From the NCBI GenBank assembly GCA_026168605.1, contig JAPFDX010000001.1, forward strand, positions 248,001 through 312,000: 64,000 bases of DNA. Direction: 5' to 3'. Position 1 is the stretch's first letter. The number at the start of each line of letters is the position of its first letter. The notes under the pieces were generated by a model that had not been told where the DNA came from, did not search any database, and was given only the letters and a program-made list of their open reading frames with translations. Source of the DNA: Roseburia sp. Lineage in GTDB: Bacteria; Bacillota; Clostridia; Lachnospirales; Lachnospiraceae. A program made the translations under genes and the position numbers. This document shows positions 1 through 64,000 of the stretch, in pieces.

Positions 1-350
1 ACCACATTGACGCGGCGGGCGGTGTGAAAGAGGCGGTTGCCGCCGCAAAGGCATATGCACCGTTTGTCCGCAAGATCGAGGTGGAGACGGAGAATCTTGA
101 CATGGTGCGGGATGCCGTCGACGCAGGCGCAGACATCATTATGCTGGACAATATGACGCCGGAGGAGATGGCGGAGGCGATCCGCATCATCGACGGACGC
201 GCCGAGACGGAGTGCTCCGGCAATATCACAAAAGAAAATATTAAAACGATCACAGAGCTTGGCGTGGATTACGTTTCCAGCGGCGCACTGACACATTCCG
301 CGCCGATCATGGATATCAGCTTAAAGCATCTGCGGGTGCTGGAAGCGTAA
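1..350 (+). CDS. nadC: Nicotinate-nucleotide pyrophosphorylase (quinolinate phosphoribosyltransferase), 3' end only
   Basis: This is the C-terminal 115 or so codons of NadC; the frame is open from base 3 and the 5' part lies outside the window. The enzyme converts quinolinate and PRPP to nicotinate mononucleotide, CO2 and pyrophosphate in de novo NAD synthesis. The visible part carries the family's barrel strands: EVETENLD, then DIIMLDNM, the ECSGNIT turn and the closing VSSGALTHS, which form the phosphoribosyl-binding end of the active site. A GTG at 24 is internal, not a start. It is followed by a separate promoter at 376, so it probably ends its own operon (nadBAC in relatives, by inference). 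Confidence 0.95.
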   Translation, partial: HIDAAGGVKEAVAAAKAYAPFVRKIEVETENLDMVRDAVDAGADIIMLDNMTPEEMAEAIRIIDGRAETECSGNITKENIKTITELGVDYVSSGALTHSAPIMDISLKHLRVLEA

Positions 351-375
351 GGCGCATAAAGGGCTGCGGAAAATC

Positions 376-404
376 TTGACTTCCCGCCAAAATCGTTCTA
401 TAAT
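376..404 (+). promoter_or_regulatory. Sigma-A promoter for the yicC-remA-gmk operon
   Basis: TTGACT (376-381), a 17-base spacer and a perfect TATAAT (399-404) lie 77 bases upstream of the yicC ATG, in the gap after nadC. Confidence 0.7.
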
Positions 405-480
405 AAATCGAATTAGCATCGTTTCCCGGCTGATCTGCAGGAGGCGGTGCTATCATGTCATGCATATTAGGAGAACACTC

Positions 481-1359
481 ATGATCAAGAGTATGACCGG
501 TTTCGGGCGCTGTGAGACGGCAGACCAAAACCGCAAGTTTACCGTAGAGATAAAGTCGGTGAACCACCGCTATCTGGATGTGAATATCAAGATGCCGAAG
601 AAGCTGAACTGCTTTGAGAGCGCGATCCGGAATCTTCTCAAGGAGTACATGGAGCGCGGCAAGGTGGATGTGTTCATCACATTTGAGGCGGACGCTGCGG
701 AGAATTTCACATTGAAGTACAATGAGGCGGCAGCCGCGCAGTATCTGCACTATCTGCAGCAGATGTCTGAGAAATTCGGCATTGAGAATGATGTGCGGGT
801 GAGTGTGCTTTCCGCATATCCCGAAGTCTTTACGCTCGAGGAGACGGACGCCGATACGGCAGAGCTCTGGAGCGGACTTGAGAAAGCCATACGCGGCGCA
901 GCCGCACAGCTTGCAGAGAGCCGGATCGCAGAGGGAATGCGTCTGCGCGAGGATCTGGTCGGGAAGCTCTCGGGGATGCTTTCCCATGTGGATTACATCG
1001 AGGATCGCGCGCCGGAAATGTTGCGGGAATACCGGGAGCGTCTTGCCGGCAAGGTGCAGGAGCTTCTGGGCGACAGGCAGCTTGACGATGCGAGGATTGC
1101 GACGGAAGTCGCGGTTTTTGCCGACAAGGTGTGTGTGGACGAGGAGACGGTGCGCTTAAGAAGCCATATCCAGAGCATGATCGACACCTTAAACGCCGGG
1201 GGCGGCATGGGAAGGAAGCTTGACTTTATCGCGCAGGAGATGAACCGCGAGGCGAACACGATCCTCTCGAAGGCGAACGATATTAAGATCTCCGATACCG
1301 GGATCAGCTTAAAGACCGATATCGAGAAGGTGCGCGAGCAGATCCAGAATATCGAGTAG
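481..1359 (+). CDS. yicC: YicC family endoribonuclease
   Basis: A 292-residue YicC/YloC protein. The family is a stress-associated endoribonuclease; E. coli YicC cleaves and promotes decay of the small RNA RyhB. The N-terminal signature MIKSMTGFGR and SVNHRYLDVNIKMP are present, as is the C-terminal DUF1732 block with RLRSHIQSM, GRKLDFIAQEMNREANT and SKAND. The ATG at 481 is chosen because TAGGAG precedes it and the family signature starts there; the frame stays open upstream to 376, but those residues look non-coding and overlap the promoter. The remA ATG begins nine bases after the stop, the start of the conserved yicC-remA-gmk-rpoZ order. Confidence 0.95.
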   Translation: MIKSMTGFGRCETADQNRKFTVEIKSVNHRYLDVNIKMPKKLNCFESAIRNLLKEYMERGKVDVFITFEADAAENFTLKYNEAAAAQYLHYLQQMSEKFGIENDVRVSVLSAYPEVFTLEETDADTAELWSGLEKAIRGAAAQLAESRIAEGMRLREDLVGKLSGMLSHVDYIEDRAPEMLREYRERLAGKVQELLGDRQLDDARIATEVAVFADKVCVDEETVRLRSHIQSMIDTLNAGGGMGRKLDFIAQEMNREANTILSKANDIKISDTGISLKTDIEKVREQIQNIE

Positions 1360-1368
1360 GTGCAGGCT

Positions 1369-1638
1369 ATGGCAAAACTGATCAATATCGGCTTTGGGAA
1401 TATGGTAAATACGGATAAAATCGTCAGTATCATCTCATCGGATTCCGCGCCTGCCAAGCGCCTGATCCAAAGGGGCAAGGAGCAGGAGAATCTGATCGAC
1501 GCGACCCAGGGCAGACGGACCAAGAGTGTTATTTTTACAGAAAATCATACGATCATATTATCTGCATTGCAGCCGGAGACGCTTTCAGGCAGATTCAACG
1601 GCAATGTGGCAGAGGTTTTTGACGATGCAAAAGAATAA
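1369..1638 (+). CDS. remA: RemA-like DNA-binding regulator (DUF370)
   Basis: An 89-residue RemA protein. In Bacillus subtilis RemA binds DNA and activates extracellular matrix and osmoprotection operons; the family forms oligomeric rings. Hallmarks are KLINIGFGN at the N-terminus, SAPAKRLIQ, LIDATQGRRTKSVI and ILSALQPET. The ATG at 1369 fits the family N-terminus better than an in-frame GTG at 1360, and the ribosome binding site is weak, suggesting translational coupling to yicC. Its last 14 bases overlap the start of gmk. Confidence 0.93.
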   Translation: MAKLINIGFGNMVNTDKIVSIISSDSAPAKRLIQRGKEQENLIDATQGRRTKSVIFTENHTIILSALQPETLSGRFNGNVAEVFDDAKE

Positions 1639-2257
1639 AGGGATTTTAGTAGTGGTATCCGGTTTTTCCGGTGCAGGCAAGGGTACAATCATGAAGGAGC
1701 TGATGCAAAAGCACAGCGACCAGTATGCGCTTTCCATTTCGGCGACGACCAGAGCGCCGCGCTGTGGCGAGACCGACGGCGTGGAATACTTTTTCAAGAG
1801 CCGTGAGGAGTTTGAGCAGATGATCGCAGACGGCGAGCTGGTCGAGTATGCACAGTATGTCGGCAATTATTACGGAACGCCGCGCGCCTATGTGGAGGAG
1901 CAGCTTGAGGCGGGCAAGGACGTTATTTTAGAGATCGAGATTCAGGGTGCGCTGAAGGTGAAGGAGCGTTTTCCGGATACGCTGCTCCTGTTTGTGACGC
2001 CGCCGAGTGCGGAGGAACTTAAGAACCGCTTGGTCGGACGCGGCACGGAGACGATGGACGTGATCGAGTCGCGTCTTGCAAGGGCTATGGACGAAGCGGA
2101 CGGCATTGAGGCGTACGATTATCTGGTGATCAACGACGTACTGGACGCGTGTGTGGCAGAGGTGCACGAGATCATCAAAAACGAGCATTACCGCGTATCC
2201 CGCAATCTGAGCGCGATCAATAATATGAGAAATGAACTGAAAAGTTTTAAGCGCTAA
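1625..2257 (+). CDS. gmk: Guanylate kinase
   Basis: A 210-residue guanylate kinase, phosphorylating GMP to GDP with ATP. The P-loop GFSGAGKG sits at residues 13-20. The GMP-binding region follows with SISATTRAPRCGETDGVEYFF, then EYAQYVGNYYGTP and the lid region around FVTPPSAEELKNRL. The ATG at 1625 lies inside remA (14-base overlap), implying translational coupling; a longer open frame from 1526 would add about 33 non-conserved residues. The rpoZ ATG follows 25 bases after the stop. Confidence 0.96.
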   Translation: MQKNKGILVVVSGFSGAGKGTIMKELMQKHSDQYALSISATTRAPRCGETDGVEYFFKSREEFEQMIADGELVEYAQYVGNYYGTPRAYVEEQLEAGKDVILEIEIQGALKVKERFPDTLLLFVTPPSAEELKNRLVGRGTETMDVIESRLARAMDEADGIEAYDYLVINDVLDACVAEVHEIIKNEHYRVSRNLSAINNMRNELKSFKR

Positions 2258-2281
2258 ACGGCGCAGAAAGGGAGAATAACT

Positions 2282-2530
2282 ATGATACATCCATCTTATG
2301 TAGAACTTATGAAGGTCGTAAATAATGACGTGGAGATCGGTGAGGAGCCGGTGGTAAACAGCCGTTACTCGATCGTGATCGCAACTGCAAAGCGTGCGCG
2401 CCAGATTATTTCGGGAGCTGTGCCGATGGCGGAAAAGGTCGTATGTCAGAAGCCTCTTTCTGTCGCAGTAGAGGAAGTCTACGAGGGCAAGGTGAAGATT
2501 CTTCCAGAGGCGGCGGAGACAGAAGAATAA
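2282..2530 (+). CDS. rpoZ: RNA polymerase omega subunit
   Basis: An 82-residue RpoZ, the small subunit that assists beta-prime folding and RNA polymerase assembly. The MIHPSYVELM start, SRYSIVIATAKRARQI and the clostridial PLSVAVEEVYEGKVKI tail are recognisable. AAAGGGAG lies about seven bases before the ATG. It closes the yicC-remA-gmk operon and is followed by a terminator. Confidence 0.95.
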   Translation: MIHPSYVELMKVVNNDVEIGEEPVVNSRYSIVIATAKRARQIISGAVPMAEKVVCQKPLSVAVEEVYEGKVKILPEAAETEE

Positions 2531-2552
2531 GCTGTGACAGAGCAGACAGGAT

Positions 2553-2590
2553 GAGCCGTTACACTCCGTGGACGGCTCTTATGTTTTTAT
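2553..2590 (+). terminator. Intrinsic terminator after rpoZ
   Basis: Stem GAGCCGT (2553-2559) pairs with ACGGCTC (2572-2578) around a 12-base loop, followed by a T-rich run (TTATGTTTTTAT). Confidence 0.75.
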
Positions 2591-2619
2591 AATGAGAAAG
2601 AAGAGAGAAAAAGAGAAAT

Positions 2620-3942
2620 ATGAAGTTATTATTTATTTCCCTGGGATGCGATAAGAATCTGGTGGACACCGAGTTTATGCTTGGTATGCTGCGCGACGAC
2701 GGCATCAGCATGACGGACGATGAATATGAGGCGGATGTCATCATCATCAACAGTTGTTGTTTCATCAACGATGCGAAGGAGGAGAGCATCAACACCATTT
2801 TGGAGATGGCGGAGCACAAAAAGGATGGCAATCTGAAGGCTCTGATCGTCACCGGGTGTCTGGCGCAGCGCTATCAGGATGAGATCAAAAAAGAGATCCC
2901 GGAGGTTGACGCGATCCTCGGCACGAATTCCTATGAGGATATTGTGAATGCCGTACACCGCGCGCTCGAGGGCAGTTTTTACCACAATTACAAGACGCTT
3001 GAAGGACTTCCGGGGATTCATACGAAGCGGACGGTCACCACGGGCGGACATTTTGCTTATCTAAAGATCGCTGAGGGCTGCAATAAGCGCTGCACCTACT
3101 GTATCATCCCGTACATCCGCGGAAATTACCGCAGTGTACTGATGGAGGAGCTTTTAGCGCAGGCGCGTGAGCTTGTGGCGGGCGGCGCGAAGGAGCTGAT
3201 CCTCGTCGCGCAGGAGACGACGCTCTACGGCGTGGATCTCTATGGGGAGAAGTCACTCCACCGTCTGCTGGACGAGTTAAACAAGATCCCGGGATTGTTC
3301 TGGATCCGGATCATGTACTGCTATCCGGAGGAGATCTACGGGGAACTGATCGATGCGATGATCAGAAATGAAAAGGTCTGTCACTACCTCGATCTGCCGA
3401 TCCAGCACGCGAATGATGCGATGCTAAAGCGCATGGGCAGGCGCACAAGCAATGCGGATCTGGTGCGCATCATCACCAATTTGAGAACGAGGATTCCCGA
3501 CATCACGCTGCGCACGACGCTGATCTGCGGTTTTCCGGGTGAGACACAGGAGATGCACGAGGAATTGATGCGGTTTATCAACGAGATGGAGTTTGACCGT
3601 CTCGGCGCCTTTACCTATTCCCCGGAGGAGGGGACGCCTGCAGCCGAGTTTCCGGACCAGATTGACGAGGAGCAGAAGAAAGAGTGGCAGGCGGATGTCA
3701 TGGAGCTCCAGGAGGAGATCATCTTTGACAAAAACGAGGAGATGAAGGGGCGTGAGCTCTTTGTCTTTATCGAGGGAAAGGTCGCGGATGAAAATGTCTA
3801 TGTCGGACGCACCTACCGGGATGCGCCGGATGTGGACGGCTATATTTTCGTACAGACAGAGGAAGAACTGATGACCGGGGATATCGCAAAAGTGCGTGTG
3901 ACCGGGGCGTATGAGTATGATTTGACAGGAGAATTGCTATGA
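2620..3942 (+). CDS. rimO: Ribosomal protein S12 methylthiotransferase
   Basis: A 440-residue methylthiotransferase that adds a methylthio group to an aspartate of ribosomal protein S12. The N-terminal domain (about 1-120) has the three cysteines of the auxiliary iron-sulfur cluster (C10, C46, C80). The radical SAM core carries CNKRCTYC (C154, C158, C161). A C-terminal TRAM-like domain starts near residue 375. SLGCDKNLVDTEFM and IPYIRGNYRS are typical of RimO rather than MiaB. The stop overlaps the pgsA start (ATGA), so the two are coupled. Confidence 0.95.
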   Translation: MKLLFISLGCDKNLVDTEFMLGMLRDDGISMTDDEYEADVIIINSCCFINDAKEESINTILEMAEHKKDGNLKALIVTGCLAQRYQDEIKKEIPEVDAILGTNSYEDIVNAVHRALEGSFYHNYKTLEGLPGIHTKRTVTTGGHFAYLKIAEGCNKRCTYCIIPYIRGNYRSVLMEELLAQARELVAGGAKELILVAQETTLYGVDLYGEKSLHRLLDELNKIPGLFWIRIMYCYPEEIYGELIDAMIRNEKVCHYLDLPIQHANDAMLKRMGRRTSNADLVRIITNLRTRIPDITLRTTLICGFPGETQEMHEELMRFINEMEFDRLGAFTYSPEEGTPAAEFPDQIDEEQKKEWQADVMELQEEIIFDKNEEMKGRELFVFIEGKVADENVYVGRTYRDAPDVDGYIFVQTEEELMTGDIAKVRVTGAYEYDLTGELL

Positions 3943-4487
3943 GTATGAATTTACCGAATAAGCTGACGATTTTGCGCGTGATCATGATACCGTTTTTTGT
4001 ATTTTTTATGCTGGCGCCCTATTTTGAGGGCTACGGCAACTATATCGCTGTGGCGATTTTTATCGTGGCGAGCCTGACAGACCTGCTGGACGGCAAGATC
4101 GCAAGAAAATACAACCTTGTGACGAATTTCGGCAAGTTTATGGATCCGCTGGCGGATAAGCTTTTGGTGTGCGCGGCGATGATCTGCCTGATCGAGACCG
4201 GACAGCTTACCTCCTGGATCGTGATCGTGATCATTTCCAGAGAGTTTATTATCAGCGGTTTCCGCCTGATCGCCTCGGACAACGGCGTGGTGATCGCTGC
4301 AAGCTACTGGGGCAAGTTTAAGACGGTATTCCAGATGCTGATGGTGATCGTTCTGATCTTAAATTTCCCGCATCCGGCGTTTCAGATGCTCGGAACAGTG
4401 CTGACCTATATCGCGCTCATCTTAACGGTCGTATCGCTTGTCGATTATGTGATAAAAAATAAAGATGTATTAAAGGATCAGAAATAA
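3939..4487 (+). CDS. pgsA: CDP-diacylglycerol--glycerol-3-phosphate 3-phosphatidyltransferase
   Basis: A 182-residue integral membrane enzyme making phosphatidylglycerol phosphate from CDP-diacylglycerol and glycerol 3-phosphate. The CDP-alcohol phosphatidyltransferase motif is complete: D48, D51-G52, A55-R56, G65, D69, D73. Several hydrophobic helices surround it. The ATG overlaps the rimO stop by four bases and the stop overlaps the next start (TAATG), so rimO-pgsA-cinA is a tightly coupled unit. Confidence 0.95.
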   Translation: MSMNLPNKLTILRVIMIPFFVFFMLAPYFEGYGNYIAVAIFIVASLTDLLDGKIARKYNLVTNFGKFMDPLADKLLVCAAMICLIETGQLTSWIVIVIISREFIISGFRLIASDNGVVIAASYWGKFKTVFQMLMVIVLILNFPHPAFQMLGTVLTYIALILTVVSLVDYVIKNKDVLKDQK

Positions 4488-4990
4488 TGCAGAGTGAACC
4501 GTTAGAAGTTTCCATATACCGACTGCTGAAAAAATACAATTATAAAATGACGACTGCGGAATCGGCAACCGGCGGCATGATCGCATCCACGCTGGTGAAC
4601 GTGCCGGGGATCTCCTCCTTTTTTGAGCAGGGTTATGTCACCTACTCCGATGCGGCAAAGATCTCGATGATCGGCGTGCCTGCAGAGACCATCCGCCGGT
4701 TCGGAGTCGTGAGCGCGGAGACTGCCCGTGCGATGGCGGAGGGCGCGGCGCGCACGGCAGGATGCGAGACAGCACTTTCCGTGACCGGGGTTGCAGGACC
4801 GGACGGCGGCACGGAGGAGTGCCCGGTGGGGCTTGTCTATATCGGCTGCCATATGAGAGGACGGACTGTGGCGGAGCGGCATCTGTTTGACGGTGACCGC
4901 ATGGCGGTCCGTCGGGCGGCGGCGGAGACGGCGCTCCGCCTGTTAAAGCGAATGTTGGAGGAAGAGGGAGGATCTATATGCGAATTATAG
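4487..4990 (+). CDS. CinA C-terminal type nicotinamide-nucleotide amidohydrolase
   Basis: A 167-residue protein consisting only of the CinA C-terminal domain (PncC family), which deamidates nicotinamide mononucleotide to nicotinate mononucleotide in pyridine nucleotide salvage. TAESATGGMIASTLVNVPG and SVTGVAGPDGGTEECPVG are the family blocks. The N-terminal MoCF/COG1058 half of full-length CinA is absent, so this is the stand-alone form. The pgsA-cinA neighbourhood matches Bacillus. The 3' end overlaps rsmD by 13 bases. Confidence 0.9.
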   Translation: MQSEPLEVSIYRLLKKYNYKMTTAESATGGMIASTLVNVPGISSFFEQGYVTYSDAAKISMIGVPAETIRRFGVVSAETARAMAEGAARTAGCETALSVTGVAGPDGGTEECPVGLVYIGCHMRGRTVAERHLFDGDRMAVRRAAAETALRLLKRMLEEEGGSICEL

Positions 4991-5529
4991 CCGGAGTGGC
5001 GCGGAGTCTGCCGCTTAAGTCCGTACCGGGACTTGAGACGAGACCGACGACAGACCGCATCAAGGAAACCTTGTTTAATATGATACAGAACGATGTGCCG
5101 GGGAGCTATTTTCTGGATCTGTTCGCGGGAAGCGGACAGATCGGGCTTGAGGCGTTAAGCCGTGGGGCGCAGTATGCGGTTTTCGTGGACAGCGGGAAGA
5201 AGCAGGCGGCGTGTATTGAGGACAATATCCGCTTTACGAAGTTTGACAGACAGAGCAGGCTGTATGTCTCCGACGTGCTCGGCGCGTTGCGCGCGATGGA
5301 GGGAAAGTATCAGTTTGATCTGATCTTTATGGATCCACCGTACCGGCAGAATCTGGAGCAGGAGGTGCTCCGCTACCTCTCCGCGTCGTCCCTCTTAAAA
5401 GAGGATACCAAGATCATTGCGGAGGTTTCGCTCGACACGGACTTTGATTATCTGGAATCATACGGACTGACACTTTTGAAGTGCAAAAACTATAAGACAA
5501 ATGCACACGCGTTTATCGGAAAGCGCTAA
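4978..5529 (+). CDS. rsmD: 16S rRNA (guanine-N2)-methyltransferase RsmD
   Basis: A 183-residue RsmD, which methylates G966 of 16S rRNA (E. coli numbering) using [16 protein letters not shown] is the family signature, [20 protein letters not shown] is SAM motif I (about 45-64), and DPPY (119-122) is the catalytic N6/N2-methyltransferase motif. The ATG lies inside the previous gene, with GGAGGAAG upstream. rsmD-coaD is a conserved bacterial pair. Confidence 0.95.
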
Positions 5530-5549
5530 TTTTGTGCAGGAGGTACTCT

Positions 5550-6029
5550 ATGAAAAAAGCGATTTATCCTGGAAGCTTTGACCCGCTTACCCTCGGTCAC
5601 GTTGACATTATCCGACGGTCGGCTGCGATCGTGGACGAGCTGGTGGTCGGCGTGCTCAACAACAGCGCAAAAAATTCGTTGTTTTCTCTTGAGGAACGTG
5701 TTAGTATGATAAAAGAGATGACGGATTCCATGCAGAATGTGACAGTTGCATCTTTTGACGGACTGTTGGTTGATTATATGGATGAGATCGGCGCGACGAT
5801 TATTGTGCGCGGACTCCGCGCGGTGACAGATTTTGAATACGAGCTTCAGATTGCACAGACGAATCATGTGGAGAACCCAAATGTCGAGACGATCTTCCTG
5901 ACGACAAGTCTTCAGTATTCTTATTTAAGTTCCACGATCGTCAAGGAATTCGCCTCTTACGGCGGCGATATTTCAAAGTTTGTCCCCGCCCGGTTTATTG
6001 ACCGGATTTATGCTAAGTATCAGAAATAA
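5550..6029 (+). CDS. coaD: Pantetheine-phosphate adenylyltransferase
   Basis: A 159-residue CoaD catalysing the fourth step of coenzyme A synthesis (4'-phosphopantetheine plus ATP to dephospho-CoA). The nucleotidyltransferase start [12 protein letters not shown] with TLGH at 14-17, the [12 protein letters not shown] block and the C-terminal SSTIVKE motif are present. GCAGGAGG at 5536-5543 sets the start at 5550; an upstream in-frame start at 5532 lacks one. rsmD-coaD-(coiled coil)-ylbJ resembles the Bacillus rsmD-coaD-ylbJ order. Confidence 0.96.
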
Positions 6030-6040
6030 GGAGAGTTTTC

Positions 6041-6655
6041 ATGGCAAGCAGAATCGAACAGATCATAGAGGAGATCGAAGAGTATATTGATAATTGCAAG
6101 CCGCAGACATTTTCTTCTTCCAGGATCATCGTCAACCGGGAGGAGATGGAGGAGCTTTTGAATGAGCTGCGGGTAAAGACTCCGGAGGAGATCAAGCGTT
6201 ATCAGAAGATCATCAGCAATAAGGAGGCGATCCTCGCCGACGCACAGACGAAGGCGGACGCGATCATCGCGCAGGCGCAGGTAAAGACGGACGAGCTTGT
6301 GAGCGAGCACCAGATCATGCAGCAGGCATATGCGCAGGCGAATGAGGTGGTTATGATCGCGACGAAGCAGGCGCAGGAGATCCTTGACAATGCGACCAAC
6401 GATGCGAACAATATCCGCATGGGCGCCGTGCAGTACACGGACGATATTCTGCGCAATCTGGAGAACACGATCTCCCATTCGATCGAGACAGCGAAGGCGC
6501 GCCACGATTCCTACGTCGGCTCCCTGCAGGGATTTTTAGATATCGTGACGGCAAACCGCGCCGAGTTAAACCCGACGGCGGAGGAGCCGGCGCCTTCCGC
6601 TGCCGCAGAGGAGGAACTGCCGAAGGTGGAGATCAGCTCGGATATGCTGGGCTAA
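6041..6655 (+). CDS. Coiled-coil protein of unknown function
   Basis: A 204-residue hydrophilic protein with no enzymatic motif. Residues about 45-160 are strongly predicted by eye to be helical coiled coil, rich in A, Q, E and K (for example ADAQTKADAIIAQAQ, then NATNDANNIRMGA), resembling V-ATPase subunit H/E-like or DivIVA-like helices. The last 40 residues are acidic and proline/alanine rich. GGAGAG lies ten bases before the ATG. Relatives I recall are labelled 'ATPase' or V-type ATPase subunit H, but no ATPase genes are nearby. It sits between coaD and the sporulation gene ylbJ; a structural or cell-division role is only a guess. Confidence 0.75.
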   Translation: MASRIEQIIEEIEEYIDNCKPQTFSSSRIIVNREEMEELLNELRVKTPEEIKRYQKIISNKEAILADAQTKADAIIAQAQVKTDELVSEHQIMQQAYAQANEVVMIATKQAQEILDNATNDANNIRMGAVQYTDDILRNLENTISHSIETAKARHDSYVGSLQGFLDIVTANRAELNPTAEEPAPSAAAEEELPKVEISSDMLG

Positions 6656-6662
6656 AAGCCTG

Positions 6663-7595
6663 CTAACAGACGGGCAGCCAGAGTGTGACAAGCCATGCGA
6701 GAGCGCCGGAGCAGAGCATGAACCAGATTTTAAACGTGCAGTAGGAGACGAGCGACAGATGGGTGTCCTTTATCATGGAACTCGTCTGTGCGATGCCGGA
6801 GAGACCGCCGAAGGCGGTGAAAGCCATTGCGAGGATATAGCGTGCGGCCGGATTTTGTATCGTCTGCGGGATCATGGAGACGCCGTTTGTGATCTCGGTC
6901 AGTCCCGTGAGAAGGAGCTGTGCGGAGACGGGCAGCCGCAGTTTTTGTATCATGGATGCGAGCATGGAAAACAGCATAATGTAACCGCCAAGTCTGGTCA
7001 GGGTTTCGAAACCGTTCATAATGCCGGCGTCTATGATTTTAAAATTCATTTGAGATCTGGATGCCGGTCTTTTTACTGTCGAAGGCGGCGAGAGCCTGCG
7101 GACCTTGCGCAGCGCGTACCACCCGTAGGCGAGCGGCGGCAGATAGAGCAGCAGATAGCTTGCCGCGATATGGGAGGGCAGGGCGAGCTGCCGGTGCAGG
7201 ATAAAGCTGCTGATGAAGACGGGGCTGATGTTGTTGGTGACAAGAAAGAGGACGTCTGCCTCCTCCTTTGACAACTGACCGTTTTTTAGCAGCTCGGCAC
7301 AGTTTTTGCTGCCCATCGGGAAACCGAAGAGGAAGCCGGAGAGCAGAACGAACGCGCCGTTTTCGCTGACCGGAAAGATGTGGCAGAGTATGGGCGCAAG
7401 CGGCCGTATCAGATATTTCAGGTATCCGGAGGCGATCAGGATATAGGAGAGGATCGAAAACGGAAGCAGGGTCGGCAGGATCTGCTCGTACCAGAGAACG
7501 AGTCCGGCGGAGGATGCGGCGACGGCGTCTTTTGGAAACAGCAGTATGTAAGCGGTAAACAGGATAAGAGATAAGAATATAAATTTCTTTTTCAT
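6663..7595 (-). CDS. ylbJ: YlbJ-like sporulation integral membrane protein
   Basis: A 310-residue polytopic membrane protein of the nucleoside-recognition/YlbJ family. In Bacillus subtilis ylbJ is a mother-cell gene needed for spore cortex formation and heat resistance. The sequence has many hydrophobic helices and conserved blocks LPFSILSYILIASG, GFLFGFPMGSKN and FLVTNNISPVFISSFIL. It is shorter than Bacillus YlbJ (about 400). It converges on the coiled-coil gene (7-base gap) and diverges from the dipeptidase gene with only 31 bases between starts; its ribosome binding site is weak. It is the clearest sign that the organism sporulates. Confidence 0.85.
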   Translation of the reverse strand: MKKKFIFLSLILFTAYILLFPKDAVAASSAGLVLWYEQILPTLLPFSILSYILIASGYLKYLIRPLAPILCHIFPVSENGAFVLLSGFLFGFPMGSKNCAELLKNGQLSKEEADVLFLVTNNISPVFISSFILHRQLALPSHIAASYLLLYLPPLAYGWYALRKVRRLSPPSTVKRPASRSQMNFKIIDAGIMNGFETLTRLGGYIMLFSMLASMIQKLRLPVSAQLLLTGLTEITNGVSMIPQTIQNPAARYILAMAFTAFGGLSGIAQTSSMIKDTHLSLVSYCTFKIWFMLCSGALAWLVTLWLPVC

Positions 7596-7626
7596 ACTAC
7601 AATATATGAAAAGCAGGAGGTAAGAT

Positions 7627-9090
7627 ATGAGTCACTTGACAGAGTTAAAAGAGAGGAAGCTGGAATCGCAGCGTGTGTTCGACTATTTTGAGGAGATCTG
7701 TGCGATCCCGCACGGATCCAGAAATACGAAACAGATCAGCGATTATCTCGCCGCGTTTGCGGGGGAGCACGGGCTGACCTATTACCAGGATGATGCGAAC
7801 AATATCGTGATCATCAAGGAGGCGTCCGCGGGCTATGAGAACGCAGAGCCGGTGATCCTTCAGGGACATATGGACATGGTCTGCGAGAAGGAAAACGGCT
7901 GTGAGATCGATTTTGAGAAGGACGGCTTAGACCTCTATATCGACGGGGATTTCCTGCGGGCGCGGGGCACTACGCTCGGCGGGGACGACGGCATTGCGGT
8001 GGCATATGCGCTGGCGCTGCTGGAATCCAGTGAGATCCCACATCCCCGTCTGGAGGTTGTCATCACGGTGGACGAGGAGATCGGTATGCTCGGGGCAGAG
8101 GTGATCGATCTGTCCATGTTAAAGGGCCACAGACTTTTGAATATTGATTCCGATGTGGAGGGGCATTTTCTGACAAGCTGTGCCGGGGGCATGACTGTGG
8201 AGGCAGAGCTTGCGGTGACGCGCATGGCGCAGAGCGGTCTTGTGATGAAGATGACAGTGAGCGGACTGGAAGGAGGACATTCAGGCTCTGAGATCGACAA
8301 GGAGCACGCCAATGCCAATATCGTGGCGGGCAGGGCGCTCAAATATATTTCTGACCGCATGGCGCTCGGCGTGATCTCGATGGCGGGCGGACTGAAGGAC
8401 AATGCGATTCCGCGCGAGCATACGGCAGAGGTGCTGATCCCGGTAGATAAGAAAGAAGAGTTCCTCGCATATCTGGAGGAGCTGACCGGTGTGCTGCGCA
8501 GGGAATACGCCGCTTCCGATGCAGGGATTCAGATTACGGCGGAAGAAGGCGGCGTGCAGGAGGCGCAGATCTTGTCCTACGCGTCGATGTCAAAGGTACT
8601 TTTCTATCTGCGTCAGGTTCCGGACGGCGTGCAGCACATGAGCCGTGTGATGCCGGGACTGGTGGAGACTTCGCTGAATCTTGGAATCCTTAAGCTCACG
8701 GAGGACGCGTTCCTTACGACGACCTCCGTGCGAAGCAGCGTCTCGACGCGCAAGGAGGAGCTTTTGGACCGGCTGACCCATCTGGTCGAGTTTTTGGGCG
8801 GCGAGGTGGAAGTAAACGGTGATTATCCGGCGTGGGAGTATCGGGCAGATTCCAGACTTCGTGAGACGATCAGCGAGGTGTACCGGGATCTTTTTGACGA
8901 GGAACCGGTGTTTGAGGCGATCCACGCGGGACTGGAGTGCGGGATCTTATCGGGCAAGATCGCCGATCTCGACTGCGTTTCCTTTGGCCCGAATAATTAT
9001 GATATCCATACGCCGAAGGAGCGCTTAAGCATCTCCTCCACGGAGAAGGTATGGAAGCTGTTGAAGGAATTTTTAAAAAGATGTAGCTAA
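7627..9090 (+). CDS. pepD: Aminoacyl-histidine dipeptidase (PepD, M20C)
   Basis: A 487-residue cytosolic zinc dipeptidase of the M20C family (carnosinase-like; broad Xaa-His and other dipeptides). Metal and catalytic motifs are in order: GHMDMV, then GGDDGIAVAYALA (bridging Asp), TVDEEIGMLGAE (catalytic Glu and ligand), NIDSD, and a C-terminal HAGLECGIL ligand. A lid/dimerisation domain lies roughly at 190-390. AGCAGGAGG precedes the ATG at good spacing. Confidence 0.95.
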   Translation: MSHLTELKERKLESQRVFDYFEEICAIPHGSRNTKQISDYLAAFAGEHGLTYYQDDANNIVIIKEASAGYENAEPVILQGHMDMVCEKENGCEIDFEKDGLDLYIDGDFLRARGTTLGGDDGIAVAYALALLESSEIPHPRLEVVITVDEEIGMLGAEVIDLSMLKGHRLLNIDSDVEGHFLTSCAGGMTVEAELAVTRMAQSGLVMKMTVSGLEGGHSGSEIDKEHANANIVAGRALKYISDRMALGVISMAGGLKDNAIPREHTAEVLIPVDKKEEFLAYLEELTGVLRREYAASDAGIQITAEEGGVQEAQILSYASMSKVLFYLRQVPDGVQHMSRVMPGLVETSLNLGILKLTEDAFLTTTSVRSSVSTRKEELLDRLTHLVEFLGGEVEVNGDYPAWEYRADSRLRETISEVYRDLFDEEPVFEAIHAGLECGILSGKIADLDCVSFGPNNYDIHTPKERLSISSTEKVWKLLKEFLKRCS

Positions 9091-9099
9091 GAGGGCACG

Positions 9100-9948
9100 A
9101 TGAATTTGAGAAGCATCCGCAGATTACTGCTGCTTTGTATGGCAGTTCTCTGCAATGTCCTTCTGACGGGACACATTGCAGAGAGGGTACTTCAGATAAA
9201 CTGTTTTTCCTATGAGACGACATGGCGGAATCTCAGAGAGCATAGAATCTCGCAGGAGGAGCTTTTGGCGTTTCGGGAGGAGACGGAGAGTACGGAGGAG
9301 TTTGCAGAGCTTCTGACGATGTATTTTGCCACGGAGTGTACCGTGTCGGACACGGATATACTGCGGGATGACATCGCGTTTGTCAAAAAATACAAGAAAG
9401 ACGATTTTGAGAAAATATACCGTATGGTCTATGCGGTCTGGAATGATCTGGAGCGTTTCCCGGTCGGGAAGATCGCCTCGCTGCCGGACGCTGGGGTCTC
9501 CTTTGCCAACAGTTGGATGCAGAGCCGCACGTTTGGCGGAGACAGAGGACACGAGGGCTGTGATATTATGGCTTCGGTCAATGAGCGGGGCATCTATCCG
9601 GTTTACAGCATGACGGACGGAACGGTGGAAAATATCGGCTGGCTGCGCCTGGGCGGATACCGGATTGGCGTCCGCAGCGATTCGGGCGCTTATTTTTATT
9701 ACGCGCATCTGGCGGAGTACGCGAAGGAATTTCAACCCGGGGAGCGTGTGAAGGCGGGCACGCTTTTGGGCTTTATGGGAGATACAGGATACAGTGACAC
9801 GCCGGGGACGACCGGGATGTTTGACGTCCACCTGCATCTTGGCATCTACTTAAACGATGCGGATGGCAGGGAATTTTCGGTCAATTCCTATCCGGTGGTA
9901 GAGTATCTTTATGAGACGTCTGAATTTAAGCAGGAAACGGGGAGGTAG
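9100..9948 (+). CDS. M23 family metallopeptidase with N-terminal membrane anchor
   Basis: A 282-residue predicted cell-envelope peptidase. Residues 5-25 are a hydrophobic signal or anchor. The C-terminal half (about 130-260) is an M23 (LytM/peptidase M23) domain with zinc motifs GHEGCD and HLHLG and the typical YPVYSMTDGTVENIGW strand, implying peptidoglycan cross-bridge hydrolysis outside the membrane. The region between is helical and unassigned. Three bases separate its stop from the next gene, so they are probably co-transcribed. Substrate is unknown. Confidence 0.87.
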   Translation: MNLRSIRRLLLLCMAVLCNVLLTGHIAERVLQINCFSYETTWRNLREHRISQEELLAFREETESTEEFAELLTMYFATECTVSDTDILRDDIAFVKKYKKDDFEKIYRMVYAVWNDLERFPVGKIASLPDAGVSFANSWMQSRTFGGDRGHEGCDIMASVNERGIYPVYSMTDGTVENIGWLRLGGYRIGVRSDSGAYFYYAHLAEYAKEFQPGERVKAGTLLGFMGDTGYSDTPGTTGMFDVHLHLGIYLNDADGREFSVNSYPVVEYLYETSEFKQETGR

Positions 9949-9950
9949 CG

Positions 9951-10715
9951 ATGGCGCTTCGTCTGGATAAATATCTCACGGAGGCGGGGATCGGAACGCG
10001 CAGTGAGGTAAAAAAACTGATAAAGGCAAAGCAGATCACGGTCAATGGCGCGATTGTCAACAGACCGGAGGAAAAGGTTGACGAGGAAAACGACGTCGTC
10101 TGTCTGCGCGGAGAGCCTGTCCGGTATGCGTCGTTTGAGTATTATCTGCTCCACAAGCCCGCCGGCTGTGTCTCTGCGACGGAGGACGCCAGACACCGGA
10201 CGGTCATGGATTATCTGACCGATACGGCGAGAAGCGACCTGTTCCCGGTCGGCAGGCTCGACATTGACACGGAGGGACTGCTTTTGATCACAAACGACGG
10301 GGCGCTGGCGCACGACTTATTAAGCCCTGCGAGACATATCGAGAAGACATATTTCGCAAAAGTGCGCGGAAGGGTCACGCAGGAAGATGTCAACCTTTTT
10401 GAAAAAGGGGTTGATATCGGAGAAAAGAAGCTCACCAAGCCGGGGCGGCTCGTCATTCTGGATGTGTATGGGGAGCCGGATGTGCCGGAGGACGGGGAGG
10501 TCATTTCCGAGATCACCTTGACGATCACCGAGGGAAAGTTTCATCAGGTGAAGCGGATGTTTGCGGCGGTCGGCAAGGAGGTGCTCTATCTGAAACGACT
10601 TTCGATGGGGCCTCTCGTGCTGCCGGAGGATCTGCGCCCGGGCGAGTACCGCGCGTTAAGCGGGGAGGAAGTAGCGATGTTAAAGAATCGAAAGCAGGAG
10701 GAATATGATGAGTAA
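9951..10715 (+). CDS. RsuA/RluB-family pseudouridine synthase
   Basis: A 254-residue rRNA pseudouridine synthase. An S4 RNA-binding domain (about 1-60: RLDKYLTEAGIGTRSEVKKLI) precedes the catalytic domain with GRLDIDTEGLLL, containing the catalytic Asp, and KTYFAKVRG. The TEGKFHQVKRMFAAVG block marks the RsuA/RluB/RluE/RluF branch; RluB (23S U2605) is the likeliest, but the target cannot be set from sequence. GGGGAGGTAGCG precedes the ATG. Confidence 0.92.
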   Translation: MALRLDKYLTEAGIGTRSEVKKLIKAKQITVNGAIVNRPEEKVDEENDVVCLRGEPVRYASFEYYLLHKPAGCVSATEDARHRTVMDYLTDTARSDLFPVGRLDIDTEGLLLITNDGALAHDLLSPARHIEKTYFAKVRGRVTQEDVNLFEKGVDIGEKKLTKPGRLVILDVYGEPDVPEDGEVISEITLTITEGKFHQVKRMFAAVGKEVLYLKRLSMGPLVLPEDLRPGEYRALSGEEVAMLKNRKQEEYDE

Positions 10716-12666
10716 CGGATTTTTGCCGGTGAGCAGAGCGGATATGGAGGAACGGGGGATTGCCCAGCTTGATTTTGTCTATGTGTGCGGCGACGCCTAT
10801 GTGGATCATCCGTCCTTTGGACACGCCATCATCACAAGACTTTTGGAGGCGCACGGCTATACGGTCGGCATCATCGCCCAGCCGGATTTTAAGAACGCGG
10901 AATCCATCAATATCCTAGGGGAGCCGCGCCTTGGATTTTTGGTGTCCGCCGGAAACATGGACTCGATGGTCAACCACTATTCCGTGTCGAAAAAGCGGCG
11001 GCAGACGGATGCGTTTACGCCGGGCGGAGTGATGGGAAAGCGCCCGGACTACGCGACGGTCGTCTACTGCAACCTAATACGCAAAATTTATAAGCACAAG
11101 CCCATTATCATCGGCGGGATCGAGGCGAGCCTGCGGCGTCTGGCGCATTATGACTACTGGTCGGATAAGATGAAGCGCTCCATCCTTCTGGACTCCGGCG
11201 CGGATCTGATCTCCTACGGCATGGGGGAGCACAGTATCATAGAGATCGCCGACGCGTTAAACAGTGGGCTCTGTGTGTGCGACATCACGTTTATCAACGG
11301 CACGGTATATAAGACCAGAAAGCGTGAGGATATTTACGACGCCATTGAGCTGCCGCATTATGAAGAGCTGCTGGCGGATAAACGCGCATATGCCAGGAGC
11401 TTTTACACCCAGTACTGCAACACCGATCCGTTTGTGGCAAAACGTCTGTTTGAGACGTATGACGGCAAGCTTTTTGTCGTGCAGAATCCTCCGGCGAAGC
11501 CGCTTAGCCAGAGTGAGATGGATTTCGTCTACTCGCTTCCGTACCAGCGCACCTATCACCCGGATTACGAGGCAAAGGGCGGTGTGCCCGCGATCTCCGA
11601 GGTGCGGTTTTCGCTTGTGAGCAACCGCGGATGTTACGGCGGATGCAGTTTCTGCGCGCTGACGTTCCATCAGGGAAGGATCATCCAGACGAGAAGCCAC
11701 GAGTCGATCGTGGCGGAGGCGGAAAAAATGGTGTGGGAGCCGGATTTTAAGGGGTATATCCATGACGTGGGAGGACCGACGGCGAATTTCCGCGCGCCGT
11801 CGTGTGACAAGCAGCTCACAAAGGGCGTCTGTCCGAACCGGCAGTGTTTGTTTCCAACGCCCTGTAAGAACCTTAAAGTAGATCATGAAGACTACTTGAA
11901 GCTCCTTCGAAAGCTGCGTGAACTGCCGAACGTGAAGAAGGTCTTTATCCGCTCGGGTATCCGGTTTGACTATCTGATCTACGACGAGGACCACACATTT
12001 TTGCGTGAACTCTGTGAGCATCATGTGAGCGGGCAGCTCAAAGTCGCGCCCGAGCACATCTCGAACCCTGTGCTGGAAAAGATGGGAAAACCGGGCGTCG
12101 AGGTCTACCGCAGATTTACGAAGGCGTATGAGGACATGAACAAAAAGCTTGGAAAAAAACAGTACCTTGTGCCGTACCTGATGTCCTCGCATCCGGGTTC
12201 CACCTTAAAGGAGGCGGTGGAGCTGGCGGAGTTTCTGAGGAATCTCGGCTATATGCCCGAGCAGGTGCAGGATTTCTACCCGACACCTTCCACGATCTCG
12301 ACCTGTATGTACTACACAGGGCTTGACCCGCGCACGATGGAGCCGGTCTATGTGGCAGTCAGTCCGCACGAGAAAGCGATGCAGCGCGCCCTGATCCAGT
12401 ACCGCAACCCGAAAAATTACGAGCTGGTTGTGGAGGCGCTCACGAAAGCGGGGCGCACCGATCTGATCGGCTTTGATGCAAAATGTCTGATCCGCCCGAG
12501 AGGAAACGGCGGTTCCCGGTCATCCGCAGGCTATGGGAAAGCGGCTGGTGGCAGAAACGCGGGAACAAGGACGGCGGGCGCAAGGAACTCGGGAGCCAAA
12601 AAGGCAACCGGCACGGCAAAGAAAAAGACCATCCGAAACGTGCACAAAAAGAAGACGGGAAAATAA
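10705..12666 (+). CDS. YgiQ-family radical SAM protein
   Basis: A 653-residue YgiQ/UPF0313 protein of unknown reaction. The N-terminal region (about 1-290) is the YgiQ domain with a B12-binding-like fold; the radical SAM core has CYGGCSFC (C310, C314, C317). RTYHPDYEAKGGVPAISEVRFSL and HDVGGPTANFRAPSC are family signatures. The last 55 or so residues form a low-complexity basic tail rich in G, R, S, A and K, which could bind nucleic acid. Two adjacent ATGs (10705, 10708) follow AGCAGGAGG. The start overlaps the previous gene by 11 bases. Confidence 0.9.
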   Translation: MMSNGFLPVSRADMEERGIAQLDFVYVCGDAYVDHPSFGHAIITRLLEAHGYTVGIIAQPDFKNAESINILGEPRLGFLVSAGNMDSMVNHYSVSKKRRQTDAFTPGGVMGKRPDYATVVYCNLIRKIYKHKPIIIGGIEASLRRLAHYDYWSDKMKRSILLDSGADLISYGMGEHSIIEIADALNSGLCVCDITFINGTVYKTRKREDIYDAIELPHYEELLADKRAYARSFYTQYCNTDPFVAKRLFETYDGKLFVVQNPPAKPLSQSEMDFVYSLPYQRTYHPDYEAKGGVPAISEVRFSLVSNRGCYGGCSFCALTFHQGRIIQTRSHESIVAEAEKMVWEPDFKGYIHDVGGPTANFRAPSCDKQLTKGVCPNRQCLFPTPCKNLKVDHEDYLKLLRKLRELPNVKKVFIRSGIRFDYLIYDEDHTFLRELCEHHVSGQLKVAPEHISNPVLEKMGKPGVEVYRRFTKAYEDMNKKLGKKQYLVPYLMSSHPGSTLKEAVELAEFLRNLGYMPEQVQDFYPTPSTISTCMYYTGLDPRTMEPVYVAVSPHEKAMQRALIQYRNPKNYELVVEALTKAGRTDLIGFDAKCLIRPRGNGGSRSSAGYGKAAGGRNAGTRTAGARNSGAKKATGTAKKKTIRNVHKKKTGK

Positions 12667-12669
12667 AAA

Positions 12670-13668
12670 ATGCGTGAATTTCAGATCCAGAAAAACGAGG
12701 CGGGACAGCGCTTCGACAAATATTTAAAAAAGCTGCTGGCAGATGCGCCGGGCAGTTTCATCTACAAGATGCTGCGCAAAAAGAACATTACTTTAAATGG
12801 CAAAAAGGCGGACGGAACGGAGCAGCTCGCCGCGGGGGATGCGGTAAAGCTGTTTCTCTCGGACGAGACCTTCTTAAAGTTTGCAAAGAAAGAACCGGAA
12901 TCCGGGGTTTACGACAGGATGAAGCGCTTAAAGCCCCTTCCGGTCGTCTATGAGGATGAGGATATTCTGGTGGTGAATAAGCCCTCCGGGATGCTCTCGC
13001 AGAAGTCGGCGGAAGGCGATATTTCCGCCAATGAGCACATTTTGGGCTATCTGCTGCGAGAGGGTGATGTGACGGAGGAGATGCTTGCCGTCTTTCGCCC
13101 TTCGATCTGTAACCGTCTCGACCGGAATACCTCTGGGCTTCTGACTGCCGGAAAGACCTTAAGGGGACTTCAGGAGCTTTCGAGGGCGTTTCGGGAGCGC
13201 ACGGTCTTAAAGTATTACCGCTGTATCGTGAAGGGTGAGATCGCGGAGAGCTCCCACTTAAAGGGATGGCTCCTTAAGGATGAAGATAAGAATCAGGTAC
13301 AAGTGGTTGAGGTACTTCCGGGGACTTTCGATGCGGACAGATTTCTGCCGATCGAGACGGAATACAGACCCGTGCGCGCAGAGGTTGGGTACACGGAGCT
13401 TGAGGTACACCTCATCACCGGGCGTTCCCACCAGATCCGGGCACATCTGGCGTCGATTGGTCATCCAGTCGTGGGAGACGTGAAATACGGGGACAGGGGA
13501 GTCAACGAGCGTTTCCGCAAAGAACTTCAGATCAAATCCCAGATGCTTCACGCATACCGCATGGTGTTTCCCGCAGAAAACTTTTCTGTCAGACAAATAA
13601 CCGCGCCCTGCGGCGCGGAATTTGAACGATTCTGGAATTATGTAACAATGCCTACTTCCCGGCGTTGA
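12670..13668 (+). CDS. RluA/RluC-family pseudouridine synthase
   Basis: A 332-residue pseudouridine synthase with an N-terminal S4-like domain (GQRFDKYLKKLLADAPGSF) and a RluA-type catalytic domain, motif CNRLDRNTSGLL with the catalytic Asp, and TGRSHQIRAHLASIGHPVVGD. The PLPVVYEDEDILVVNKPSG block is typical of RluC-like enzymes. The ATG lies three bases after the YgiQ stop. Its 3' end overlaps the convergent DtxR-family gene by 17 bases. The rRNA target is not determined. Confidence 0.92.
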   Translation: MREFQIQKNEAGQRFDKYLKKLLADAPGSFIYKMLRKKNITLNGKKADGTEQLAAGDAVKLFLSDETFLKFAKKEPESGVYDRMKRLKPLPVVYEDEDILVVNKPSGMLSQKSAEGDISANEHILGYLLREGDVTEEMLAVFRPSICNRLDRNTSGLLTAGKTLRGLQELSRAFRERTVLKYYRCIVKGEIAESSHLKGWLLKDEDKNQVQVVEVLPGTFDADRFLPIETEYRPVRAEVGYTELEVHLITGRSHQIRAHLASIGHPVVGDVKYGDRGVNERFRKELQIKSQMLHAYRMVFPAENFSVRQITAPCGAEFERFWNYVTMPTSRR

Positions 13669-14020
13669 TGTGGCGCTTAATCGCCTCAAAGCTCTCGGTG
13701 CTGACGTCGTGCTCGATCTTGCAGGCGTCCTCCGCGGCGACGCGCGGGTCAACCCCCAGCATCATCAGCCAGTTGGAGAGAATGGTGTGCCGTTCATAAA
13801 TCTTTTCTGCAACCTCACGTCCGGGGTCGGTGAGCTGGATATAGCCCTCCGGACTGACGGTGATGTAGCCGTTCTCGCGCAGATTTTTCATGGCGACGCT
13901 CACGCTCGGCTTCTTAAAATTCATTTCATTTGCAATGTCTACGGAACGGACGTTTCCGAGTCTATGATTCAACACTAAAATCGTTTCCAGATAATTTTCA
14001 GTAGATTCATTCATGACCAT
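13652..14020 (-). CDS. DtxR/MntR-family metal-dependent repressor
   Basis: A 122-residue metalloregulator: N-terminal winged helix (about 5-65, SVDIANEMNFKKPSVSVAMKNL as recognition region) and a dimerisation/metal helix pair. There is no C-terminal SH3-like domain, as in MntR. Aligned by eye to MntR, ligand positions read N8-like (ENYLE, instead of Asp), E11, His in ERHTIL, and CKIEHD, giving Cys in place of MntR Glu99 as in DtxR/IdeR. Iron or manganese sensing is thus unresolved. AGGGGG nine bases upstream fixes the start at 14020; the open frame continues to 14065. The stop overlaps the convergent synthase gene. Confidence 0.88.
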   Translation of the reverse strand: MVMNESTENYLETILVLNHRLGNVRSVDIANEMNFKKPSVSVAMKNLRENGYITVSPEGYIQLTDPGREVAEKIYERHTILSNWLMMLGVDPRVAAEDACKIEHDVSTESFEAIKRHINAGK

Positions 14021-14045
14021 ATGCAGATACCCCCTATGATTTTCA

Positions 14046-14074
14046 AGTATAACATATCCGCACATTTTTTACAA
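14046..14074 (-). promoter_or_regulatory. Promoter of the DtxR-family gene
   Basis: On the minus strand TTGTAA (14074-14069), a 17-base spacer and TATACT (14051-14046) precede the regulator. The -35 overlaps one half of the 13-base inverted repeat at 14063-14075. Confidence 0.6.
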
Positions 14075-14145
14075 AGTTTTTAGGCGGCAAATCAGCGAAT
14101 CCGTTTATCTGCGTTAAATTTTAGGAGAGAGTTTTGTAAAAAATG
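14063..14145. repeat. Spaced 13-base perfect inverted repeat in the regulator/acetyltransferase control region
   Basis: CATTTTTTACAAA at 14063-14075 is repeated as its exact reverse complement at 14133-14145, 57 bases away. The left half covers the -35 of the DtxR-family gene; the right half lies just upstream of the divergent promoter. It could be a pair of operators or a hairpin; sequence alone does not decide. Confidence 0.5.
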
Positions 14146-14159
14146 AAGAGAAAAGGCGG

Positions 14160-14188
14160 TTGCGAAATCATCGCGGCAGCCTTATACT
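14160..14188 (+). promoter_or_regulatory. Promoter for the Eis-like acetyltransferase gene
   Basis: TTGCGA (14160-14165), 17-base spacer and TATACT (14183-14188), 33 bases before the ATG at 14221. Confidence 0.55.
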
Positions 14189-14220
14189 TATTTGAAAGAA
14201 TAAAAGCGGAGGATATCGGA

Positions 14221-15483
14221 ATGATTGTGAGAAAAATACGTCCGGAGGAGCTAAAGCGGACAAAGGAATTATTTGCGGCGGCGTTTGACGTGTCCTATGA
14301 CAATGACAAAACTCCGGAGGAGGTCTACGAGGCGGCGTGCAGAAGTCCAAGGGGAAGGGAAGATGCGCGTCCGCTTGAGAAATACGCGGCGTTTGAGGAT
14401 GATGACAGGACGATGACAAGCTGTATTTCCGTGCTGCATTATCCGGTGCAGTTTGACGGCAGTCATGTGGAGATGGCGGGCGTCGGCGAGGTGTCCTCGC
14501 TGCCGCAGTACCGCAGAAAGGGAGGCGTCCGCGCCTGCTTTGAAGCACTGCTGCCAGATCTTTACCATGAGGGCGTGGTGTTTTCCTGCCTATATCCGTT
14601 TTCAACGTCCTACTATAGGAAATTTGGTTACGAGATGAACGCACAGAGCTGCATCTATGAGTGGAAACTTGCCCATATCCCACAGTGGAATACAAAAGGA
14701 CACTGTATGCTCGTGGACAGCGAAAACGCGCTCCGGCTGCTGCCTGATGTGCAACGTATCTATGGGGTCTGGCAGGAGCGCTATAATTTTATGGTATGTA
14801 ACGAGGAGTGGGAATACTGCTTCGTGACGGAGGCGAATCCATACAAAACGTTGGAATACACATATGTTTATTATGGGAACGACGGCATACCGGCGGGCTT
14901 TGTGACATTTCACAAAGAGATTGCGGATGGGGAGAGGATCCTTGCCGCGACGAAGCTTGTATTTGCGGATCCTATGGGATTTCAAGGACTTTTCTCACTG
15001 ATAAAAGGATTTGCAAGCGACTACTCCGCCGTACGCTTTTCGCTTCCGGAGGAGCTTGAGATCGAGCCGTTTCTTGGGGAGCTTTCCTTTGACGCGTGCA
15101 GGCGCTCCCGCAGGAATATCGGCATGGTACGCATCGTCAATGTCGAAAGGGCGCTGATGCTGGCACGTTACAAAGGAAGCGGTGAGCTCTGCATCGACGT
15201 CCGCGACGGGCAGATCGAGGAGAATGACGGTATGTTCCATATCACTTTTGAAAACGGTCGCGCCACGCGCGTCAAAAAGCTGCGGGAGAACAGCGGAGAG
15301 CAGCCGGATCTTACGCTTCCGGTCAGTGAATTTTCGAGACTTCTTGCAGGGGCGTACAAAACAGAGACATTGCCATTCTGCAACGTGAGCCTGCGTGATG
15401 GAGCCGGATGGGATGAGGAGACACTCGCATCCATCGGACAGATTTTTTATAAAAAGCCATGCTGGCTGATGGAAGGTTTTTAG
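14221..15483 (+). CDS. Eis-like GNAT N-acetyltransferase
   Basis: A 420-residue protein with the Eis architecture: an N-terminal GNAT domain (about 1-150, acetyl-CoA loop region SSLPQYRRKGGVRACFEALL with the Q/RxxGxG/A-like turn), a second GNAT-like domain, and a C-terminal sterol-carrier-like (SCP2) domain from about 310 with a terminal carboxylate. Eis proteins acetylate amines such as aminoglycosides or polyamines; the natural substrate here is unknown. The start at 14221 has AGCGGAGG upstream; an earlier in-frame start at 14143 would overlap the promoter. It is divergent from the DtxR-family regulator. Confidence 0.85.
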   Translation: MIVRKIRPEELKRTKELFAAAFDVSYDNDKTPEEVYEAACRSPRGREDARPLEKYAAFEDDDRTMTSCISVLHYPVQFDGSHVEMAGVGEVSSLPQYRRKGGVRACFEALLPDLYHEGVVFSCLYPFSTSYYRKFGYEMNAQSCIYEWKLAHIPQWNTKGHCMLVDSENALRLLPDVQRIYGVWQERYNFMVCNEEWEYCFVTEANPYKTLEYTYVYYGNDGIPAGFVTFHKEIADGERILAATKLVFADPMGFQGLFSLIKGFASDYSAVRFSLPEELEIEPFLGELSFDACRRSRRNIGMVRIVNVERALMLARYKGSGELCIDVRDGQIEENDGMFHITFENGRATRVKKLRENSGEQPDLTLPVSEFSRLLAGAYKTETLPFCNVSLRDGAGWDEETLASIGQIFYKKPCWLMEGF

Positions 15484-15503
15484 AGATACAAGGGAGAAAC
15501 GAG

Positions 15504-16037
15504 ATGGCAACATGGAATTCGAGGGGCTTAAGAGGCTCGACGCTGGAGGAATTTATCAACCGGACCAACGAGAAATATCTGGACAGCGGTCTGGCACTGA
15601 TACAGAAGGTGCCGACGCCGATCACGCCGATCAATATCGACAAGGAGACGCGGCATATCACGCTGGCGTATTTTGACCAGAAGAGTACGGTGGACTATAT
15701 CGGCGCGGTGCAGGGGATCCCGGTCTGTTTCGATGCGAAGGAGTGTCATACAGACACTTTTCCGCTCCAGAACATCCACGAGCACCAGGTGGTGTTTATG
15801 GAAAATTTTGAAAAGCAGGGCGGCGTCGCCTTTTTTCTCTTAAGCTACACGCACCGTGATATTTTTTATTATCTGCGCCTCGCGAAGCTTCTGGAATTCT
15901 GGAACCGCGCGAAGGAGGGCGGACGGAAGAGCTTTCGCTATGAGGAGCTGGAACCGGAGTTTTTCCTGCCGAAAAACCGCGGGGTTTTAGTTCCGTATCT
16001 GGACGCGCTGCAAAAAGATTTGCTGGCGAGGGATTGA
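15504..16037 (+). CDS. recU: Holliday junction resolvase RecU
   Basis: A 177-residue Firmicutes resolvase that cleaves four-way DNA junctions in recombination and segregation. It aligns with Bacillus RecU through RGSTLEEFINRTNEKYL, ALIQKVPTPITPI, STVDYIGAVQG (catalytic Asp), CFDAKE (Glu and Lys of the nuclease site), FPLQNIHEHQ and GGRKSFRYEEL. The Bacillus protein has a longer N-terminus (about 200 residues). AAGGGAG precedes the ATG at 15504. In Bacillus recU pairs with the PBP1 gene ponA; here it stands between an acetyltransferase gene and the his operon. Confidence 0.92.
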   Translation: MATWNSRGLRGSTLEEFINRTNEKYLDSGLALIQKVPTPITPINIDKETRHITLAYFDQKSTVDYIGAVQGIPVCFDAKECHTDTFPLQNIHEHQVVFMENFEKQGGVAFFLLSYTHRDIFYYLRLAKLLEFWNRAKEGGRKSFRYEELEPEFFLPKNRGVLVPYLDALQKDLLARD

Positions 16038-16062
16038 CATTGATTTGTTTATTTCATATAAT
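16034..16062 (+). promoter_or_regulatory. Strong promoter of the histidine operon
   Basis: Consensus TTGACA (16034-16039), 17-base spacer, consensus TATAAT (16057-16062), 79 bases before the hisZ start. The -35 overlaps the end of recU. The leader is too short for a T-box and no histidine-rich leader peptide is seen. Confidence 0.8.
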
Positions 16063-16141
16063 GATTTCACTTGATAATACGCTACTATACTAAAGTACCG
16101 GCGGATTGGAAAGAGTATTTCAGAAAGACAGGGGATGGGCG

Positions 16142-17326
16142 ATGGACAGACAGCTTTTACATACACCGGACGGGGTGCGGGATATTTACGATGAGGAATG
16201 TGAGAGAAAGCTGGTGCTTCAGGAGCGCCTGCACCGGGTACTCCTGCGCTACGGCTACCATCCGATCCAGACGCCGTCCTTTGAATTTTTTGATATTTTC
16301 GGACGCGAGATCGGCACGACGCCGTCGAAGGATCTGTATAAGTTTTTTGACCGCGAGGGAAACACGCTTGTCCTAAGACCGGATATTACGCCATCTATCG
16401 CGCGGTGTGCGGCGAAGTATTACAGCGAGGAGGAGATGCCCGTCCGCCTCTGCTACATGGGAAATACCTATGTGAACAACAACAGTTACCAGGGACGCTT
16501 AAAGGAGCGCACGCAGCTCGGCGCGGAGCTTCTGGGAGATTCCTCGGTGGACGCGGACGCGGAGCTCTTGGCGATGGCGGTTGCCTGCCTGAAGGCTGCC
16601 GGACTGGGCGAGTTCCAGATCAGCGTCGGTCACGCGGATTTCTTCGGCGGACTTTTGGACGCGGCTGGGCTTTTGGAGGAGCAGGAGGCACAGTTGCGGG
16701 AGCTGATCTCAAATAAGAACTTTTTTGGCGTGGAGGAGTTTGCAGAGACGTTAGATCTCCCGGAGGAGCTGCGCAGACTGTTTGGGATGCTCGGAAACTT
16801 CTATGCGGACGCGGTGGGACTCTCGGAGGTGCGGGAGGCTGCAGGATCTTATCCGCGCATCCAAAGGGCAGTCTGCAATCTGGAGGAGCTCTATGCCATT
16901 CTTGAGATTTACGGCATTGCGCGCTATGTCTCCTTTGAGCCGGGCATGGTCAGCGATTACCGCTACTATACGGGCATCGTGTTTGCGGGCTACACGTTCG
17001 GCAGCGGCGAGCCGGTTCTGCGGGGCGGGCGCTACGACAAGCTGCTGCAGTGCTTTGGCAGGGATCTGGCGTCGATCGGATTTGCGGTCGTCATCGACCA
17101 GTTGATGGCTGCGCTGCTGCGGCAGAAAATTGCGATACCGCTCGAACATCGGACGCTGTTGATCGTATACGAAAGCGGGGGGCGCAGCGAGGCAGTCCGC
17201 AGGGCGGAGGAGCTGCGGGCAGACGGGCGCGCCGTGGAGCTTATTTTGCGGGACGCAGGAAAGTCTTGGGAGGATTACATTTCCTATGCGAAAAGAAAGC
17301 ATATCGCGGAGGTTCGTTTTATATAG
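16142..17326 (+). CDS. hisZ: ATP phosphoribosyltransferase regulatory subunit
   Basis: A 394-residue HisZ, a catalytically inactive paralogue of histidyl-tRNA synthetase that forms a hetero-octamer with short-form HisG and confers histidine feedback control on the first step of the pathway. HTPDGVRDIY, RPDITPSIARCAAKYY, RYYTGIVFAGY and GGRYDKLL are present. The ATG at 16142 follows an AGGGGAT-like site and matches the family N-terminus; a TTG at 16106 would add 12 unlike residues. It is first of the his operon. Confidence 0.94.
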   Translation: MDRQLLHTPDGVRDIYDEECERKLVLQERLHRVLLRYGYHPIQTPSFEFFDIFGREIGTTPSKDLYKFFDREGNTLVLRPDITPSIARCAAKYYSEEEMPVRLCYMGNTYVNNNSYQGRLKERTQLGAELLGDSSVDADAELLAMAVACLKAAGLGEFQISVGHADFFGGLLDAAGLLEEQEAQLRELISNKNFFGVEEFAETLDLPEELRRLFGMLGNFYADAVGLSEVREAAGSYPRIQRAVCNLEELYAILEIYGIARYVSFEPGMVSDYRYYTGIVFAGYTFGSGEPVLRGGRYDKLLQCFGRDLASIGFAVVIDQLMAALLRQKIAIPLEHRTLLIVYESGGRSEAVRRAEELRADGRAVELILRDAGKSWEDYISYAKRKHIAEVRFI

Positions 17327-17370
17327 TGATGAGGGAGCGGTATTTGACAGGGAAAGGAAGCGTGGCGGAT

Positions 17371-18027
17371 ATGGAGGAGCGCAGGTATCTGACGTTTGCC
17401 CTCGGAAAGGGCAGACTGGCAAAGAAAACACTGGAATTATTTGAGCAGATCGGGATCACCTGCGAGGAGATGAAGGATCAGGACACGCGCAGGCTGATTT
17501 TTGTAAATGAAGAATTAAAACTCCGCTTTTTCCTCGCGAAAGGGCCGGATGTGCCGACCTATGTGGAGTACGGCGCGGCGGACATCGGCATCGTCGGAAA
17601 GGATACGGTTCTCGAGGAGCGGCGGAATATCTATGAGGTGCTGGATCTCGGCTTTGGCAGATGCCGGATGTGTATCTGCGGACCGGAGAGCGCGGGTGAA
17701 CTGCTGCGGCACCACGCGCAGATCCGTGTTGCGACGAAGTACCCGCACATCGCAAAGGACTATTTCTACAACAGGAAGCACCAGACTGTCGAGATCATCA
17801 AGCTGAACGGCTCGATCGAGCTTGCGCCGATCGTCGGGCTCTCCGAGGTGATCTGCGACATTGTGGAGACGGGCTCGACGCTGCGGGAGAACGGGCTGAT
17901 CGTGCTTGAGGAGGTCTGTCCGCTCTCGGCGCGCATGGTCGTCAACCAGGTAAGCATGAAGATGGAAAACGAGCGCATCACAAAGCTGATTTCTGATTTA
18001 AAAACGGTGATAAAGGAGCAGTCATGA
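17371..18027 (+). CDS. hisG: ATP phosphoribosyltransferase, short form
   Basis: A 218-residue HisG catalysing condensation of ATP and PRPP, the committed step of histidine synthesis. It lacks the C-terminal ACT-like regulatory domain, consistent with the adjacent hisZ. Motifs FALGKGRLAKKTLELF, YVEYGAADIGIVGKD and the PRPP loop DIVETGSTLRENGL are clear. The ATG at 17371 has GGAAAGGAAG upstream; an ATG at 17329 right after hisZ lacks a ribosome binding site. The stop overlaps hisD (ATGA). Confidence 0.95.
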   Translation: MEERRYLTFALGKGRLAKKTLELFEQIGITCEEMKDQDTRRLIFVNEELKLRFFLAKGPDVPTYVEYGAADIGIVGKDTVLEERRNIYEVLDLGFGRCRMCICGPESAGELLRHHAQIRVATKYPHIAKDYFYNRKHQTVEIIKLNGSIELAPIVGLSEVICDIVETGSTLRENGLIVLEEVCPLSARMVVNQVSMKMENERITKLISDLKTVIKEQS

Positions 18028-19316
18028 GAATTTTAAAATTAACGGAAGAGACAAGGACGAATATTCTGGAAAATCTGCTGAAACGGAGTCCGAACTCCTA
18101 CGGGGAGTTTGAAGGGCGCGTCCATGAGATCATCGAAACGGTGCGCGCGCAGCGCGACGCGGCTGTTTTTGCATATACAAAGCGCTTTGACGGCGCAGAC
18201 ATCACGGCTTGGAATGTGCGGGTGACGGAGGAGGAGATCGCCGAAGCCTATGACATGGTCGATCCGAAGCTGCTTGCGGTGATCCGCAAGGCTCTCGTCA
18301 ATATCCGCAGCTACCATGAGAAACAGCGTCAGTTCTCGTGGTTTGACTCGCAGGAAAACGGCGTCATCCTCGGTCAGAAGGTCACGCCGTTAAATACGGT
18401 GGGCGTCTATGTGCCGGGCGGCAAGGCGGTTTACCCGTCGTCGGTGCTTATGAATGTGCTTCCGGCGAAGGTTGCGGGCGTTGGGCGCATCGTGATGACG
18501 ACGCCTCCGGACGCTTCCGGCAAAATCTGTGCGTCAACACTCGTCGCCGCAAAGGAGGCGGGGGTGGATGAAATCTACAAAGCAGGAGGGGCGCAGGCGG
18601 TCGCCGCAATGGCGTTTGGCACGCAGAGTATTCCGAAGGTGGACAAGATCGTAGGACCTGGGAATATCTATGTGGCGCTCGCGAAAAAAGCGGTTTTTGG
18701 CCATGTGAGTATCGATTCGATCGCGGGACCGAGCGAGATACTGGTGCTCGCGGACGAGACGGCAAACCCGCGTTTTGTGGCGGCGGATCTGCTGTCGCAG
18801 GCGGAGCACGACGAGATGGCGTCCGCAATCCTGATCACGACGAGTGAGACGCTCGCAAAAGACGTGGCAAAAGAGGCAGAGCGTTTTGTGGCGCAGCTTT
18901 CCAGAAAGGAGATCATTGAGAAGTCTCTGGAAAACTACGGTTATATCCTCGTGGCGGACACGATGGAGGACGCGGTTGCGGCTGCCAATGAGATTGCCTC
19001 CGAGCATCTGGAGATCGTGACGGCAAACGCCTTCGAGGTCATGACAAAGATCAGGAATGCCGGGGCGATCTTCGTCGGAGAATATTCGAGCGAGCCTCTG
19101 GGGGATTATTTTGCAGGGCCGAACCATGTGCTGCCGACCAACGGGACGGCGAAGTTTTTTTCGCCGCTTGGCGTGGACGATTTTATCAAGAAGTCGAGCA
19201 TCATCTCCTATTCGAGAGAGGCGCTCGAACTGGTCTACCGGGATATCGTGCAGTTTGCAGAGTGCGAGCAGCTCACCGCGCACGCAAATTCGATTCGTGT
19301 GAGATTTGAGGAGTAA
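18024..19316 (+). CDS. hisD: Histidinol dehydrogenase
   Basis: A 430-residue zinc enzyme carrying out the last two oxidations, histidinol to histidine with NAD. Family blocks include GVYVPGGKAVYPSSVLMN, KVDKIVGPGNIYVALAKK, the zinc region around LLSQAEHDEMASAILIT, ASEHLEIV and FAGPNHVLPTNGTAKF. Length is typical. The start overlaps the hisG stop by four bases. hisC, which would supply its substrate, is not next to it. Confidence 0.96.
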   Translation: MRILKLTEETRTNILENLLKRSPNSYGEFEGRVHEIIETVRAQRDAAVFAYTKRFDGADITAWNVRVTEEEIAEAYDMVDPKLLAVIRKALVNIRSYHEKQRQFSWFDSQENGVILGQKVTPLNTVGVYVPGGKAVYPSSVLMNVLPAKVAGVGRIVMTTPPDASGKICASTLVAAKEAGVDEIYKAGGAQAVAAMAFGTQSIPKVDKIVGPGNIYVALAKKAVFGHVSIDSIAGPSEILVLADETANPRFVAADLLSQAEHDEMASAILITTSETLAKDVAKEAERFVAQLSRKEIIEKSLENYGYILVADTMEDAVAAANEIASEHLEIVTANAFEVMTKIRNAGAIFVGEYSSEPLGDYFAGPNHVLPTNGTAKFFSPLGVDDFIKKSSIISYSREALELVYRDIVQFAECEQLTAHANSIRVRFEE

Positions 19317-19320
19317 CGGC

Positions 19321-19349
19321 TTTTCATTTTGCCGTGTTCGTACTATAAT
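19321..19349 (+). promoter_or_regulatory. Possible internal promoter before hisB
   Basis: TTTTCA (19321-19326), 17-base spacer and a perfect TATAAT (19344-19349) in the 82-base hisD-hisB gap, the only sizeable gap in the operon before hisB. Confidence 0.45.
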
Positions 19350-19398
19350 GATAGAGAAGCGCTGTTGCAAAACAGAGAAAGAGTATGGGGGAATGGTT

Positions 19399-19986
19399 AT
19401 GAATCGAACCGCAGAGTGTGTGCGCAGGACAAAGGAGACAGATATTGCGCTGAGCCTGGATCTGGATGGAACGGGAGTGTGCGAGGCGGACACGGGCATC
19501 GGCTTTTTTGACCATATGCTGGACGGCTTTTCCAGACATGGATTTTTTGATCTGAAGCTGTCTGTGAAAGGCGATCTGGCGGTGGACTGCCATCACACGG
19601 TCGAGGATACGGGCATCGTGCTCGGCGGGGCGATCCGCGAGGCGCTCGGCGACAAGAGTGGCATCCGTCGTTACGGGAGCTGTATGCTGCCGATGGACGA
19701 GACGCTGGTGCTCTGCGCCATCGATCTGTCAGGGCGGCCGTACCTCGCCTTTGACGCTGCATTTACGGCAGAACGTCTCGGCGGTCTGGACACGGAGATG
19801 ATAAGAGAATTTTTTTATGCCGTTTCCTATGCGGCAGGCATGAACCTCCATCTGAAGGTGCTCTCAGGCGGCAACAACCACCATATGGCGGAGGCAATGT
19901 TCAAGGCTTTTGCAAGGGCGCTCGCGGAAGCGGTTTCTCTCGATGCACGCATCGACGGCGTGCTGTCGACCAAGGGAAGCCTTTAG
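19399..19986 (+). CDS. hisB: Imidazoleglycerol-phosphate dehydratase
   Basis: A 195-residue monofunctional HisB (no histidinol-phosphatase domain) converting imidazoleglycerol phosphate to imidazoleacetol phosphate. The two metal-binding repeats are visible: GFFDHMLDGFSRHGFFDL with DCHHTVEDTGIVLG, and later GMNLHLKVLSGGNNHHMAEAMFKAFARAL. GGGGG eight bases upstream supports the ATG at 19399; further upstream codons in frame are not conserved. The HisIE fusion follows 16 bases later. Confidence 0.95.
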   Translation: MNRTAECVRRTKETDIALSLDLDGTGVCEADTGIGFFDHMLDGFSRHGFFDLKLSVKGDLAVDCHHTVEDTGIVLGGAIREALGDKSGIRRYGSCMLPMDETLVLCAIDLSGRPYLAFDAAFTAERLGGLDTEMIREFFYAVSYAAGMNLHLKVLSGGNNHHMAEAMFKAFARALAEAVSLDARIDGVLSTKGSL

Positions 19987-20002
19987 AGAAAGGAATTAAA
20001 AA

Positions 20003-21283
20003 ATGGAACATAAAAATATCGTGGCGACGATCTATCTGAAAAACGGGCAGGCGGTCCGGGGCATGGACGATTTTACCCCGGTGGACGATGTGATCGAGCT
20101 GGCGCGGTTCTACAATGACAGCGGGATTGACAAGATTTTGATTTTTGACCTGTCGGATGACGACGAGGAGCATGAGAAAAATATCCATGTGATCAAAAAT
20201 ATCAACCGGAATGTGGAGATCAAGGTCTGTGCGGGTGGCAACATTAACCGTCTCGAGGACGTTAAGAAGTTCATCTATGCGGGCTGCCTTCAGGTCATTG
20301 TCAACGGGGCGAAGCAGGGCAGTATGGAGATCGCGGAGGAGGCGTGCAAACGCTTTGGAAAGGAGCGCATCCTGGTGTCGATTGCAAACGTTGACTTTAT
20401 CTTTAAGCATCAGGAGGAGATCCGTGAGAATTTCCATGAGCTTCTGGTGTTAAACCGGACGGTGCTGGATGCGATCGAAAATATCACCGATCTTCCGTAT
20501 ATCGTAAATTTCGACGCCTGCGATTATGAGAAGATCGTGGAGGTGTTAAAGCGCAACAACACGCGCGGGATCGCGGGAGATTTTATCAATGACCCGCAGA
20601 CGGACATTATGGAGCTTAAGTTCCGCCTGTCCAGGGAGGGCATCAAGATGGATAATTTTGCCCCCGCGCTCGGCTGGACGGATTTTAAGAAAAATTCCGA
20701 CGGCATGGTTCCGGTCGTTGTGCAGGATTACAGGACCGATGAGGTGCTGATGGTTGCCTACATGAATGAAGAAGCGTTTGACACGACGGTCCGCACGGGA
20801 CGGATGACCTATTACAGCCGCAGCAGACAGGAGCTCTGGACAAAGGGGATGACTTCCGGGCATGTGCAGTACGTGAAGTCTCTCACGGCAGACTGTGATT
20901 TTGATACGATCCTGGCGAAGGTGTCGCAGATCGGCGCAGCCTGCCATACCGGAAACCCGACCTGCTTCTTTCACGACATTGTGAAGAAGGAGTATGTGGA
21001 GAAAAATCCGCTCAAGGTGCTGGAGGATGTGTACGGCATTATTTTAGACCGCAGGGAACACCCGAAGGAGGGGTCTTACACGAACTATCTGTTTGACAAG
21101 GGGATCGATAAGATTTTGAAAAAGATCGGCGAGGAGGCGACGGAGATCGTGATCGCCGCAAAGAATCCGGATCCGGAGGAAATCAAATACGAAATTTCGG
21201 ATTTCCTGTATCACATGATGGTGCTGATGGCAGAAAAGGGAGTCACATGGGAGGAAATCACACAGGAACTGTCGCAGAGATAG
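20003..21283 (+). CDS. hisIE: HisIE bifunctional enzyme with a degenerate HisF/HisA-like N-terminal domain
   Basis: A 426-residue fusion. Residues 226-335 are phosphoribosyl-AMP cyclohydrolase (HisI; zinc cysteines C298, C314, C321 in DCDFDT and [10 protein letters not shown]). Residues about 340-426 are phosphoribosyl-ATP pyrophosphatase (His[16 protein letters not shown] and SDFLYH). Residues 1-220 align with the HisF/HisA barrel (start, [34 protein letters not shown]). Aligned to Thermotoga HisF, Asp11 is Tyr and Asp130 is Ala, so the barrel is probably non-catalytic. AGAGAAAGG precedes the ATG. No separate hisF, hisH, hisA or hisC occurs in the window. Confidence 0.9.
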
Positions 21284-22362
21284 GGGCAGAGAGGTTCTGG
21301 AACCGTCTCGCGGGCGGCGCATGGCAGCCGGGGCGCAGGGTTTATCTGGATGTGCTGCGTCTGCTCGCCACCGTGTTTGTCGTCTGTGTCCACACGCTTG
21401 AGCTTGCGCGGACACAGCTTGCACCGGGCACGGTTTCTTTTCAGGTTGCGGAGGTGTTTCACTTCGTGTTTCTCTCCTGCAATCTATTGTTTATCATGAT
21501 CAGCGGAGCACTGCTTTTGCCGGTGAAGGGCGAACGGGTGGGCACGTTTTTTGCCCGGCGTTTTTCAAAGGTGGCAGTGCCGTTTTTCGTGTACTATATT
21601 TTGTACGTCTGCGCGAAGGAGGGCGTCGGGGTGCTGGCGCCGGACTACTGGCTGACGTTTCTAAAGCGGATACTGAGCGGCCCTCCCGTGGAGGCGCCGC
21701 ATTTCTGGCTGATCTATATTATTTTATGGCTGTATGTGCTGACGCCGTTTCTGCGCTATCTGGTGCAGAATATCCTGGACGGGGTACTGGCGGGGGTGGT
21801 CGCAGTCCTGTTTTTTGTCAGCGCGCTGGATACTTATCTGCCGCTTTTGGGGATGGATGTACATCTCTCCCCGGTGGTCGATTCGTATGCTTGTGTTTTT
21901 GTGCTGGGGTATTTTCTTTCGGGAAGGTGCACGAGACGGGCGGAGAACCTGATGCTGGCGGGCGGGATCGCTTCGTTTGCCGTGACCTGCTATATCTTTT
22001 TCAATCACGGCTGGTACGATGATTATGTCTACAACACCGCGCCGACCATGATGCTGTTTTCCGCCGCGCTGTTCGTGGGTGCAAAGCGGTTCGCAGAGCA
22101 TAAAACCGGCGGCGGGATCGTTCTTCGTCTGGTCAGCCGTTACAGCTTTTCGATTCTGCTGATCCACTGGGCGGTGCTCCATGTGGTCGTCAAGGATCTG
22201 CTGCACGTTGATGTGATGAGCGGCGGCGTGGTCGGCGGCTGCCTGCTGATGATCTCGCTGACGCTCGTGCTTTCGCTCATTGGCGGTATGGTCATTGATT
22301 TTGTGCTGGTACAGCCGTTGCAGAGGGCGCTGGAGGCGTGTGTCCGGTGGAGGAAGAGGTAG
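21247..22362 (+). CDS. Acyltransferase 3 family membrane protein
   Basis: A 371-residue polytopic membrane protein of the acyltransferase-3 (OafA/ExoZ-like) family. The N-terminal block [21 protein letters not shown] contains the family's RxxxxD and conserved His, followed by about ten hydrophobic helices. Members acylate surface sugars, peptidoglycan or lipids; the acceptor here is unknown. The ATG has AAAAGGGAG upstream and lies 37 bases inside hisIE, so translation is coupled to the his operon although a function in histidine synthesis is unlikely. Confidence 0.85.
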
Positions 22363-22443
22363 CGATTGGAATTTTTGCATCTGGTCATAAGAAACAGAGG
22401 AAGAAAATATGCAAGATAATATGCAAGTAGATGGAGGATTATT

Positions 22444-22605
22444 ATGGAACGATTTAAAAGAGTTTACCGTCAGGGAACGGTCAGTGTCACGGAAATCTGG
22501 ATCGACACCGAAACGGGTGTAAATTATGTGTTCCACAGAGACGGAAATGCAGCGGGATTCACCCCGCTGCTGGATCAGGATGGAAAACCTGTCGTGACAC
22601 CGTAG
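22444..22605 (+). CDS. DUF6440-like small protein
   Basis: A 53-residue reading frame with an excellent ribosome binding site (GGAGG at 22433-22437, six bases before the ATG). It starts MERFKRVYRQGTVSVTEIW and contains DTETGVNYVFHRDG and TPLLDQDGKPVV, which I recognise as the small DUF6440 family common in Firmicutes; function unknown. It is likely real because of the Shine-Dalgarno match and conserved pattern. A long hairpin follows eight bases downstream. Confidence 0.75.
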   Translation: MERFKRVYRQGTVSVTEIWIDTETGVNYVFHRDGNAAGFTPLLDQDGKPVVTP

Positions 22606-22612
22606 AAGATCC

Positions 22613-22645
22613 GGGCGTGAAAATCGTTAATCAATTTTCACGCCC
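22613..22645. terminator. Long hairpin between the DUF6440-like gene and the pentapeptide-repeat gene
   Basis: A 12-base perfect stem, GGGCGTGAAAAT (22613-22624) with ATTTTCACGCCC (22634-22645), and a 9-base loop. The stop codon of the minus-strand pentapeptide gene (22627-22629) lies in the loop. It probably terminates or protects both convergent transcripts, but neither side has a good T-run. Confidence 0.5.
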
Positions 22646-23211
22646 AGACTGTTTAAGAGATTGATCGCCTCCGGAAAGGAAAATCTGGCTTCCTTCATTT
22701 TACTTGAAGTGATGTCGATCAGATACCCTGTCGCGCCCCTGAAATCTGCCTTGCGAAGATCAGACTCGAAAATCTGCGTCCCTTCCAGTCTGCAATTTAA
22801 AAAATTACTTTCCGATAAATTGCATTGTTCAAACATACTTTCCTGGATGGAATTGCCTGAAAAATGAAATCTGATAAAGTTCATTTCAGAGAATGTGTTA
22901 TACTTGATCTGGCAGTTTTCAAGCCGGTCAATGGAATGTGCGTATTTGCCGGAGGGGAGCAGATCGTTCCAGTGGACGCCTATCAGATTGCATTTCTGAA
23001 AAACTGCATTTTTCACCTCGGAATATCTGGAAGTCAGGCTGATGATCGTGCAGTTTGTAAATTTGCAGTTTACAAACGTACATCCGGTGATGCTGCATTC
23101 TTCAAAAGAGCAGTTTCTGAACTCGCAGTCGATAAATTTGCATCGTTCTGCCGTATATTTTTGCAATTTCTGATCTGTGATCACTTTTTCCTCAAAATAT
23201 GTTTCCTGCAT
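22627..23211 (-). CDS. Pentapeptide repeat protein
   Basis: A 194-residue protein built of pentapeptide repeats, seen as phenylalanine/leucine at every fifth position with cysteine and asparagine flanks: CKFIDCEFRNCSFEECSITG, then CTFVNCKFTNC, and later SNFLNCRLEGTQIFESDLRK and ADFRGATG. Such proteins fold into right-handed quadrilateral helices. Some (Qnr, MfpA, McbG) mimic DNA and protect gyrase; no diagnostic feature shows that here. GGAGT seven bases before the ATG supports the start. It lies in a small accessory patch with a remnant regulator upstream. Confidence 0.85.
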   Translation of the reverse strand: MQETYFEEKVITDQKLQKYTAERCKFIDCEFRNCSFEECSITGCTFVNCKFTNCTIISLTSRYSEVKNAVFQKCNLIGVHWNDLLPSGKYAHSIDRLENCQIKYNTFSEMNFIRFHFSGNSIQESMFEQCNLSESNFLNCRLEGTQIFESDLRKADFRGATGYLIDITSSKMKEARFSFPEAINLLNSLGVKID

Positions 23212-23223
23212 ATCGGGTACTCC

Positions 23224-23430
23224 TTAAATATTTTTGTATTCTTCCTGCAGATATTCCACATATTGCTCAAAAAAACATTTGCCTTTGTCCGTGAGCGTCC
23301 AATACAGCGTAATCTGAATCCGGAATACAGTCAAGGATATTTTCTCTTGTGCAATAAAGTAACACAAAATTTTTATAGGCAGGGGAGTTCTCTATTCCAA
23401 AGATCATGTGAAAATTTATCATGCAGATAG
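23224..23430 (-). pseudogene. Probable remnant of a small protein gene, possibly a winged-helix regulator, with a frameshift
   Basis: Immediately upstream of the pentapeptide gene, one minus-strand frame ending at 23224 reads LYWTLTDKGKCFFEQYVEYL and ends EEYKNI, like the wing and C-terminal helix of MarR/PadR-type regulators. It has no start. A neighbouring frame upstream (about 23430 down to 23315) reads ENSPAYKNFVLLYCTREN and DSDYAV before running out of register. A single indel near 23310-23320 would join them. It may be a decayed regulator gene; the family call is tentative. Confidence 0.35.
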
Positions 23431-23449
23431 CAAATCCGACAAGGGATGC

Positions 23450-23478
23450 TTGCGCTTCTCCCCTGAAATGTTTATAAT
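23450..23478 (+). promoter_or_regulatory. Promoter of the TIGR03960 radical SAM operon
   Basis: TTGCGC (23450-23455), 17-base spacer, perfect TATAAT (23473-23478), 59 bases before the ATG at 23538. Confidence 0.6.
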
Positions 23479-23537
23479 GTGAAAGACCAATACGCAGTGC
23501 GCCTGCACTGCTCAATACGAAACCAGAAAGGAAAAAG

Positions 23538-25400
23538 ATGAGAAAACTTGCACTGACTGATGAAATACTATTAAAAATAGAAAAGCCCGCCCGCTACATT
23601 GGCAACGAGATCAACTCTGTCGTAAAGGACAAGTCCAAGGTAGCGATCCGCTTTGCCATGTGCTTTCCGGACGTCTACGAGATAGGGATGTCGCATCTGG
23701 GCATCCAGATTTTATACGATATGTTCAATAAAAGAGAGGACGTGTGGTGTGAGCGTGTCTACTCTCCGTGGCCGGATCTGCACCGGATCATGAAGGAGCA
23801 GCAGATTCCGCTGTTTGGACTGGAATCCCAGGAGCCGATCAAAAATCTTGATTTTTTAGGCATCACGATCCAGTATGAGATGTGCTATACCAACATCCTC
23901 CAGATTCTTGACCTCGGTCAGATTCCGCTGCTTGCATCAGAGCGCGGCGAGGACTGTCCGATCGTGATCGGGGGCGGACCGTGCACCTACAATCCCGAGC
24001 CGATCGCTGACTTTTTTGACTTGTTTTATATGGGAGAGGGAGAACTTCAGTACGACGCTCTGTTTGACCTCTATCTAAAGATGCGGGCAGAGCAAAAAAC
24101 GCGGGCAGAATTTTTGCATGAGGCTGCGAAAATTCCGGGCATCTATGTGCCGTCTCTCTACGAGCCGTCCTACCATGAGGACGGAACGCTGGCAGCCTTT
24201 ACGCCTCTTTTTGATGATATTCCGCGCACGATCACAAAACAGCTTGTGCTCGATATGACGCAGGCTGTTTACCCGGAGAAACCTGTCGTGCCGTTTATCA
24301 AGGCGACACAAGATCGCGTCGTCTTAGAGATCCAGCGCGGCTGCATCCGCGGCTGCCGTTTCTGTCAGGCGGGCATGGTCTACCGTCCGGTGCGTGAAAA
24401 ACACGTCGAGCGCTTAAAACAGCTTGCCATGACGATGTTAAAGTCCACGGGACATGAAGAGATTTCCCTGAGCTCGCTAAGCTCCTCCGATTACTCGCAG
24501 CTTGAGGAGCTGATCGATTTCCTGATCGATGAATGTAACCGCAGGCATATCAATATCTCCCTTCCATCACTGCGCATCGACGCATTTTCGCTCGATGTGA
24601 TGAGCAAGGTGCAGGATGTGAAAAAGAGCAGCTTAACGTTTGCCCCGGAGGCAGGATCGCAGCGTCTGCGCGACGTCATCAACAAGGGGCTGACGGAGGA
24701 GGATATTTTAAACGGTGCGACGCAGGCATTTGAGGGCGGCTGGAATAAGGTAAAGTTTTACTTTATGCTCGGACTTCCGACGGAGACCACAGAGGATATG
24801 CAGGCGATCGCGAAGCTTGCGAATGAGACGGCTGCGCGTTATTACGATACCGTTCCAAAGGAGAACAGAAACGGCAGATGTCAGATTACCATCAGCACTT
24901 CATTTTTCGTGCCAAAGCCGTTTACCCCGTTCCAGTGGGCGCGGATGTACCCGCCGGAGGATTACATCGGCAGGGCAAAGACCGTCAATGACGCGGTAAA
25001 GGAACAGTTAAACCGCAAGAGCATCAAGTACAACTGGCATGAGGCTGACGTGACCGTTTTAGAGGGCGTGCTTGCGCGCGGTGACAGACGTGTGGCGAAA
25101 GCTGTCTTAGAGGTCTATCAAAACGGCGGTATCTTTGACGCGTGGTCAGAATATTTTGACTACAAACGGTGGCTGGACGCATTTGCAGCGTGCGGCATTG
25201 ACCCTGATTTCTACACCATGCGGGAACGTGAGTTAGACGAGCTGTTCCCGTGGGATTTCATCGATACCGGTGTGACCAAAGAATTTTTACAGAGAGAATG
25301 GAAGCACGCGATGGAGGAGAGTGTGACGCCAAACTGCCGTATGCGCTGCTCGGGCTGTGGCGTCAAAAAATTCGGAGGAGGTGTCTGCTATGAAAATTAG
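23538..25400 (+). CDS. TIGR03960 family B12-binding radical SAM protein
   Basis: A 620-residue radical SAM protein of unreported reaction. The N-terminal 230 residues form a B12-binding-like region (MCFPDVYEIGMSHLG, GGGPCTYNPEP). The SAM core has CIRGCRFC (C269, C273, C276) and SLSSSDYS. A C-terminal cysteine cluster (CRMRCSGCG and a final VC) may bind another metal centre. AACCAGAAAGG lies upstream of the ATG. It is coupled to the TIGR03936 gene, its usual partner, and then RNase G, a conserved clostridial trio whose shared role is not established. Confidence 0.92.
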   Translation: MRKLALTDEILLKIEKPARYIGNEINSVVKDKSKVAIRFAMCFPDVYEIGMSHLGIQILYDMFNKREDVWCERVYSPWPDLHRIMKEQQIPLFGLESQEPIKNLDFLGITIQYEMCYTNILQILDLGQIPLLASERGEDCPIVIGGGPCTYNPEPIADFFDLFYMGEGELQYDALFDLYLKMRAEQKTRAEFLHEAAKIPGIYVPSLYEPSYHEDGTLAAFTPLFDDIPRTITKQLVLDMTQAVYPEKPVVPFIKATQDRVVLEIQRGCIRGCRFCQAGMVYRPVREKHVERLKQLAMTMLKSTGHEEISLSSLSSSDYSQLEELIDFLIDECNRRHINISLPSLRIDAFSLDVMSKVQDVKKSSLTFAPEAGSQRLRDVINKGLTEEDILNGATQAFEGGWNKVKFYFMLGLPTETTEDMQAIAKLANETAARYYDTVPKENRNGRCQITISTSFFVPKPFTPFQWARMYPPEDYIGRAKTVNDAVKEQLNRKSIKYNWHEADVTVLEGVLARGDRRVAKAVLEVYQNGGIFDAWSEYFDYKRWLDAFAACGIDPDFYTMRERELDELFPWDFIDTGVTKEFLQREWKHAMEESVTPNCRMRCSGCGVKKFGGGVCYEN

Positions 25401-26118
25401 GATCAAATTTCGGAAATACGGCGTGATGAAATTTATCGGGCATCTCGATATGATGCGCTATTTTCAGAAGGCAATGCGGCGCGCGGAGATCGACATCTGC
25501 TATTCGGAGGGATTTTCCCCGCACCAGATCATGTCGTTTGCCGCGCCGCTCGGCGTGGGCGTCACAAGCGATGGCGAGTACCTGGACATCGAGGTGCACC
25601 GGTCGCCATCGACCGCGGAGGCGCTTCGCATTTTAAATGAGACGATGGTGGACGGTGTCGAGATCACCGGATATGTAAAGCTTTCCGACGATGCAAAGAC
25701 GGCGATGTCGATCGTGGCGGCGGCAGATTATGAGCTTTCCTTTAAGGAAGGTTACACGCCGGTGGCGACCGTGGAGCAGTTTGCGGATGGCATCGCGGAA
25801 CATTTCACTAAGCCTGCGCAGGTTCTAATCACCAAACAGACGAAAAAAAGTGAAAAAGTCATGGATTTAAAACAGCTCGTCTACGATTTTCAGGTATCTG
25901 AAAAGGTAAGGGAGGACGGTATCGCCGTTCCGTGCTTCTATCTGATGGTTTCCACCGGAAGTACGGACAACCTAAAGCCCGAGCTCGTGGTGGAGCATTT
26001 GTTTGCAGCAATGGGACTCTCCTATGACGCAAACGCCATCCAGATCCACAGAAAAGACGTCTACGCGGCGGATGGGGACGGCTATATTTCTCTCGGCGAC
26101 ATGGGGACGGCGCTATGA
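25390..26118 (+). CDS. TIGR03936 family protein (DUF2344)
   Basis: A 242-residue protein of the DUF2344/TIGR03936 family, found almost always beside or fused to the TIGR03960 radical SAM protein. The N-terminal block reads RIKFRKYGVMKFIGHLDMMR and GFSPHQIMSFAAPLGVG. The fold is thought to resemble a tRNA-modification or TruD-like RNA-binding module, but this is uncertain. The ATG at 25390 has GGAGGAGG upstream and lies 11 bases inside the preceding gene; the stop overlaps the RNase G start (ATGA). Confidence 0.88.
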   Translation: MKIRIKFRKYGVMKFIGHLDMMRYFQKAMRRAEIDICYSEGFSPHQIMSFAAPLGVGVTSDGEYLDIEVHRSPSTAEALRILNETMVDGVEITGYVKLSDDAKTAMSIVAAADYELSFKEGYTPVATVEQFADGIAEHFTKPAQVLITKQTKKSEKVMDLKQLVYDFQVSEKVREDGIAVPCFYLMVSTGSTDNLKPELVVEHLFAAMGLSYDANAIQIHRKDVYAADGDGYISLGDMGTAL

Positions 26119-27404
26119 ACCGCTATGTTATCACAACAGAGACGATCGGAGGGCAGGAATACCGTATTTCTGCCCTTTATGATGAAAAAAAGCGGATGAT
26201 CGAGGTTCTCCCGGAAAAGCTGGGGCAAGAAGATCGTCCGGCTGTGGGGAACATTTACATTGGCAGGGTGGAAAATGTCGTGAAAAATTTAAACGCCGCC
26301 TTTGTCAAGATCTCTCCGACGCAGAACTGTTACCTATCGTTGGAGGACGTGAAGCATCCCGTTTTTACACAAAAGATTTCCGGCGAAAAAAAGCTGCTCG
26401 CGGCGGGCGATGAGCTTCTCGTACAGGTCGTGCGGGAGGCTTTAAAGACAAAAGAGCCTGCGGTCACGACAAACCTGAGCATGACCGGAACCTATGCGGT
26501 GCTCACGAGCGGCAACCGCAAAATGAGCGTATCGCAAAAGCTTACAAAGGACGTCCGCAGACATTATAAGGAACTGCTCGCACAGTGGCTGTCGGAGGAA
26601 AACGGATATGGCATGATCATCCGAACAAATGCGGGTGACGTTCCGGAAGAAACCGTGCGCATAGAGATTGAAGAACTGAAAAGGACGTATGCGCAGATGG
26701 CGGAGACGGCGCGCCACAAGACCTGCTACAGCCTGCTGTACCGGGAGGAATCCGCAGCCATGAAGCATCTGCGCGATCTGCGCCACGACTGTCTGGAGGA
26801 GATCGTCATGGATGACGGCGCGCTGTTTGCAGAGATCTGTAAAAGATATGGGATTCCGGAGGAACGCCTGACGACGGGCGGCAGCGTGTCCGTTCCGGTT
26901 GACACAGTTGTCGCAGACTGCGGTGTCCGTATCTGCCACTACCGGGATAAGCTGCTTTCCCTCTCCGCACTCTACGGGGTAAAAAGCCAGTTAGAGGCGG
27001 CGCTTCGGGAGCGCGTGTGGCTGAGATCAGGCGCGTATCTTGTGATACAGCCGACCGAGGCGCTGACGGTGATCGATGTGAACACCGGGAAAAACATTGC
27101 GAAAAAGGATGCGCAGGAGAATTTCCTAAAGATCGATCAGGAGGCGGCAGTCGAGATCGCAAGGCAGCTCCGCCTACGGAATATCTCCGGCATCATCGTC
27201 GTGGATTTCATCAATCTTGTCTCGGAGGCGGCGAGAGAGGAGCTGGTGCGTACTTTCCGCGCAGCCTTAAAGAGCGATCCCATCCCTGCGCAGCTCATCG
27301 ACATCACAAAGCTTGGATTGATCGAGGTCACGAGGAAGAAGGTGCGAAAGCCGCTGTTTGAAAGCCTTGAAATTTCTTCCAAAATAAATATAAAAAACAG
27401 TTGA
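26115..27404 (+). CDS. rng: Ribonuclease E/G family endoribonuclease
   Basis: A 429-residue RNase G-type enzyme that cuts single-stranded, AU-rich RNA. The S1 domain lies at about 40-120 (GNIYIGRVENVVKNLNAAFV). The catalytic region has the two DNase I-like Asp strands, ALTVIDVNTGKN and IIVVDFINL. The zinc-link cysteine motif of RNase E is not evident and the protein stops near TRKKVRKPL, so it is the short form. The start overlaps the previous stop; its own stop (27402-27404) is embedded in the -35 of the rplU promoter. Confidence 0.93.
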   Translation: MNRYVITTETIGGQEYRISALYDEKKRMIEVLPEKLGQEDRPAVGNIYIGRVENVVKNLNAAFVKISPTQNCYLSLEDVKHPVFTQKISGEKKLLAAGDELLVQVVREALKTKEPAVTTNLSMTGTYAVLTSGNRKMSVSQKLTKDVRRHYKELLAQWLSEENGYGMIIRTNAGDVPEETVRIEIEELKRTYAQMAETARHKTCYSLLYREESAAMKHLRDLRHDCLEEIVMDDGALFAEICKRYGIPEERLTTGGSVSVPVDTVVADCGVRICHYRDKLLSLSALYGVKSQLEAALRERVWLRSGAYLVIQPTEALTVIDVNTGKNIAKKDAQENFLKIDQEAAVEIARQLRLRNISGIIVVDFINLVSEAAREELVRTFRAALKSDPIPAQLIDITKLGLIEVTRKKVRKPLFESLEISSKINIKNS

Positions 27405-27429
27405 CGTAATCATCGGGGTATGCTATCAT
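27401..27429 (+). promoter_or_regulatory. Promoter of the rplU-prp-rpmA operon
   Basis: TTGACG (27401-27406), 17-base spacer, TATCAT (27424-27429). The -35 contains the stop codon of rng. Confidence 0.75.
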
Positions 27430-27435
27430 TACGAA

Positions 27436-27505
27436 GTATGCCGCACAGTGAGGTTCTATAAGTCTGTTCTTTTACAAGAATAGCACCATAACTGGCGAGT
27501 AATGA
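27436..27505 (+). ncRNA. Ribosomal protein L21 leader
   Basis: The untranslated region before rplU matches the Firmicutes L21 leader pattern as I know it: a short stem region (CCGCACAGTG and following), a small hairpin TTCTTTTACAAGAA, the conserved GCACCATA and then TGGCGAG ahead of the AGGAGG site. In relatives such leaders give autogenous feedback, by inference through L21 or its operon products. Confidence 0.8.
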
Positions 27506-27521
27506 TAATAGGAGGTGCCAT

Positions 27522-27827
27522 ATGTACGCAATTATAGCAACAGGTGGTAAACAGTACAAAGTATCCGAAGGCGATATCATTACCATTGAAAAACTTGGTG
27601 TTGAGGCTGGTGAGAAAGTAACTTTTGATCAGGTTTTAGCTGTATCTGACAACGGAATCAAGGTTGGTTCTGATGTGGCTAACGCATCTGTCGAGGCTTC
27701 CGTCGTAAAAGAGGGAAGGGGCAAGAAGGTTATTGTTTACAAGTACAAGAGAAAGACCGGCTATCACAAGAAGAACGGTCACAGACAGGCGTTCACACAA
27801 GTTAAGATCGAAAAGATCAATGCGTAA
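27522..27827 (+). CDS. rplU: 50S ribosomal protein L21
   Basis: A 101-residue L21, a 23S rRNA-binding large-subunit protein. [18 protein letters not shown], the [20 protein letters not shown] block and the FTQVKIEKI end are diagnostic. ATAGGAGG lies seven bases before the ATG. It is first in rplU-prp-rpmA, controlled by the leader upstream. Confidence 0.98.
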
Positions 27828-27878
27828 TCAAATCTTTCTGATGAAAGATGACTTTTTAAAAGTGATTGGGAAATTGTT

Positions 27879-28205
27879 ATGACAAAGATAACGGTTTTCA
27901 CAGACCATGATGGAAGGTATCTGGGTTTTACCTGTCTGGGACATGCCGGATATGCCGACGCAGGGGAAGATATCGTGTGCGCGGGAATTTCCGCTCTTGT
28001 GATCACCACGGTGAATGCGCTCGAAGCGCTGACCGCAGAGGTGTTCGACACAGAGGCAGACGTCCCCGGCGAGATAGCAGTTCGTTTCCGGTCTCCGGCG
28101 GGGCATGACGCAGATTTGCTGATGAAGTCATTGGTGTTAGGCTTACAGGGAATACAAACTACTTACGGAGACGAGTTTATCGTTTTAGAATTTAGGGAGG
28201 TGTGA
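27879..28205 (+). CDS. prp: Ribosomal-processing cysteine protease Prp
   Basis: A 108-residue Prp that removes the N-terminal extension of L27 in Firmicutes. The catalytic pair falls at the positions known from Staphylococcus aureus: H22 in LGHAGYA and C34 in DIVCAGISAL. It is placed between the L21 and L27 genes as usual, and rpmA in this window encodes the cleavable extension. The stop is three bases before the rpmA start. Confidence 0.95.
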   Translation: MTKITVFTDHDGRYLGFTCLGHAGYADAGEDIVCAGISALVITTVNALEALTAEVFDTEADVPGEIAVRFRSPAGHDADLLMKSLVLGLQGIQTTYGDEFIVLEFREV

Positions 28206-28208
28206 GAT

Positions 28209-28493
28209 ATGTTGAATATGAACCTTCAGTTTTTTGCCCACAAAAAGGGAGTTGGTTCTACAAAGAACGGCCGTGATTCCGAGTCCAAGAGATTAGGAGC
28301 CAAGAGAGCAGACGGACAGTTCGTAAAAGCTGGCAACATTTTATACAGACAGCGTGGAACGAAGATTCATCCGGGCGTGAATGTAGGTATCGGCGGTGAC
28401 GATACATTATTCGCTTTGACAGATGGTATCTTAAGATTCGAGAGAAAAGGAAGAGACAAGAAGCAGGCTTCCGTATATCCAGTAGCTGAATAA
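28209..28493 (+). CDS. rpmA: 50S ribosomal protein L27 with cleavable N-terminal extension
   Basis: A 94-residue L27, located near the peptidyl transferase centre. It begins MLNMNLQFF followed by [15 protein letters not shown]; the nine-residue extension ending in FF is the Prp cleavage site, leaving AHKKG at the mature N-terminus. GGGAGGTG precedes the ATG. A hairpin terminator-like structure follows. Confidence 0.98.
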
Positions 28494-28503
28494 GATGCAC
28501 CGC

Positions 28504-28562
28504 AGACCCGACTATGCACAGACATTTTGATGCCTGAAAGTAGCCGGGTCTTATTGTATTTT
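28504..28562 (+). terminator. Probable terminator between rpmA and obg
   Basis: AGACCCG (28504-28510) pairs with CGGGTCT (28545-28551), extendable past one mismatch to ACTA/TAGC, followed by TATTGTATTTTA. The loop is long (about 30 bases), so it may be partial. Confidence 0.5.
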
Positions 28563-28591
28563 ATGCAGACATTCCAGTTGAATTGAGGTAG

Positions 28592-29881
<1,290 letters not shown>

Positions 29882-29893
29882 GAAGGAAAACAT

Positions 29894-30190
29894 ATGGAAT
29901 TGACAAGTAAACAGCGCGCATATCTGGGCGGTGAGGCGAGCACACTAAACCCAATCTTTCAGATCGGGAAGGCAAGCCTGACGCCGGAGCTGGTGAGCGC
30001 GCTCGACGAGGCTTTGGAAAAGCGCGAACTGATTAAAGTTTCTGTTCTGAAAAACTGTGCGGACGATCCGCATGAGATCGCATCGATCATCGCAGAACGG
30101 ACGCGCTCGAATGTTGTGAAGGTCATCGGAAAGAAGATCATTCTGTTTCGTCAGGCAAAGAAAAACTCAAAGTTTGAGCTTCCCAGATAG
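29894..30190 (+). CDS. yhbY: YhbY-like CRM-domain RNA-binding protein
   Basis: A 98-residue single-domain CRS1/YhbY protein associated with pre-50S particles. MELTSKQRAYLGGEA, FQIGKASLTPELVSALDEAL and a GxxG-like turn (VIGKKIILFRQ) fit the family. AGGAAGG precedes the ATG. It sits between obg and nadD, a common Firmicutes order. Confidence 0.93.
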   Translation: MELTSKQRAYLGGEASTLNPIFQIGKASLTPELVSALDEALEKRELIKVSVLKNCADDPHEIASIIAERTRSNVVKVIGKKIILFRQAKKNSKFELPR

Positions 30191-30201
30191 GACAAAAATT
30201 T

Positions 30202-30837
30202 ATGGAACAGAACCATTACCGGAAAAAAATCGGGATCTTGGGTGGTTCGTTTGACCCAATCCATCAGGGACATCTGAATATTGCAGAGAGCGCGCGGGCA
30301 GAATTTTCTCTGGATGAGGTCTGGTTTATTCCGGCAGGCCATTCCCCGAATAAGGAGGAGAGCAGCATGACCGCGGCGAAGGCGCGCGCGGAAATGACAG
30401 CGCTTGCCCTGCTGGATTACCCGCATTTTAAAATGTCACCGATGGAGATCGAGGCGCAGGGGACAAGCTACACCTACCGGACGCTCACAAAGCTCTGTGA
30501 ACGCTACCCGGATGTGCAGTTTTATTTTATTATGGGGGCGGATTCGCTGGACTATCTGGAGGAGTGGAAGCATCCGGAGATCATCTGCCAAAAAGCGGTT
30601 CTTCTGACCGCAGTGCGGGATGAGATGGACGTTGCGCAGATCGAGCAGAAGATCCGGGAATTAAAAAAGCTTTTCTACGCAGAGATCTATCCGGTTTACG
30701 GGGGACGGACAGACATTTCTTCCTCCGCGCTGCGCAGACAGCTTGCAGTCGCAGAAGAAAAACCTCCCATGCTTCCGGATGCCGTGTGGGAATATATCTG
30801 TGCGCACGGGATTTATCGCAATAAAAAAGAACGGTGA
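30202..30837 (+). CDS. nadD: Nicotinate-nucleotide adenylyltransferase
   Basis: A 211-residue NadD transferring AMP to nicotinate mononucleotide to give deamido-NAD. The nucleotidyltransferase motif GGSFDPIHQGHL and the C-terminal ISSSALRR loop are present, with MGADSLDYLEEWKHPE in between. The ribosome binding site upstream is weak. nadD-yqeK-rsfS is a conserved trio. Confidence 0.95.
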   Translation: MEQNHYRKKIGILGGSFDPIHQGHLNIAESARAEFSLDEVWFIPAGHSPNKEESSMTAAKARAEMTALALLDYPHFKMSPMEIEAQGTSYTYRTLTKLCERYPDVQFYFIMGADSLDYLEEWKHPEIICQKAVLLTAVRDEMDVAQIEQKIRELKKLFYAEIYPVYGGRTDISSSALRRQLAVAEEKPPMLPDAVWEYICAHGIYRNKKER

Positions 30838-30849
30838 CAGGACAAAACA

Positions 30850-31455
30850 ATGGATTTACATGAGATTCGCAAAAAATTAAAAAAGGAACTGGATAAGGGA
30901 CGTTACGAGCACACAAAGGGCGTGATGTACACGGCGGGCTGCCTTGCAATGGCACATGAGTACGATATCGGCGACGCGATGCTGGCAGGACTGCTCCATG
31001 ACTGTGCCAAATGTATTCCAAATGAGAAGAAGATCGAACTTTGCAGGCGGCATGAGATTCCTATCACGGAGGTTGAATACAGGAGTCCGTATCTTTTACA
31101 CGCAAAGCTCGGCGCATACCTGGCAGAGACCGAATATGGGGTAAAAAGCCCCGTGATCTGCCACGCGATCCGGGTACACACGACAGGAGCGCCGGATATG
31201 AGCGTGCTGGACAAGATCCTCTACATCGCCGATTATATCGAGCCGGGACGCGACAAGGCGCCGAATCTTTCGTATGTGCGAACGATCGCCTTTCGTGATC
31301 TGAATGCCTGCATGGCAGAGATCCTGCGTGACACGTTAAAATATCTCTCCGGCAGGGGCGGTCCGATCGATCCGCTGACGAAAATGACCTATGATTACTA
31401 TCGTCCATATCTGGTTTCTGAAAACAAAAGTTTGGAAGGGAGAGAAGATTCATGA
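30850..31455 (+). CDS. yqeK: YqeK HD-domain bis(5'-nucleosyl)-tetraphosphatase
   Basis: A 201-residue HD-domain hydrolase; YqeK enzymes hydrolyse diadenosine tetraphosphate symmetrically. Metal ligands are suggested by YEHTKGV, LLHDCAK (the HD pair), HAKLGAYLA and LYIADYIEPGR. The stop overlaps the rsfS start by four bases (ATGA). Confidence 0.93.
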   Translation: MDLHEIRKKLKKELDKGRYEHTKGVMYTAGCLAMAHEYDIGDAMLAGLLHDCAKCIPNEKKIELCRRHEIPITEVEYRSPYLLHAKLGAYLAETEYGVKSPVICHAIRVHTTGAPDMSVLDKILYIADYIEPGRDKAPNLSYVRTIAFRDLNACMAEILRDTLKYLSGRGGPIDPLTKMTYDYYRPYLVSENKSLEGREDS

Positions 31456-31799
31456 CATCAAAGGAATATTGTAAAGTGGCGGTTGCCGCATTGGAAGACC
31501 GCAAGGCGGAGGATGTGAAGGTGATCGATATCCGTGAGATTTCTCCGATCGCAGATTTCTTTATCATCGCAAATGGTACAAACCAGAACCAGCTTCAGGC
31601 AATGCAGGATGCGTGTGATGAGGCGCTGTATAAGGAAGGTTTGAAGGTAAAGCAGGTGGAGGGAAACGCAAATTCTACCTGGATCTTAATGGATTACGGC
31701 GATATTATCGTCCATATTTTCTCAAAAGAGGACCGCTTGTTCTATGATCTGGAACGTGTCTGGAGAGATGGAAAAGAAATCGACGTAAAAGAATTATAA
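31452..31799 (+). CDS. rsfS: Ribosomal silencing factor RsfS
   Basis: A 115-residue RsfS (Iojap) protein that binds L14 and blocks subunit joining when nutrients are short. VIDIREISPIADFFIIANGTNQNQ and LMDYGDIIVHIFSKEDRLFYDLE are characteristic. GGAAGGGAG precedes the ATG. It ends the obg-to-rsfS block and is followed by a terminator. Confidence 0.96.
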   Translation: MTSKEYCKVAVAALEDRKAEDVKVIDIREISPIADFFIIANGTNQNQLQAMQDACDEALYKEGLKVKQVEGNANSTWILMDYGDIIVHIFSKEDRLFYDLERVWRDGKEIDVKEL

Positions 31800-31827
31800 A
31801 AGACGGACAGAAATCTGTCGAAACTCA

Positions 31828-31863
31828 CCCGCAGAAAAATCATTTCCTGCGGGCTTTTCCTTT
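31828..31863 (+). terminator. Intrinsic terminator after rsfS
   Basis: CCCGCAG (31828-31834) pairs with CTGCGGG (31847-31853), 12-base loop, then CTTTTCCTTTAT. It lies just before the 3' end of lexA, which converges on it. Confidence 0.75.
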
Positions 31864-31871
31864 ATAGGAAA

Positions 31872-32489
31872 CTAGGAGAAAAACCGGAATACACCGAATA
31901 CCTTTCCAAGGATCTGACAGTCGTCTACGATAATCGGATCCATCGTATCATTCTCCGGCTGAAGACGGAAATGTCCGTCCTCCTTATAAAAAGTCTTGAC
32001 GGTCGCAGAGTCATCTACGAGTGCAACGACAATCTCGCCATTGCGGGCGTCCGACTGTCTCTGCACAAGGATCTGGTCGCCGTCATAGATGCCGACGTTG
32101 ATCATACTTTCGCCCTTGACATTTAGCATGAAGGTCTCCGCATTCGGGAGAAATTCAACCGGAATCGGAAAATAATTCTCAATATTCTCAACTGCGAGGA
32201 GCGGCTGTCCGGCTGCGACATTCCCGATGACCGGGACATTCGTGACCTCCCGTCGGGTGAGGTTAAAGTTGTCGTCCATGATCTCGATGGCGCGCGGCTT
32301 TGTCGGATCGCGGCGGATATAGCCGTTCTTCTCCAGCGTCTCGAGATGGGAGTGTACGGAGGAGGTGGACTTTAAATCGACCGCCTCACAGATCTCGCGC
32401 ACTGCCGGGGGATATCCTTTATTCAAAATCTCCTGCTTGATGTATTCTAAAATTTCTCTCTGCTTACTGCTGATCTTGCCGTATGCCAT
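31872..32489 (-). CDS. lexA: LexA SOS repressor
   Basis: A 205-residue LexA. The winged helix (about 1-70) includes [20 protein letters not shown]. The self-cleavage site is A93-G94 in NVAAGQP; the catalytic Ser128 lies in KGESMIN and Lys165 in ATVKTFY. AGGAGG precedes the ATG. It is divergent from a YneA-like gene, with at least four LexA-type boxes between them, one lying just upstream of its own promoter, so autoregulation is expected. Confidence 0.97.
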
Positions 32490-32535
32490 GAAAAATACCT
32501 CCTGAACTTGTCAAATAATGTGAAGTGCTATCTTA

Positions 32536-32564
32536 AGTCTAACACAGTCCTGCTAAAAATGCAA
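32536..32564 (-). promoter_or_regulatory. Putative lexA promoter
   Basis: On the minus strand TTGCAT (32564-32559), 17-base spacer and TAGACT (32541-32536). A LexA box (32575-32588) lies just upstream and a weaker one (32562-32575) touches the -35. Confidence 0.5.
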
Positions 32565-32574
32565 ACATATATTC

Positions 32575-32588
32575 CGAAAATTTGTTCG
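32575..32588. promoter_or_regulatory. LexA box 1 (lexA side)
   Basis: CGAAAATTTGTTCG matches nine of the ten conserved positions of the Bacillus-type box CGAAC-N4-GTTCG. An adjoining weaker match (CAAACATATATTCC, 7 of 10) covers 32562-32575. Confidence 0.7.
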
Positions 32589-32596
32589 ATTTTTAC

Positions 32597-32625
32597 TTGA
32601 CAAACATCTGTTCTGGATTTATGAT
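32597..32625 (+). promoter_or_regulatory. Strong promoter of the YneA-like gene
   Basis: Consensus TTGACA (32597-32602), 17-base spacer and TATGAT (32620-32625). A LexA box occupies most of the spacer, as expected for SOS repression. Confidence 0.8.
32601..32614. promoter_or_regulatory. LexA box 2, inside the promoter spacer
   Basis: CAAACATCTGTTCT matches eight of ten conserved positions and lies between the -35 and -10 of the YneA-like gene. Confidence 0.65.
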
Positions 32626-32632
32626 AAAGGAA

Positions 32633-32659
32633 AGAACGAACGTTCGCAACGGATGTTCG
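32633..32659. promoter_or_regulatory. LexA boxes 3 and 4, tandem, just downstream of the promoter
   Basis: AGAACGAACGTTCG (32633-32646) matches nine of ten conserved positions and GCAACGGATGTTCG (32646-32659) eight of ten. They abut at the likely transcribed start of the YneA-like gene. Confidence 0.65.
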
Positions 32660-32687
32660 GTACAGATTGATTTGGGAGGATAGGATT

Positions 32688-33020
32688 ATGAAGAGACAAA
32701 AGACAGAGGACAGAAGAAAGCAGTTTACCTTGTTGAGTGCATTATTTCTTATGACGGCAGTCATTATCGGCTGTGTGGTATTTCATCCTGCCAAGGCGCA
32801 GGCGGCGCCGGCGGAGACTTCTTATAAATATTATACCAGCATTCAGGTGCAGAAGGGTGACACGCTCTGGTCGATTGCCAGCACATATATGACAGACGGC
32901 TATGAGAGTGTTGAGGATTATATCGAGGAGATCTGTCAGGTGAACCGCATTTCAGACAGCGATATCCATTCCGGGCAGTATCTGACGCTCCCTTACTATT
33001 CAGATGAATATCTGGAATAG
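32688..33020 (+). CDS. YneA-like LysM protein, probable SOS cell-division inhibitor
   Basis: A 110-residue protein with a membrane segment or signal (about 13-33) and one LysM domain (about 50-105: QVQKGDTLWSIASTYM and the closing SGQYLTLPYY). This is the layout of Bacillus YneA, which delays division during SOS. GGGAGGATAGGATT precedes the ATG; an upstream TTG at 32667 is less likely. Its divergence from lexA and the LexA boxes in its promoter support the assignment, although sequence identity to YneA cannot be measured here. Confidence 0.82.
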   Translation: MKRQKTEDRRKQFTLLSALFLMTAVIIGCVVFHPAKAQAAPAETSYKYYTSIQVQKGDTLWSIASTYMTDGYESVEDYIEEICQVNRISDSDIHSGQYLTLPYYSDEYLE

Positions 33021-33089
33021 GAGATGCGTTATAGGAAAAATTACCGGAATATGACCATCTCATTCCAGCAGGTGCGCCTATTGCTTTTA

Positions 33090-33118
33090 TTGTATTTTCG
33101 GCAAAAACAGGCTATAAT
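33090..33118 (+). promoter_or_regulatory. Promoter of the PlsC-like gene
   Basis: TTGTAT (33090-33095), 17-base spacer and perfect TATAAT (33113-33118) upstream of the acyltransferase gene. Confidence 0.65.
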
Positions 33119-33177
33119 ATAGGCAGACTTGCTGCGGGTTTTGCAGATGTCATATTTACGGAGGATATTTGTTTGTT

Positions 33178-33894
33178 ATGATAAAGTTTATCTATGTGAT
33201 CTTGATGAATCTTTTTCGGGCGCCGTATATCATTCCCAAGATGCGCAGGGAAGCGGATCATCCGGAGCGGTATTCGGAGGAGGAGCGTTATCATCTTGCC
33301 CGTCATGTGATCCGTCTGATGAAGTTGTCCGGAGGAATCCGCACAAAGGTATTCGGTGTCGAGAATTTGCCGGAGGAGGGCGGGTATATGATGTACCCGA
33401 ACCATCAGGGCAAGTATGATGCGCTGGGCATCATTTACACTCATCCAAAGCCCTGCTCCTTTGTCATGGACAAGGCAAAGTCAAACACCATCCTTGTCCG
33501 TGAATTCCTCGATCTGCTCCAGGGCAAGCGGCTGGATAAGAAAGACGTCAGGCAGGCGTTTACAATCATCAACGAAGTTTCCGAGGAGGTCAAAAAAGGC
33601 AGGCGCTATATTTTGTTTCCGGAGGGCGGCTATGAATTTAATAACCGCAACAAGGTGTGTGATTTTAAGGCGGGAAGTTTTAAGATCGCCTTAAAGACAA
33701 AAGTGCCGATCGTTCCCGTCGCCCTGATCGATTCCTATAAAGTGTTTAACAGCTTCACGTTAGGTCCGGTCACGACGCAGGTACATTATTTAAAGCCAAT
33801 TCTGTTCGAGGAATATGGTCAGCTAAAGACGCCGGAGATCGCCGGGATGGTAAGACAGCGGATAGAAGAAAAAATTGCAGAAGTATTGCAGTAA
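33178..33894 (+). CDS. 1-acyl-sn-glycerol-3-phosphate acyltransferase (PlsC-like)
   Basis: A 238-residue membrane-associated acyltransferase. The HX4D catalytic motif is in PNHQGKYDALG; FPEGG provides the substrate-binding glutamate; PIVPVALIDSYKV is the usual downstream strand. A hydrophobic start (about 1-20) anchors it. Lysophosphatidic acid acylation in phospholipid synthesis is likely. GGAGG at 33160-33164 is 13 bases from the ATG at 33178 and four from an alternative TTG at 33169, so the start is uncertain by three residues. Confidence 0.87.
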   Translation: MIKFIYVILMNLFRAPYIIPKMRREADHPERYSEEERYHLARHVIRLMKLSGGIRTKVFGVENLPEEGGYMMYPNHQGKYDALGIIYTHPKPCSFVMDKAKSNTILVREFLDLLQGKRLDKKDVRQAFTIINEVSEEVKKGRRYILFPEGGYEFNNRNKVCDFKAGSFKIALKTKVPIVPVALIDSYKVFNSFTLGPVTTQVHYLKPILFEEYGQLKTPEIAGMVRQRIEEKIAEVLQ

Positions 33895-33928
33895 AAAACA
33901 GCGCGAATCACTCTTACGTCAGTTTGAG

Positions 33929-33958
33929 CTGCGGGATTTAGACATCCCGCAGTTTTAC
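33929..33958 (+). terminator. Terminator shared by the PlsC-like gene and the end of the recombinase gene
   Basis: CTGCGGGAT (33929-33937) pairs with ATCCCGCAG (33944-33952), loop TTAGAC, then TTTTACATATTTTG on the plus strand. The loop contains the stop codon of the minus-strand recombinase gene. Confidence 0.75.
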
Positions 33959-34987
33959 ATATTTTGCAGCGCTTCGCCTACGGTCATCGTCAATCGCGGC
34001 GTAATGCTTTCTGGTGGTATTTACATCCTTGTGCCCAAGCACATCTGCAACCAGATAGATATCCCCCGTCTCGCGGTAGAGAGAAGTGCCGTAGGTACTC
34101 CGCAGCTTGTGCGGTGTGATATGCTTTAAATTTGTGATAAGTTCGGAATATTTTTTGACCAGCTTTTCTACGGAGCGCACGTTGATCCGGCGGTTCTGCA
34201 TCGAGAGAAAAAGTGCATGGATGCTCCCGTCTGCGGCGGTGATCTTCTGGCGTTCCACCATATAGTCAAGGAGCGCTTCCCGTACCTCTTCTCCAAAGTA
34301 TACGACAACCTCTGCGCCACCTTTGCGGTGGATCCTGATGCCGTTGTTGCGGAAATCGACATCCTGCATATCCAGTCCGACACATTCGGAGACACGGATA
34401 CCGGTTCCAAGAAGCAGCGTCATCATGGCAAGGTCACGTTTTTTTGTCTTTTCGTGGTATTTCTGCTGTCTGGCAGTCAGATTTTCGCCGGATTCCACCT
34501 CGTCTAACAGTCGCGCAACCTCGTCAATATCCAGCCTTACAATATTCTTTTCGTGGATTTTGGGCATATCCACCTTGACGGCAGGGTCATTCTGTATCAG
34601 TTCATTTTTATAAAAATAGCGGTAGAATGAGCGGAGAGAGGCGAGCTTGCGCTTAATGCCGCGCTCATCGTTTGTGTGCTCGACGCCGTCTTTTTCATAA
34701 TATTTTAAATAGGAAAGATATTCCTCGATATCCATCGGCGTGATCTGATCCAAAAGGGAAATCGGAAATTCCCGTATCTCCATACGTTTACAAACCGGAT
34801 TGACATCGTGCAGATAATCAAAAAAGCATCCGATGTCATAGGCATAGGCAAGCCGTGTTTTCGAGGACGTGGTCGGCTCGATCCCAATAAAAAACTGCTT
34901 ACAGAAAACAGGAAGCGTCTCAAGGATTCTGCGCAGCTTCACTTCATTTTTCACATTTACATTTTCATAATAGGCTTTTTCTTTCAT
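33938..34987 (-). CDS. Tyrosine recombinase, XerC/XerD-like
   Basis: A 349-residue tyrosine recombinase. The N-terminal SAM-like core-binding domain covers about 15-150. The catalytic set is complete: R198 (GTGIRVSE), K222 (HRKGG), H293 and R296 (HKLRSTYG), H319 (GHKDVNTT), Y329 (KHYAAI). TGGGGAT precedes the ATG at 34987; the open frame continues into dtd but that is not coding. No excisionase, attachment repeats or phage genes flank it, so a housekeeping Xer role (dimer resolution) or a relic of an element are both possible. Confidence 0.88.
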   Translation of the reverse strand: MKEKAYYENVNVKNEVKLRRILETLPVFCKQFFIGIEPTTSSKTRLAYAYDIGCFFDYLHDVNPVCKRMEIREFPISLLDQITPMDIEEYLSYLKYYEKDGVEHTNDERGIKRKLASLRSFYRYFYKNELIQNDPAVKVDMPKIHEKNIVRLDIDEVARLLDEVESGENLTARQQKYHEKTKKRDLAMMTLLLGTGIRVSECVGLDMQDVDFRNNGIRIHRKGGAEVVVYFGEEVREALLDYMVERQKITAADGSIHALFLSMQNRRINVRSVEKLVKKYSELITNLKHITPHKLRSTYGTSLYRETGDIYLVADVLGHKDVNTTRKHYAAIDDDRRRSAAKYVKLRDV

Positions 34988-35078
34988 AAAAATCCCCATT
35001 AAACTATTCGTTAAACTTGTGTTTTGCGAATAAATATATTTATCCCTATACAAACTCAAATACGTCTCTTTTTCTACA

Positions 35079-35531
35079 TCACTTGCAGATTTCATCCGAA
35101 TCCAGAAGAATCGTAAACGGTCCGTTATTTAAAAGCTGGATCTTCATATCGGCGCCGAAAATTCCGGTCTGGACCAGAGGAACTGATTTTTTGCATTCCG
35201 CAATGATATACGCATACATTTCCTCTGCGAAATCCGGTTTGCCGGCACGGACAAAAGACGGACGGTTTCCCTTTTTGCAGTCGGCATATAGCGTAAACTG
35301 CGAGATCAGTAACAGACCGCCGGACACATCCGCCAGGGAAAGATTTGTTTTTCCCTCCGCATCTTCAAAAATACGCAGTCCGATCAGCTTTTTTATCATT
35401 TTATCGGCGATCTCCTTTGTGTCTGAATCCGACATCCCGATGAACACCAGAAAACCGTTTTCAATTTTACCCGTCACCGTCCCGTCCACGCTGCAGGAAG
35501 CGGAGGTCACGCGCTGTACTACAAATCTCAT
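35079..35531 (-). CDS. dtd: D-aminoacyl-tRNA deacylase
   Basis: A 150-residue Dtd that hydrolyses D-aminoacyl-tRNAs and glycyl-tRNA(Ala). The two active-site motifs are present: LLISQFTLYAD (SQFTL) and KGNRPSFVRAG (NRPSF, in place of NxGP). MRFVVQRVTSASCSVDG is the usual start. A stretch of 91 bases separates it from the recombinase start; the divergent TtcA-like gene lies on its other side. Confidence 0.95.
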   Translation of the reverse strand: MRFVVQRVTSASCSVDGTVTGKIENGFLVFIGMSDSDTKEIADKMIKKLIGLRIFEDAEGKTNLSLADVSGGLLLISQFTLYADCKKGNRPSFVRAGKPDFAEEMYAYIIAECKKSVPLVQTGIFGADMKIQLLNNGPFTILLDSDEICK

Positions 35532-35590
35532 AATTCAAGTATCCTTTCCCAACATCTTATAATTGCTATTATAGCATAAATAAACATGAC

Positions 35591-35619
35591 TTGCACAAAT
35601 AAAAAAGACCCACTATAAT
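35591..35619 (+). promoter_or_regulatory. Promoter of the TtcA-like gene
   Basis: TTGCAC (35591-35596), 17-base spacer and TATAAT (35614-35619), 42 bases before the ATG at 35661. Confidence 0.65.
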
Positions 35620-35660
35620 TGAAAAAGTATTTAAAAAGTCTCATCGGAGGTGACAGACAA

Positions 35661-36383
35661 ATGAAACTTCAGCAATTATACAGTCATGTCAGGAAAGCGG
35701 TCGATGATTATAGGCTCATCGATGCGGGAGATAAAATTGCGGTCGGCATCTCCGGCGGCAAGGATTCCCTGACGCTGCTCTACGCTTTAAGCGGACTGCG
35801 GCGTTTTTATCCGGAGCCATTCGAGCTGGCAGCCGTGACCGTTGATCTTGGTCTGGAGGATACCGACTTCTCTGCTGTGACGGCGCTCTGCGACGCGCTG
35901 GAAGTTCCATACTACGTCGTACACACCCAGATCGGACAAATTCTTTTCGAGGAAAGGCGCGAGTCCTCACCCTGCTCGCTCTGTGCCAAAATGCGCAAGG
36001 GCGCCTTAAATGAAAAGGCAAAAGAGATCGGCTGCAACAAAATTGCCTACGCACACCACATGGACGATGTGATCGAGACAGCGCTGCTCTCCCAGCTCTT
36101 TGAGGGACGGTTTTATGTCTTTCCGCCAAAAACGTATTTCGAGGATACCGCTCTTTCCGTGATCCGACCGATGATCTATGTCACGGAGGCGGAGGTGAAA
36201 GGTTTTCGGAATAAGTACAATCTTCCGGTCGTCAAAAATCCATGCCCGGTGGACGGTCATACCAAGCGCGCCTATGTAAAATCACTGCTCCGCCAGATCA
36301 ATCTGGAGCATCCCGGTGTAAAGACAAGACTGTTTCACGCCGTTTGCACCGGAAATATCGAGGGCTGGACACCCGGAGCATAG
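35661..36383 (+). CDS. TtcA-family tRNA thiolation enzyme
   Basis: A 240-residue PP-loop ATPase of the TtcA/TtuA group. The PP-loop SGGKDS is at 31-36. The [4Fe-4S] ligands expected of TtcA are C105 and C108 (PCSLC) and C195 (NPCPVDG). YAHHMDDVIETALLSQLFEGR is typical. TtcA makes 2-thiocytidine 32 in tRNA; in Firmicutes the exact product is less well established. GGAGGTGA seven bases upstream sets the ATG at 35661. Confidence 0.88.
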   Translation: MKLQQLYSHVRKAVDDYRLIDAGDKIAVGISGGKDSLTLLYALSGLRRFYPEPFELAAVTVDLGLEDTDFSAVTALCDALEVPYYVVHTQIGQILFEERRESSPCSLCAKMRKGALNEKAKEIGCNKIAYAHHMDDVIETALLSQLFEGRFYVFPPKTYFEDTALSVIRPMIYVTEAEVKGFRNKYNLPVVKNPCPVDGHTKRAYVKSLLRQINLEHPGVKTRLFHAVCTGNIEGWTPGA

Positions 36384-36423
36384 GTCGGAGAACAAAAGAT
36401 TGCGCAGCAATGTCCTATGTCAC

Positions 36424-36478
36424 AAAAAAAGACCGCTGACTTTTTCACATGACGATGTGTGGTCAACGGTCTTTTTTC
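36424..36478. terminator. Bidirectional terminator between the TtcA-like and cytidylate kinase-like genes
   Basis: AAAAAAGACCG (36425-36435) pairs with CGGTCTTTTTT (36467-36477); after one C/A mismatch the stem continues TGAC/GTCA, with a small inner hairpin CACAT/ATGTG. A- and T-runs on both sides suit convergent transcripts. Confidence 0.85.
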
Positions 36479-36490
36479 CATATTTAGTTA

Positions 36491-37123
36491 CTACTTCTTC
36501 TGTGCATCCATAATCTCACGGAATTTCAGAATCATATCGACGCATCCGTCAATTCCAAGCTTACTGGAATCCAGTGTGAGGTGATAACTGGAAGAATCGC
36601 CCCACTTCTTGCTCGTGTAGTAATTATAGTAGCTGGCGCGCTGCTTATCCTGCTTGATGATGTAATCTCTTGCCTTATTCTCTGTCGTATTGCCCTCTTT
36701 GCAGATGGAGCGGACGCGGTAGTCCATGTCCGCATGGATAAACACATTGATGCAGTCCGGGTTATCTGCCAGCGCATAGTCGGAGCATCTTCCGACGATT
36801 ACGCAGGACTCACGCTCGGCAATCCGCTTGATCGCGTCAAACTGCGCGAGGAACACCTTGTGATTCAGAGGCATATCCAGAAACGGTGTAGAACTGTAAC
36901 CGTTCATCGAATAGGTGTCCATCACCAGTGAATATAAAAAGCTGCTTGTCGGTCTCTCATCGTGGTTCTCGAAGATCTCCTGACAGAAACCGCTCTCCTT
37001 TGCCGCCTGCTGTAATAATTCCTTATCATATAGTTTGATCCCCAGCCGTTCCGCAAGCCTGGTACCGACATCTTTACCGCCGCTGCCGAACTCTCTGCCA
37101 ATGGTATAAATCTTATTTCCCAT
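36491..37123 (-). CDS. Cytidylate kinase-like family protein
   Basis: A 210-residue P-loop protein of the cytidylate kinase-like family (Pfam PF13189), distinct from true CMP kinase. The N-terminal YTIGREFGSGGKDVGTRLAE is the Walker A-like loop and LGIKLYDKELL follows; CVIVGRCSDYAL and VFIHADMDYRVRSI are further family blocks. Substrate is unknown; related clostridial proteins are numerous. Monocistronic by context: a 76-base gap from the RluD-like gene and a strong terminator downstream. Confidence 0.85.
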   Translation of the reverse strand: MGNKIYTIGREFGSGGKDVGTRLAERLGIKLYDKELLQQAAKESGFCQEIFENHDERPTSSFLYSLVMDTYSMNGYSSTPFLDMPLNHKVFLAQFDAIKRIAERESCVIVGRCSDYALADNPDCINVFIHADMDYRVRSICKEGNTTENKARDYIIKQDKQRASYYNYYTSKKWGDSSSYHLTLDSSKLGIDGCVDMILKFREIMDAQKK

Positions 37124-37199
37124 AAACCATCCCGCCTTTCACATTTTGTATAACTTGATTATAATACATTTTTAGGAAAATTAAAAGAAATAATTGAAA

Positions 37200-38132
37200 T
37201 TACCGCATACTTCGCAAATCTTTTAATATTTTCTCAAAATATTCGGGCAAAGGCGCGCTCACCTCGAAATATTTTCCGGTGGACGGATGGATAAATCCGA
37301 TCGTCATCGCATGGAGTGTCTGCCCCTGCAGCCGGTAAGGGCTTTTTCCGTTGGAATACAGTGTATCGCCGAGCAGCGGATGACCGATACTCGCCATGTG
37401 CACACGGATCTGGTGGGTTCTCCCTGTCTCCAGCTCAAATTCCATATAGGTATAGCGGGAAAAACGCTCCAGTACCTTATAATGGGTAACGGCGCGCTTT
37501 CCGTTTTTCTCATTGATCGCCATCTTCTTCCGGTCGACTGGATGCCTGCCGATGGGTGCGTCGATCACGCCCGCATCGTCCTTGACATGACCGCACACAA
37601 TGCCGCGGTAACGGCGCGTCACGGAATGTTCCTTGATCTGCGCAGCGATCTGCACATGGCTTTCATCATTTTTACAGACGATCAGGGAGCCTGTCGTGTC
37701 CATGTCGATCCGGTGGACGATACCCGGCCGTATCTCGCCGTTGATGCCGGAGAGACTGTCATGGCAGTGGTACATCACTGCGTTGACAAGCGTCCCGGAG
37801 GCGTGTCCCGCGGACGGATGGACGACCATCCCCTTTGGCTTGTTGACGATGAGAACGTCATCATCCTCGTACAGAATGTCAAGCGGAATATCCTCCGGAA
37901 GAATCGGCGTCTCCACCGCATCGGGAATCTCGACAGTGATGATGTCGTCCGCCCTTAGCCGGTAATTTGCCTTCTGCGGCACATCGTTGACCGCTACATG
38001 ATTTTCTTTGATCAGTTTCTGAAAAAAGGAACGCGACAAACCGGAGCCGCTCTGCTCAAACAGCAGCCCCAAATATTTGTCCAGACGTTCTCCCTCATAT
38101 GCGCCCCCGACCTCAAAGCGTTCCGTATTCAT
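37200..38132 (-). CDS. RluD-family pseudouridine synthase
   Basis: A 310-residue rRNA pseudouridine synthase: S4 domain (ERLDKYLGLLF and SRSFFQKLIKENHVAVN) and a RluA-type catalytic domain with VHRIDMDTTGSL (catalytic Asp) and TGRTHQIRVHMASIGHPLLGD. The lspA-rluD pairing is typical and supports RluD-type (23S helix 69) specificity. The start overlaps lspA by four bases. It ends the long minus-strand unit that begins at the HlyD-like gene. Confidence 0.93.
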   Translation of the reverse strand: MNTERFEVGGAYEGERLDKYLGLLFEQSGSGLSRSFFQKLIKENHVAVNDVPQKANYRLRADDIITVEIPDAVETPILPEDIPLDILYEDDDVLIVNKPKGMVVHPSAGHASGTLVNAVMYHCHDSLSGINGEIRPGIVHRIDMDTTGSLIVCKNDESHVQIAAQIKEHSVTRRYRGIVCGHVKDDAGVIDAPIGRHPVDRKKMAINEKNGKRAVTHYKVLERFSRYTYMEFELETGRTHQIRVHMASIGHPLLGDTLYSNGKSPYRLQGQTLHAMTIGFIHPSTGKYFEVSAPLPEYFEKILKDLRSMR

Positions 38133-38656
38133 ACCGTCTCCTTTTTCCGGGAGGGAAAGATGCGCTCAAAATCAGCCTCCTTATAGTAAAACAGCCCTAA
38201 AATGATCAAAAGTCCTGCCGCGACCGTAACATAGATGTCCGCCACATTGAAGATCGGGAAATCGATCAGGCGGAAATAGAAAAAGTCCACGACATAGTTC
38301 TGCACGAGGCGGTCGATAAAATTGCCGACAGCGCCCGAAAAAAACAGCACGGCGATGATGTTCATCCAGAGAAAGCGGCGCTCGCCCGGTATGCGCACCA
38401 GATACAGGTAAACAAGGACAAGCAGCACCACGGAAGTCAGTATCAGAAAAAAGAGCTGCCGCCCCTCAAGCATACCAAAGGCAGCGCCACGGTTTTCAAG
38501 ATAGCGCAGCTCAAAAACGTCCTGCCACAGCACGATGGCATCCTGCCCTTTTAAGTGGGTGACTGCGAGACTTTTTGTGAGCTGGTCAAGTAAAATAAGC
38601 AAGGTGGAAATAAAAAGTCCGATAAGCCCCTTGCAAAGTCTGGAACACGTCCGCAT
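38129..38656 (-). CDS. lspA: Lipoprotein signal peptidase
   Basis: A 175-residue signal peptidase II with four membrane helices that cleaves prolipoproteins. The conserved blocks are DQLTKSLA near the N-terminus, LRYLENRGAAFGML, FFSGAVGNFIDRL with the first catalytic Asp, and VDFFYFRLIDFPIFNVADIYVT with the second. AAGGAT upstream fits the ATG at 38656; a longer open frame would overlap aroB. A lipoprotein D,D-carboxypeptidase elsewhere in the window is a potential substrate. Confidence 0.95.
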   Translation of the reverse strand: MRTCSRLCKGLIGLFISTLLILLDQLTKSLAVTHLKGQDAIVLWQDVFELRYLENRGAAFGMLEGRQLFFLILTSVVLLVLVYLYLVRIPGERRFLWMNIIAVLFFSGAVGNFIDRLVQNYVVDFFYFRLIDFPIFNVADIYVTVAAGLLIILGLFYYKEADFERIFPSRKKETV

Positions 38657-38678
38657 AACAATCCATCCTTCCAATTTC

Positions 38679-39776
38679 TTAATCTTCACGACACACATAG
38701 GAAATGGCATCCAGAAGCTGTGTGTCTGTCAGCTCCCGGTCGATATAGGCGTTTCCGATTTCTGATAACAGAATAAATTTCACCCGGTTTCCGATCATTT
38801 TTTTGTCCGATTTGGTTGCGGCGAGGACGTCGCCAGGACGGATGCCGCTGATGGAAGTGGAAAATCCAAAGGAAACCAGACATTCGCGGATATCCTCCAC
38901 ATCCTCAGCCGTCAGATGCCCGCACTGCATGGAAAGATACGCCGCCGACAGGATCCCAAGCCCGACACACTCCCCGTGAAAAAGCGAGAAATCGCAGAGC
39001 TTCTCGATGGCGTGACCGATGGTATGACCAAAGTTTAAGAGCGCCCGCTCTCCCTTTTCCGTGGGATCATGCTCTACCACTTCGCGCTTGATCCGGCAGC
39101 TTCGCGCTACCATCTCCTCCGTAACGGCAGGGTCAAGCGAGAAAATAGATGATACATTTTCTTTCAGCCAGCGATAGTAGGCTGCATCGCGGATTAGCCC
39201 GTGCTTGATGATCTCACCCATGCCGGAAATGATCTGCCGCCTGGGCAGGGACTTTAACACGGAGAGGTTGATGTACACAAGCTTTGGCTGACAGAACGCA
39301 CCGACCATATTTTTGTACTGCAGGAAATCGACGCCCGTCTTGCCGCCGATGCTGCTGTCCACCTGCGACAGTAACGTGGTCGGCATCTGGATAAAATCGA
39401 TGCCGCGCAGATAGGTCGCAGCGGTAAATCCGGTCAGATCACCGACGACGCCGCCGCCGAGCGCGACCAGAAAATCCCTGCGGTCAAAATGGTGTAAGAT
39501 CAGAAATTCATAGAGACGGCTGACCGTTTCCAGATTCTTGCTGTGCTCTCCCGCCTCAAAGGCAAAAATCTGCACACAGTCAAACTCCTTTTGCAGAAAG
39601 CCCTGCACTTCTGACGCATAAAGAGGTTCCACATTGGAGTCTGTCACGACGCAGACTTTCTGGTCACGCTGGTAGCCAAGCGCCTTTAAGTGCCCGCACA
39701 GCGCCCCAAAATCTTCTGTCAGTTCAATCGTGTAAATCTGTCTGCCCTCCGCCGCAACGGGAATTGATTTCGCCAT
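38679..39776 (-). CDS. aroB: 3-dehydroquinate synthase
   Basis: A 365-residue AroB, the second step of the shikimate pathway (DAHP to 3-dehydroquinate; NAD and a divalent metal). LVALGGGVVGDLTGF is the NAD-binding region, PTTLLSQVDSSIGGKTGVD the substrate loop, and the metal ligands lie in GEIIKHG, LNFGHTIGHAIE and FHGECVG. GAGGAG upstream of the ATG is clear. It lies between ylmH and lspA without other shikimate genes. Confidence 0.96.
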   Translation of the reverse strand: MAKSIPVAAEGRQIYTIELTEDFGALCGHLKALGYQRDQKVCVVTDSNVEPLYASEVQGFLQKEFDCVQIFAFEAGEHSKNLETVSRLYEFLILHHFDRRDFLVALGGGVVGDLTGFTAATYLRGIDFIQMPTTLLSQVDSSIGGKTGVDFLQYKNMVGAFCQPKLVYINLSVLKSLPRRQIISGMGEIIKHGLIRDAAYYRWLKENVSSIFSLDPAVTEEMVARSCRIKREVVEHDPTEKGERALLNFGHTIGHAIEKLCDFSLFHGECVGLGILSAAYLSMQCGHLTAEDVEDIRECLVSFGFSTSISGIRPGDVLAATKSDKKMIGNRVKFILLSEIGNAYIDRELTDTQLLDAISYVCRED

Positions 39777-39790
39777 AAGTCTCCTCCTTG

Positions 39791-40543
39791 TCAGTTTCGG
39801 TATAACCGGTAGTGAAATTTGAGACGCCCTTTGTTCGTCTCCCCCTGTACGCTCTCATAGACAAACCTGCCGAAACCGCGCACGGATATGACGTCTCCCG
39901 GGCGGCAGGCATATGTCACGCCAGTCGTCATTCTGCCGTTTACAAAGACCTTTTCCTGCCGGAACAGTTCCAGAGACTGACTGCGCGAGAGCTTATAAAC
40001 GCAGGCGATCATGGAATCAAGCCGGTTCGAAGTGATGATGCCCGTAAGCTCATCGGGCGTCTGGGTATCACGGATCTCCTCCGGCTGACATTCCTCGAGT
40101 GTGACCACCGTGTGTCGGATTTTTGTGAGATTCTCTTTGAAATAGTCCGCAACGTTTTCCGCGCACAGAAGATACCACACGCCGTCCCCCGGAATGATGT
40201 CGCCGATTTTGCTCCTGTCCACGCCGAGGTTCATGATCGAGCCTAAAATATCGCGGTGTCCGAGCTTCTCGGCAAATTTCGGATAGGACGGTTTGATGCA
40301 AAACGCTGTGATCGGATAATTCCACGCATAGTAAAGAGCATCAGGAAGAAATGCAATCATCTGACGCTCTGCAAAGGGGACACCGCCGAAGCTCTCGGTC
40401 TTTGTCTCAAAGAGCTTTTCGGACTGGTGGTAAATATTCAGTTCGTTTAGATTGAGAAAATCGCTGAACAGCACGATTCCCTTGCGGTTTGCCTGTCTGG
40501 ACAGATCCATCAGGCGTTTCCTGATAAGTTCTTGTTCGTTCAT
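39791..40543 (-). CDS. ylmH: YlmH-like S4-domain RNA-binding protein
   Basis: A 250-residue protein of the YlmH/RqcP2-type family. The central region includes YPITAFCIKPSYPKFAEKLGHRDILGS and the S4 domain is C-terminal (about 175-235: SNRLDSMIACVYKLSRSQSLE, then VFVNGR). Bacillus YlmH acts in ribosome quality control. It follows sepF with a 2-base gap. The ylmG gene often found between sepF and ylmH is missing here. Confidence 0.92.
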   Translation of the reverse strand: MNEQELIRKRLMDLSRQANRKGIVLFSDFLNLNELNIYHQSEKLFETKTESFGGVPFAERQMIAFLPDALYYAWNYPITAFCIKPSYPKFAEKLGHRDILGSIMNLGVDRSKIGDIIPGDGVWYLLCAENVADYFKENLTKIRHTVVTLEECQPEEIRDTQTPDELTGIITSNRLDSMIACVYKLSRSQSLELFRQEKVFVNGRMTTGVTYACRPGDVISVRGFGRFVYESVQGETNKGRLKFHYRLYRN

Positions 40544-40545
40544 AG

Positions 40546-41094
40546 TTAAAAGTCTGTCTGTATATTTCTGCCGTTAAAAGAGTCTACCAGATTCAGAAAG
40601 TCGCCGGAAATGTCCACGGACGCCGGTGTGATGATAAATATGTAGTTGGAGATCTTCTGGAGATTTCCGCTGATCGCAAAGCACGAACCGGAGGTAAAGT
40701 CAATGATCCTCTGCGCGATTTCCACATCAAGCCCCTCTACATTCAGCACGACCGTGCGGTTGTTTAACAGTGTCTCCGTGATCTCTCTTGCATCCTCCAC
40801 GGATGTCGGCTTGATCACACAGACCTCCATGTTGTTGCCGGAGGATTTCTTCACCGGACGGATCGGCGTCACCTTCGGGGAAGTCTTTGGTGTCTTCTCA
40901 TGATACGATCTGCCGGAATCGTAATCGTCCTCGTCGTCATAATCCTTCGCCTTCTTCTCCTTGCGGAAGGAGGACTTTGGCTTTATCTCCTCTTCCTCGT
41001 AATCGTCGTCATAGTCGTAATCTTCATTATAAAAATCATCATCGTCATCCGGATTCAGACGCATGATGTTTAAAAATTTATCCATCATTCCCAT
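40546..41094 (-). CDS. sepF: Cell division protein SepF
   Basis: A 182-residue SepF that polymerises and anchors FtsZ to the membrane. The N-terminal amphipathic helix is MGMMDKFLNIMRL, followed by a very acidic low-complexity linker (about 13-65) and the folded domain (about 90-175: VCVIKPTSVEDAREITETLL and DFTSGSCFAISGNLQKIS). AGGAG eight bases upstream sets the start at 41094; the earlier ATG at 41112 lacks one and would spoil the helix. Confidence 0.95.
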   Translation of the reverse strand: MGMMDKFLNIMRLNPDDDDDFYNEDYDYDDDYEEEEIKPKSSFRKEKKAKDYDDEDDYDSGRSYHEKTPKTSPKVTPIRPVKKSSGNNMEVCVIKPTSVEDAREITETLLNNRTVVLNVEGLDVEIAQRIIDFTSGSCFAISGNLQKISNYIFIITPASVDISGDFLNLVDSFNGRNIQTDF

Positions 41095-41112
41095 TTTATG
41101 TGCTCCTGCCAT

Positions 41113-41808
41113 CTAGCTGTTTTGATATATTCTCTCACCGAAAATACCGGTCCCCACGCGAACCATGGTCGCCCCCTCTTCAATCGCAACCATATAATCG
41201 CCGGTCATACCCATAGACAGTATTTTCATAGATACATTATGTATGTTTTTATTCGTTATGTCAACAGATAATTGCTTTATTTTGCGGAAATACAGACGGT
41301 TATCCTCAGCGTCCGACACGTTCGGCGCGATGGTCATAAGCCCCTCGATCCGCACATTTTCAAGCCTTGCGATCTCCTCGACCAAAAGCATGGCGTCCTC
41401 CGCCGAAGTGCCGAATTTGGATTCCTCTCCAGCGATATTGACCTCGACGAGGATCGGAACGGTGATGTTTTTCTTTTTCGCCTGGATGTTGATCTCCTCC
41501 GCGAGACGGTAAGTATCAACCGAGTGGATCAGGGCAACCCTGCCCACAATATATTTCACCTTGTTGCGCTGGAGATGGCCAATCATATGCCAACTGATAT
41601 CCTCCGGCAGCTCGTCCATCTTCTGACACATCTCCTGCACCTTGTTCTCGCCAAATGTGCGGATCCCGGTGTCATAGACCTCTTTTAACATGGAGACGGG
41701 TTTCGTCTTGCTCACGGCGATCAGTGTGACTTCCTCTCTCGATCTCCCGGCGCGCTCACACGCCGCTTTCATGTTCTGCTCCACGGCAGCTAAATTTTCT
41801 TTTATCAT
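41113..41808 (-). CDS. YggS/YlmE-family PLP-binding protein
   Basis: A 231-residue alanine-racemase-like barrel that binds pyridoxal phosphate and keeps PLP homeostasis; it has no known catalytic activity. The PLP-lysine is in LIAVSKTKP; FGENKVQE, WHMIGHLQRNK, VNIAGEESKFG and LSMGMTGDY follow. GGAGGG upstream supports the start at 41808 rather than 41823. The yggS-sepF-ylmH order is that of Bacillus ylmE-ylmF-ylmH. Confidence 0.95.
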   Translation of the reverse strand: MIKENLAAVEQNMKAACERAGRSREEVTLIAVSKTKPVSMLKEVYDTGIRTFGENKVQEMCQKMDELPEDISWHMIGHLQRNKVKYIVGRVALIHSVDTYRLAEEINIQAKKKNITVPILVEVNIAGEESKFGTSAEDAMLLVEEIARLENVRIEGLMTIAPNVSDAEDNRLYFRKIKQLSVDITNKNIHNVSMKILSMGMTGDYMVAIEEGATMVRVGTGIFGERIYQNS

Positions 41809-41834
41809 GAGTTTTCCCTCCATAAAAATAAATT

Positions 41835-43235
41835 TTACTGTATCAGGTCGTTTTCTTTGATCTTTGAGCCGTCCAGCGCGATATGGTCGTACAGCGCGAT
41901 GCCATAATCCGTCCCCTTGCGCACAATGGAATACTCCTCATTCTGGTACAGAATATCGATCTGCTTGAACACAGCGTAGCCCTTGTTGATATTGTAGACG
42001 CCCTGCAACGTCGCGGTCTTTTCCCCAACCTTGTAGGATGCGCTGGAATCGGGTTTTAAAATGGAATCCTTCGACGAGACTTCCTCGTTATCAATATAAT
42101 AATATTCCTCTGTTTCATAGTAAATCGTCGGTGCTATAAATTCTGTATATTTCTTGCCATCCTTGTCCGTGCGCTCCACCAGGATCCCCTCATTTTGGGA
42201 ATCGCCGCCGCGCATGAAATATTCCTTTGGCACGGTGAAAAATTTTTTCTCGGTGATGGCGGAATTTGGGATTTTTAATCCCGTTCCCTCGTTCAGCAAA
42301 AGCTCCACTCCGACATAGCGGTCTTTGGCGTAGCGGATCATGGAATTTTTCAGCGTGAGGATCACGTAGTCCTGCCCATCACGGTTCGTCAGTGTGTATG
42401 TGGCATACGCCGTTTTGTTGTCCTTCACAAAACGGAGTTTCAGCGTATCGTCGTCCGACAACTCCGCCGCGACCGCCTGCGGTACGGGAAGCACGATGTT
42501 CCAGTATTCGCTTGTGATCAGCTTGTACGCAGCAGATCCCGCCTGGATGTTGGAACCGTTCTGGTTGCTTACTCTGGTGTACGACGCCTCGTGAAACATA
42601 TCCGCAGTGAAGTTGTCCGGGGTGATCGACTCATAGCCGTCCGTGTAGTACACGACCACGCCGTGCGTGTCCGCTGCAGCCGTGTGGAACGCGCTGCCCG
42701 CCGCCCCCGCCGTATAATCGCCAAGCTGCGACAGGGCATTCAGATTCAGCGCTTCATTCAGCGAGGAATCGATATTTTCCTTGAATGAGTACACATTATA
42801 AAAGTTCTGCGGGTCGTAGGTGCTCTGGAAATCGTAAATATTTTCCTCGATCTCATTTAACACGTCGGCGTCAAGCGCTGAAACGTCCTGTCCCGTGGAA
42901 TCGATCAGATCGGAAATCGAGCCGTTCTCGTCGATGGAATACACGAGGTTGTTGTAGCTGACTTTTGAACCTTCCTTGACATAGAGATTCAAAACGCCCG
43001 TATAATCTGCGTAGTACACCTGCTCCTCGCGCAGGATCAGACCGCGGTAAATGTGGTTTGCCGCCATCGTGCCCTGCTCGACCTCGTAGGGAGAGATATG
43101 GGTTGCCGTCACATAGGAAAAAACATTGTAAACCAGATAGATAAAAATAATGACAAAGATAATGACCCCGATATTGAGATTAAAAGGTTTGTGGTATTTG
43201 ACCACCTTTTTATTGTTATCCAAAAGCGTTTCCAC
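41835..43235 (-). CDS. HlyD-like membrane protein of the sepF operon
   Basis: A 466-residue protein with one N-terminal membrane helix (about 22-41) and a large external region. Residues about 75-105 (GVLNLYVKEGSKVSYNNLVY) and 310-335 resemble the biotinyl-lipoyl and barrel strands of HlyD/RND adaptors, but the middle is low in recognisable motifs. No ABC transporter or porin is nearby; it leads the yggS-sepF-ylmH operon. I infer an envelope or division-related adaptor role, without direct evidence. It is the first gene of its unit, divergent from a DUF378 gene. Confidence 0.75.
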   Translation of the reverse strand: METLLDNNKKVVKYHKPFNLNIGVIIFVIIFIYLVYNVFSYVTATHISPYEVEQGTMAANHIYRGLILREEQVYYADYTGVLNLYVKEGSKVSYNNLVYSIDENGSISDLIDSTGQDVSALDADVLNEIEENIYDFQSTYDPQNFYNVYSFKENIDSSLNEALNLNALSQLGDYTAGAAGSAFHTAAADTHGVVVYYTDGYESITPDNFTADMFHEASYTRVSNQNGSNIQAGSAAYKLITSEYWNIVLPVPQAVAAELSDDDTLKLRFVKDNKTAYATYTLTNRDGQDYVILTLKNSMIRYAKDRYVGVELLLNEGTGLKIPNSAITEKKFFTVPKEYFMRGGDSQNEGILVERTDKDGKKYTEFIAPTIYYETEEYYYIDNEEVSSKDSILKPDSSASYKVGEKTATLQGVYNINKGYAVFKQIDILYQNEEYSIVRKGTDYGIALYDHIALDGSKIKENDLIQ

Positions 43236-43348
43236 CTCTACAAAAATTCAATACTTATATTTTATCATTTTACGCAAAATAAAACAATGTCAAGGCTGCA
43301 TAAATATCATTCTGTTGGAAAATACTAAGAAAAAAGGAGGAATTACAC

Positions 43349-43561
43349 ATGAATACAAATTGGCTGGATTATACATTGCTTACACTGGTCATTATCGGAG
43401 CCGTCAACTGGGGTTTGATCGGTTTCTTCCGCTTTGACCTTGTGGCATTTATCTTTGGGGATATGTCCTGGCTGACAAGGATCATCTATGCCGTTGTCGG
43501 ACTGGGCGGACTGTACCTGATCAGTTTGTTTGGACGGATCCGCTCTATGGAGCAGTCGTAA
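43349..43561 (+). CDS. DUF378 small membrane protein
   Basis: A 70-residue protein of the DUF378 family with two hydrophobic helices: LLTLVIIGAVNWGLIGFF and IIYAVVGLGGLYLISLFG. Function is unknown. AAAAAGGAGG before the ATG is a near-perfect ribosome binding site. It stands alone between the HlyD-like gene (divergent) and a long foldback repeat that starts ten bases after its stop. Confidence 0.9.
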   Translation: MNTNWLDYTLLTLVIIGAVNWGLIGFFRFDLVAFIFGDMSWLTRIIYAVVGLGGLYLISLFGRIRSMEQS

Positions 43562-43570
43562 GGCTGTCTA

Positions 43571-44015
43571 TTTTTCTGCGAAACAGAATTTGCAACCACT
43601 CGGAAAATTCGGAATTTTTATAAATCTGCACTCCGAAATGTATGATTATCCGTGTTTTTTCAACGCCAGTACAAATTGCGCACAGTGTTCGCCGGAGAAA
43701 GGACATCTTTCACGGGCTTTTGTGCCGCTCTTATAAGAGTGTCCGAGCAAAACATAATCGCAGCGACCGAATGTTTGAGATACATTCTACAATCTTTTTA
43801 ATGGTAGAATGTATCGAGTTTCGGCGCTGCGATTTCATGATGTCTGCGAGGACACTCTTTTAGAGCGGCTAAAAAGTTCGTGTGATGTCCTGCTCCGGCG
43901 AACACCGCGTGCAATTCGTTCTTTCGTGAAAAAACACAGACATGATTCCGGAGTGCAGATTTATAAATTCACGGATTTTCCTCGAATGGATTGAAATTCT
44001 TGTTCCGCAGAAAAA
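43571..44015. repeat. Long imperfect foldback (inverted repeat) element
   Basis: This 445-base gap region is a single imperfect palindrome. The left arm (43571-43790) and the reverse complement of the right arm (43804-44015) align along their whole length, by eye about 70% identical with a few indels, around a 13-base loop. Shared blocks include TTTTTCTGCG, ATAAATCTGCACTCCG, GTGTTTTTTCA, GTGTTCGCCGGAG, AAGAGTGTCC, AATCGCAGCG and GATACATTCTAC. Read inward, both arms could encode similar peptides (FINLHS, FF, TNC-xx-CSPE). No convincing gene, transposase or known RNA family is recognised. It may be two inverted copies of a dispersed unit, a MITE-like element or a structured RNA. Confidence 0.85.
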
Positions 44016-44080
44016 CCCACCGCCACACACGCATATCACACAAATCCGATTCAAATAACTCATACGGCATTCCCGGACAA

Positions 44081-44111
44081 AAAAAGTGCTGTATTTTCAC
44101 ACAGCACTTTT
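44081..44111. terminator. Bidirectional terminator after the P-loop protein gene
   Basis: AAAAAGTGCTGT (44081-44092) and ACAGCACTTTT (44101-44111) form an 11-base stem with a short loop. It ends the long minus-strand mre/min unit and separates it from the foldback element. Confidence 0.85.
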
Positions 44112-44123
44112 ACGTCAATCAAA

Positions 44124-44546
44124 TTATAAGGAAATGACAATTTTCGCCTTCGCGCACTCCGGAAGCAGAGCCTTATCACGGGATACGCTGAGCACGAATT
44201 TCACATTGTACTTCTCACTGATCACGTCAAGCTTCTGGATCGCGTGACTGATCTGCTCATCGTCGCTGATGCCGGCGATCGTGAGGAAGCTGTCTAAATA
44301 CATCTCTTCCAGGTCATTGTCCTGCGATACGATGCCGCAGATAAAACCGAGGAATTCGTCGCAATTATCAATCGGATAATCTGTAACATTGATGAGCCGG
44401 ACCTTGTTATTCAGCTCATACATATGCTTCTGGCTCTTGTCGAGGTATACGATATTACCGGACGCAGATGTGATGGAAGCATTTACCTTGCTCAATAATT
44501 CTTTCGTCTTGCCTTTGCCTTTTTCACCTGAAATAATTTCTATCAT
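44124..44546 (-). CDS. Small P-loop ATP-binding protein of unknown function
   Basis: A 140-residue protein starting MIEIISGEKGKGKTKELL, a Walker A motif at 7-14. A Walker B-like strand is suggested by EEMYLDSFLTIAG and a later KFVLSVSRD strand. It resembles a minimal RecA-like or twitching-motility-type ATPase and I do not recognise a named family. AGGAGG lies eight bases before the ATG at 44546; upstream in-frame codons to 44657 are AT-rich and unlike protein. It follows dacA-like gene by 110 bases and may have its own promoter. Confidence 0.72.
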   Translation of the reverse strand: MIEIISGEKGKGKTKELLSKVNASITSASGNIVYLDKSQKHMYELNNKVRLINVTDYPIDNCDEFLGFICGIVSQDNDLEEMYLDSFLTIAGISDDEQISHAIQKLDVISEKYNVKFVLSVSRDKALLPECAKAKIVISL

Positions 44547-44656
44547 GGCCATTTCCTCCTGGTAGTACTGTTTTATGCATACTCTTTTGTAAATATGTAT
44601 AAAAGCAGTTGATTTTATAAACCAATTATAGTATATGTGCACATAAAACACAACCA

Positions 44657-45643
44657 CTAATTTGCAAACCCAGCCAGCATTTCGTTCATCAGCAGATAGA
44701 GATTTGATTTGCCGTCCGCCTTAAAGACGATGGAAATGATCGGATTCCCCTTGGGATTGTAGGAGTAGAGCACCAGACAGTACCCCGCGTCCCCGGTTGT
44801 TCCTGTCTTGCCCCCGACGATGGAAAAGCCCTCCGGCGTCTCCGTCGCCCCGGTCAGATACTGGTTGGTATTCTCCCATGTCTTTTCCACAGCCTTATTG
44901 CCCGCGCTCGTGTACACCACGTCATAGGACTTCGTGCTGATAATATCGGTAAAAGTCTCGTTTTCCAGTGCTTTTGCAAAAATCAGGTACATATCGTAGA
45001 CGGTCGTGTAATGGTTTTCATCCGGCAGTCCGTTCGGATTGACAAAATGCGACTGTGTCGCACCGATCGCCGCAGCCTCCTGGTTCATCAGCTCGGCAAA
45101 CGCTTCTACCGATCCCGAGATGTGTTCTGCGATCGCGATCGCGGCGTCGTTGCCGCTGCGCAGCATCAGACCGTAGAGAAGATCCCGGAGCTTTACAATG
45201 TCCCCTGCTTTCAGATCGCAGACCGACGAGTCGGACGCCTGGTTGGCGGCGTTTTCGCTGACCGTCACAAAGACGTCCAGATCCTCGCAGTATTTGAGGG
45301 CGATGTAAGCGGTCAGAACCTTTGTCGTGCTCGCCGGATACAAGCGCTCATACAAATTTTTGGCATAGGTGACCTCCCCGGTCGCAAGATTGAATACGCC
45401 CGCTCCCTCTGCCACCTGCGAATTTGTTGTGTCCGTGCCGAGGGCGATGTCCTCCGAAACGCACAGATCGCTGGCAAAATAAGTTTTATCCTCTGCCAAA
45501 GCCGCAGAGGAGATGCCAAGGGCGTCCGCTGTCCCGTAGACGTCGTAAGCGCCCGCCAGCGGCTTACCTTTCCCACAGCCGCTTACGCCAAGGGCGAGAA
45601 CAAGCGCAGTGACAACCGCAATCGTTTTACTTATACATCTCAC
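44657..45643 (-). CDS. D-alanyl-D-alanine carboxypeptidase lipoprotein (PBP5-like)
   Basis: A 328-residue S11 peptidase that trims the peptidoglycan pentapeptide. A lipoprotein signal ends at C23 (VSGC). The serine-transferase motifs are S105-TTK (SxxK), S163-G-N165 (SxN) and K279-TG. It lacks the C-terminal PBP5 beta domain and amphipathic anchor, in keeping with lipid anchoring instead. The ATG overlaps the end of mgsA by 17 bases, so it belongs to the rodA-mgsA unit and fits its cell-wall theme. Confidence 0.92.
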   Translation of the reverse strand: MRCISKTIAVVTALVLALGVSGCGKGKPLAGAYDVYGTADALGISSAALAEDKTYFASDLCVSEDIALGTDTTNSQVAEGAGVFNLATGEVTYAKNLYERLYPASTTKVLTAYIALKYCEDLDVFVTVSENAANQASDSSVCDLKAGDIVKLRDLLYGLMLRSGNDAAIAIAEHISGSVEAFAELMNQEAAAIGATQSHFVNPNGLPDENHYTTVYDMYLIFAKALENETFTDIISTKSYDVVYTSAGNKAVEKTWENTNQYLTGATETPEGFSIVGGKTGTTGDAGYCLVLYSYNPKGNPIISIVFKADGKSNLYLLMNEMLAGFAN

Positions 45644-46022
45644 GCCACTCTAAATCTCCTCTGTCCAATGATCTGATCAACAGTTCCGCGCTTGCCAGAT
45701 TCGTTGCAAGCGGAATATTGTGCGTATCGCAGATACGCAGAATACTGTGGATGTCGGGCTCGTGGGACTTTGCCTCCAGCGGATCGCGCAGGAAAATGAC
45801 AAGGTCAATGTCATTGTGCTCGATCTGTGCGCCAAGCTGCTGTGCCCCGCCGAGGTGTCCGGCAAGATATTTGTGAATATTTAAGTTTGTTACCTCCTCA
45901 ATCAGCCTTCCGGTCGTTCCGGTGGCGTAAAGTTCGTTTTTGCTTAAAATCCCCCTGTAAGCAATGCAGAAATTCTGCATCAGTTTTTTCTTTGAATCAT
46001 GCGCGATCAGTCCAATGTTCAT
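45627..46022 (-). CDS. mgsA: Methylglyoxal synthase
   Basis: A 131-residue enzyme converting dihydroxyacetone phosphate to methylglyoxal and phosphate. The phosphate loop GTTGRLIEE, HLGGAQQLGAQI and the catalytic FLRDPLEA are clear, and DTHNIPLATNLASAE closes the domain. GGGGGTATCTGCGAAC precedes the ATG. It lies between rodA and the carboxypeptidase gene; the rodA-mgsA pairing is frequent in Clostridia. Confidence 0.95.
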   Translation of the reverse strand: MNIGLIAHDSKKKLMQNFCIAYRGILSKNELYATGTTGRLIEEVTNLNIHKYLAGHLGGAQQLGAQIEHNDIDLVIFLRDPLEAKSHEPDIHSILRICDTHNIPLATNLASAELLIRSLDRGDLEWREMYK

Positions 46023-46040
46023 GTTCGCAGATACCCCCTG

Positions 46041-47144
46041 TTAATATTTTTTTGGTTGCAGACCGACATTTAAGACAAGTCCGATCCCTATATATAATGA
46101 CCATAGCGAAGTAAGACCATAGCTCACAAATGGCAGGGTAACACCCGTGTTTGGAAGCAGCCCGCTGGCAACGCCGATATTGACAATGCTCTGAAAACCG
46201 ATCAGCGCCGCGACGCCGCAGCAGATCAGTTTTCCAGCGGAATCTTTTGCTTTTCTAGCAATAAATATACACTCAATCGTGATGAAAAGCAAGAGTATTA
46301 TAATGACCGCAGTCCCCAGAAAGCCCAGTTCCTCCCCCGCCACCGCAAAAATAAAATCGTTTTGCGGCTCAATGATGAACTTTCCGTTTTTGACGGAAGC
46401 CGGGTCGGTATTGCCAAGCCCTTTTCCGGAGAGCATCCCGGAACCGATCGCCATGATCGAGTTCTGCTGCTGGAGGGCTCTATCCGGATAATCCTCCGGA
46501 TAGAGCCATCCCATGATCCGCCCCATCTGGTAGGGGCGGATAAATGGAAACTTGTCCTGAATGATCAGCGTCATAAGTATCAGAAAGGCCGGCACACAAG
46601 TGACCAGAACGCTTCCGATGATTTTGTAGCTCAGCCCCGCTATAAACAGCATCGCACAGAAGATCAGCGTCATGATAATGGTTGTGGAGAGATTCGGCTG
46701 TGCGATAATCAGCACAAGGATCACTCCCACCAGAAAAAATGAGCCAAACAGTACCCGGACGCTGTTGATCTTCTCCTCATGTTTCATAAAATAATAGGCA
46801 AAAAACAGGATCATAAGGATCTTTACAAGCTCCGAGGGCTGAAAACGGAATCCTCCGATCTCAAACCAGCGCTGCGCGCCCTTCGCGTCGTCTCCCGCCA
46901 CAAACACAAAAACAAGAAGCGCGACGGCAAGAAAATAGAGCGGCCAGGCAAAGCGCAGGATAAAACTGTAATCGATCAGGGACACGGCTGCCATAATGAC
47001 AAGTCCCGACAGCATACCGATCAACTGTTTCTTCTGATCGCCCGGGCTTGCGCTTCCGACGAGCAGAACGCCCAAAATATTCAGGACGACCACAAGCATG
47101 ATCAATGTAAATTTGTAATTCTTTAGTTTGTATTGCTTTGGCAT
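46041..47144 (-). CDS. rodA: Rod shape-determining protein RodA (SEDS glycosyltransferase)
   Basis: A 367-residue SEDS-family membrane protein with about ten helices, the peptidoglycan polymerase partner of PBP2 in elongation. Conserved blocks are GDDAKGAQRWFEIGGFRFQP, QPNLSTTIIMTLIF (the catalytic Asp position of other SEDS proteins is Asn here or lies nearby), GKGLGNTDPASVKNGKFI, PQNDFIFAVAGEELGFLG and LPFVSYG. Genomic context (mreBCD, PBP2, minCDE) favours RodA over FtsW or SpoVE. The start is just downstream of minE. Confidence 0.93.
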   Translation of the reverse strand: MPKQYKLKNYKFTLIMLVVVLNILGVLLVGSASPGDQKKQLIGMLSGLVIMAAVSLIDYSFILRFAWPLYFLAVALLVFVFVAGDDAKGAQRWFEIGGFRFQPSELVKILMILFFAYYFMKHEEKINSVRVLFGSFFLVGVILVLIIAQPNLSTTIIMTLIFCAMLFIAGLSYKIIGSVLVTCVPAFLILMTLIIQDKFPFIRPYQMGRIMGWLYPEDYPDRALQQQNSIMAIGSGMLSGKGLGNTDPASVKNGKFIIEPQNDFIFAVAGEELGFLGTAVIIILLLFITIECIFIARKAKDSAGKLICCGVAALIGFQSIVNIGVASGLLPNTGVTLPFVSYGLTSLWSLYIGIGLVLNVGLQPKKY

Positions 47145-47147
47145 ATA

Positions 47148-47339
47148 TTATCTGTCTTCCCTTAGAATAATTTTGATTTCAATGTTTTCCGGTTCAATGT
47201 CGACATATTTTGTGACAAGCATACCGATCTCCTGCCGGAGTTCATTCATGGTATCCTCGTCAAGCTGTTTTTTTCGCGCGTCTATCATCAACTTTAAACG
47301 CTCTTTTGCAACGTTTTTTTTCCCTGTTCTATGGCACAT
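47148..47339 (-). CDS. minE: MinE cell-division topological factor, short N-terminus
   Basis: A 63-residue MinE as called from the ATG at 47339, two bases after the minD stop. The anti-MinCD contact helix (VAKERLKLMIDARKKQL) and the beta dimerisation segment (EIGMLVTKYVDIEPENIEIKII) are present. Typical MinE proteins are 80-95 residues with an N-terminal amphipathic membrane-binding stretch, which is missing or reduced here to MCHRTGKKN. Longer in-frame starts inside minD give unlike sequence. The ribosome binding site is weak, implying coupling to minD. Confidence 0.85.
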   Translation of the reverse strand: MCHRTGKKNVAKERLKLMIDARKKQLDEDTMNELRQEIGMLVTKYVDIEPENIEIKIILREDR

Positions 47340-47340
47340 A

Positions 47341-48144
47341 TCACACCGTCTTTCCCGCGGTGTTTTTCCACAGAACTTTGGAAAACAATTTGCCGCGCCT
47401 GATGTCATCCGAGACCGGAATCTCCTCACCGATAAGCCTTCGTGCGATATTCTGGTAACCCACAGCCGCTGCCGCGCGCGTGCCGGTCACCGGTCTGCCC
47501 TGGTTCTGTCCGATGATCACTTCCTCGTCCTGTGCGACCACGCCAAGAAGCTCTGCTTCGAGCAGTTCACAGATATCCGGTATGTCGAGCATATTGCCCT
47601 CTTTCACCATGCGTTTGCAAAAGCAGTTGACCAGAAGCTGCACATTTCCCATCTTCTCCCGCTTTAATAACTGGAGCACACAGTCGGCGTCGTGGATCGC
47701 TGCGATCTGCGGCGTGGTCACCACGACAATCCGGTCCGCGTCGAGCGTTGCGAGGCGAAAACCGTCATCGATCCCCGCCGGGCTGTCGATCAGGACATAA
47801 TCAAATTCATTCCGCAAATCCTCGAGCAGCGATGTCATCTGCTTCTGGTTGAAACGCTCCTTACACTCATTGGAGCACGGTGACGGGATCACCCACAGAC
47901 CGGGATAACGCTTGTCACGGATCAGCGCCTGTTTTAAGCGGCATTTTCCACTCAGTACATCGACCAGATTGTAGAGGATCCGGTTTTCCAGCCCCATGAC
48001 TACATCGAGATTTCTTAAGCCGATATCGGTGTCCACCAATACCACCTTTTTATCTAACAGTGAAAGTCCTGCGCCAACGTTGGCTGTCGTAGTCGTCTTG
48101 CCAACGCCGCCTTTTCCAGAGGTAAAAGTAATCACTTCACCCAT
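47341..48144 (-). CDS. minD: Septum site-determining ATPase MinD
   Basis: A 267-residue ParA/MinD ATPase. The deviant Walker A GKGGVGKTTTT is near the N-terminus, with VLVDTDIGLRNLDVVMGLE and VLIDSPAGIDDGF following. A C-terminal amphipathic membrane-targeting helix is present (RRGKLFSKVLWKN). With MinC and MinE it keeps FtsZ rings from the poles. GAGGTCTTTGACACA precedes the ATG weakly. Together minCDE here indicate a Min system of the oscillating MinE type. Confidence 0.96.
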   Translation of the reverse strand: MGEVITFTSGKGGVGKTTTTANVGAGLSLLDKKVVLVDTDIGLRNLDVVMGLENRILYNLVDVLSGKCRLKQALIRDKRYPGLWVIPSPCSNECKERFNQKQMTSLLEDLRNEFDYVLIDSPAGIDDGFRLATLDADRIVVVTTPQIAAIHDADCVLQLLKREKMGNVQLLVNCFCKRMVKEGNMLDIPDICELLEAELLGVVAQDEEVIIGQNQGRPVTGTRAAAAVGYQNIARRLIGEEIPVSDDIRRGKLFSKVLWKNTAGKTV

Positions 48145-48179
48145 TGTGTCAAAGACCTCCTGTTTTCTATTGTTCAGCC

Positions 48180-48845
48180 TTATGTAAAAGGTCTGACTTT
48201 AATAATACCCGCACTGAGCGTTGCAATCATCGCCAGCGGAGTCTTATTACGTTTGGAAAAGAGAGACCCCCTGTTCTTTCCGGGGATATCTCCATAAATA
48301 CCGGAAATATTGTAGGCTTCCGGCTCGAAGGAAAGCGCGGCGATAAAACTGCCCTGCTTTCCGGACATTCCGGCAAATGCGCTTCCGCGCAGCGCGCCCA
48401 GGATCACCACATCCCCCTCCGAGACAACGGAGGCGCCGCGCGGAACATCCCCGACGATCACAATGCTCTCATCGGTTTCCAGACGCTCCCCAACGGCGAG
48501 CGGACCATAGTAAAAGGTTCCGGTGATTTTTGACTGTCCGGCAGCGGCCTGCTGTCTGGCGGCGATTTTCTGTGAGATCACAGCGTCGCGCACCTCGTCC
48601 TCCTCCACAATGCAGAGGATCTGGATATCCGTATGCTCTGTGATGACGTCCACGATCCGGTATTTTTCTTCATCGGTCAGTTCCCGTCCCTCAAAGGAGA
48701 TGGCGAACGCCGCGTTTGCAAAAAATTTCGCCGACTCTCTGAAACGGTTTAAAATTTCATCCAGTAATTCTTCAAATGGCAGCGCGGCGTCCAGCACCAG
48801 TGTGATGCCGCATTTACTGCTCTTAATGATAACTGCCTGACTCAT
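48180..48845 (-). CDS. minC: Septum site-determining protein MinC
   Basis: A 221-residue FtsZ inhibitor. The N-terminal domain (about 1-95) is divergent; the C-terminal beta-helix domain (about 105-215) has the MinC pattern VGERLETDESIVIVGDVPRG, GDVVILGALRGSAFAG and MinD-contact region near the end. GGAGG seven bases upstream supports the ATG at 48845 over the GTG at 48857. It is 15 bases downstream of PBP2 and 35 bases upstream of minD. Confidence 0.92.
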   Translation of the reverse strand: MSQAVIIKSSKCGITLVLDAALPFEELLDEILNRFRESAKFFANAAFAISFEGRELTDEEKYRIVDVITEHTDIQILCIVEEDEVRDAVISQKIAARQQAAAGQSKITGTFYYGPLAVGERLETDESIVIVGDVPRGASVVSEGDVVILGALRGSAFAGMSGKQGSFIAALSFEPEAYNISGIYGDIPGKNRGSLFSKRNKTPLAMIATLSAGIIKVRPFT

Positions 48846-48860
48846 AACTACCTCCACACA

Positions 48861-51692
48861 TTAGTCGCCAAACTGGTTGGAAGACGTGGAACTGACTTCC
48901 TCCGCCTGACCGCTTAAGAGATCCTTGGCGTCCTCGACCTTAAAATAATAAGCAAGTACATTTTTTGAAAGCTCCGCCGCATTCTGCGAGGTGTAGCCGT
49001 AGGCAATACGGGTTGCGATCGATATCTCAGGGTTTTCATATGGTGCATATCCCACAAAGAGCGCGTGGTCTGCACGGATCAGATCCTGCTGTGCCGTACC
49101 GGTCTTGCCCGCAACGGCAATCGGAAAATCTTTAAACGAGGCGGTATTCTCCACAACCATCCGCATACCGCTGTGGATCGCATCCCACTCCGGCGCGTCC
49201 AGCACATCCACGGTATTGCGCACCTCCGGTGCAAAGGAAGCGACCACATTTCCCTCGGAATCCTCCACATGATCCAATAATGTGTAGTTGTAGACCGTGC
49301 CGCCGTTTGCAACCGCCGTCACATAGCGGGCAAGCTGTACGGTGGTGTAACGGTTATTACTCTGCCCGATGGCTGACATAACCGGAAATTCACTCGCCAT
49401 GCGCGGTTCCGTTTCCTCGATCTCGATCCCGGTCTTTTCATTCAGACCGAACATGGAGGCGTATTTTTGTATTTTCTCGGTGCCGAGCGCATCGTTATAG
49501 TTTGTCTGATAGTTGTTGGTACTCAGACGGAAACCTACTTCATAAAAATAGTAGTTACACGAATCGCGGATCGCCTCCGAGACATTGACGTCGCCGTGCG
49601 TGCCGCCCTTCGAGAAAATCCAGCACTTCGGCCGGTTGCTGACATTTTCATACTGTCCCAGATCCTTGATCTTCTCGCCGAGGGTGATATATCCCTCCGC
49701 AAGCCCCGCGGTGGCGACCACCATCTTAAAGGTAGAACCGGGAGCCGTACCCTGCTGTGTCGCGTAGTTGTACTGCGGCAGGGACTTGTCTGTCTGCAAA
49801 CTGTTAAAATACTCGGCGTCAACGGTATTTGCCAGGCGGTTGCTGTCATAGCCCGGATAGCTGACAAGCGCGAGCACCTCGCCCGTGCGGGTATCCGTGA
49901 CCACGCAGGAACCGGAGCATGGGTCTAGGGCGAGCTGTGCCGGTGTAATGTCAAGATTTTTGATCTTATCCTTGAGGAAGGAAACAGCGTTTAACGAACC
50001 GTTCTCCAGACCGGCAATCTCCTCCTCGTCATAGGGGAGCACCTCCTGGTCAAAGAGAACCAGACAGAGCAGACGCCCGGAAATCGCATTTCCCTTGATC
50101 AGGTACTCGTAAATAATTTTGGAAAACTCCTTCTGCACCGTGATCTCCTCGGTAATGTAGGTACACAGTGCGTCGTAAATCTCCGTGGAGTCCGAGTATT
50201 TCTCCTTGATCGTAAACTTGGTGATATCGATCCAGTTCTGCGAGATCGCATGGCTCAAATAAGCCGCGGGACTGACCATTCCGTCCGTCCAAGCCTGGTA
50301 AACCGCATCTGTGGTGTCGATATTGTCCTCAACCAGTATCTTGTCTGCCTTTAACTGATCGATGATATAGGTAAAGTAGTCCTGATCCTCCTCGCCCATA
50401 TCCTTAAAAAGCGTGCCGTTTTCATTTGCAAGGCTGTCTGCGATATGGTTTTTCACCACGGCTTCGCGCGCCTTGAAAATCTGTGCGATCTCCCGCTCAT
50501 TTTTCGAGGCGTCCGCATCGTAAAATGCGTCCATATCGATCACGTTATTGTTGATCAGTGCAAAATATACGTCCGTGATCGGTATCGGTATCGCAGATGC
50601 CGGATTGTCGATATTCGAGTAGACGATTCCGGCAATCTCCTGCTCCAACAGATGGTAGATTGCAATCTGCAGATCACTGTCGATGGACAGGTACAGATCG
50701 TTCCCGGCGGTCGGCTCCTCCCGTTCGATCACCTCGAGCACCTTGCCCATGTAATCGACATAGAGCTTCTCGTAGCCCTTCTCGCCCTTTAGGTAGCTGT
50801 CCATATACTGCTCGATGCCGCCCTTTCCGACCACATCATTGCGCGTGTAGCTGTCATCCTGTGCGGAGAGCGTCTCATATTCCTTGTCGGAGATCTGTCC
50901 GGTATAGCCGAGGATCGAGGCAAAATATTCACTGTTATTGTATTTGCGGATCGTGTCGCTCACAGCGTCGATTCCCTGAAGCTCATCGGAATGTTCTTTG
51001 ATGTAGGCGACAGACTCCTCCGAAACGTTTGTGGCGATCGTGGTCGCGATATATTTCTGGTACGCATTCTGCGCCATCGCAAACCGCACGATAATGATCT
51101 TGCGCGCCATCTGCGCATCGTATTCCTCACCGATGTCATAGCTGTCCGTCAGATACTGCATGACCTGCTCTGCCGTGGCATTTGAGGTGTCATAGCCAAG
51201 CTTTGTGCTGTAACCGAGATCATCATAGGAAACTTCCCCGTAGACGTCCGCCAGAAAACGCTTCCACGCGGTTCCCTTCACATTAAATTCATAGCTGCCA
51301 TCCTCCAGAAGATCGATCTTAAAATCATCGATGATGGAATCGCCGTTGGACTCAAGCGCGGTGATGACCTGCGCGATCTGTGCATTGAGCGTCTCATTTC
51401 TGTCGCTGGTACTGCTGTAAGTCCCGTTATCCTCGATCGTGACGGAATAGGACAGCTCATTATACGCTAAAAGCTTGCCGTTTCTGTCGTAGATATTGCC
51501 GCGCGTACTGTTTAGCGTACGCTCCTTGACACTTTTTAAGGCATAGTCATTCTGGTAGTTTTCACCGTTTACAATCTGTAAATCGAACATCCGCCAGAGA
51601 AGCACGCCAAAGAGGAGTGTCATAACCACACCCGCAACTGCCAGACGCGATTTCTGAAACAGACGGAACAATTTTTTTATATTTTTAAACAA
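48861..51692 (-). CDS. mrdA: Penicillin-binding protein 2 (elongasome transpeptidase) with a large insertion
   Basis: A class B PBP of about 943 residues. After a cytoplasmic tail and membrane helix, the PBP-dimer region includes RGNIYDRNGKLLAYN. The transpeptidase has GSTFK (active serine), SCN (SxN) and GKTGTAQQ. E. coli PBP2 has 633 residues; here about 240 extra residues (roughly 49925-50640) separate the linker strand YLSIDSDLQIAIYHLLEQ from CVVTDTRTGEVLALVSYPGYD. The TTG at 51692 is chosen for AAAGGAG 11 bases upstream; a TTG at 51716 is possible. It is between mreD and minC. Confidence 0.92.
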   Translation of the reverse strand: MFKNIKKLFRLFQKSRLAVAGVVMTLLFGVLLWRMFDLQIVNGENYQNDYALKSVKERTLNSTRGNIYDRNGKLLAYNELSYSVTIEDNGTYSSTSDRNETLNAQIAQVITALESNGDSIIDDFKIDLLEDGSYEFNVKGTAWKRFLADVYGEVSYDDLGYSTKLGYDTSNATAEQVMQYLTDSYDIGEEYDAQMARKIIIVRFAMAQNAYQKYIATTIATNVSEESVAYIKEHSDELQGIDAVSDTIRKYNNSEYFASILGYTGQISDKEYETLSAQDDSYTRNDVVGKGGIEQYMDSYLKGEKGYEKLYVDYMGKVLEVIEREEPTAGNDLYLSIDSDLQIAIYHLLEQEIAGIVYSNIDNPASAIPIPITDVYFALINNNVIDMDAFYDADASKNEREIAQIFKAREAVVKNHIADSLANENGTLFKDMGEEDQDYFTYIIDQLKADKILVEDNIDTTDAVYQAWTDGMVSPAAYLSHAISQNWIDITKFTIKEKYSDSTEIYDALCTYITEEITVQKEFSKIIYEYLIKGNAISGRLLCLVLFDQEVLPYDEEEIAGLENGSLNAVSFLKDKIKNLDITPAQLALDPCSGSCVVTDTRTGEVLALVSYPGYDSNRLANTVDAEYFNSLQTDKSLPQYNYATQQGTAPGSTFKMVVATAGLAEGYITLGEKIKDLGQYENVSNRPKCWIFSKGGTHGDVNVSEAIRDSCNYYFYEVGFRLSTNNYQTNYNDALGTEKIQKYASMFGLNEKTGIEIEETEPRMASEFPVMSAIGQSNNRYTTVQLARYVTAVANGGTVYNYTLLDHVEDSEGNVVASFAPEVRNTVDVLDAPEWDAIHSGMRMVVENTASFKDFPIAVAGKTGTAQQDLIRADHALFVGYAPYENPEISIATRIAYGYTSQNAAELSKNVLAYYFKVEDAKDLLSGQAEEVSSTSSNQFGD

Positions 51693-52203
51693 ATCTGCCT
51701 GCACTCCTTTTCTCAATCATTTCAAGACGCTGGTTGATTTTCAGAATGATCACATAGAGGAAAATCGTGATCAGCATCGTGTACACCAGTTCCGGGAGGA
51801 TCACATATCCGAGATAGTAAAGAAATTCAAAACGACCGCGAAACAGAAACATAAAAAAGTAGATCACCAGATTACAGCAGATGTCGCTGCCCGCGATCAG
51901 AAGCATCGGCAGCTTGATATCCTCCGGATAAAACATCTTGCGGAAATAACCGTTGCAGTAGCCGATGTACATATAAAGCAACGCATTGCCGCCAAACAGA
52001 CCGCCGCCAAAGATGTCAAGGATCACCCCCGCCAGAAAACCGATATAAATCCCTTCTTTTTTCCCGCGCATAAAGCCGAAAGCCGAGACTGCAATGATCA
52101 TCAGATTCGGTGAGATCCCCGCAAATGCGAGCGACTGGAATACGGTTGTCTGGAGCAGGTAGCACATAATTAAAATCAAAAAAACGGTAATTTTTCTCCT
52201 CAT
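51685..52203 (-). CDS. mreD: Rod shape-determining protein MreD
   Basis: A 172-residue polytopic membrane protein, the MreD component of the elongasome. It has five or six hydrophobic helices starting ITVFLILIMCYLLQTTVF, with the family-like GFMRGKKEGIYIGFLAGVILD and GGNALLYMYIGY. The ATG at 52203 is four bases after the mreC stop; its ribosome binding site lies in the end of mreC. The 3' end overlaps the PBP2 start region by eight bases. Confidence 0.92.
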   Translation of the reverse strand: MRRKITVFLILIMCYLLQTTVFQSLAFAGISPNLMIIAVSAFGFMRGKKEGIYIGFLAGVILDIFGGGLFGGNALLYMYIGYCNGYFRKMFYPEDIKLPMLLIAGSDICCNLVIYFFMFLFRGRFEFLYYLGYVILPELVYTMLITIFLYVIILKINQRLEMIEKRSAGRFV

Positions 52204-52207
52204 ACTG

Positions 52208-53068
52208 CTACTCATTCTCCGCTTTCTGTTTCTTGTCAAGGATCACCAGCACCTCTTCGATATGCTCGAAATCGACCGCCGGAGTGATGGTTCCCGACTT
52301 CGTCAGATTGTTGGCATCTGTCTCCATCGTGCTGATATAGCCGATCAGAATGCCCTGCTGGTACTGGTCGGAAATATAGGAGGTCACCACCGGATCCCCT
52401 ATGCCGACCTCGTTGTCACTGTCATTTAAGTTTGAAAACTCGATCACCATGTTTTCATTCATGTTTTTTAAGCTGCCGTTTACGATCAGGTTGTCCGAGG
52501 TGGTTGAAACCATACCGCTCACCTGTGACGTGTCCGTGATGATCGAAGTGACCGTTGCGTAATTGGCGCCGACTTCGGTCACGATCCCCACAAGCCCGCT
52601 GCCTGCGATCACGTTCATATCGACGTCGATGCCGTCGTTTGTCCCCTTATTGATCGTAAACGTGGAAAACCAGTTGCTGCCGCCCTTTCCGATGACATTG
52701 GCGGCAACCTTCTCATAGCTGGGATATTTCTGGTCCAGCTCAAAGAGCTCGCGCAGATTCTCAAGTTCATACTGCTCCAGATTCGTCGTATTCAGCTCGG
52801 CGGTGAGCTTGTCCACCTGTTCTTTGAGCGCCTCATTCTCCGCCGTAACCTCCTTCAGGTTCCGGAACTTCTCAGCCTGGCTGCTCATCCATGTGCCCAC
52901 GGTATTGATGCCCTCCTGCATCGGAACAAAGACATAGCCTGCCACAGTGTGCAGCGGTCCGCCGGAAATATTGAACGTAAAGCTGACCAGCATCGCAATG
53001 ACGCAGACGCCGGTCAATATCATCAGTATGTACTTGGGTGGCAGAACAAATTTTGATTTTCGCTTCAT
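52208..53068 (-). CDS. mreC: Rod shape-determining protein MreC
   Basis: A 286-residue bitopic MreC: N-terminal cytoplasmic KRKSKF stretch, one membrane helix (about 12-33), a coiled coil (about 65-105, EKFRNLKEVTAENEALKEQV) and the external double beta-barrel domain (about 115-270) with VIGKGGSNWFSTFTINKGTNDGI and GLVGIVTEVG. It couples MreB to the external synthases. Its ATG is eight bases after the mreB stop region, and mreD follows directly. Confidence 0.95.
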   Translation of the reverse strand: MKRKSKFVLPPKYILMILTGVCVIAMLVSFTFNISGGPLHTVAGYVFVPMQEGINTVGTWMSSQAEKFRNLKEVTAENEALKEQVDKLTAELNTTNLEQYELENLRELFELDQKYPSYEKVAANVIGKGGSNWFSTFTINKGTNDGIDVDMNVIAGSGLVGIVTEVGANYATVTSIITDTSQVSGMVSTTSDNLIVNGSLKNMNENMVIEFSNLNDSDNEVGIGDPVVTSYISDQYQQGILIGYISTMETDANNLTKSGTITPAVDFEHIEEVLVILDKKQKAENE

Positions 53069-53076
53069 ATTTTCCT

Positions 53077-54093
53077 CTATAACAATATCTTACTCTTCAT
53101 GCTGTACGCCAGATGCTTGAACTTGCTGTCGGAGACGATCTTGACAAGACCGCGCACCACACATTCCTCCGGCTCCTCGCACGTATTGACCTTAATGCCC
53201 GTAATATCGGCAAACAACTGATCCAGATCGTGGATCTGTGAGCTTCCGCCCGTAATATAGATGCCGGAATGGATGATGTCCTTCGCCAGCTCCGGCGGCG
53301 TCTTCTCCAGGATCATTTTGATGGAATTGCAGATGCTGTTCAGGTTGTCCTTGATGGCGTCATAAATGATATCTCCGGACATCTCAAGCTCGATCGGCAG
53401 ACCGCTGACCACGTCGCGTCCCGCAGCGACCATCGTGTCCTCCCTGCCCGGGATACCGGAGCCAAGGCGCTCCTTTAAGCTCTGCGCCGTCTTCTGTCCG
53501 ATGACAAGGTTGTATTTGCGCTTTACATAGGTGATGATGGACTCGTCGATTTTGTTGCCGCCGGACGGAAGCAGCGCGCTTAACACAAGCCCGCCGAGGG
53601 AAATGACAGAGATCTCCGTCGTGTCCGCGCCGATATCCACAACCATGATGCCGGTCGGCTGGTTGACGTCAAGCCCGAGACCCACGGCGTCCGCGATCGG
53701 CTTCGCACACAAGAGCACCGTCTTCGGCTTTAATTTACTCTTATAGAACATATCGTAAAACGCTTTCTTCTCGAGTTCCGTGATGTCCGTCGGCACTGCC
53801 ACGATAAACTCCGCGCCGCGCAGCTTGCCCTTGGCGTGCTTCTCGAGATAGATCTGAAGCATGGACTGCAGATTGTTGAAATCCGCGATCACGCCGCCCG
53901 CAACCGGAAATGTCACCTGGATCGTCTCAGGCGCTTTCTCGTACATCGCATAGGCGTTGTCTCCGTAAGCGTAGATCTGGTCTTTATTTACCAGTGCGAT
54001 CGTATTCTTCTCATTTAAAATCTTATTGGACACCTTGCAGTAAATCTTCATATTGCAGGTGCCAAGGTCAATCCCATACACGTTATTCGTCAT
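53077..54093 (-). CDS. mreB: Rod shape-determining protein MreB, divergent
   Basis: A 338-residue actin-like ATPase guiding lateral wall synthesis. GIDLGTCNMKIYCK is phosphate loop 1, VVDIGADTTEISVISLGG phosphate loop 2, and GIYITGGSSQIHDLDQLF the adenosine motif. Several positions depart from the most conserved MreB sequences (for example TCN instead of TAN), so it is a divergent or Mbl-like paralogue, but its place ahead of mreC-mreD is canonical. GGGAGAGAACG precedes the ATG at 54093; upstream in-frame codons run into radC. Confidence 0.93.
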   Translation of the reverse strand: MTNNVYGIDLGTCNMKIYCKVSNKILNEKNTIALVNKDQIYAYGDNAYAMYEKAPETIQVTFPVAGGVIADFNNLQSMLQIYLEKHAKGKLRGAEFIVAVPTDITELEKKAFYDMFYKSKLKPKTVLLCAKPIADAVGLGLDVNQPTGIMVVDIGADTTEISVISLGGLVLSALLPSGGNKIDESIITYVKRKYNLVIGQKTAQSLKERLGSGIPGREDTMVAAGRDVVSGLPIELEMSGDIIYDAIKDNLNSICNSIKMILEKTPPELAKDIIHSGIYITGGSSQIHDLDQLFADITGIKVNTCEEPEECVVRGLVKIVSDSKFKHLAYSMKSKILL

Positions 54094-54104
54094 CGTTCTC
54101 TCCC

Positions 54105-54803
54105 TCAATCTATGATTCTTTTGTGTTCCCGGTAGCTGTAATACGACAGGTCTCCAAGAATGATATGGTCGATCAGCGGTATCCCAAGCAGAGCTCCACA
54201 TTCCAGGACCCTTTTTGTGACAGCGTCATCCTGCGCGCTCGGCTCCGTGCTCCCGCCCGGATGGTTGTGCAGCAGGATCACCTGCACAGCGCGGTGTCTT
54301 AACGCTGCGAGAAAGATCTCGCGCGGCGAAACCTGAGTCTCGGTCTCGCTCCCGACAGACAGTGTCATGTCCGAGAGCAGACGGCAGCGCGTGTCAAAAA
54401 ACAGTGCGATCAGCCGCTCCTGCTTCTCATGCCGCAGCCGCTCCATATAATATCCGGCGATCGTCTTCGGATGATTCATGGAGATCCTGTCCTGATAGCG
54501 CGTCCTTGCAATCCGCGCAGACAGCTCCGCCACACATTTCAACTGGATCGCCTTGACCGTACCGATCCCCGGGATCTGTTTCATCTCATCCAGAGAAAGC
54601 CCGTACAGATTCAAAAGGCTTCCGCCGCCCTGCGCCAGAAATTCCTGCGCCACCTCGATGGACTTCCTTCCCTGTGTGCCGGAGCGGATGATGACCGCCA
54701 GAAGTTCCGCATCGCTCAACACTCCGACGCCGGACGCAAGAAACTTCTCATAGGGTTTCTCGGAATCCGGCAACTGTTTCATACTTGTAAAATTCGGTTC
54801 CAT
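54105..54803 (-). CDS. radC: RadC/JAB-domain protein
   Basis: A 232-residue RadC: N-terminal helix-hairpin-helix region (about 1-100, with IPGIGTVKAIQL) and a C-terminal JAB/MPN domain with the zinc motif HNHPGGSTEPSAQD. Historically tied to DNA repair, its function is unclear. GGAGG lies only three bases before the ATG at 54803. It is 11 bases upstream of mreB in the same unit, the usual radC-mreB order of Firmicutes. Confidence 0.94.
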   Translation of the reverse strand: MEPNFTSMKQLPDSEKPYEKFLASGVGVLSDAELLAVIIRSGTQGRKSIEVAQEFLAQGGGSLLNLYGLSLDEMKQIPGIGTVKAIQLKCVAELSARIARTRYQDRISMNHPKTIAGYYMERLRHEKQERLIALFFDTRCRLLSDMTLSVGSETETQVSPREIFLAALRHRAVQVILLHNHPGGSTEPSAQDDAVTKRVLECGALLGIPLIDHIILGDLSYYSYREHKRIID

Positions 54804-54872
54804 ATACCTCCATCTGCTCTCCCCGGAAGTATATCGGCAGTTTTAATTGTTGACAAAAACCTACCTTGTATT

Positions 54873-56171
54873 CTAGCATAACCGCTCTGTATTCACAAGA
54901 TTGCGTTCCTTAAGTTTTTGTAAAGATTTTAGGATGCCAAGTTTCGCGTGATACCAGGTCAGTCCTCCCTGGAAATAAACGGCATACGGAGGCTTTAAGG
55001 GACCGTCCGCCGAGAGCTCAATGGAGGAGCCCTGCACAAAAGCCCCCGCCGCCATGATCACATCGCTGTCATAGCCCGGCATCGCCCACGGCTCCGGCGT
55101 CACATAGCTGTCCACCGGGGCTGCCGCCTGGATCCCCTCACAGAACGCGATCAGCGCGTCCGGATTGTGGAAGGCAACCGCCTGGATAATGTCGTGGCGG
55201 CTCTCTTTTCCGTCGGGGATCACGTCAAAGCCGAGTCTCTCATAGATGTTTGCCGCAAAGATCGCGCCCTTTAATGCGCCCGCGACCACGGTCGGTGCGA
55301 GGAACAGTCCCTCGTAGAAGGACTGCATGATGCCGAGGGAGGCGCCGACCTCCTTGCCGAGCCCCGGCGAGGTCAGACGGTATGCGGCATTCTCGACACA
55401 TTCCTTTTTCCCCACGATATAGCCGCCGACCGGGGCGAGCCCGCCGCCCGGATTCTTGATCAGAGATCCGACGATCATGTCCGCGCCGACCTCAAGCGGC
55501 TCCCGTTCCTCGACAAATTCCCCGTAGCAGTTATCCACCATGCAGATCACATCGGGCTTGATCTTTTTGACAAAAGCGACCAGCTCGCCGATGCGTTCCA
55601 CGGAAAGTGTCTTTCTGGTGGCATAGCCCTTCGAGCGCTGGATGGTCACAAGCTTTGTGCGTTCGTTGATGGCATTTTTGATAGTTTCATAGTCAAAGGA
55701 ACCGTCAGACAGCAGATCGACCTGACGGTAGGTCACGCCGTATTCCGCGAGAGACCCTTTCGAGGGGCGGATGCCGATCACCTCCTCCAGCGTGTCGTAT
55801 GGCTTTCCGACCGGAGACAACAGTTCGTCGCCGGGACGGAGGTTTGACATCAGCGCAAGTGCGAGCGCGTGCGTGCCGCAGGTGATCTGCGGGCGCACCA
55901 GCGCGTCCTCCCCGCGGAAACAGGAGGCGTACACCTTTTCCAGTGTCTCGCGTCCAAGATCGTTGTAGCCATAGCCCGAACTGGACTGAAAGCACTCCGC
56001 GCTCACACGGTTTTTCTGCATCGCATGGATCACCTTTAACTGGTTGTACTCTGCCACGCGGTCGATCTGTGCGAACCGTTCTAAAAGCTCCTCCTCGATG
56101 CGCATCCCGTAAGTGTAGATCTCCTTCGAGATGCCGAGTGTCTCATATTGTTTCGTCAGCAATTCATTCAT
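54873..56171 (-). CDS. YnbB-type PLP-dependent enzyme (aluminium resistance/methionine gamma-lyase family)
   Basis: A 432-residue fold-type I PLP enzyme of the YnbB family, annotated variously as aluminium resistance protein or methionine gamma-lyase-like. Cofactor motifs include SSGYGYNDLGRETLE, VRPQITCGTHALALAL, MVDNCYGEFVE and the Schiff-base lysine in GSLIKNPGGGLAPVGGYIVG. Substrate is unknown. The ATG overlaps the miaA stop by eight bases. In many clostridia hfq sits between miaA and this gene; it does not here. Confidence 0.9.
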   Translation of the reverse strand: MNELLTKQYETLGISKEIYTYGMRIEEELLERFAQIDRVAEYNQLKVIHAMQKNRVSAECFQSSSGYGYNDLGRETLEKVYASCFRGEDALVRPQITCGTHALALALMSNLRPGDELLSPVGKPYDTLEEVIGIRPSKGSLAEYGVTYRQVDLLSDGSFDYETIKNAINERTKLVTIQRSKGYATRKTLSVERIGELVAFVKKIKPDVICMVDNCYGEFVEEREPLEVGADMIVGSLIKNPGGGLAPVGGYIVGKKECVENAAYRLTSPGLGKEVGASLGIMQSFYEGLFLAPTVVAGALKGAIFAANIYERLGFDVIPDGKESRHDIIQAVAFHNPDALIAFCEGIQAAAPVDSYVTPEPWAMPGYDSDVIMAAGAFVQGSSIELSADGPLKPPYAVYFQGGLTWYHAKLGILKSLQKLKERNLVNTERLC

Positions 56172-57120
56172 GTGTCACAATCCCTTTCTCTGAAAGTACG
56201 CCACGTATTTTTTCCAGAATCTTCGCCTCGTCGTACCCGCATAATTCTTTTTCCAGCCAGATCACATCCCGCTCCCGCCGGAACCATGTGAGCTGCCGTT
56301 TCGCGAAATGTCTCGTCTCCCGCTTGATCGTATAGACCGCCTCATCGAGCGTGCACGCCCCATCCAGATAAGCCAGGATCTCCTTATAGCCGAGCCCCTG
56401 CATCGCGACCATGCCGCTGTGGCACCCCATCTCCTTTAGCGCTTTCACTTCCTCCACGAGTCCCTGCGCGATCATATCGTCCACGCGCCTGTCAATATTG
56501 GCATAGAGCTTCGCCCGGTCGTCTGTCAGGACAAAATATGCAAAATTGTACGGCGAGGTTTTCTGCCGCTCCGCCTCATTGTGTTCGGAAATCCTTCTGC
56601 CGGACAAGTGATAAAATTCCAGCGCGCGGATCACGCGTTTTAAATTATTCGGATGGATTTCCTCCGCCGACTTCGGGTCAGCTTCCCTCAGCATATCGTG
56701 CAGCGCTTCTGCACCCTTCGTTCGGGCAATTTCCGCGAGACTCTCCCGGTATGCCTCGTCGCACTCCTGCTCCGTAAAATCAATGTCATAGAGAAGCGCC
56801 TGGATATAAAAGCCCGTGCCTCCCACGATAATGGGGATTTTTCCGGCTGCGTAGATCTCTTCCAGATATTGCTTTGCCAGTGTGGCAAAGCGCACGACGT
56901 GAAATTCCTCGGACGGCTCGAACTCGTCGACCAGATAATGCCTGATCCCCTGCATTTCCTGGGGGCGGATCTTTGCCGAACCGATGTCCATGTGCTTGTA
57001 GACCTGCATGGAATCGGCGGAAATGACCGCGCCCCCGATCTTTTTTGCCAGCGCGATGGAAAGCGCTGTTTTTCCGACTGCAGTCGGTCCGGTCAGGATG
57101 ACCATTGGTTTTTTGTTCAT
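56164..57120 (-). CDS. miaA: tRNA dimethylallyltransferase
   Basis: A 318-residue MiaA that prenylates A37 of tRNAs reading UNN codons. The P-loop GPTAVGKTALS is at about 11-21; ISADSMQVYKHMDIGSAK and YLVDEFEPSEEFHVVRF follow; the C-terminal swinging domain contains GLVEEVKALKEMGCH and RHFAKRQLTWFRR. The ATG at 57120 lies at the mutL stop. An upstream in-frame start at 57150 would overlap mutL and adds unlike residues. Confidence 0.96.
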   Translation of the reverse strand: MNKKPMVILTGPTAVGKTALSIALAKKIGGAVISADSMQVYKHMDIGSAKIRPQEMQGIRHYLVDEFEPSEEFHVVRFATLAKQYLEEIYAAGKIPIIVGGTGFYIQALLYDIDFTEQECDEAYRESLAEIARTKGAEALHDMLREADPKSAEEIHPNNLKRVIRALEFYHLSGRRISEHNEAERQKTSPYNFAYFVLTDDRAKLYANIDRRVDDMIAQGLVEEVKALKEMGCHSGMVAMQGLGYKEILAYLDGACTLDEAVYTIKRETRHFAKRQLTWFRRERDVIWLEKELCGYDEAKILEKIRGVLSEKGIVTHE

Positions 57121-57121
57121 G

Positions 57122-59083
57122 TTATACGATCCTTTTAAACTTTTTCTCAATCTCGTATCGGCTCATCGAGATGATCGTCGGTCTGCCGTGCGGGCAGTGG
57201 TATGGATTCTCGAGCGTTAAAAGCTCGTCGATCAGCCGCTCCGCCTCCGTGCGGCTTAAGCGGCTGCCGCCCTTTACCGCCGCCTTGCAGGAAAGCGATG
57301 CGACTTTCTCCAAAATCTGTTCCGGCGCTTCCCTTCCGCTGATACCGCTAAAATCATCCAGCATTTCAAGGAGCATACGCTCCGGGTCAATGCCGTCAAA
57401 TTCTGCCGGAATGGCGTTGACGGCATACTCTTTGCCGCCGAACGGCTCGATCTCATAGCCAAACTGCCGGATCACATCCCCATACCGCGCGAGCATTTCC
57501 TGCTCCTCTGCGCTCAGGGTGAGTATGACGGGCGGGCTTAGAGCCTGCGAGGAAAACTCCTGCGTGCGCACACGCGCCATCGTGCGCTCATAGAGCACCT
57601 TCTCGTGCGCGGCGTGCTGGTCGATCACAAAAAGCTTGTCCTCATATTCGATCAGCCAGTAAGTGTCAAACAACTGTCCGATGATCCGGTGGGACTTTGC
57701 GGCGTCTGCCGTCAAGAATTCTTTGTCCTGCTCCAAAAGAGTCTGCTGTATGTAAACCGCAGGGGTTTCTGTTGCCATGTAAGCGCTCTGCTCCTGCACC
57801 ACTTCCCCATGCAAAATTTCGGGAGAAGATGGGCTTTTCACATCAGGCACTGTTTCAGATACAGGGACAGTCTTCTTTCCTGTCTGCCCGCCGAGCAGCT
57901 TTTCAAACACGCCAAGGTTTTCTGCCTCCGCATGGCGGTCTCTCTCCGGGTATTTGATCTCATAGGGACTGTCCGCGCGGACGGCTTCACGGATCTGCTG
58001 TATCCGCCGCTTCTCAAACGGCTCCGGTGTATGTGCAGGAATGGGCGCGCGCGTCTGTTCCTTTTTCGCCTCCACCGGGACGTCCGGGATCAATTCCTTG
58101 TGCGTCAGCGCATCCCGGATGATCTGGTAAAGCCTGCGGTAGATCTCCTCGTTGCTGGAAAAGCGCAGTTCCATCTTCGTCGGGTGAACGTTGACGTCGA
58201 GAAGTTCACTGTCAAACGTAAAATATAGGACGCAGAACGGATACTGGTGCTGCATCAGAAATCCTTTGTACGCCTCCTCGACCGCCTTTGACAGCAGTGA
58301 GCTTTTGATATAGCGCCCGTTGATAAAATAGCTCTCGTAATTGCGGTTGCCGCGGGAAACCACCGGCTTTCCGATAAAGCCGTGCACGGAAAACAGCTCG
58401 TTTTCGGCGTGTACCGGCAGCAGCGCCGCCGTGATGTCCCTCCCGTAAACATGATAGATCAGATCTTTTTCATTGGAATTTCCGGAGGTGTGCAGCTTCG
58501 CCTGCCCGTTGCTGATAAACTTAAAGGAGACGTCCGGATGCGACAGCGCAAGGCGCTCCATCAGATCTCCGATATAATTTCCCTCCGTCTGCGCGGTCTT
58601 TAAAAATTTGCGCCGCGCGGGTGTATTGTAAAAGAGGTTGCGCACAATAAAGGTCGTACCGTCGGGTGCGCCGACCTCCTCGTTTTCTTTTTCCTTCGAG
58701 CCCTCAATGACATAGCGCGTGCCGGTGAGCTCACCGTTTGTCTTTGTGATAAGCTCCACCTGTGAGACTGCCGCGATGCTCGATAACGCCTCCCCGCGGA
58801 AGCCCAGCGAACGCACGCACAGCAAGTCCTCAATGCTCTTGATCTTGCTGGTGGAATGGCGCAAAAAGGCGAGCGGAACCTGCGCCCGCTCAATGCCGCA
58901 GCCGTTGTCGGTGATGCGGATAAACGAGATGCCGCCCTCCTTGATCTCCACGGTGACTGCGGACGCTTTCGCGTCGATCGCGTTCTCCACCAGCTCCTTG
59001 ACCACGGAGGAAGGGCGTTCCACCACCTCTCCCGCCGCAATCTTATCGATCGTCTCCTGACTTAATAATGTAATCTGAGGCAT
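57122..59083 (-). CDS. mutL: DNA mismatch repair protein MutL
   Basis: A 653-residue MutL. The GHKL ATPase domain (about 1-330) has ELVENAIDAKA, RITDNGCGIERAQ and RSLGFRGEALSSIAAVS. The linker is at about 335-450. The C-terminal domain has the endonuclease motif DQHAAHEKVLYE and a late SCKAAVKGG and CPHGRPT, so it should carry the nicking endonuclease activity of MutLs from bacteria without MutH. GAAGGAGG precedes the ATG. mutS is directly upstream. Confidence 0.97.
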   Translation of the reverse strand: MPQITLLSQETIDKIAAGEVVERPSSVVKELVENAIDAKASAVTVEIKEGGISFIRITDNGCGIERAQVPLAFLRHSTSKIKSIEDLLCVRSLGFRGEALSSIAAVSQVELITKTNGELTGTRYVIEGSKEKENEEVGAPDGTTFIVRNLFYNTPARRKFLKTAQTEGNYIGDLMERLALSHPDVSFKFISNGQAKLHTSGNSNEKDLIYHVYGRDITAALLPVHAENELFSVHGFIGKPVVSRGNRNYESYFINGRYIKSSLLSKAVEEAYKGFLMQHQYPFCVLYFTFDSELLDVNVHPTKMELRFSSNEEIYRRLYQIIRDALTHKELIPDVPVEAKKEQTRAPIPAHTPEPFEKRRIQQIREAVRADSPYEIKYPERDRHAEAENLGVFEKLLGGQTGKKTVPVSETVPDVKSPSSPEILHGEVVQEQSAYMATETPAVYIQQTLLEQDKEFLTADAAKSHRIIGQLFDTYWLIEYEDKLFVIDQHAAHEKVLYERTMARVRTQEFSSQALSPPVILTLSAEEQEMLARYGDVIRQFGYEIEPFGGKEYAVNAIPAEFDGIDPERMLLEMLDDFSGISGREAPEQILEKVASLSCKAAVKGGSRLSRTEAERLIDELLTLENPYHCPHGRPTIISMSRYEIEKKFKRIV

Positions 59084-59100
59084 AGATCCTCCTTCTTGTC

Positions 59101-61752
59101 CTACCAGCGGTTTTTGACCTTATTCTGTAACTCGTACAGTTTGTTGAGCGCCTCGACCGGCGTGAGATTGCCCACGTCGACGTTGCGCAGCTCCTCGATG
59201 ATATCGTCGTCCCGCACCGTATCAAACAGTGACATCTGTGTCAGATCGACCTCGTCCAGATGCTCCTTTTTCTTTTTCCCGGAGGATGCGCCCGTGCCTA
59301 CCTCGATGCCGCGCGCCACGGAAGCGATGTCATTTGCGATCAGCTCCTCGACGATCTCCTTTGCGCGCTCGATCACAGAATCCGGAACCCCCGCCAGCTT
59401 TGCGACCTGAATCCCGTAGCTTTTATCCGCGCCGCCCTTTACGATCTTGCGCAGAAATACAATGTCGTCGCCCTTTTCCTTGACGGCGATACAGTAGTTA
59501 TTGACGTTGCCAAGCTTTCCCTCAAGCTCTGTCAGCTCGTGGTAATGCGTCGCAAACAGCGTCTTTGCGCCGAGCAGCTTCGGGTTGCTGATATGCTCCA
59601 CGACCGCCCAGGCGATGCTAAGGCCGTCAAAGGTGCTCGTGCCCCTTCCGATCTCATCGAGGATCAGCAGGGAGTCCGCGGTCGCATTGCGCAGGATATT
59701 GGCGACCTCATTCATCTCGACCATAAAGGTACTCTGTCCGCTTGCGAGGTCGTCCGATGCGCCGACGCGCGTAAAAATACGGTCCACGATCCCGATTTTC
59801 GCGGAGGATGCCGGGACATAGCTTCCGATCTGCGCCATCAGCACGATCAGCGCCGTCTGGCGCATATAGGTGGATTTTCCCGCCATGTTCGGCCCGGTGA
59901 TAATGGAAATACGGTGATTGCCGTTGTCCAGATAGGTGTCATTGTCGATGAACATATCGTTCGTGATCATTTTCTCCACCACCGGATGACGTCCGTTTTT
60001 GATGTCGATCACACCGTTCTCATTCATTTTCGGGCGGCAGTAATTGTTCTGGTCCGCTACAAGGGCAAGGGAGGCAAAGACGTCGAGTCCCGCCAGCGCC
60101 TTTGCCGTCCGCTGGATGCGCACGACCTGCTCCGCAATCTTCCCACGCACCTCACAGAATAAGTCATATTCGAGCGTGACGAGCTTGTCCTCCGCCCCGA
60201 GGATCATGTCCTCAAGTTCTTTTAATTCCGGCGTAATATAGCGCTCGGCGTTCGCGAGCGTCTGCTTGCGCAGAAAATAGTCGGGCACGAGATCCCGGTA
60301 CGAATTGGTGACCTCCAGATAGTAGCCGAACACCTTGTTGTATTTGACCCGTAGATTTTTGATCCCTGTCTTTTCGCGCTCCTTTTCCTCGAGCTCTGCA
60401 AGCCAGCGTTTTCCCTCGGTCTTGGCGTTGCGGTATCTGTCAACCTCCTCGTTGTAGCCCTCCCGGATGATGCCGCCCTCGCGCACGGAGATCGGAGGTT
60501 CCTCCACGATGGCGGAGGCGATCAGTGCGTGCAGCTCCTCGAGCGTATCCATATCCGCCTGCAGCTCTTTTAAAAGCGCTCCCTCAAATTCGTCCAAAAG
60601 CGCATAGATCGGCGGCAGCATCCCGATGGAATTGCGGAATGCGATCAGGTCACGCGGATTTGCCGTCATGTATGTAACCCTCGTGATCAGACGCTCTAAG
60701 TCATAGACAGGATTTAAGTATTCCCGCAGCTCCTCACGCGTGATCACATGATCGTTCAGCTCACAGATGGCGTCCTGACGCCGCTCGATCTCCACCTTGT
60801 CAATCAACGGCTGCTCCACATAGGACCGGAGCAGTCTCGCCCCCATCGCAGTCTTTGTCTTATCGAGCACCCACAGAAGGGAGCCGCGCTTCTGCTTTTC
60901 CCGCAGCGTCTCGACAAGCTCAAGGTTGCGTCTGGTGGAGCTGTCGATGATCATATATTTTCCGGTGGAATACGGACGGATCGCAGAGATATGATCCAGA
61001 TCATTTTTCTGCGTCTCGTAGAGATACTTTAACAGCGCTCCCGCCGCGATCGTACCGCAGTTATAGTCCGCAAGTCCAAGCGCTTCCAGACTCTTTACCT
61101 TAAAATGTCCCATTAAGGTGTTTTCTGCCAGCTCGTCTCCAAAATACCACGTCTCCAGCGCATAAATTGTAATCTTGAGTCGATGATGCATATCTTCGAT
61201 ATCCACACCGCTCATATAAAAGCTCTCGTTGCATATAATTTCAGATGGCGCAAATTTATTGATCTCGTCGATCAGCTTGCGCTCGGAGTCCACCTCCGTC
61301 ACATAGAAATCCCCGGTCGAGACGTCGGCGATGGAAACGCCGTACTTGTCCGCCAGGTAGACAATGCACATGATATAATTGTTTTTGGATTCGTCCAACG
61401 CCTGCATATCAAGGTTTGTGCCCGGTGTGACAATGCGGATGACCTCGCGTTTGACAAGCCCCTTTGCGGTCTTTGGATCCTCCACCTGCTCGCAGATGGC
61501 AACCTTGTGCCCGTTTGCCACAAGCTTATTCAGATAGCTCTCCACCGCATGGAACGGGACGCCGCACATCGGGGCGCGTTCCTCCATGCCGCACTGCTTT
61601 CCGGTCAGTGTCAGCTCCAGCTCCTTCGATGCGGTAACCGCATCATCAAAAAACATCTCATAAAAATCCCCGAGCCGGTAAAAGAGAATGCAGTCCTTAT
61701 ATTCTTTTTTTGTCTGCAGATATTGCTGCATCATTGGTGTATATTCTGCCAC
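59101..61752 (-). CDS. mutS: DNA mismatch repair protein MutS
   Basis: An 883-residue MutS1. The mismatch-recognition domain (about 1-120) has CILFYRLGDFYEMFFDDA with the intercalating Phe-x-Glu. The ATPase domain has GPNMAGKSTYMRQ (Walker A), LLILDEIGRGTSTFDGLSIAWAVVE (Walker B and signature) and FATHYHELTELE. The C-terminal helix is short. AGAGGAAAAATACGTGG precedes the ATG moderately. mutS-mutL-miaA is the classical order. Confidence 0.98.
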   Translation of the reverse strand: MAEYTPMMQQYLQTKKEYKDCILFYRLGDFYEMFFDDAVTASKELELTLTGKQCGMEERAPMCGVPFHAVESYLNKLVANGHKVAICEQVEDPKTAKGLVKREVIRIVTPGTNLDMQALDESKNNYIMCIVYLADKYGVSIADVSTGDFYVTEVDSERKLIDEINKFAPSEIICNESFYMSGVDIEDMHHRLKITIYALETWYFGDELAENTLMGHFKVKSLEALGLADYNCGTIAAGALLKYLYETQKNDLDHISAIRPYSTGKYMIIDSSTRRNLELVETLREKQKRGSLLWVLDKTKTAMGARLLRSYVEQPLIDKVEIERRQDAICELNDHVITREELREYLNPVYDLERLITRVTYMTANPRDLIAFRNSIGMLPPIYALLDEFEGALLKELQADMDTLEELHALIASAIVEEPPISVREGGIIREGYNEEVDRYRNAKTEGKRWLAELEEKEREKTGIKNLRVKYNKVFGYYLEVTNSYRDLVPDYFLRKQTLANAERYITPELKELEDMILGAEDKLVTLEYDLFCEVRGKIAEQVVRIQRTAKALAGLDVFASLALVADQNNYCRPKMNENGVIDIKNGRHPVVEKMITNDMFIDNDTYLDNGNHRISIITGPNMAGKSTYMRQTALIVLMAQIGSYVPASSAKIGIVDRIFTRVGASDDLASGQSTFMVEMNEVANILRNATADSLLILDEIGRGTSTFDGLSIAWAVVEHISNPKLLGAKTLFATHYHELTELEGKLGNVNNYCIAVKEKGDDIVFLRKIVKGGADKSYGIQVAKLAGVPDSVIERAKEIVEELIANDIASVARGIEVGTGASSGKKKKEHLDEVDLTQMSLFDTVRDDDIIEELRNVDVGNLTPVEALNKLYELQNKVKNRW

Positions 61753-61764
61753 GTATTTTTCCTC

Positions 61765-63354
61765 TTATTTCTGTTTACTGTTTAGAATCGCCTCTGCAAC
61801 CTTCAGACCGTCCATCGCAGCCGAGACGATGCCGCCCGCATAGCCTGCCCCCTCCCCGCAGGGATAGATCCCGCCGACCGCAGACTCAAAAAATTCATTC
61901 CTGGGGATCCGTACCGGGGACGAGGTCCGGCTCTCCACTCCGGAGAGGATCGCGTCCTCCCTGTCAAACCCCGGCAGGAGGCGCGCAAACGTGTGCATTC
62001 CCTCGATGAAAGACTCCTCCAGCGCCTGCGGGAGCAGACCGTTTAGCGAGGAAAGCACGTGCGCTCCCTTCGTTTCACTCGCAAAATCCCCGTAGGATAC
62101 CGACGGCTGTCCCTTGCAGTAATCGCCGAACAACTGCTGTGGGATCGCCCCACCGCCGCGCTGATACGCGCGCTCCTCAAGTTTCTCCTGAAAACGTACC
62201 CCGGCAAGCGCGTCCATGCCGTCAAAATCATCCGGAGTCACCGAGACGATCACCGCGCTGTTTGCATTCGCACCGTCTCTGCCGGAATAGCTCATTCCGT
62301 TGACTGCAAGCCTTGCTGCCTCGGAGGATGCGTTGACCACATACCCGCCCGGACACATACAGAAGGAATAAACGCCTCTGCCGTTTGGCAGATTCGCCGT
62401 CACCTTGTAGGGCGCAGCCGGAAGCCGTTTCGCATAGATCTCCCCGTACTGCTGGAGATCGATCATTTCCTGCGGATGTTCCACACGGAATCCGACCGCA
62501 AAGGATTTTGCGGCGAGCGCAAGTTCCCCCTTCCCGTCCAGCATACGGAAGGTATCACGCGCGCTGTGCCCGATGGCGAGCACGACGGTATCTGCCGGTA
62601 TCCATTCGCGGTGATCAAGTTCCACCGCACAGACCCTGCCATTCTTTGTCCTGTAATCGGTCAGACAGGTCTCAAACAAAAAACGTGCCCCGGCGCGCTC
62701 CATAAAGGCGCGCATCGCAAGAATGACGTCCGAGAGGATATCCGTGCCAATATGCGGCTTGCTCTCATATAAAATATGCTCCGGAGCGCCAAACTTTACA
62801 AGGGTTTCCAGCACAAAACGGTTTCTTCCCACGGGATCTTTGACAAGTGTATTTAACTTGCCGTCCGAAAACGTACCCGCACCGCCCTCGCCAAACTGTA
62901 CGTTGGAGGAGGGATCGAGCACGCCCGTCTCCCAGAACCGCGCCACGTCCGCTGACCGCTCCTTCATACTTTTCCCGCGCTCAAGGACGATGGGACAAAT
63001 TCCCCGCAGCACAAGCGCATAGGCGCCAAACAGTCCGGCAGGACCTGCGCCGACGATTACGGGAGAAACGGGAAAATCATCCGGCGACGCCTCCGGCAGC
63101 ACATACTGCTTTGGTGTGAAAAACTGAATATTTTTATCGCGTATTTTTTTGTGGAGAGCCGCCTCGGATGCAACTGTCACGTCCACCGTATAGACATACT
63201 GCAGATGCGGCTTTCTGCGCGCGTCAATGGAACGCCGTGCGACGGCGTGGGACGTCATCTGCTCCTCCTGGATGCGCAGCAGCCTGCACACCTTCTGCAC
63301 CAGTTCTTTTTCCGTATGCCCGATCGGCAGTTTTATCTGATTGATCCGTATCAT
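61765..63354 (-). CDS. NAD(P)/FAD-dependent oxidoreductase of unknown substrate
   Basis: A 529-residue flavoprotein. An N-terminal domain (about 1-90, IRINQIKLPIGHTEKELVQK) precedes the FAD-binding loop VIVGAGPAGLFGAYALVLRG. FGEGGAGTFSDGKLNT and the C-terminal GIYPCGEGAGYAGGIVSAAMDGL are characteristic of a widespread dehydrogenase-like family (COG2509). Reaction is unknown. The ATG at 63354 overlaps the stop of the upstream gene (ATGA), showing coupling. It is 13 bases upstream of mutS. Confidence 0.9.
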   Translation of the reverse strand: MIRINQIKLPIGHTEKELVQKVCRLLRIQEEQMTSHAVARRSIDARRKPHLQYVYTVDVTVASEAALHKKIRDKNIQFFTPKQYVLPEASPDDFPVSPVIVGAGPAGLFGAYALVLRGICPIVLERGKSMKERSADVARFWETGVLDPSSNVQFGEGGAGTFSDGKLNTLVKDPVGRNRFVLETLVKFGAPEHILYESKPHIGTDILSDVILAMRAFMERAGARFLFETCLTDYRTKNGRVCAVELDHREWIPADTVVLAIGHSARDTFRMLDGKGELALAAKSFAVGFRVEHPQEMIDLQQYGEIYAKRLPAAPYKVTANLPNGRGVYSFCMCPGGYVVNASSEAARLAVNGMSYSGRDGANANSAVIVSVTPDDFDGMDALAGVRFQEKLEERAYQRGGGAIPQQLFGDYCKGQPSVSYGDFASETKGAHVLSSLNGLLPQALEESFIEGMHTFARLLPGFDREDAILSGVESRTSSPVRIPRNEFFESAVGGIYPCGEGAGYAGGIVSAAMDGLKVAEAILNSKQK

Positions 63355-64000
63355 CGCTTTTCTGATTCCTTTCTCCCACACGCCGCCTCTGCCGCATGAA
63401 CGCCCGACACATAGCCGCTCGACCATGCCCACTGCAGATTGTAGCCGCCGCAGGTGCCGTCGACGTCAAGTACCTCGCCCGCGAAATAGACACCCGGCGC
63501 AAGCTTGGACTGAAGGGTCTCCTGTTCTACCTCGCAGACAGGAATGCCTCCGGCACAGACCTGTGCCGCCTCCACGGGCTTACTTCCAATAATATCGACC
63601 TGGAAACTGCACAGCGCTTCGCAGAGACGCTCAAGCTGTCTGCCGCTCATCTGCTTTGCAGGCAGATGTAAACTGATACCGCTCTCCTTTAACAGGACGT
63701 CGCCCAGCTTTTTGTTGCACAGACCGATCAGTGCCTGCGAACAGTCCTTGTCATGCGCATAGTTGTAAAAACGCTCCGCGAGCAGCTTTTTCACATCTTC
63801 CCTGGCAAGCGACGGCAGAAAATGGATTTTTGCAGACACCGCGCGCTTTTCCTGCAGCGCCCTCGTCGCAAAGCGGCTGATCTGAAAAACCGGAATACCG
63901 GAAATCCCGTAATCGGTCAACTGCACTTCCCCCGTTTCAGAAACGGCCGCTCTCCCATCTATGTACAGCGTGACGCACGCCTCCGTCCGTATTCCCGCAA
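63351..64000 (-). CDS. BaiN/HI0933-family NAD(P)/FAD-dependent oxidoreductase, C-terminal part
   Basis: The C-terminal 216 residues or so of a flavoprotein of the HI0933/BaiN family; the frame is open to the window edge, so the N-terminal FAD loop is outside. VSETGEVQLTDYGISGIPVF, LYIDGR and the ending GEVLDVDGTCGGYNLQWAWSSGYVSG are diagnostic. BaiN takes part in bile acid dehydroxylation in a few clostridia, but most family members are uncharacterised and no bai genes are near. Its stop overlaps the next start. Confidence 0.92.
   Translation of the reverse strand, partial: AGIRTEACVTLYIDGRAAVSETGEVQLTDYGISGIPVFQISRFATRALQEKRAVSAKIHFLPSLAREDVKKLLAERFYNYAHDKDCSQALIGLCNKKLGDVLLKESGISLHLPAKQMSGRQLERLCEALCSFQVDIIGSKPVEAAQVCAGGIPVCEVEQETLQSKLAPGVYFAGEVLDVDGTCGGYNLQWAWSSGYVSGVHAAEAACGRKESEKR

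Follow-up and report, generated by a model that had tools for sequence, protein, structure and literature searches.

The long palindrome at positions 43571-44015 of a 64,000-nucleotide stretch of Roseburia sp. DNA (contig JAPFDX010000001.1, positions 248,001 to 312,000; hereafter the window) is one copy of a hairpin family that is dispersed in parts of the Lachnospiraceae and is probably, though by no means certainly, a non-autonomous foldback DNA element amplified lineage by lineage. The members of this family have a full length of approximately 520-650 nt. They have multiplied and diverged, have been kept as hairpins, and are found at the 3'-ends of genes. In the aligned copies, double changes preserve the rod, and certain mismatches and loops remain fixed.

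Structure of the Hairpin in the Window

The palindrome was predicted to fold as a single continuous rod, both as RNA and as DNA. The folding energies of the core were determined to be -236.5 kcal (z = -23.2) for RNA and -140 kcal (z = -21.9) for DNA, and in either case none of 100 dinucleotide shuffles was equally stable. Inverted-repeat blocks of 42 nt (79%), 34 nt (74%), 23 nt (96%), 18 nt (83%), 15 nt (93%), and 14 nt (93%) were found. These blocks and folds demonstrate that the imperfect foldback reported in the original prediction is real, and the 12-bp apical stem, the 13-nt loop, and the two internal palindromes described there are present at the positions given for them. The location of the element was also correct, but the right end, when the element is aligned to its sisters L009 and L010, falls at approximately 44055 rather than at 44015. 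The left outer arm is shorter than in L009 and L010 and stops approximately at the stop codon of the DUF378 gene. The features of the window copy are collected in Table 1. The Ts that follow GAG show a one-base alignment gap in some of the 40 aligned copies.

Table 1. Features of the Hairpin Element in the Window and of Its Neighbors
Feature	Positions	Strand	Basis
DUF378 gene, left neighbor, 3'-end facing the hairpin	43349..43561	+	Pfam DUF378, E = 2e-26
Whole foldback element	43562..44055	.	Aligned to sisters L009 and L010; folds of the core
Left arm	43571..43790	+	Inverted blocks; RNA and DNA folds
Small palindrome CTCTTATAAGAG in left arm	43728..43739	+	Read from the sequence
Lower apical stem, left side	43756..43771	+	Sequence varies among species, pairing retained
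Conserved internal-loop motif TGTYTGA	43772..43778	+	Invariant except Y in 40 aligned copies
Terminal stem, left side	43779..43790	+	12 bp, perfect in the window copy; covaries across copies
13-nt loop with TTTNAAT	43791..43803	+	Invariant save N in 40 aligned Roseburia copies
Right arm, imperfect reverse complement of the left arm	43804..44015	+	Inverted blocks; folds
Terminal stem, right side	43804..43815	+	Covaries across copies
GAGTT, facing side of the TGTYTGA internal loop	43816..43820	+	GAG the same in all 40 aligned copies
Lower apical stem, right side	43820..43834	+	Copy alignment; covariation
Small palindrome CTCTTTTAGAG in right arm	43855..43865	+	Read from the sequence
Terminator-like stem-loop of right neighbor, outside the element	44082..44111	.	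Read by eye
Right neighbor, 3'-end facing the hairpin, earlier called a P-loop gene	44124..44558	-	No Pfam match

Copies and Distribution of the Family

Using the window DNA as the query, 19 matching stretches at 15 places were found in the same genome, and a second query gave 18 matches. Many further copies exist elsewhere. A chance palindrome or a local duplication, which was to be the conclusion if no copies existed anywhere, is ruled out by them. BLAST gave matches in 4 of 60 genomes of the genus. Forty copies were used to build a covariance model of the 95-nt apex, and its 13 matches in the own genome include partial ones. With this model, matches at E ≤ 0.01 were obtained in 7 of 62 genomes of the genus (the own genome, G035, G047, G053, G058, G007, and, weakly, G013). 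At E ≤ 0.001, 3 of 397 genomes of the family (3 of 334 genera) were found to be carriers, namely the own genome, G235, and G362, in a scan with stricter filters and 10 candidates scored per genome, so that carriers may be missed. G235 and G362 represent two further genera of the Lachnospiraceae that carry the family. The scoring of 150 candidates placed the hairpin at no fewer than 78 distinct places in G035, which is a single contig of 3,592,125 bases, and at 20, 5, 3, and 1 in G235, G362, G007, and G058, respectively. At one locus of G047 and one of G053, a 100% match was obtained to the Roseburia MAGs SUG84 (3.3 kb) and RGIG9039 (3.5 kb), respectively.

A pattern search of genome contigs returned 16 hits, of which 10 are hairpins, all from Roseburia MAGs, and 6 have no hairpin; the pattern requires the TTTNAAT loop, and copies like those of G362 would escape it. 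No match was obtained when plasmids were searched by blastn with the window copy or when phages were searched by blastn with a G035 copy. The single viral hit to the pattern (L140) was rejected as a family member because it is not a hairpin. The Rfam search of positions 43000-44700 returned no family at the gathering score, and the microRNA-like matches, which fall far under their gathering scores, were taken as chance fits to a long hairpin. The openly accessible literature, with subscription papers and preprints largely outside it, contained no description of such a hairpin family in the parts consulted, and the family is apparently undescribed.

Anatomy of the Copies and Their Ends

Almost the full length of the element consists of its inverted arms, and by this it qualifies as a foldback. 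The middle 80% of 73 G035 copies span 522-656 nt, with extremes of 200 and 1136 nt, and the self-complementarity of the arms is approximately 68-80% in long copies. At the apex, the stems vary by species yet pair, and they flank TGTYTGA and GAG(TT). The TGTYTGA motif is also present in four of the five G362 copies and in the six G235 copies inspected; the TTTNAAT loop is not kept in the copies of G362 or G007. Shorter copies and remnants occur. By self-search, no hairpin was found at L195, L198, L203, L216, L230, L273, and L275, some of which are cut by contig ends. In G035, three remnants retain the ends of the element and have lost the middle (L283, 1466-1595; L282, 2018-2126; L281, 3763-3973).

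The terminal inverted repeat of the G035 copies is AAAAAGGRAYTGYCGCA. Its core, with one mismatch allowed, was found at 90 of 146 G035 ends, and the sequence past the T tract is random. A longer end pattern with up to three mismatches matched G035 28 times in the forward and 28 times in the reverse direction, and the backward control gave 0 matches. The two ends within one copy are more alike than ends from different copies (0.72 vs 0.61; 23 copies; 0 of 2000 permutations). Outside the element, the paired end sequence was hit 3 times in 312 kb of flanking DNA, once in the 102.5 kb taken from loci of relatives, and not at all in the window. Since it is this rare, the paired end sequence seems to be the element's own, and the suggestion that the ends are host terminators split by an insertion in their loop was rejected.

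Gain and Amplification

The gene to the right of the window copy was matched in 54 of 62 genomes of the genus, and the DUF378 gene lies next to it in 27 of the 30 loci fetched, the own locus included. The gap between the two genes is 565 bp in the own genome versus 47-221 bp in all 26 fetched relatives with the same neighbors, and from this difference it follows that the hairpin was gained at the window locus. In G035, G047, G053, and G058 the window locus is empty and the family is present at other sites. Within G035, the nearest copy to a given copy has a median identity of 91% and a maximum of 96%. Comparisons of G035 copies with those of other genomes gave medians of approximately 69-76%, over shorter alignments. 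The high identity within G035 relative to that across genomes points to amplification inside lineages. Hairpins near orthologous genes in two species were observed in four strong pairs (L083/L114, L040/L003, L054/L113, and L079/L091), which may be old shared copies or the result of a repeated choice of site.

The ends were inspected for target-site duplications, as had been suggested, and none was found: in the 20 usable of the 37 aligned G035 copies, the best flank repeat averaged 4.3, versus 4.3 for mismatched pairs. No autonomous transposon with the ends of the family was seen in G035 by means of the end pattern and the DUF772 family. As possible autonomous elements of G035, two stray ends and a 130-bp pair were considered, and these turned out to be small remnants; no obvious transposase was seen by eye among the listed ORFs of the two stray-end loci. 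An IS1182-type source was rejected because the sole DUF772 match of G035 has neither the end motif nearby nor an inverted repeat resembling the ends of the hairpins. The DUF772-type transposase stretch, apparently a remnant, is located at approximately 1470-1725 of L139 in G035. In another G035 locus, L078, a gene at approximately 1920-3450 lies inside a hairpin copy whose adjacent apex is intact. From its sequence we take this gene to encode an IS110-family transposase, and it was assigned to a secondary insertion rather than to the element itself.

The original prediction had offered three explanations: a diverged inverted pair of a dispersed unit, a non-autonomous foldback transposon, or a large structured RNA. 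Of these, the foldback element is preferred on the strength of the dispersed whole-hairpin copies, the filled versus empty site, the lineage-specific amplification, and the terminal inverted repeats; a structured RNA fits less well. The term transposon is not proven, since neither a target-site duplication nor an autonomous partner was found.

Genomic Context

The flanking ORFs of 112 copies were compared (73 of 78 from G035, 15 of 20 from G235, 5 of 5 from G362, 6 from G047, 7 from G053, and 6 of 13 from the own genome). This set omits L038, L078, and L079, which are interrupted or short; L273, L275, and L230, in which the self-search detected no hairpin; and the G235 contig-end loci L227, L228, L232, and L234. 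The ORFs were chosen by length without a gene finder, and the edges of the hairpins were taken from self-alignment. The flanking ORFs are convergent for 67 copies, tandem for 41, and divergent for 4. Among neighboring ORF pairs in the same flanks, 13 of 148 are convergent, a rough baseline that is biased by nearness to the copies. The median distance from the hairpin edge to a stop codon is 10 nt (n = 175), and that to a start codon is 91 nt (n = 49).

No recurring partner was seen among ten neighbors scanned in the flanks of L036, L066, L069, L073, and L077 of G035. The flank genes of G035 that could be matched are ordinary and include those for the small subunit of acetolactate synthase, xanthine phosphoribosyltransferase, transporters, and phosphatases.

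Local terminators directed inward were found at 15 of 224 ends, versus 1.2 in shuffled sequences and 29 in 224 interior segments. T runs are present at 72 of 224 exits, compared with 27 outside and 105 inside. For L070 and L211 the terminator scanner reported terminator-like sites at the ends, and for the window copy only a weak one at the left junction. L211 (1239-1840, in G007) carries a near-identical terminator-like hairpin at either end, both directed inward.

Maintenance of Base Pairing

The covariation test over aligned copies that had been proposed was positive. Of the 284 paired columns in the alignment of 37 G035 copies, 110 contain double changes, for a total of 462 cells versus 15-57 when the partners were slid. 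In the apex there are 174 double-change cells, versus 48 in shuffled and 13-29 in slid controls. Close copies differ chiefly by single-sided changes, and the ratio of double changes to broken pairs rises with divergence, from 0.08 in the 92% identity bin to 0.44-0.55 below 72%. This increase fits a repeated restoration of pairing, either by selection or by repair of the folded hairpin.

Is the structure that is maintained one of RNA or one of DNA? A family of large structured RNA genes, in which a transcribed rod acts as a hairpin RNA of 500-600 nt with conserved internal loops, would account for the covarying stems that surround invariant loops. It would also lead one to expect G·U pairs in preference to A·C mismatches, and there is no such preference across the arms: broken pairs in normally pairing columns are G·T in 240 cases and A·C in 242, and among all mismatches in 10,400 pairs the counts are 315 G·T and 339 A·C. 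The equality of G·T and A·C fits a structure at the level of DNA, or of both strands, better than one of a single RNA strand. The wobble test is blind if both strands are used equally, which is a concern here, as most copies are flanked by convergent genes and could be read on both strands, the bias thereby being masked.

The innermost 25 positions do lean toward G·T (55 vs 16 in G035; 38 vs 10 elsewhere), the next 25 lean toward A·C (G·T vs A·C, 6 vs 62 in G035; 12 vs 22 elsewhere), and in G035 positions 50-150 lean toward G·T and 150-225 toward A·C, with much of this pattern coming from fixed columns that are common to the copies and are not independent. The transcribed strand of the tandem copies shows a slight lean to G·T (396 vs 342). 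However, the orientation of the 41 tandem copies to transcription is mixed (16 with, 11 against, and 14 not assignable), promoter-like sites in three scanned copies did not exceed those in shuffles, and no Rfam family was recognized at the gathering score in positions 43000-44700. We consider a structured RNA gene unlikely. The long arms fit better as a palindrome at the DNA level, and from the distribution of mismatches a strand-specific role for the apex is possible.

The pairing could instead be selected because the DNA structure benefits the host as a two-sided barrier between convergent genes, whether as a terminator, an insulator, or a relief of supercoiling. The convergent setting of 67 of the 112 copies, with edges at stop codons, is in keeping with this, as are the retention of pairing over long divergence, with double changes building up after single ones, and the ends of the G035 copies, which are T-rich after a G+C-rich base stem. 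Such a barrier would nevertheless be patchy, given the few carriers in the genus and the family, and it is missing from the window locus of 26 relatives. Complete local terminators are rare. Judged by eye, the right neighbor of the window copy seems to retain a terminator of its own, intact, outside the element. The terminator scanner did not list that stem-loop; stem-loops resembling it are present in several relatives without the element. A host barrier is an unlikely account of the family.

It is also conceivable that the element is functionless and that its arms match solely because one arm is copied onto the other at replication. One clear event is seen in L201 of G362, where the apical loop of one arm has been swapped for the exact complement of the other arm and the four sister copies differ; this resembles templated palindrome correction occurring in nature. 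The apex of L077 in G035, which contains a perfect run of 32 bp, and the lack of an overall bias in the type of mismatch point the same way. Against copying as the sole cause, the longest perfect run averages 17.6 bp over the 112 copies, versus 17.8 in shuffles, and p ≤ 0.02 is reached by only 5 among the 14 copies listed (approximately 2 of 112 are expected by chance). In addition, at 12 columns an identical mismatch is found in 35-37 of the 37 G035 copies, and double changes, scarce among close copies, become more frequent as the copies diverge. Templated copying events happen, but they are not the whole story, and as a complete explanation they are quite improbable.

The proposal that both arms encode related Cys-containing peptides can be dismissed, since, although the FINLHS and TNC..CSPE frames are present in both arms of the window copy and the 37 G035 copies contain stop-free runs of 83-154 codons, those copies show no period-3 signal and the left-arm substitutions relative to two sister copies are distributed 22/20/16 over codon positions 1/2/3, without bias; the family is apparently non-coding.

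Discussion

A long palindrome does not usually persist in a bacterial chromosome. Several known systems resemble the Roseburia element in part. Bacterial MITEs (ERIC/RU-1, Correia/NEMIS, RUP, and BOX) are approximately 50-170 bp in length. The Roseburia family is like them in being non-coding, dispersed, intergenic, and hairpin-forming, with terminal inverted repeats. It is unlike them in its length of 520-650 nt, its full-length arms, covarying stems, and fixed loops, and in that neither a target duplication nor a partner was found. The REP and REPIN sequences are likewise palindromic, lie at the 3'-ends of genes, and are associated with RAYT; REP units are 20-40 bp long. The foldback elements Tm1, Galileo, and FB share the long inverted arms but are eukaryotic, and are likened here by architecture. 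Folded single-strand DNA sites, such as integron attC and the ends of IS608, combine paired stems with conserved unpaired bases as the present element does, but they measure from tens of bases to approximately 140, compared with approximately 600 here. The large structured bacterial RNAs in Rfam have the same covarying stems and conserved loops, and differ from the Roseburia hairpins, which lack a wobble preference over the arms and, in the window copy, match none of them at the gathering score.

For a non-autonomous foldback DNA element, the following sequence of events may be envisaged. The element would extrude or fold as DNA, either as a cruciform or as a single strand during replication, and selection, repair within the hairpin, or the two together would preserve the match between its arms. 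A candidate enzyme would move, or would have moved, the element in trans through recognition of its ends when folded or of the conserved loop at its apex. Between convergent genes a copy could survive since no promoter would be disturbed, and the base stem with its T tract may still terminate transcription from both sides. It is tempting to go further and to regard the family as a new class of mobile DNA, in which a folded DNA rod of approximately 600 nt with fixed loops and covarying stems is recognized by its structure and not by its sequence, settles between convergent genes, and replaces their shared terminator. That broader proposal is tentative, and we regard it as doubtful at present.

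A human gut commensal seems to hold at least 78 copies of one hairpin family, and these copies have remained paired despite large divergence. Since a single genome offers so many natural copies, the extrusion of cruciforms, the repair of hairpins, and transcription between convergent genes become directly testable. The conserved apical loop provides a concrete target in the search for a binding protein.
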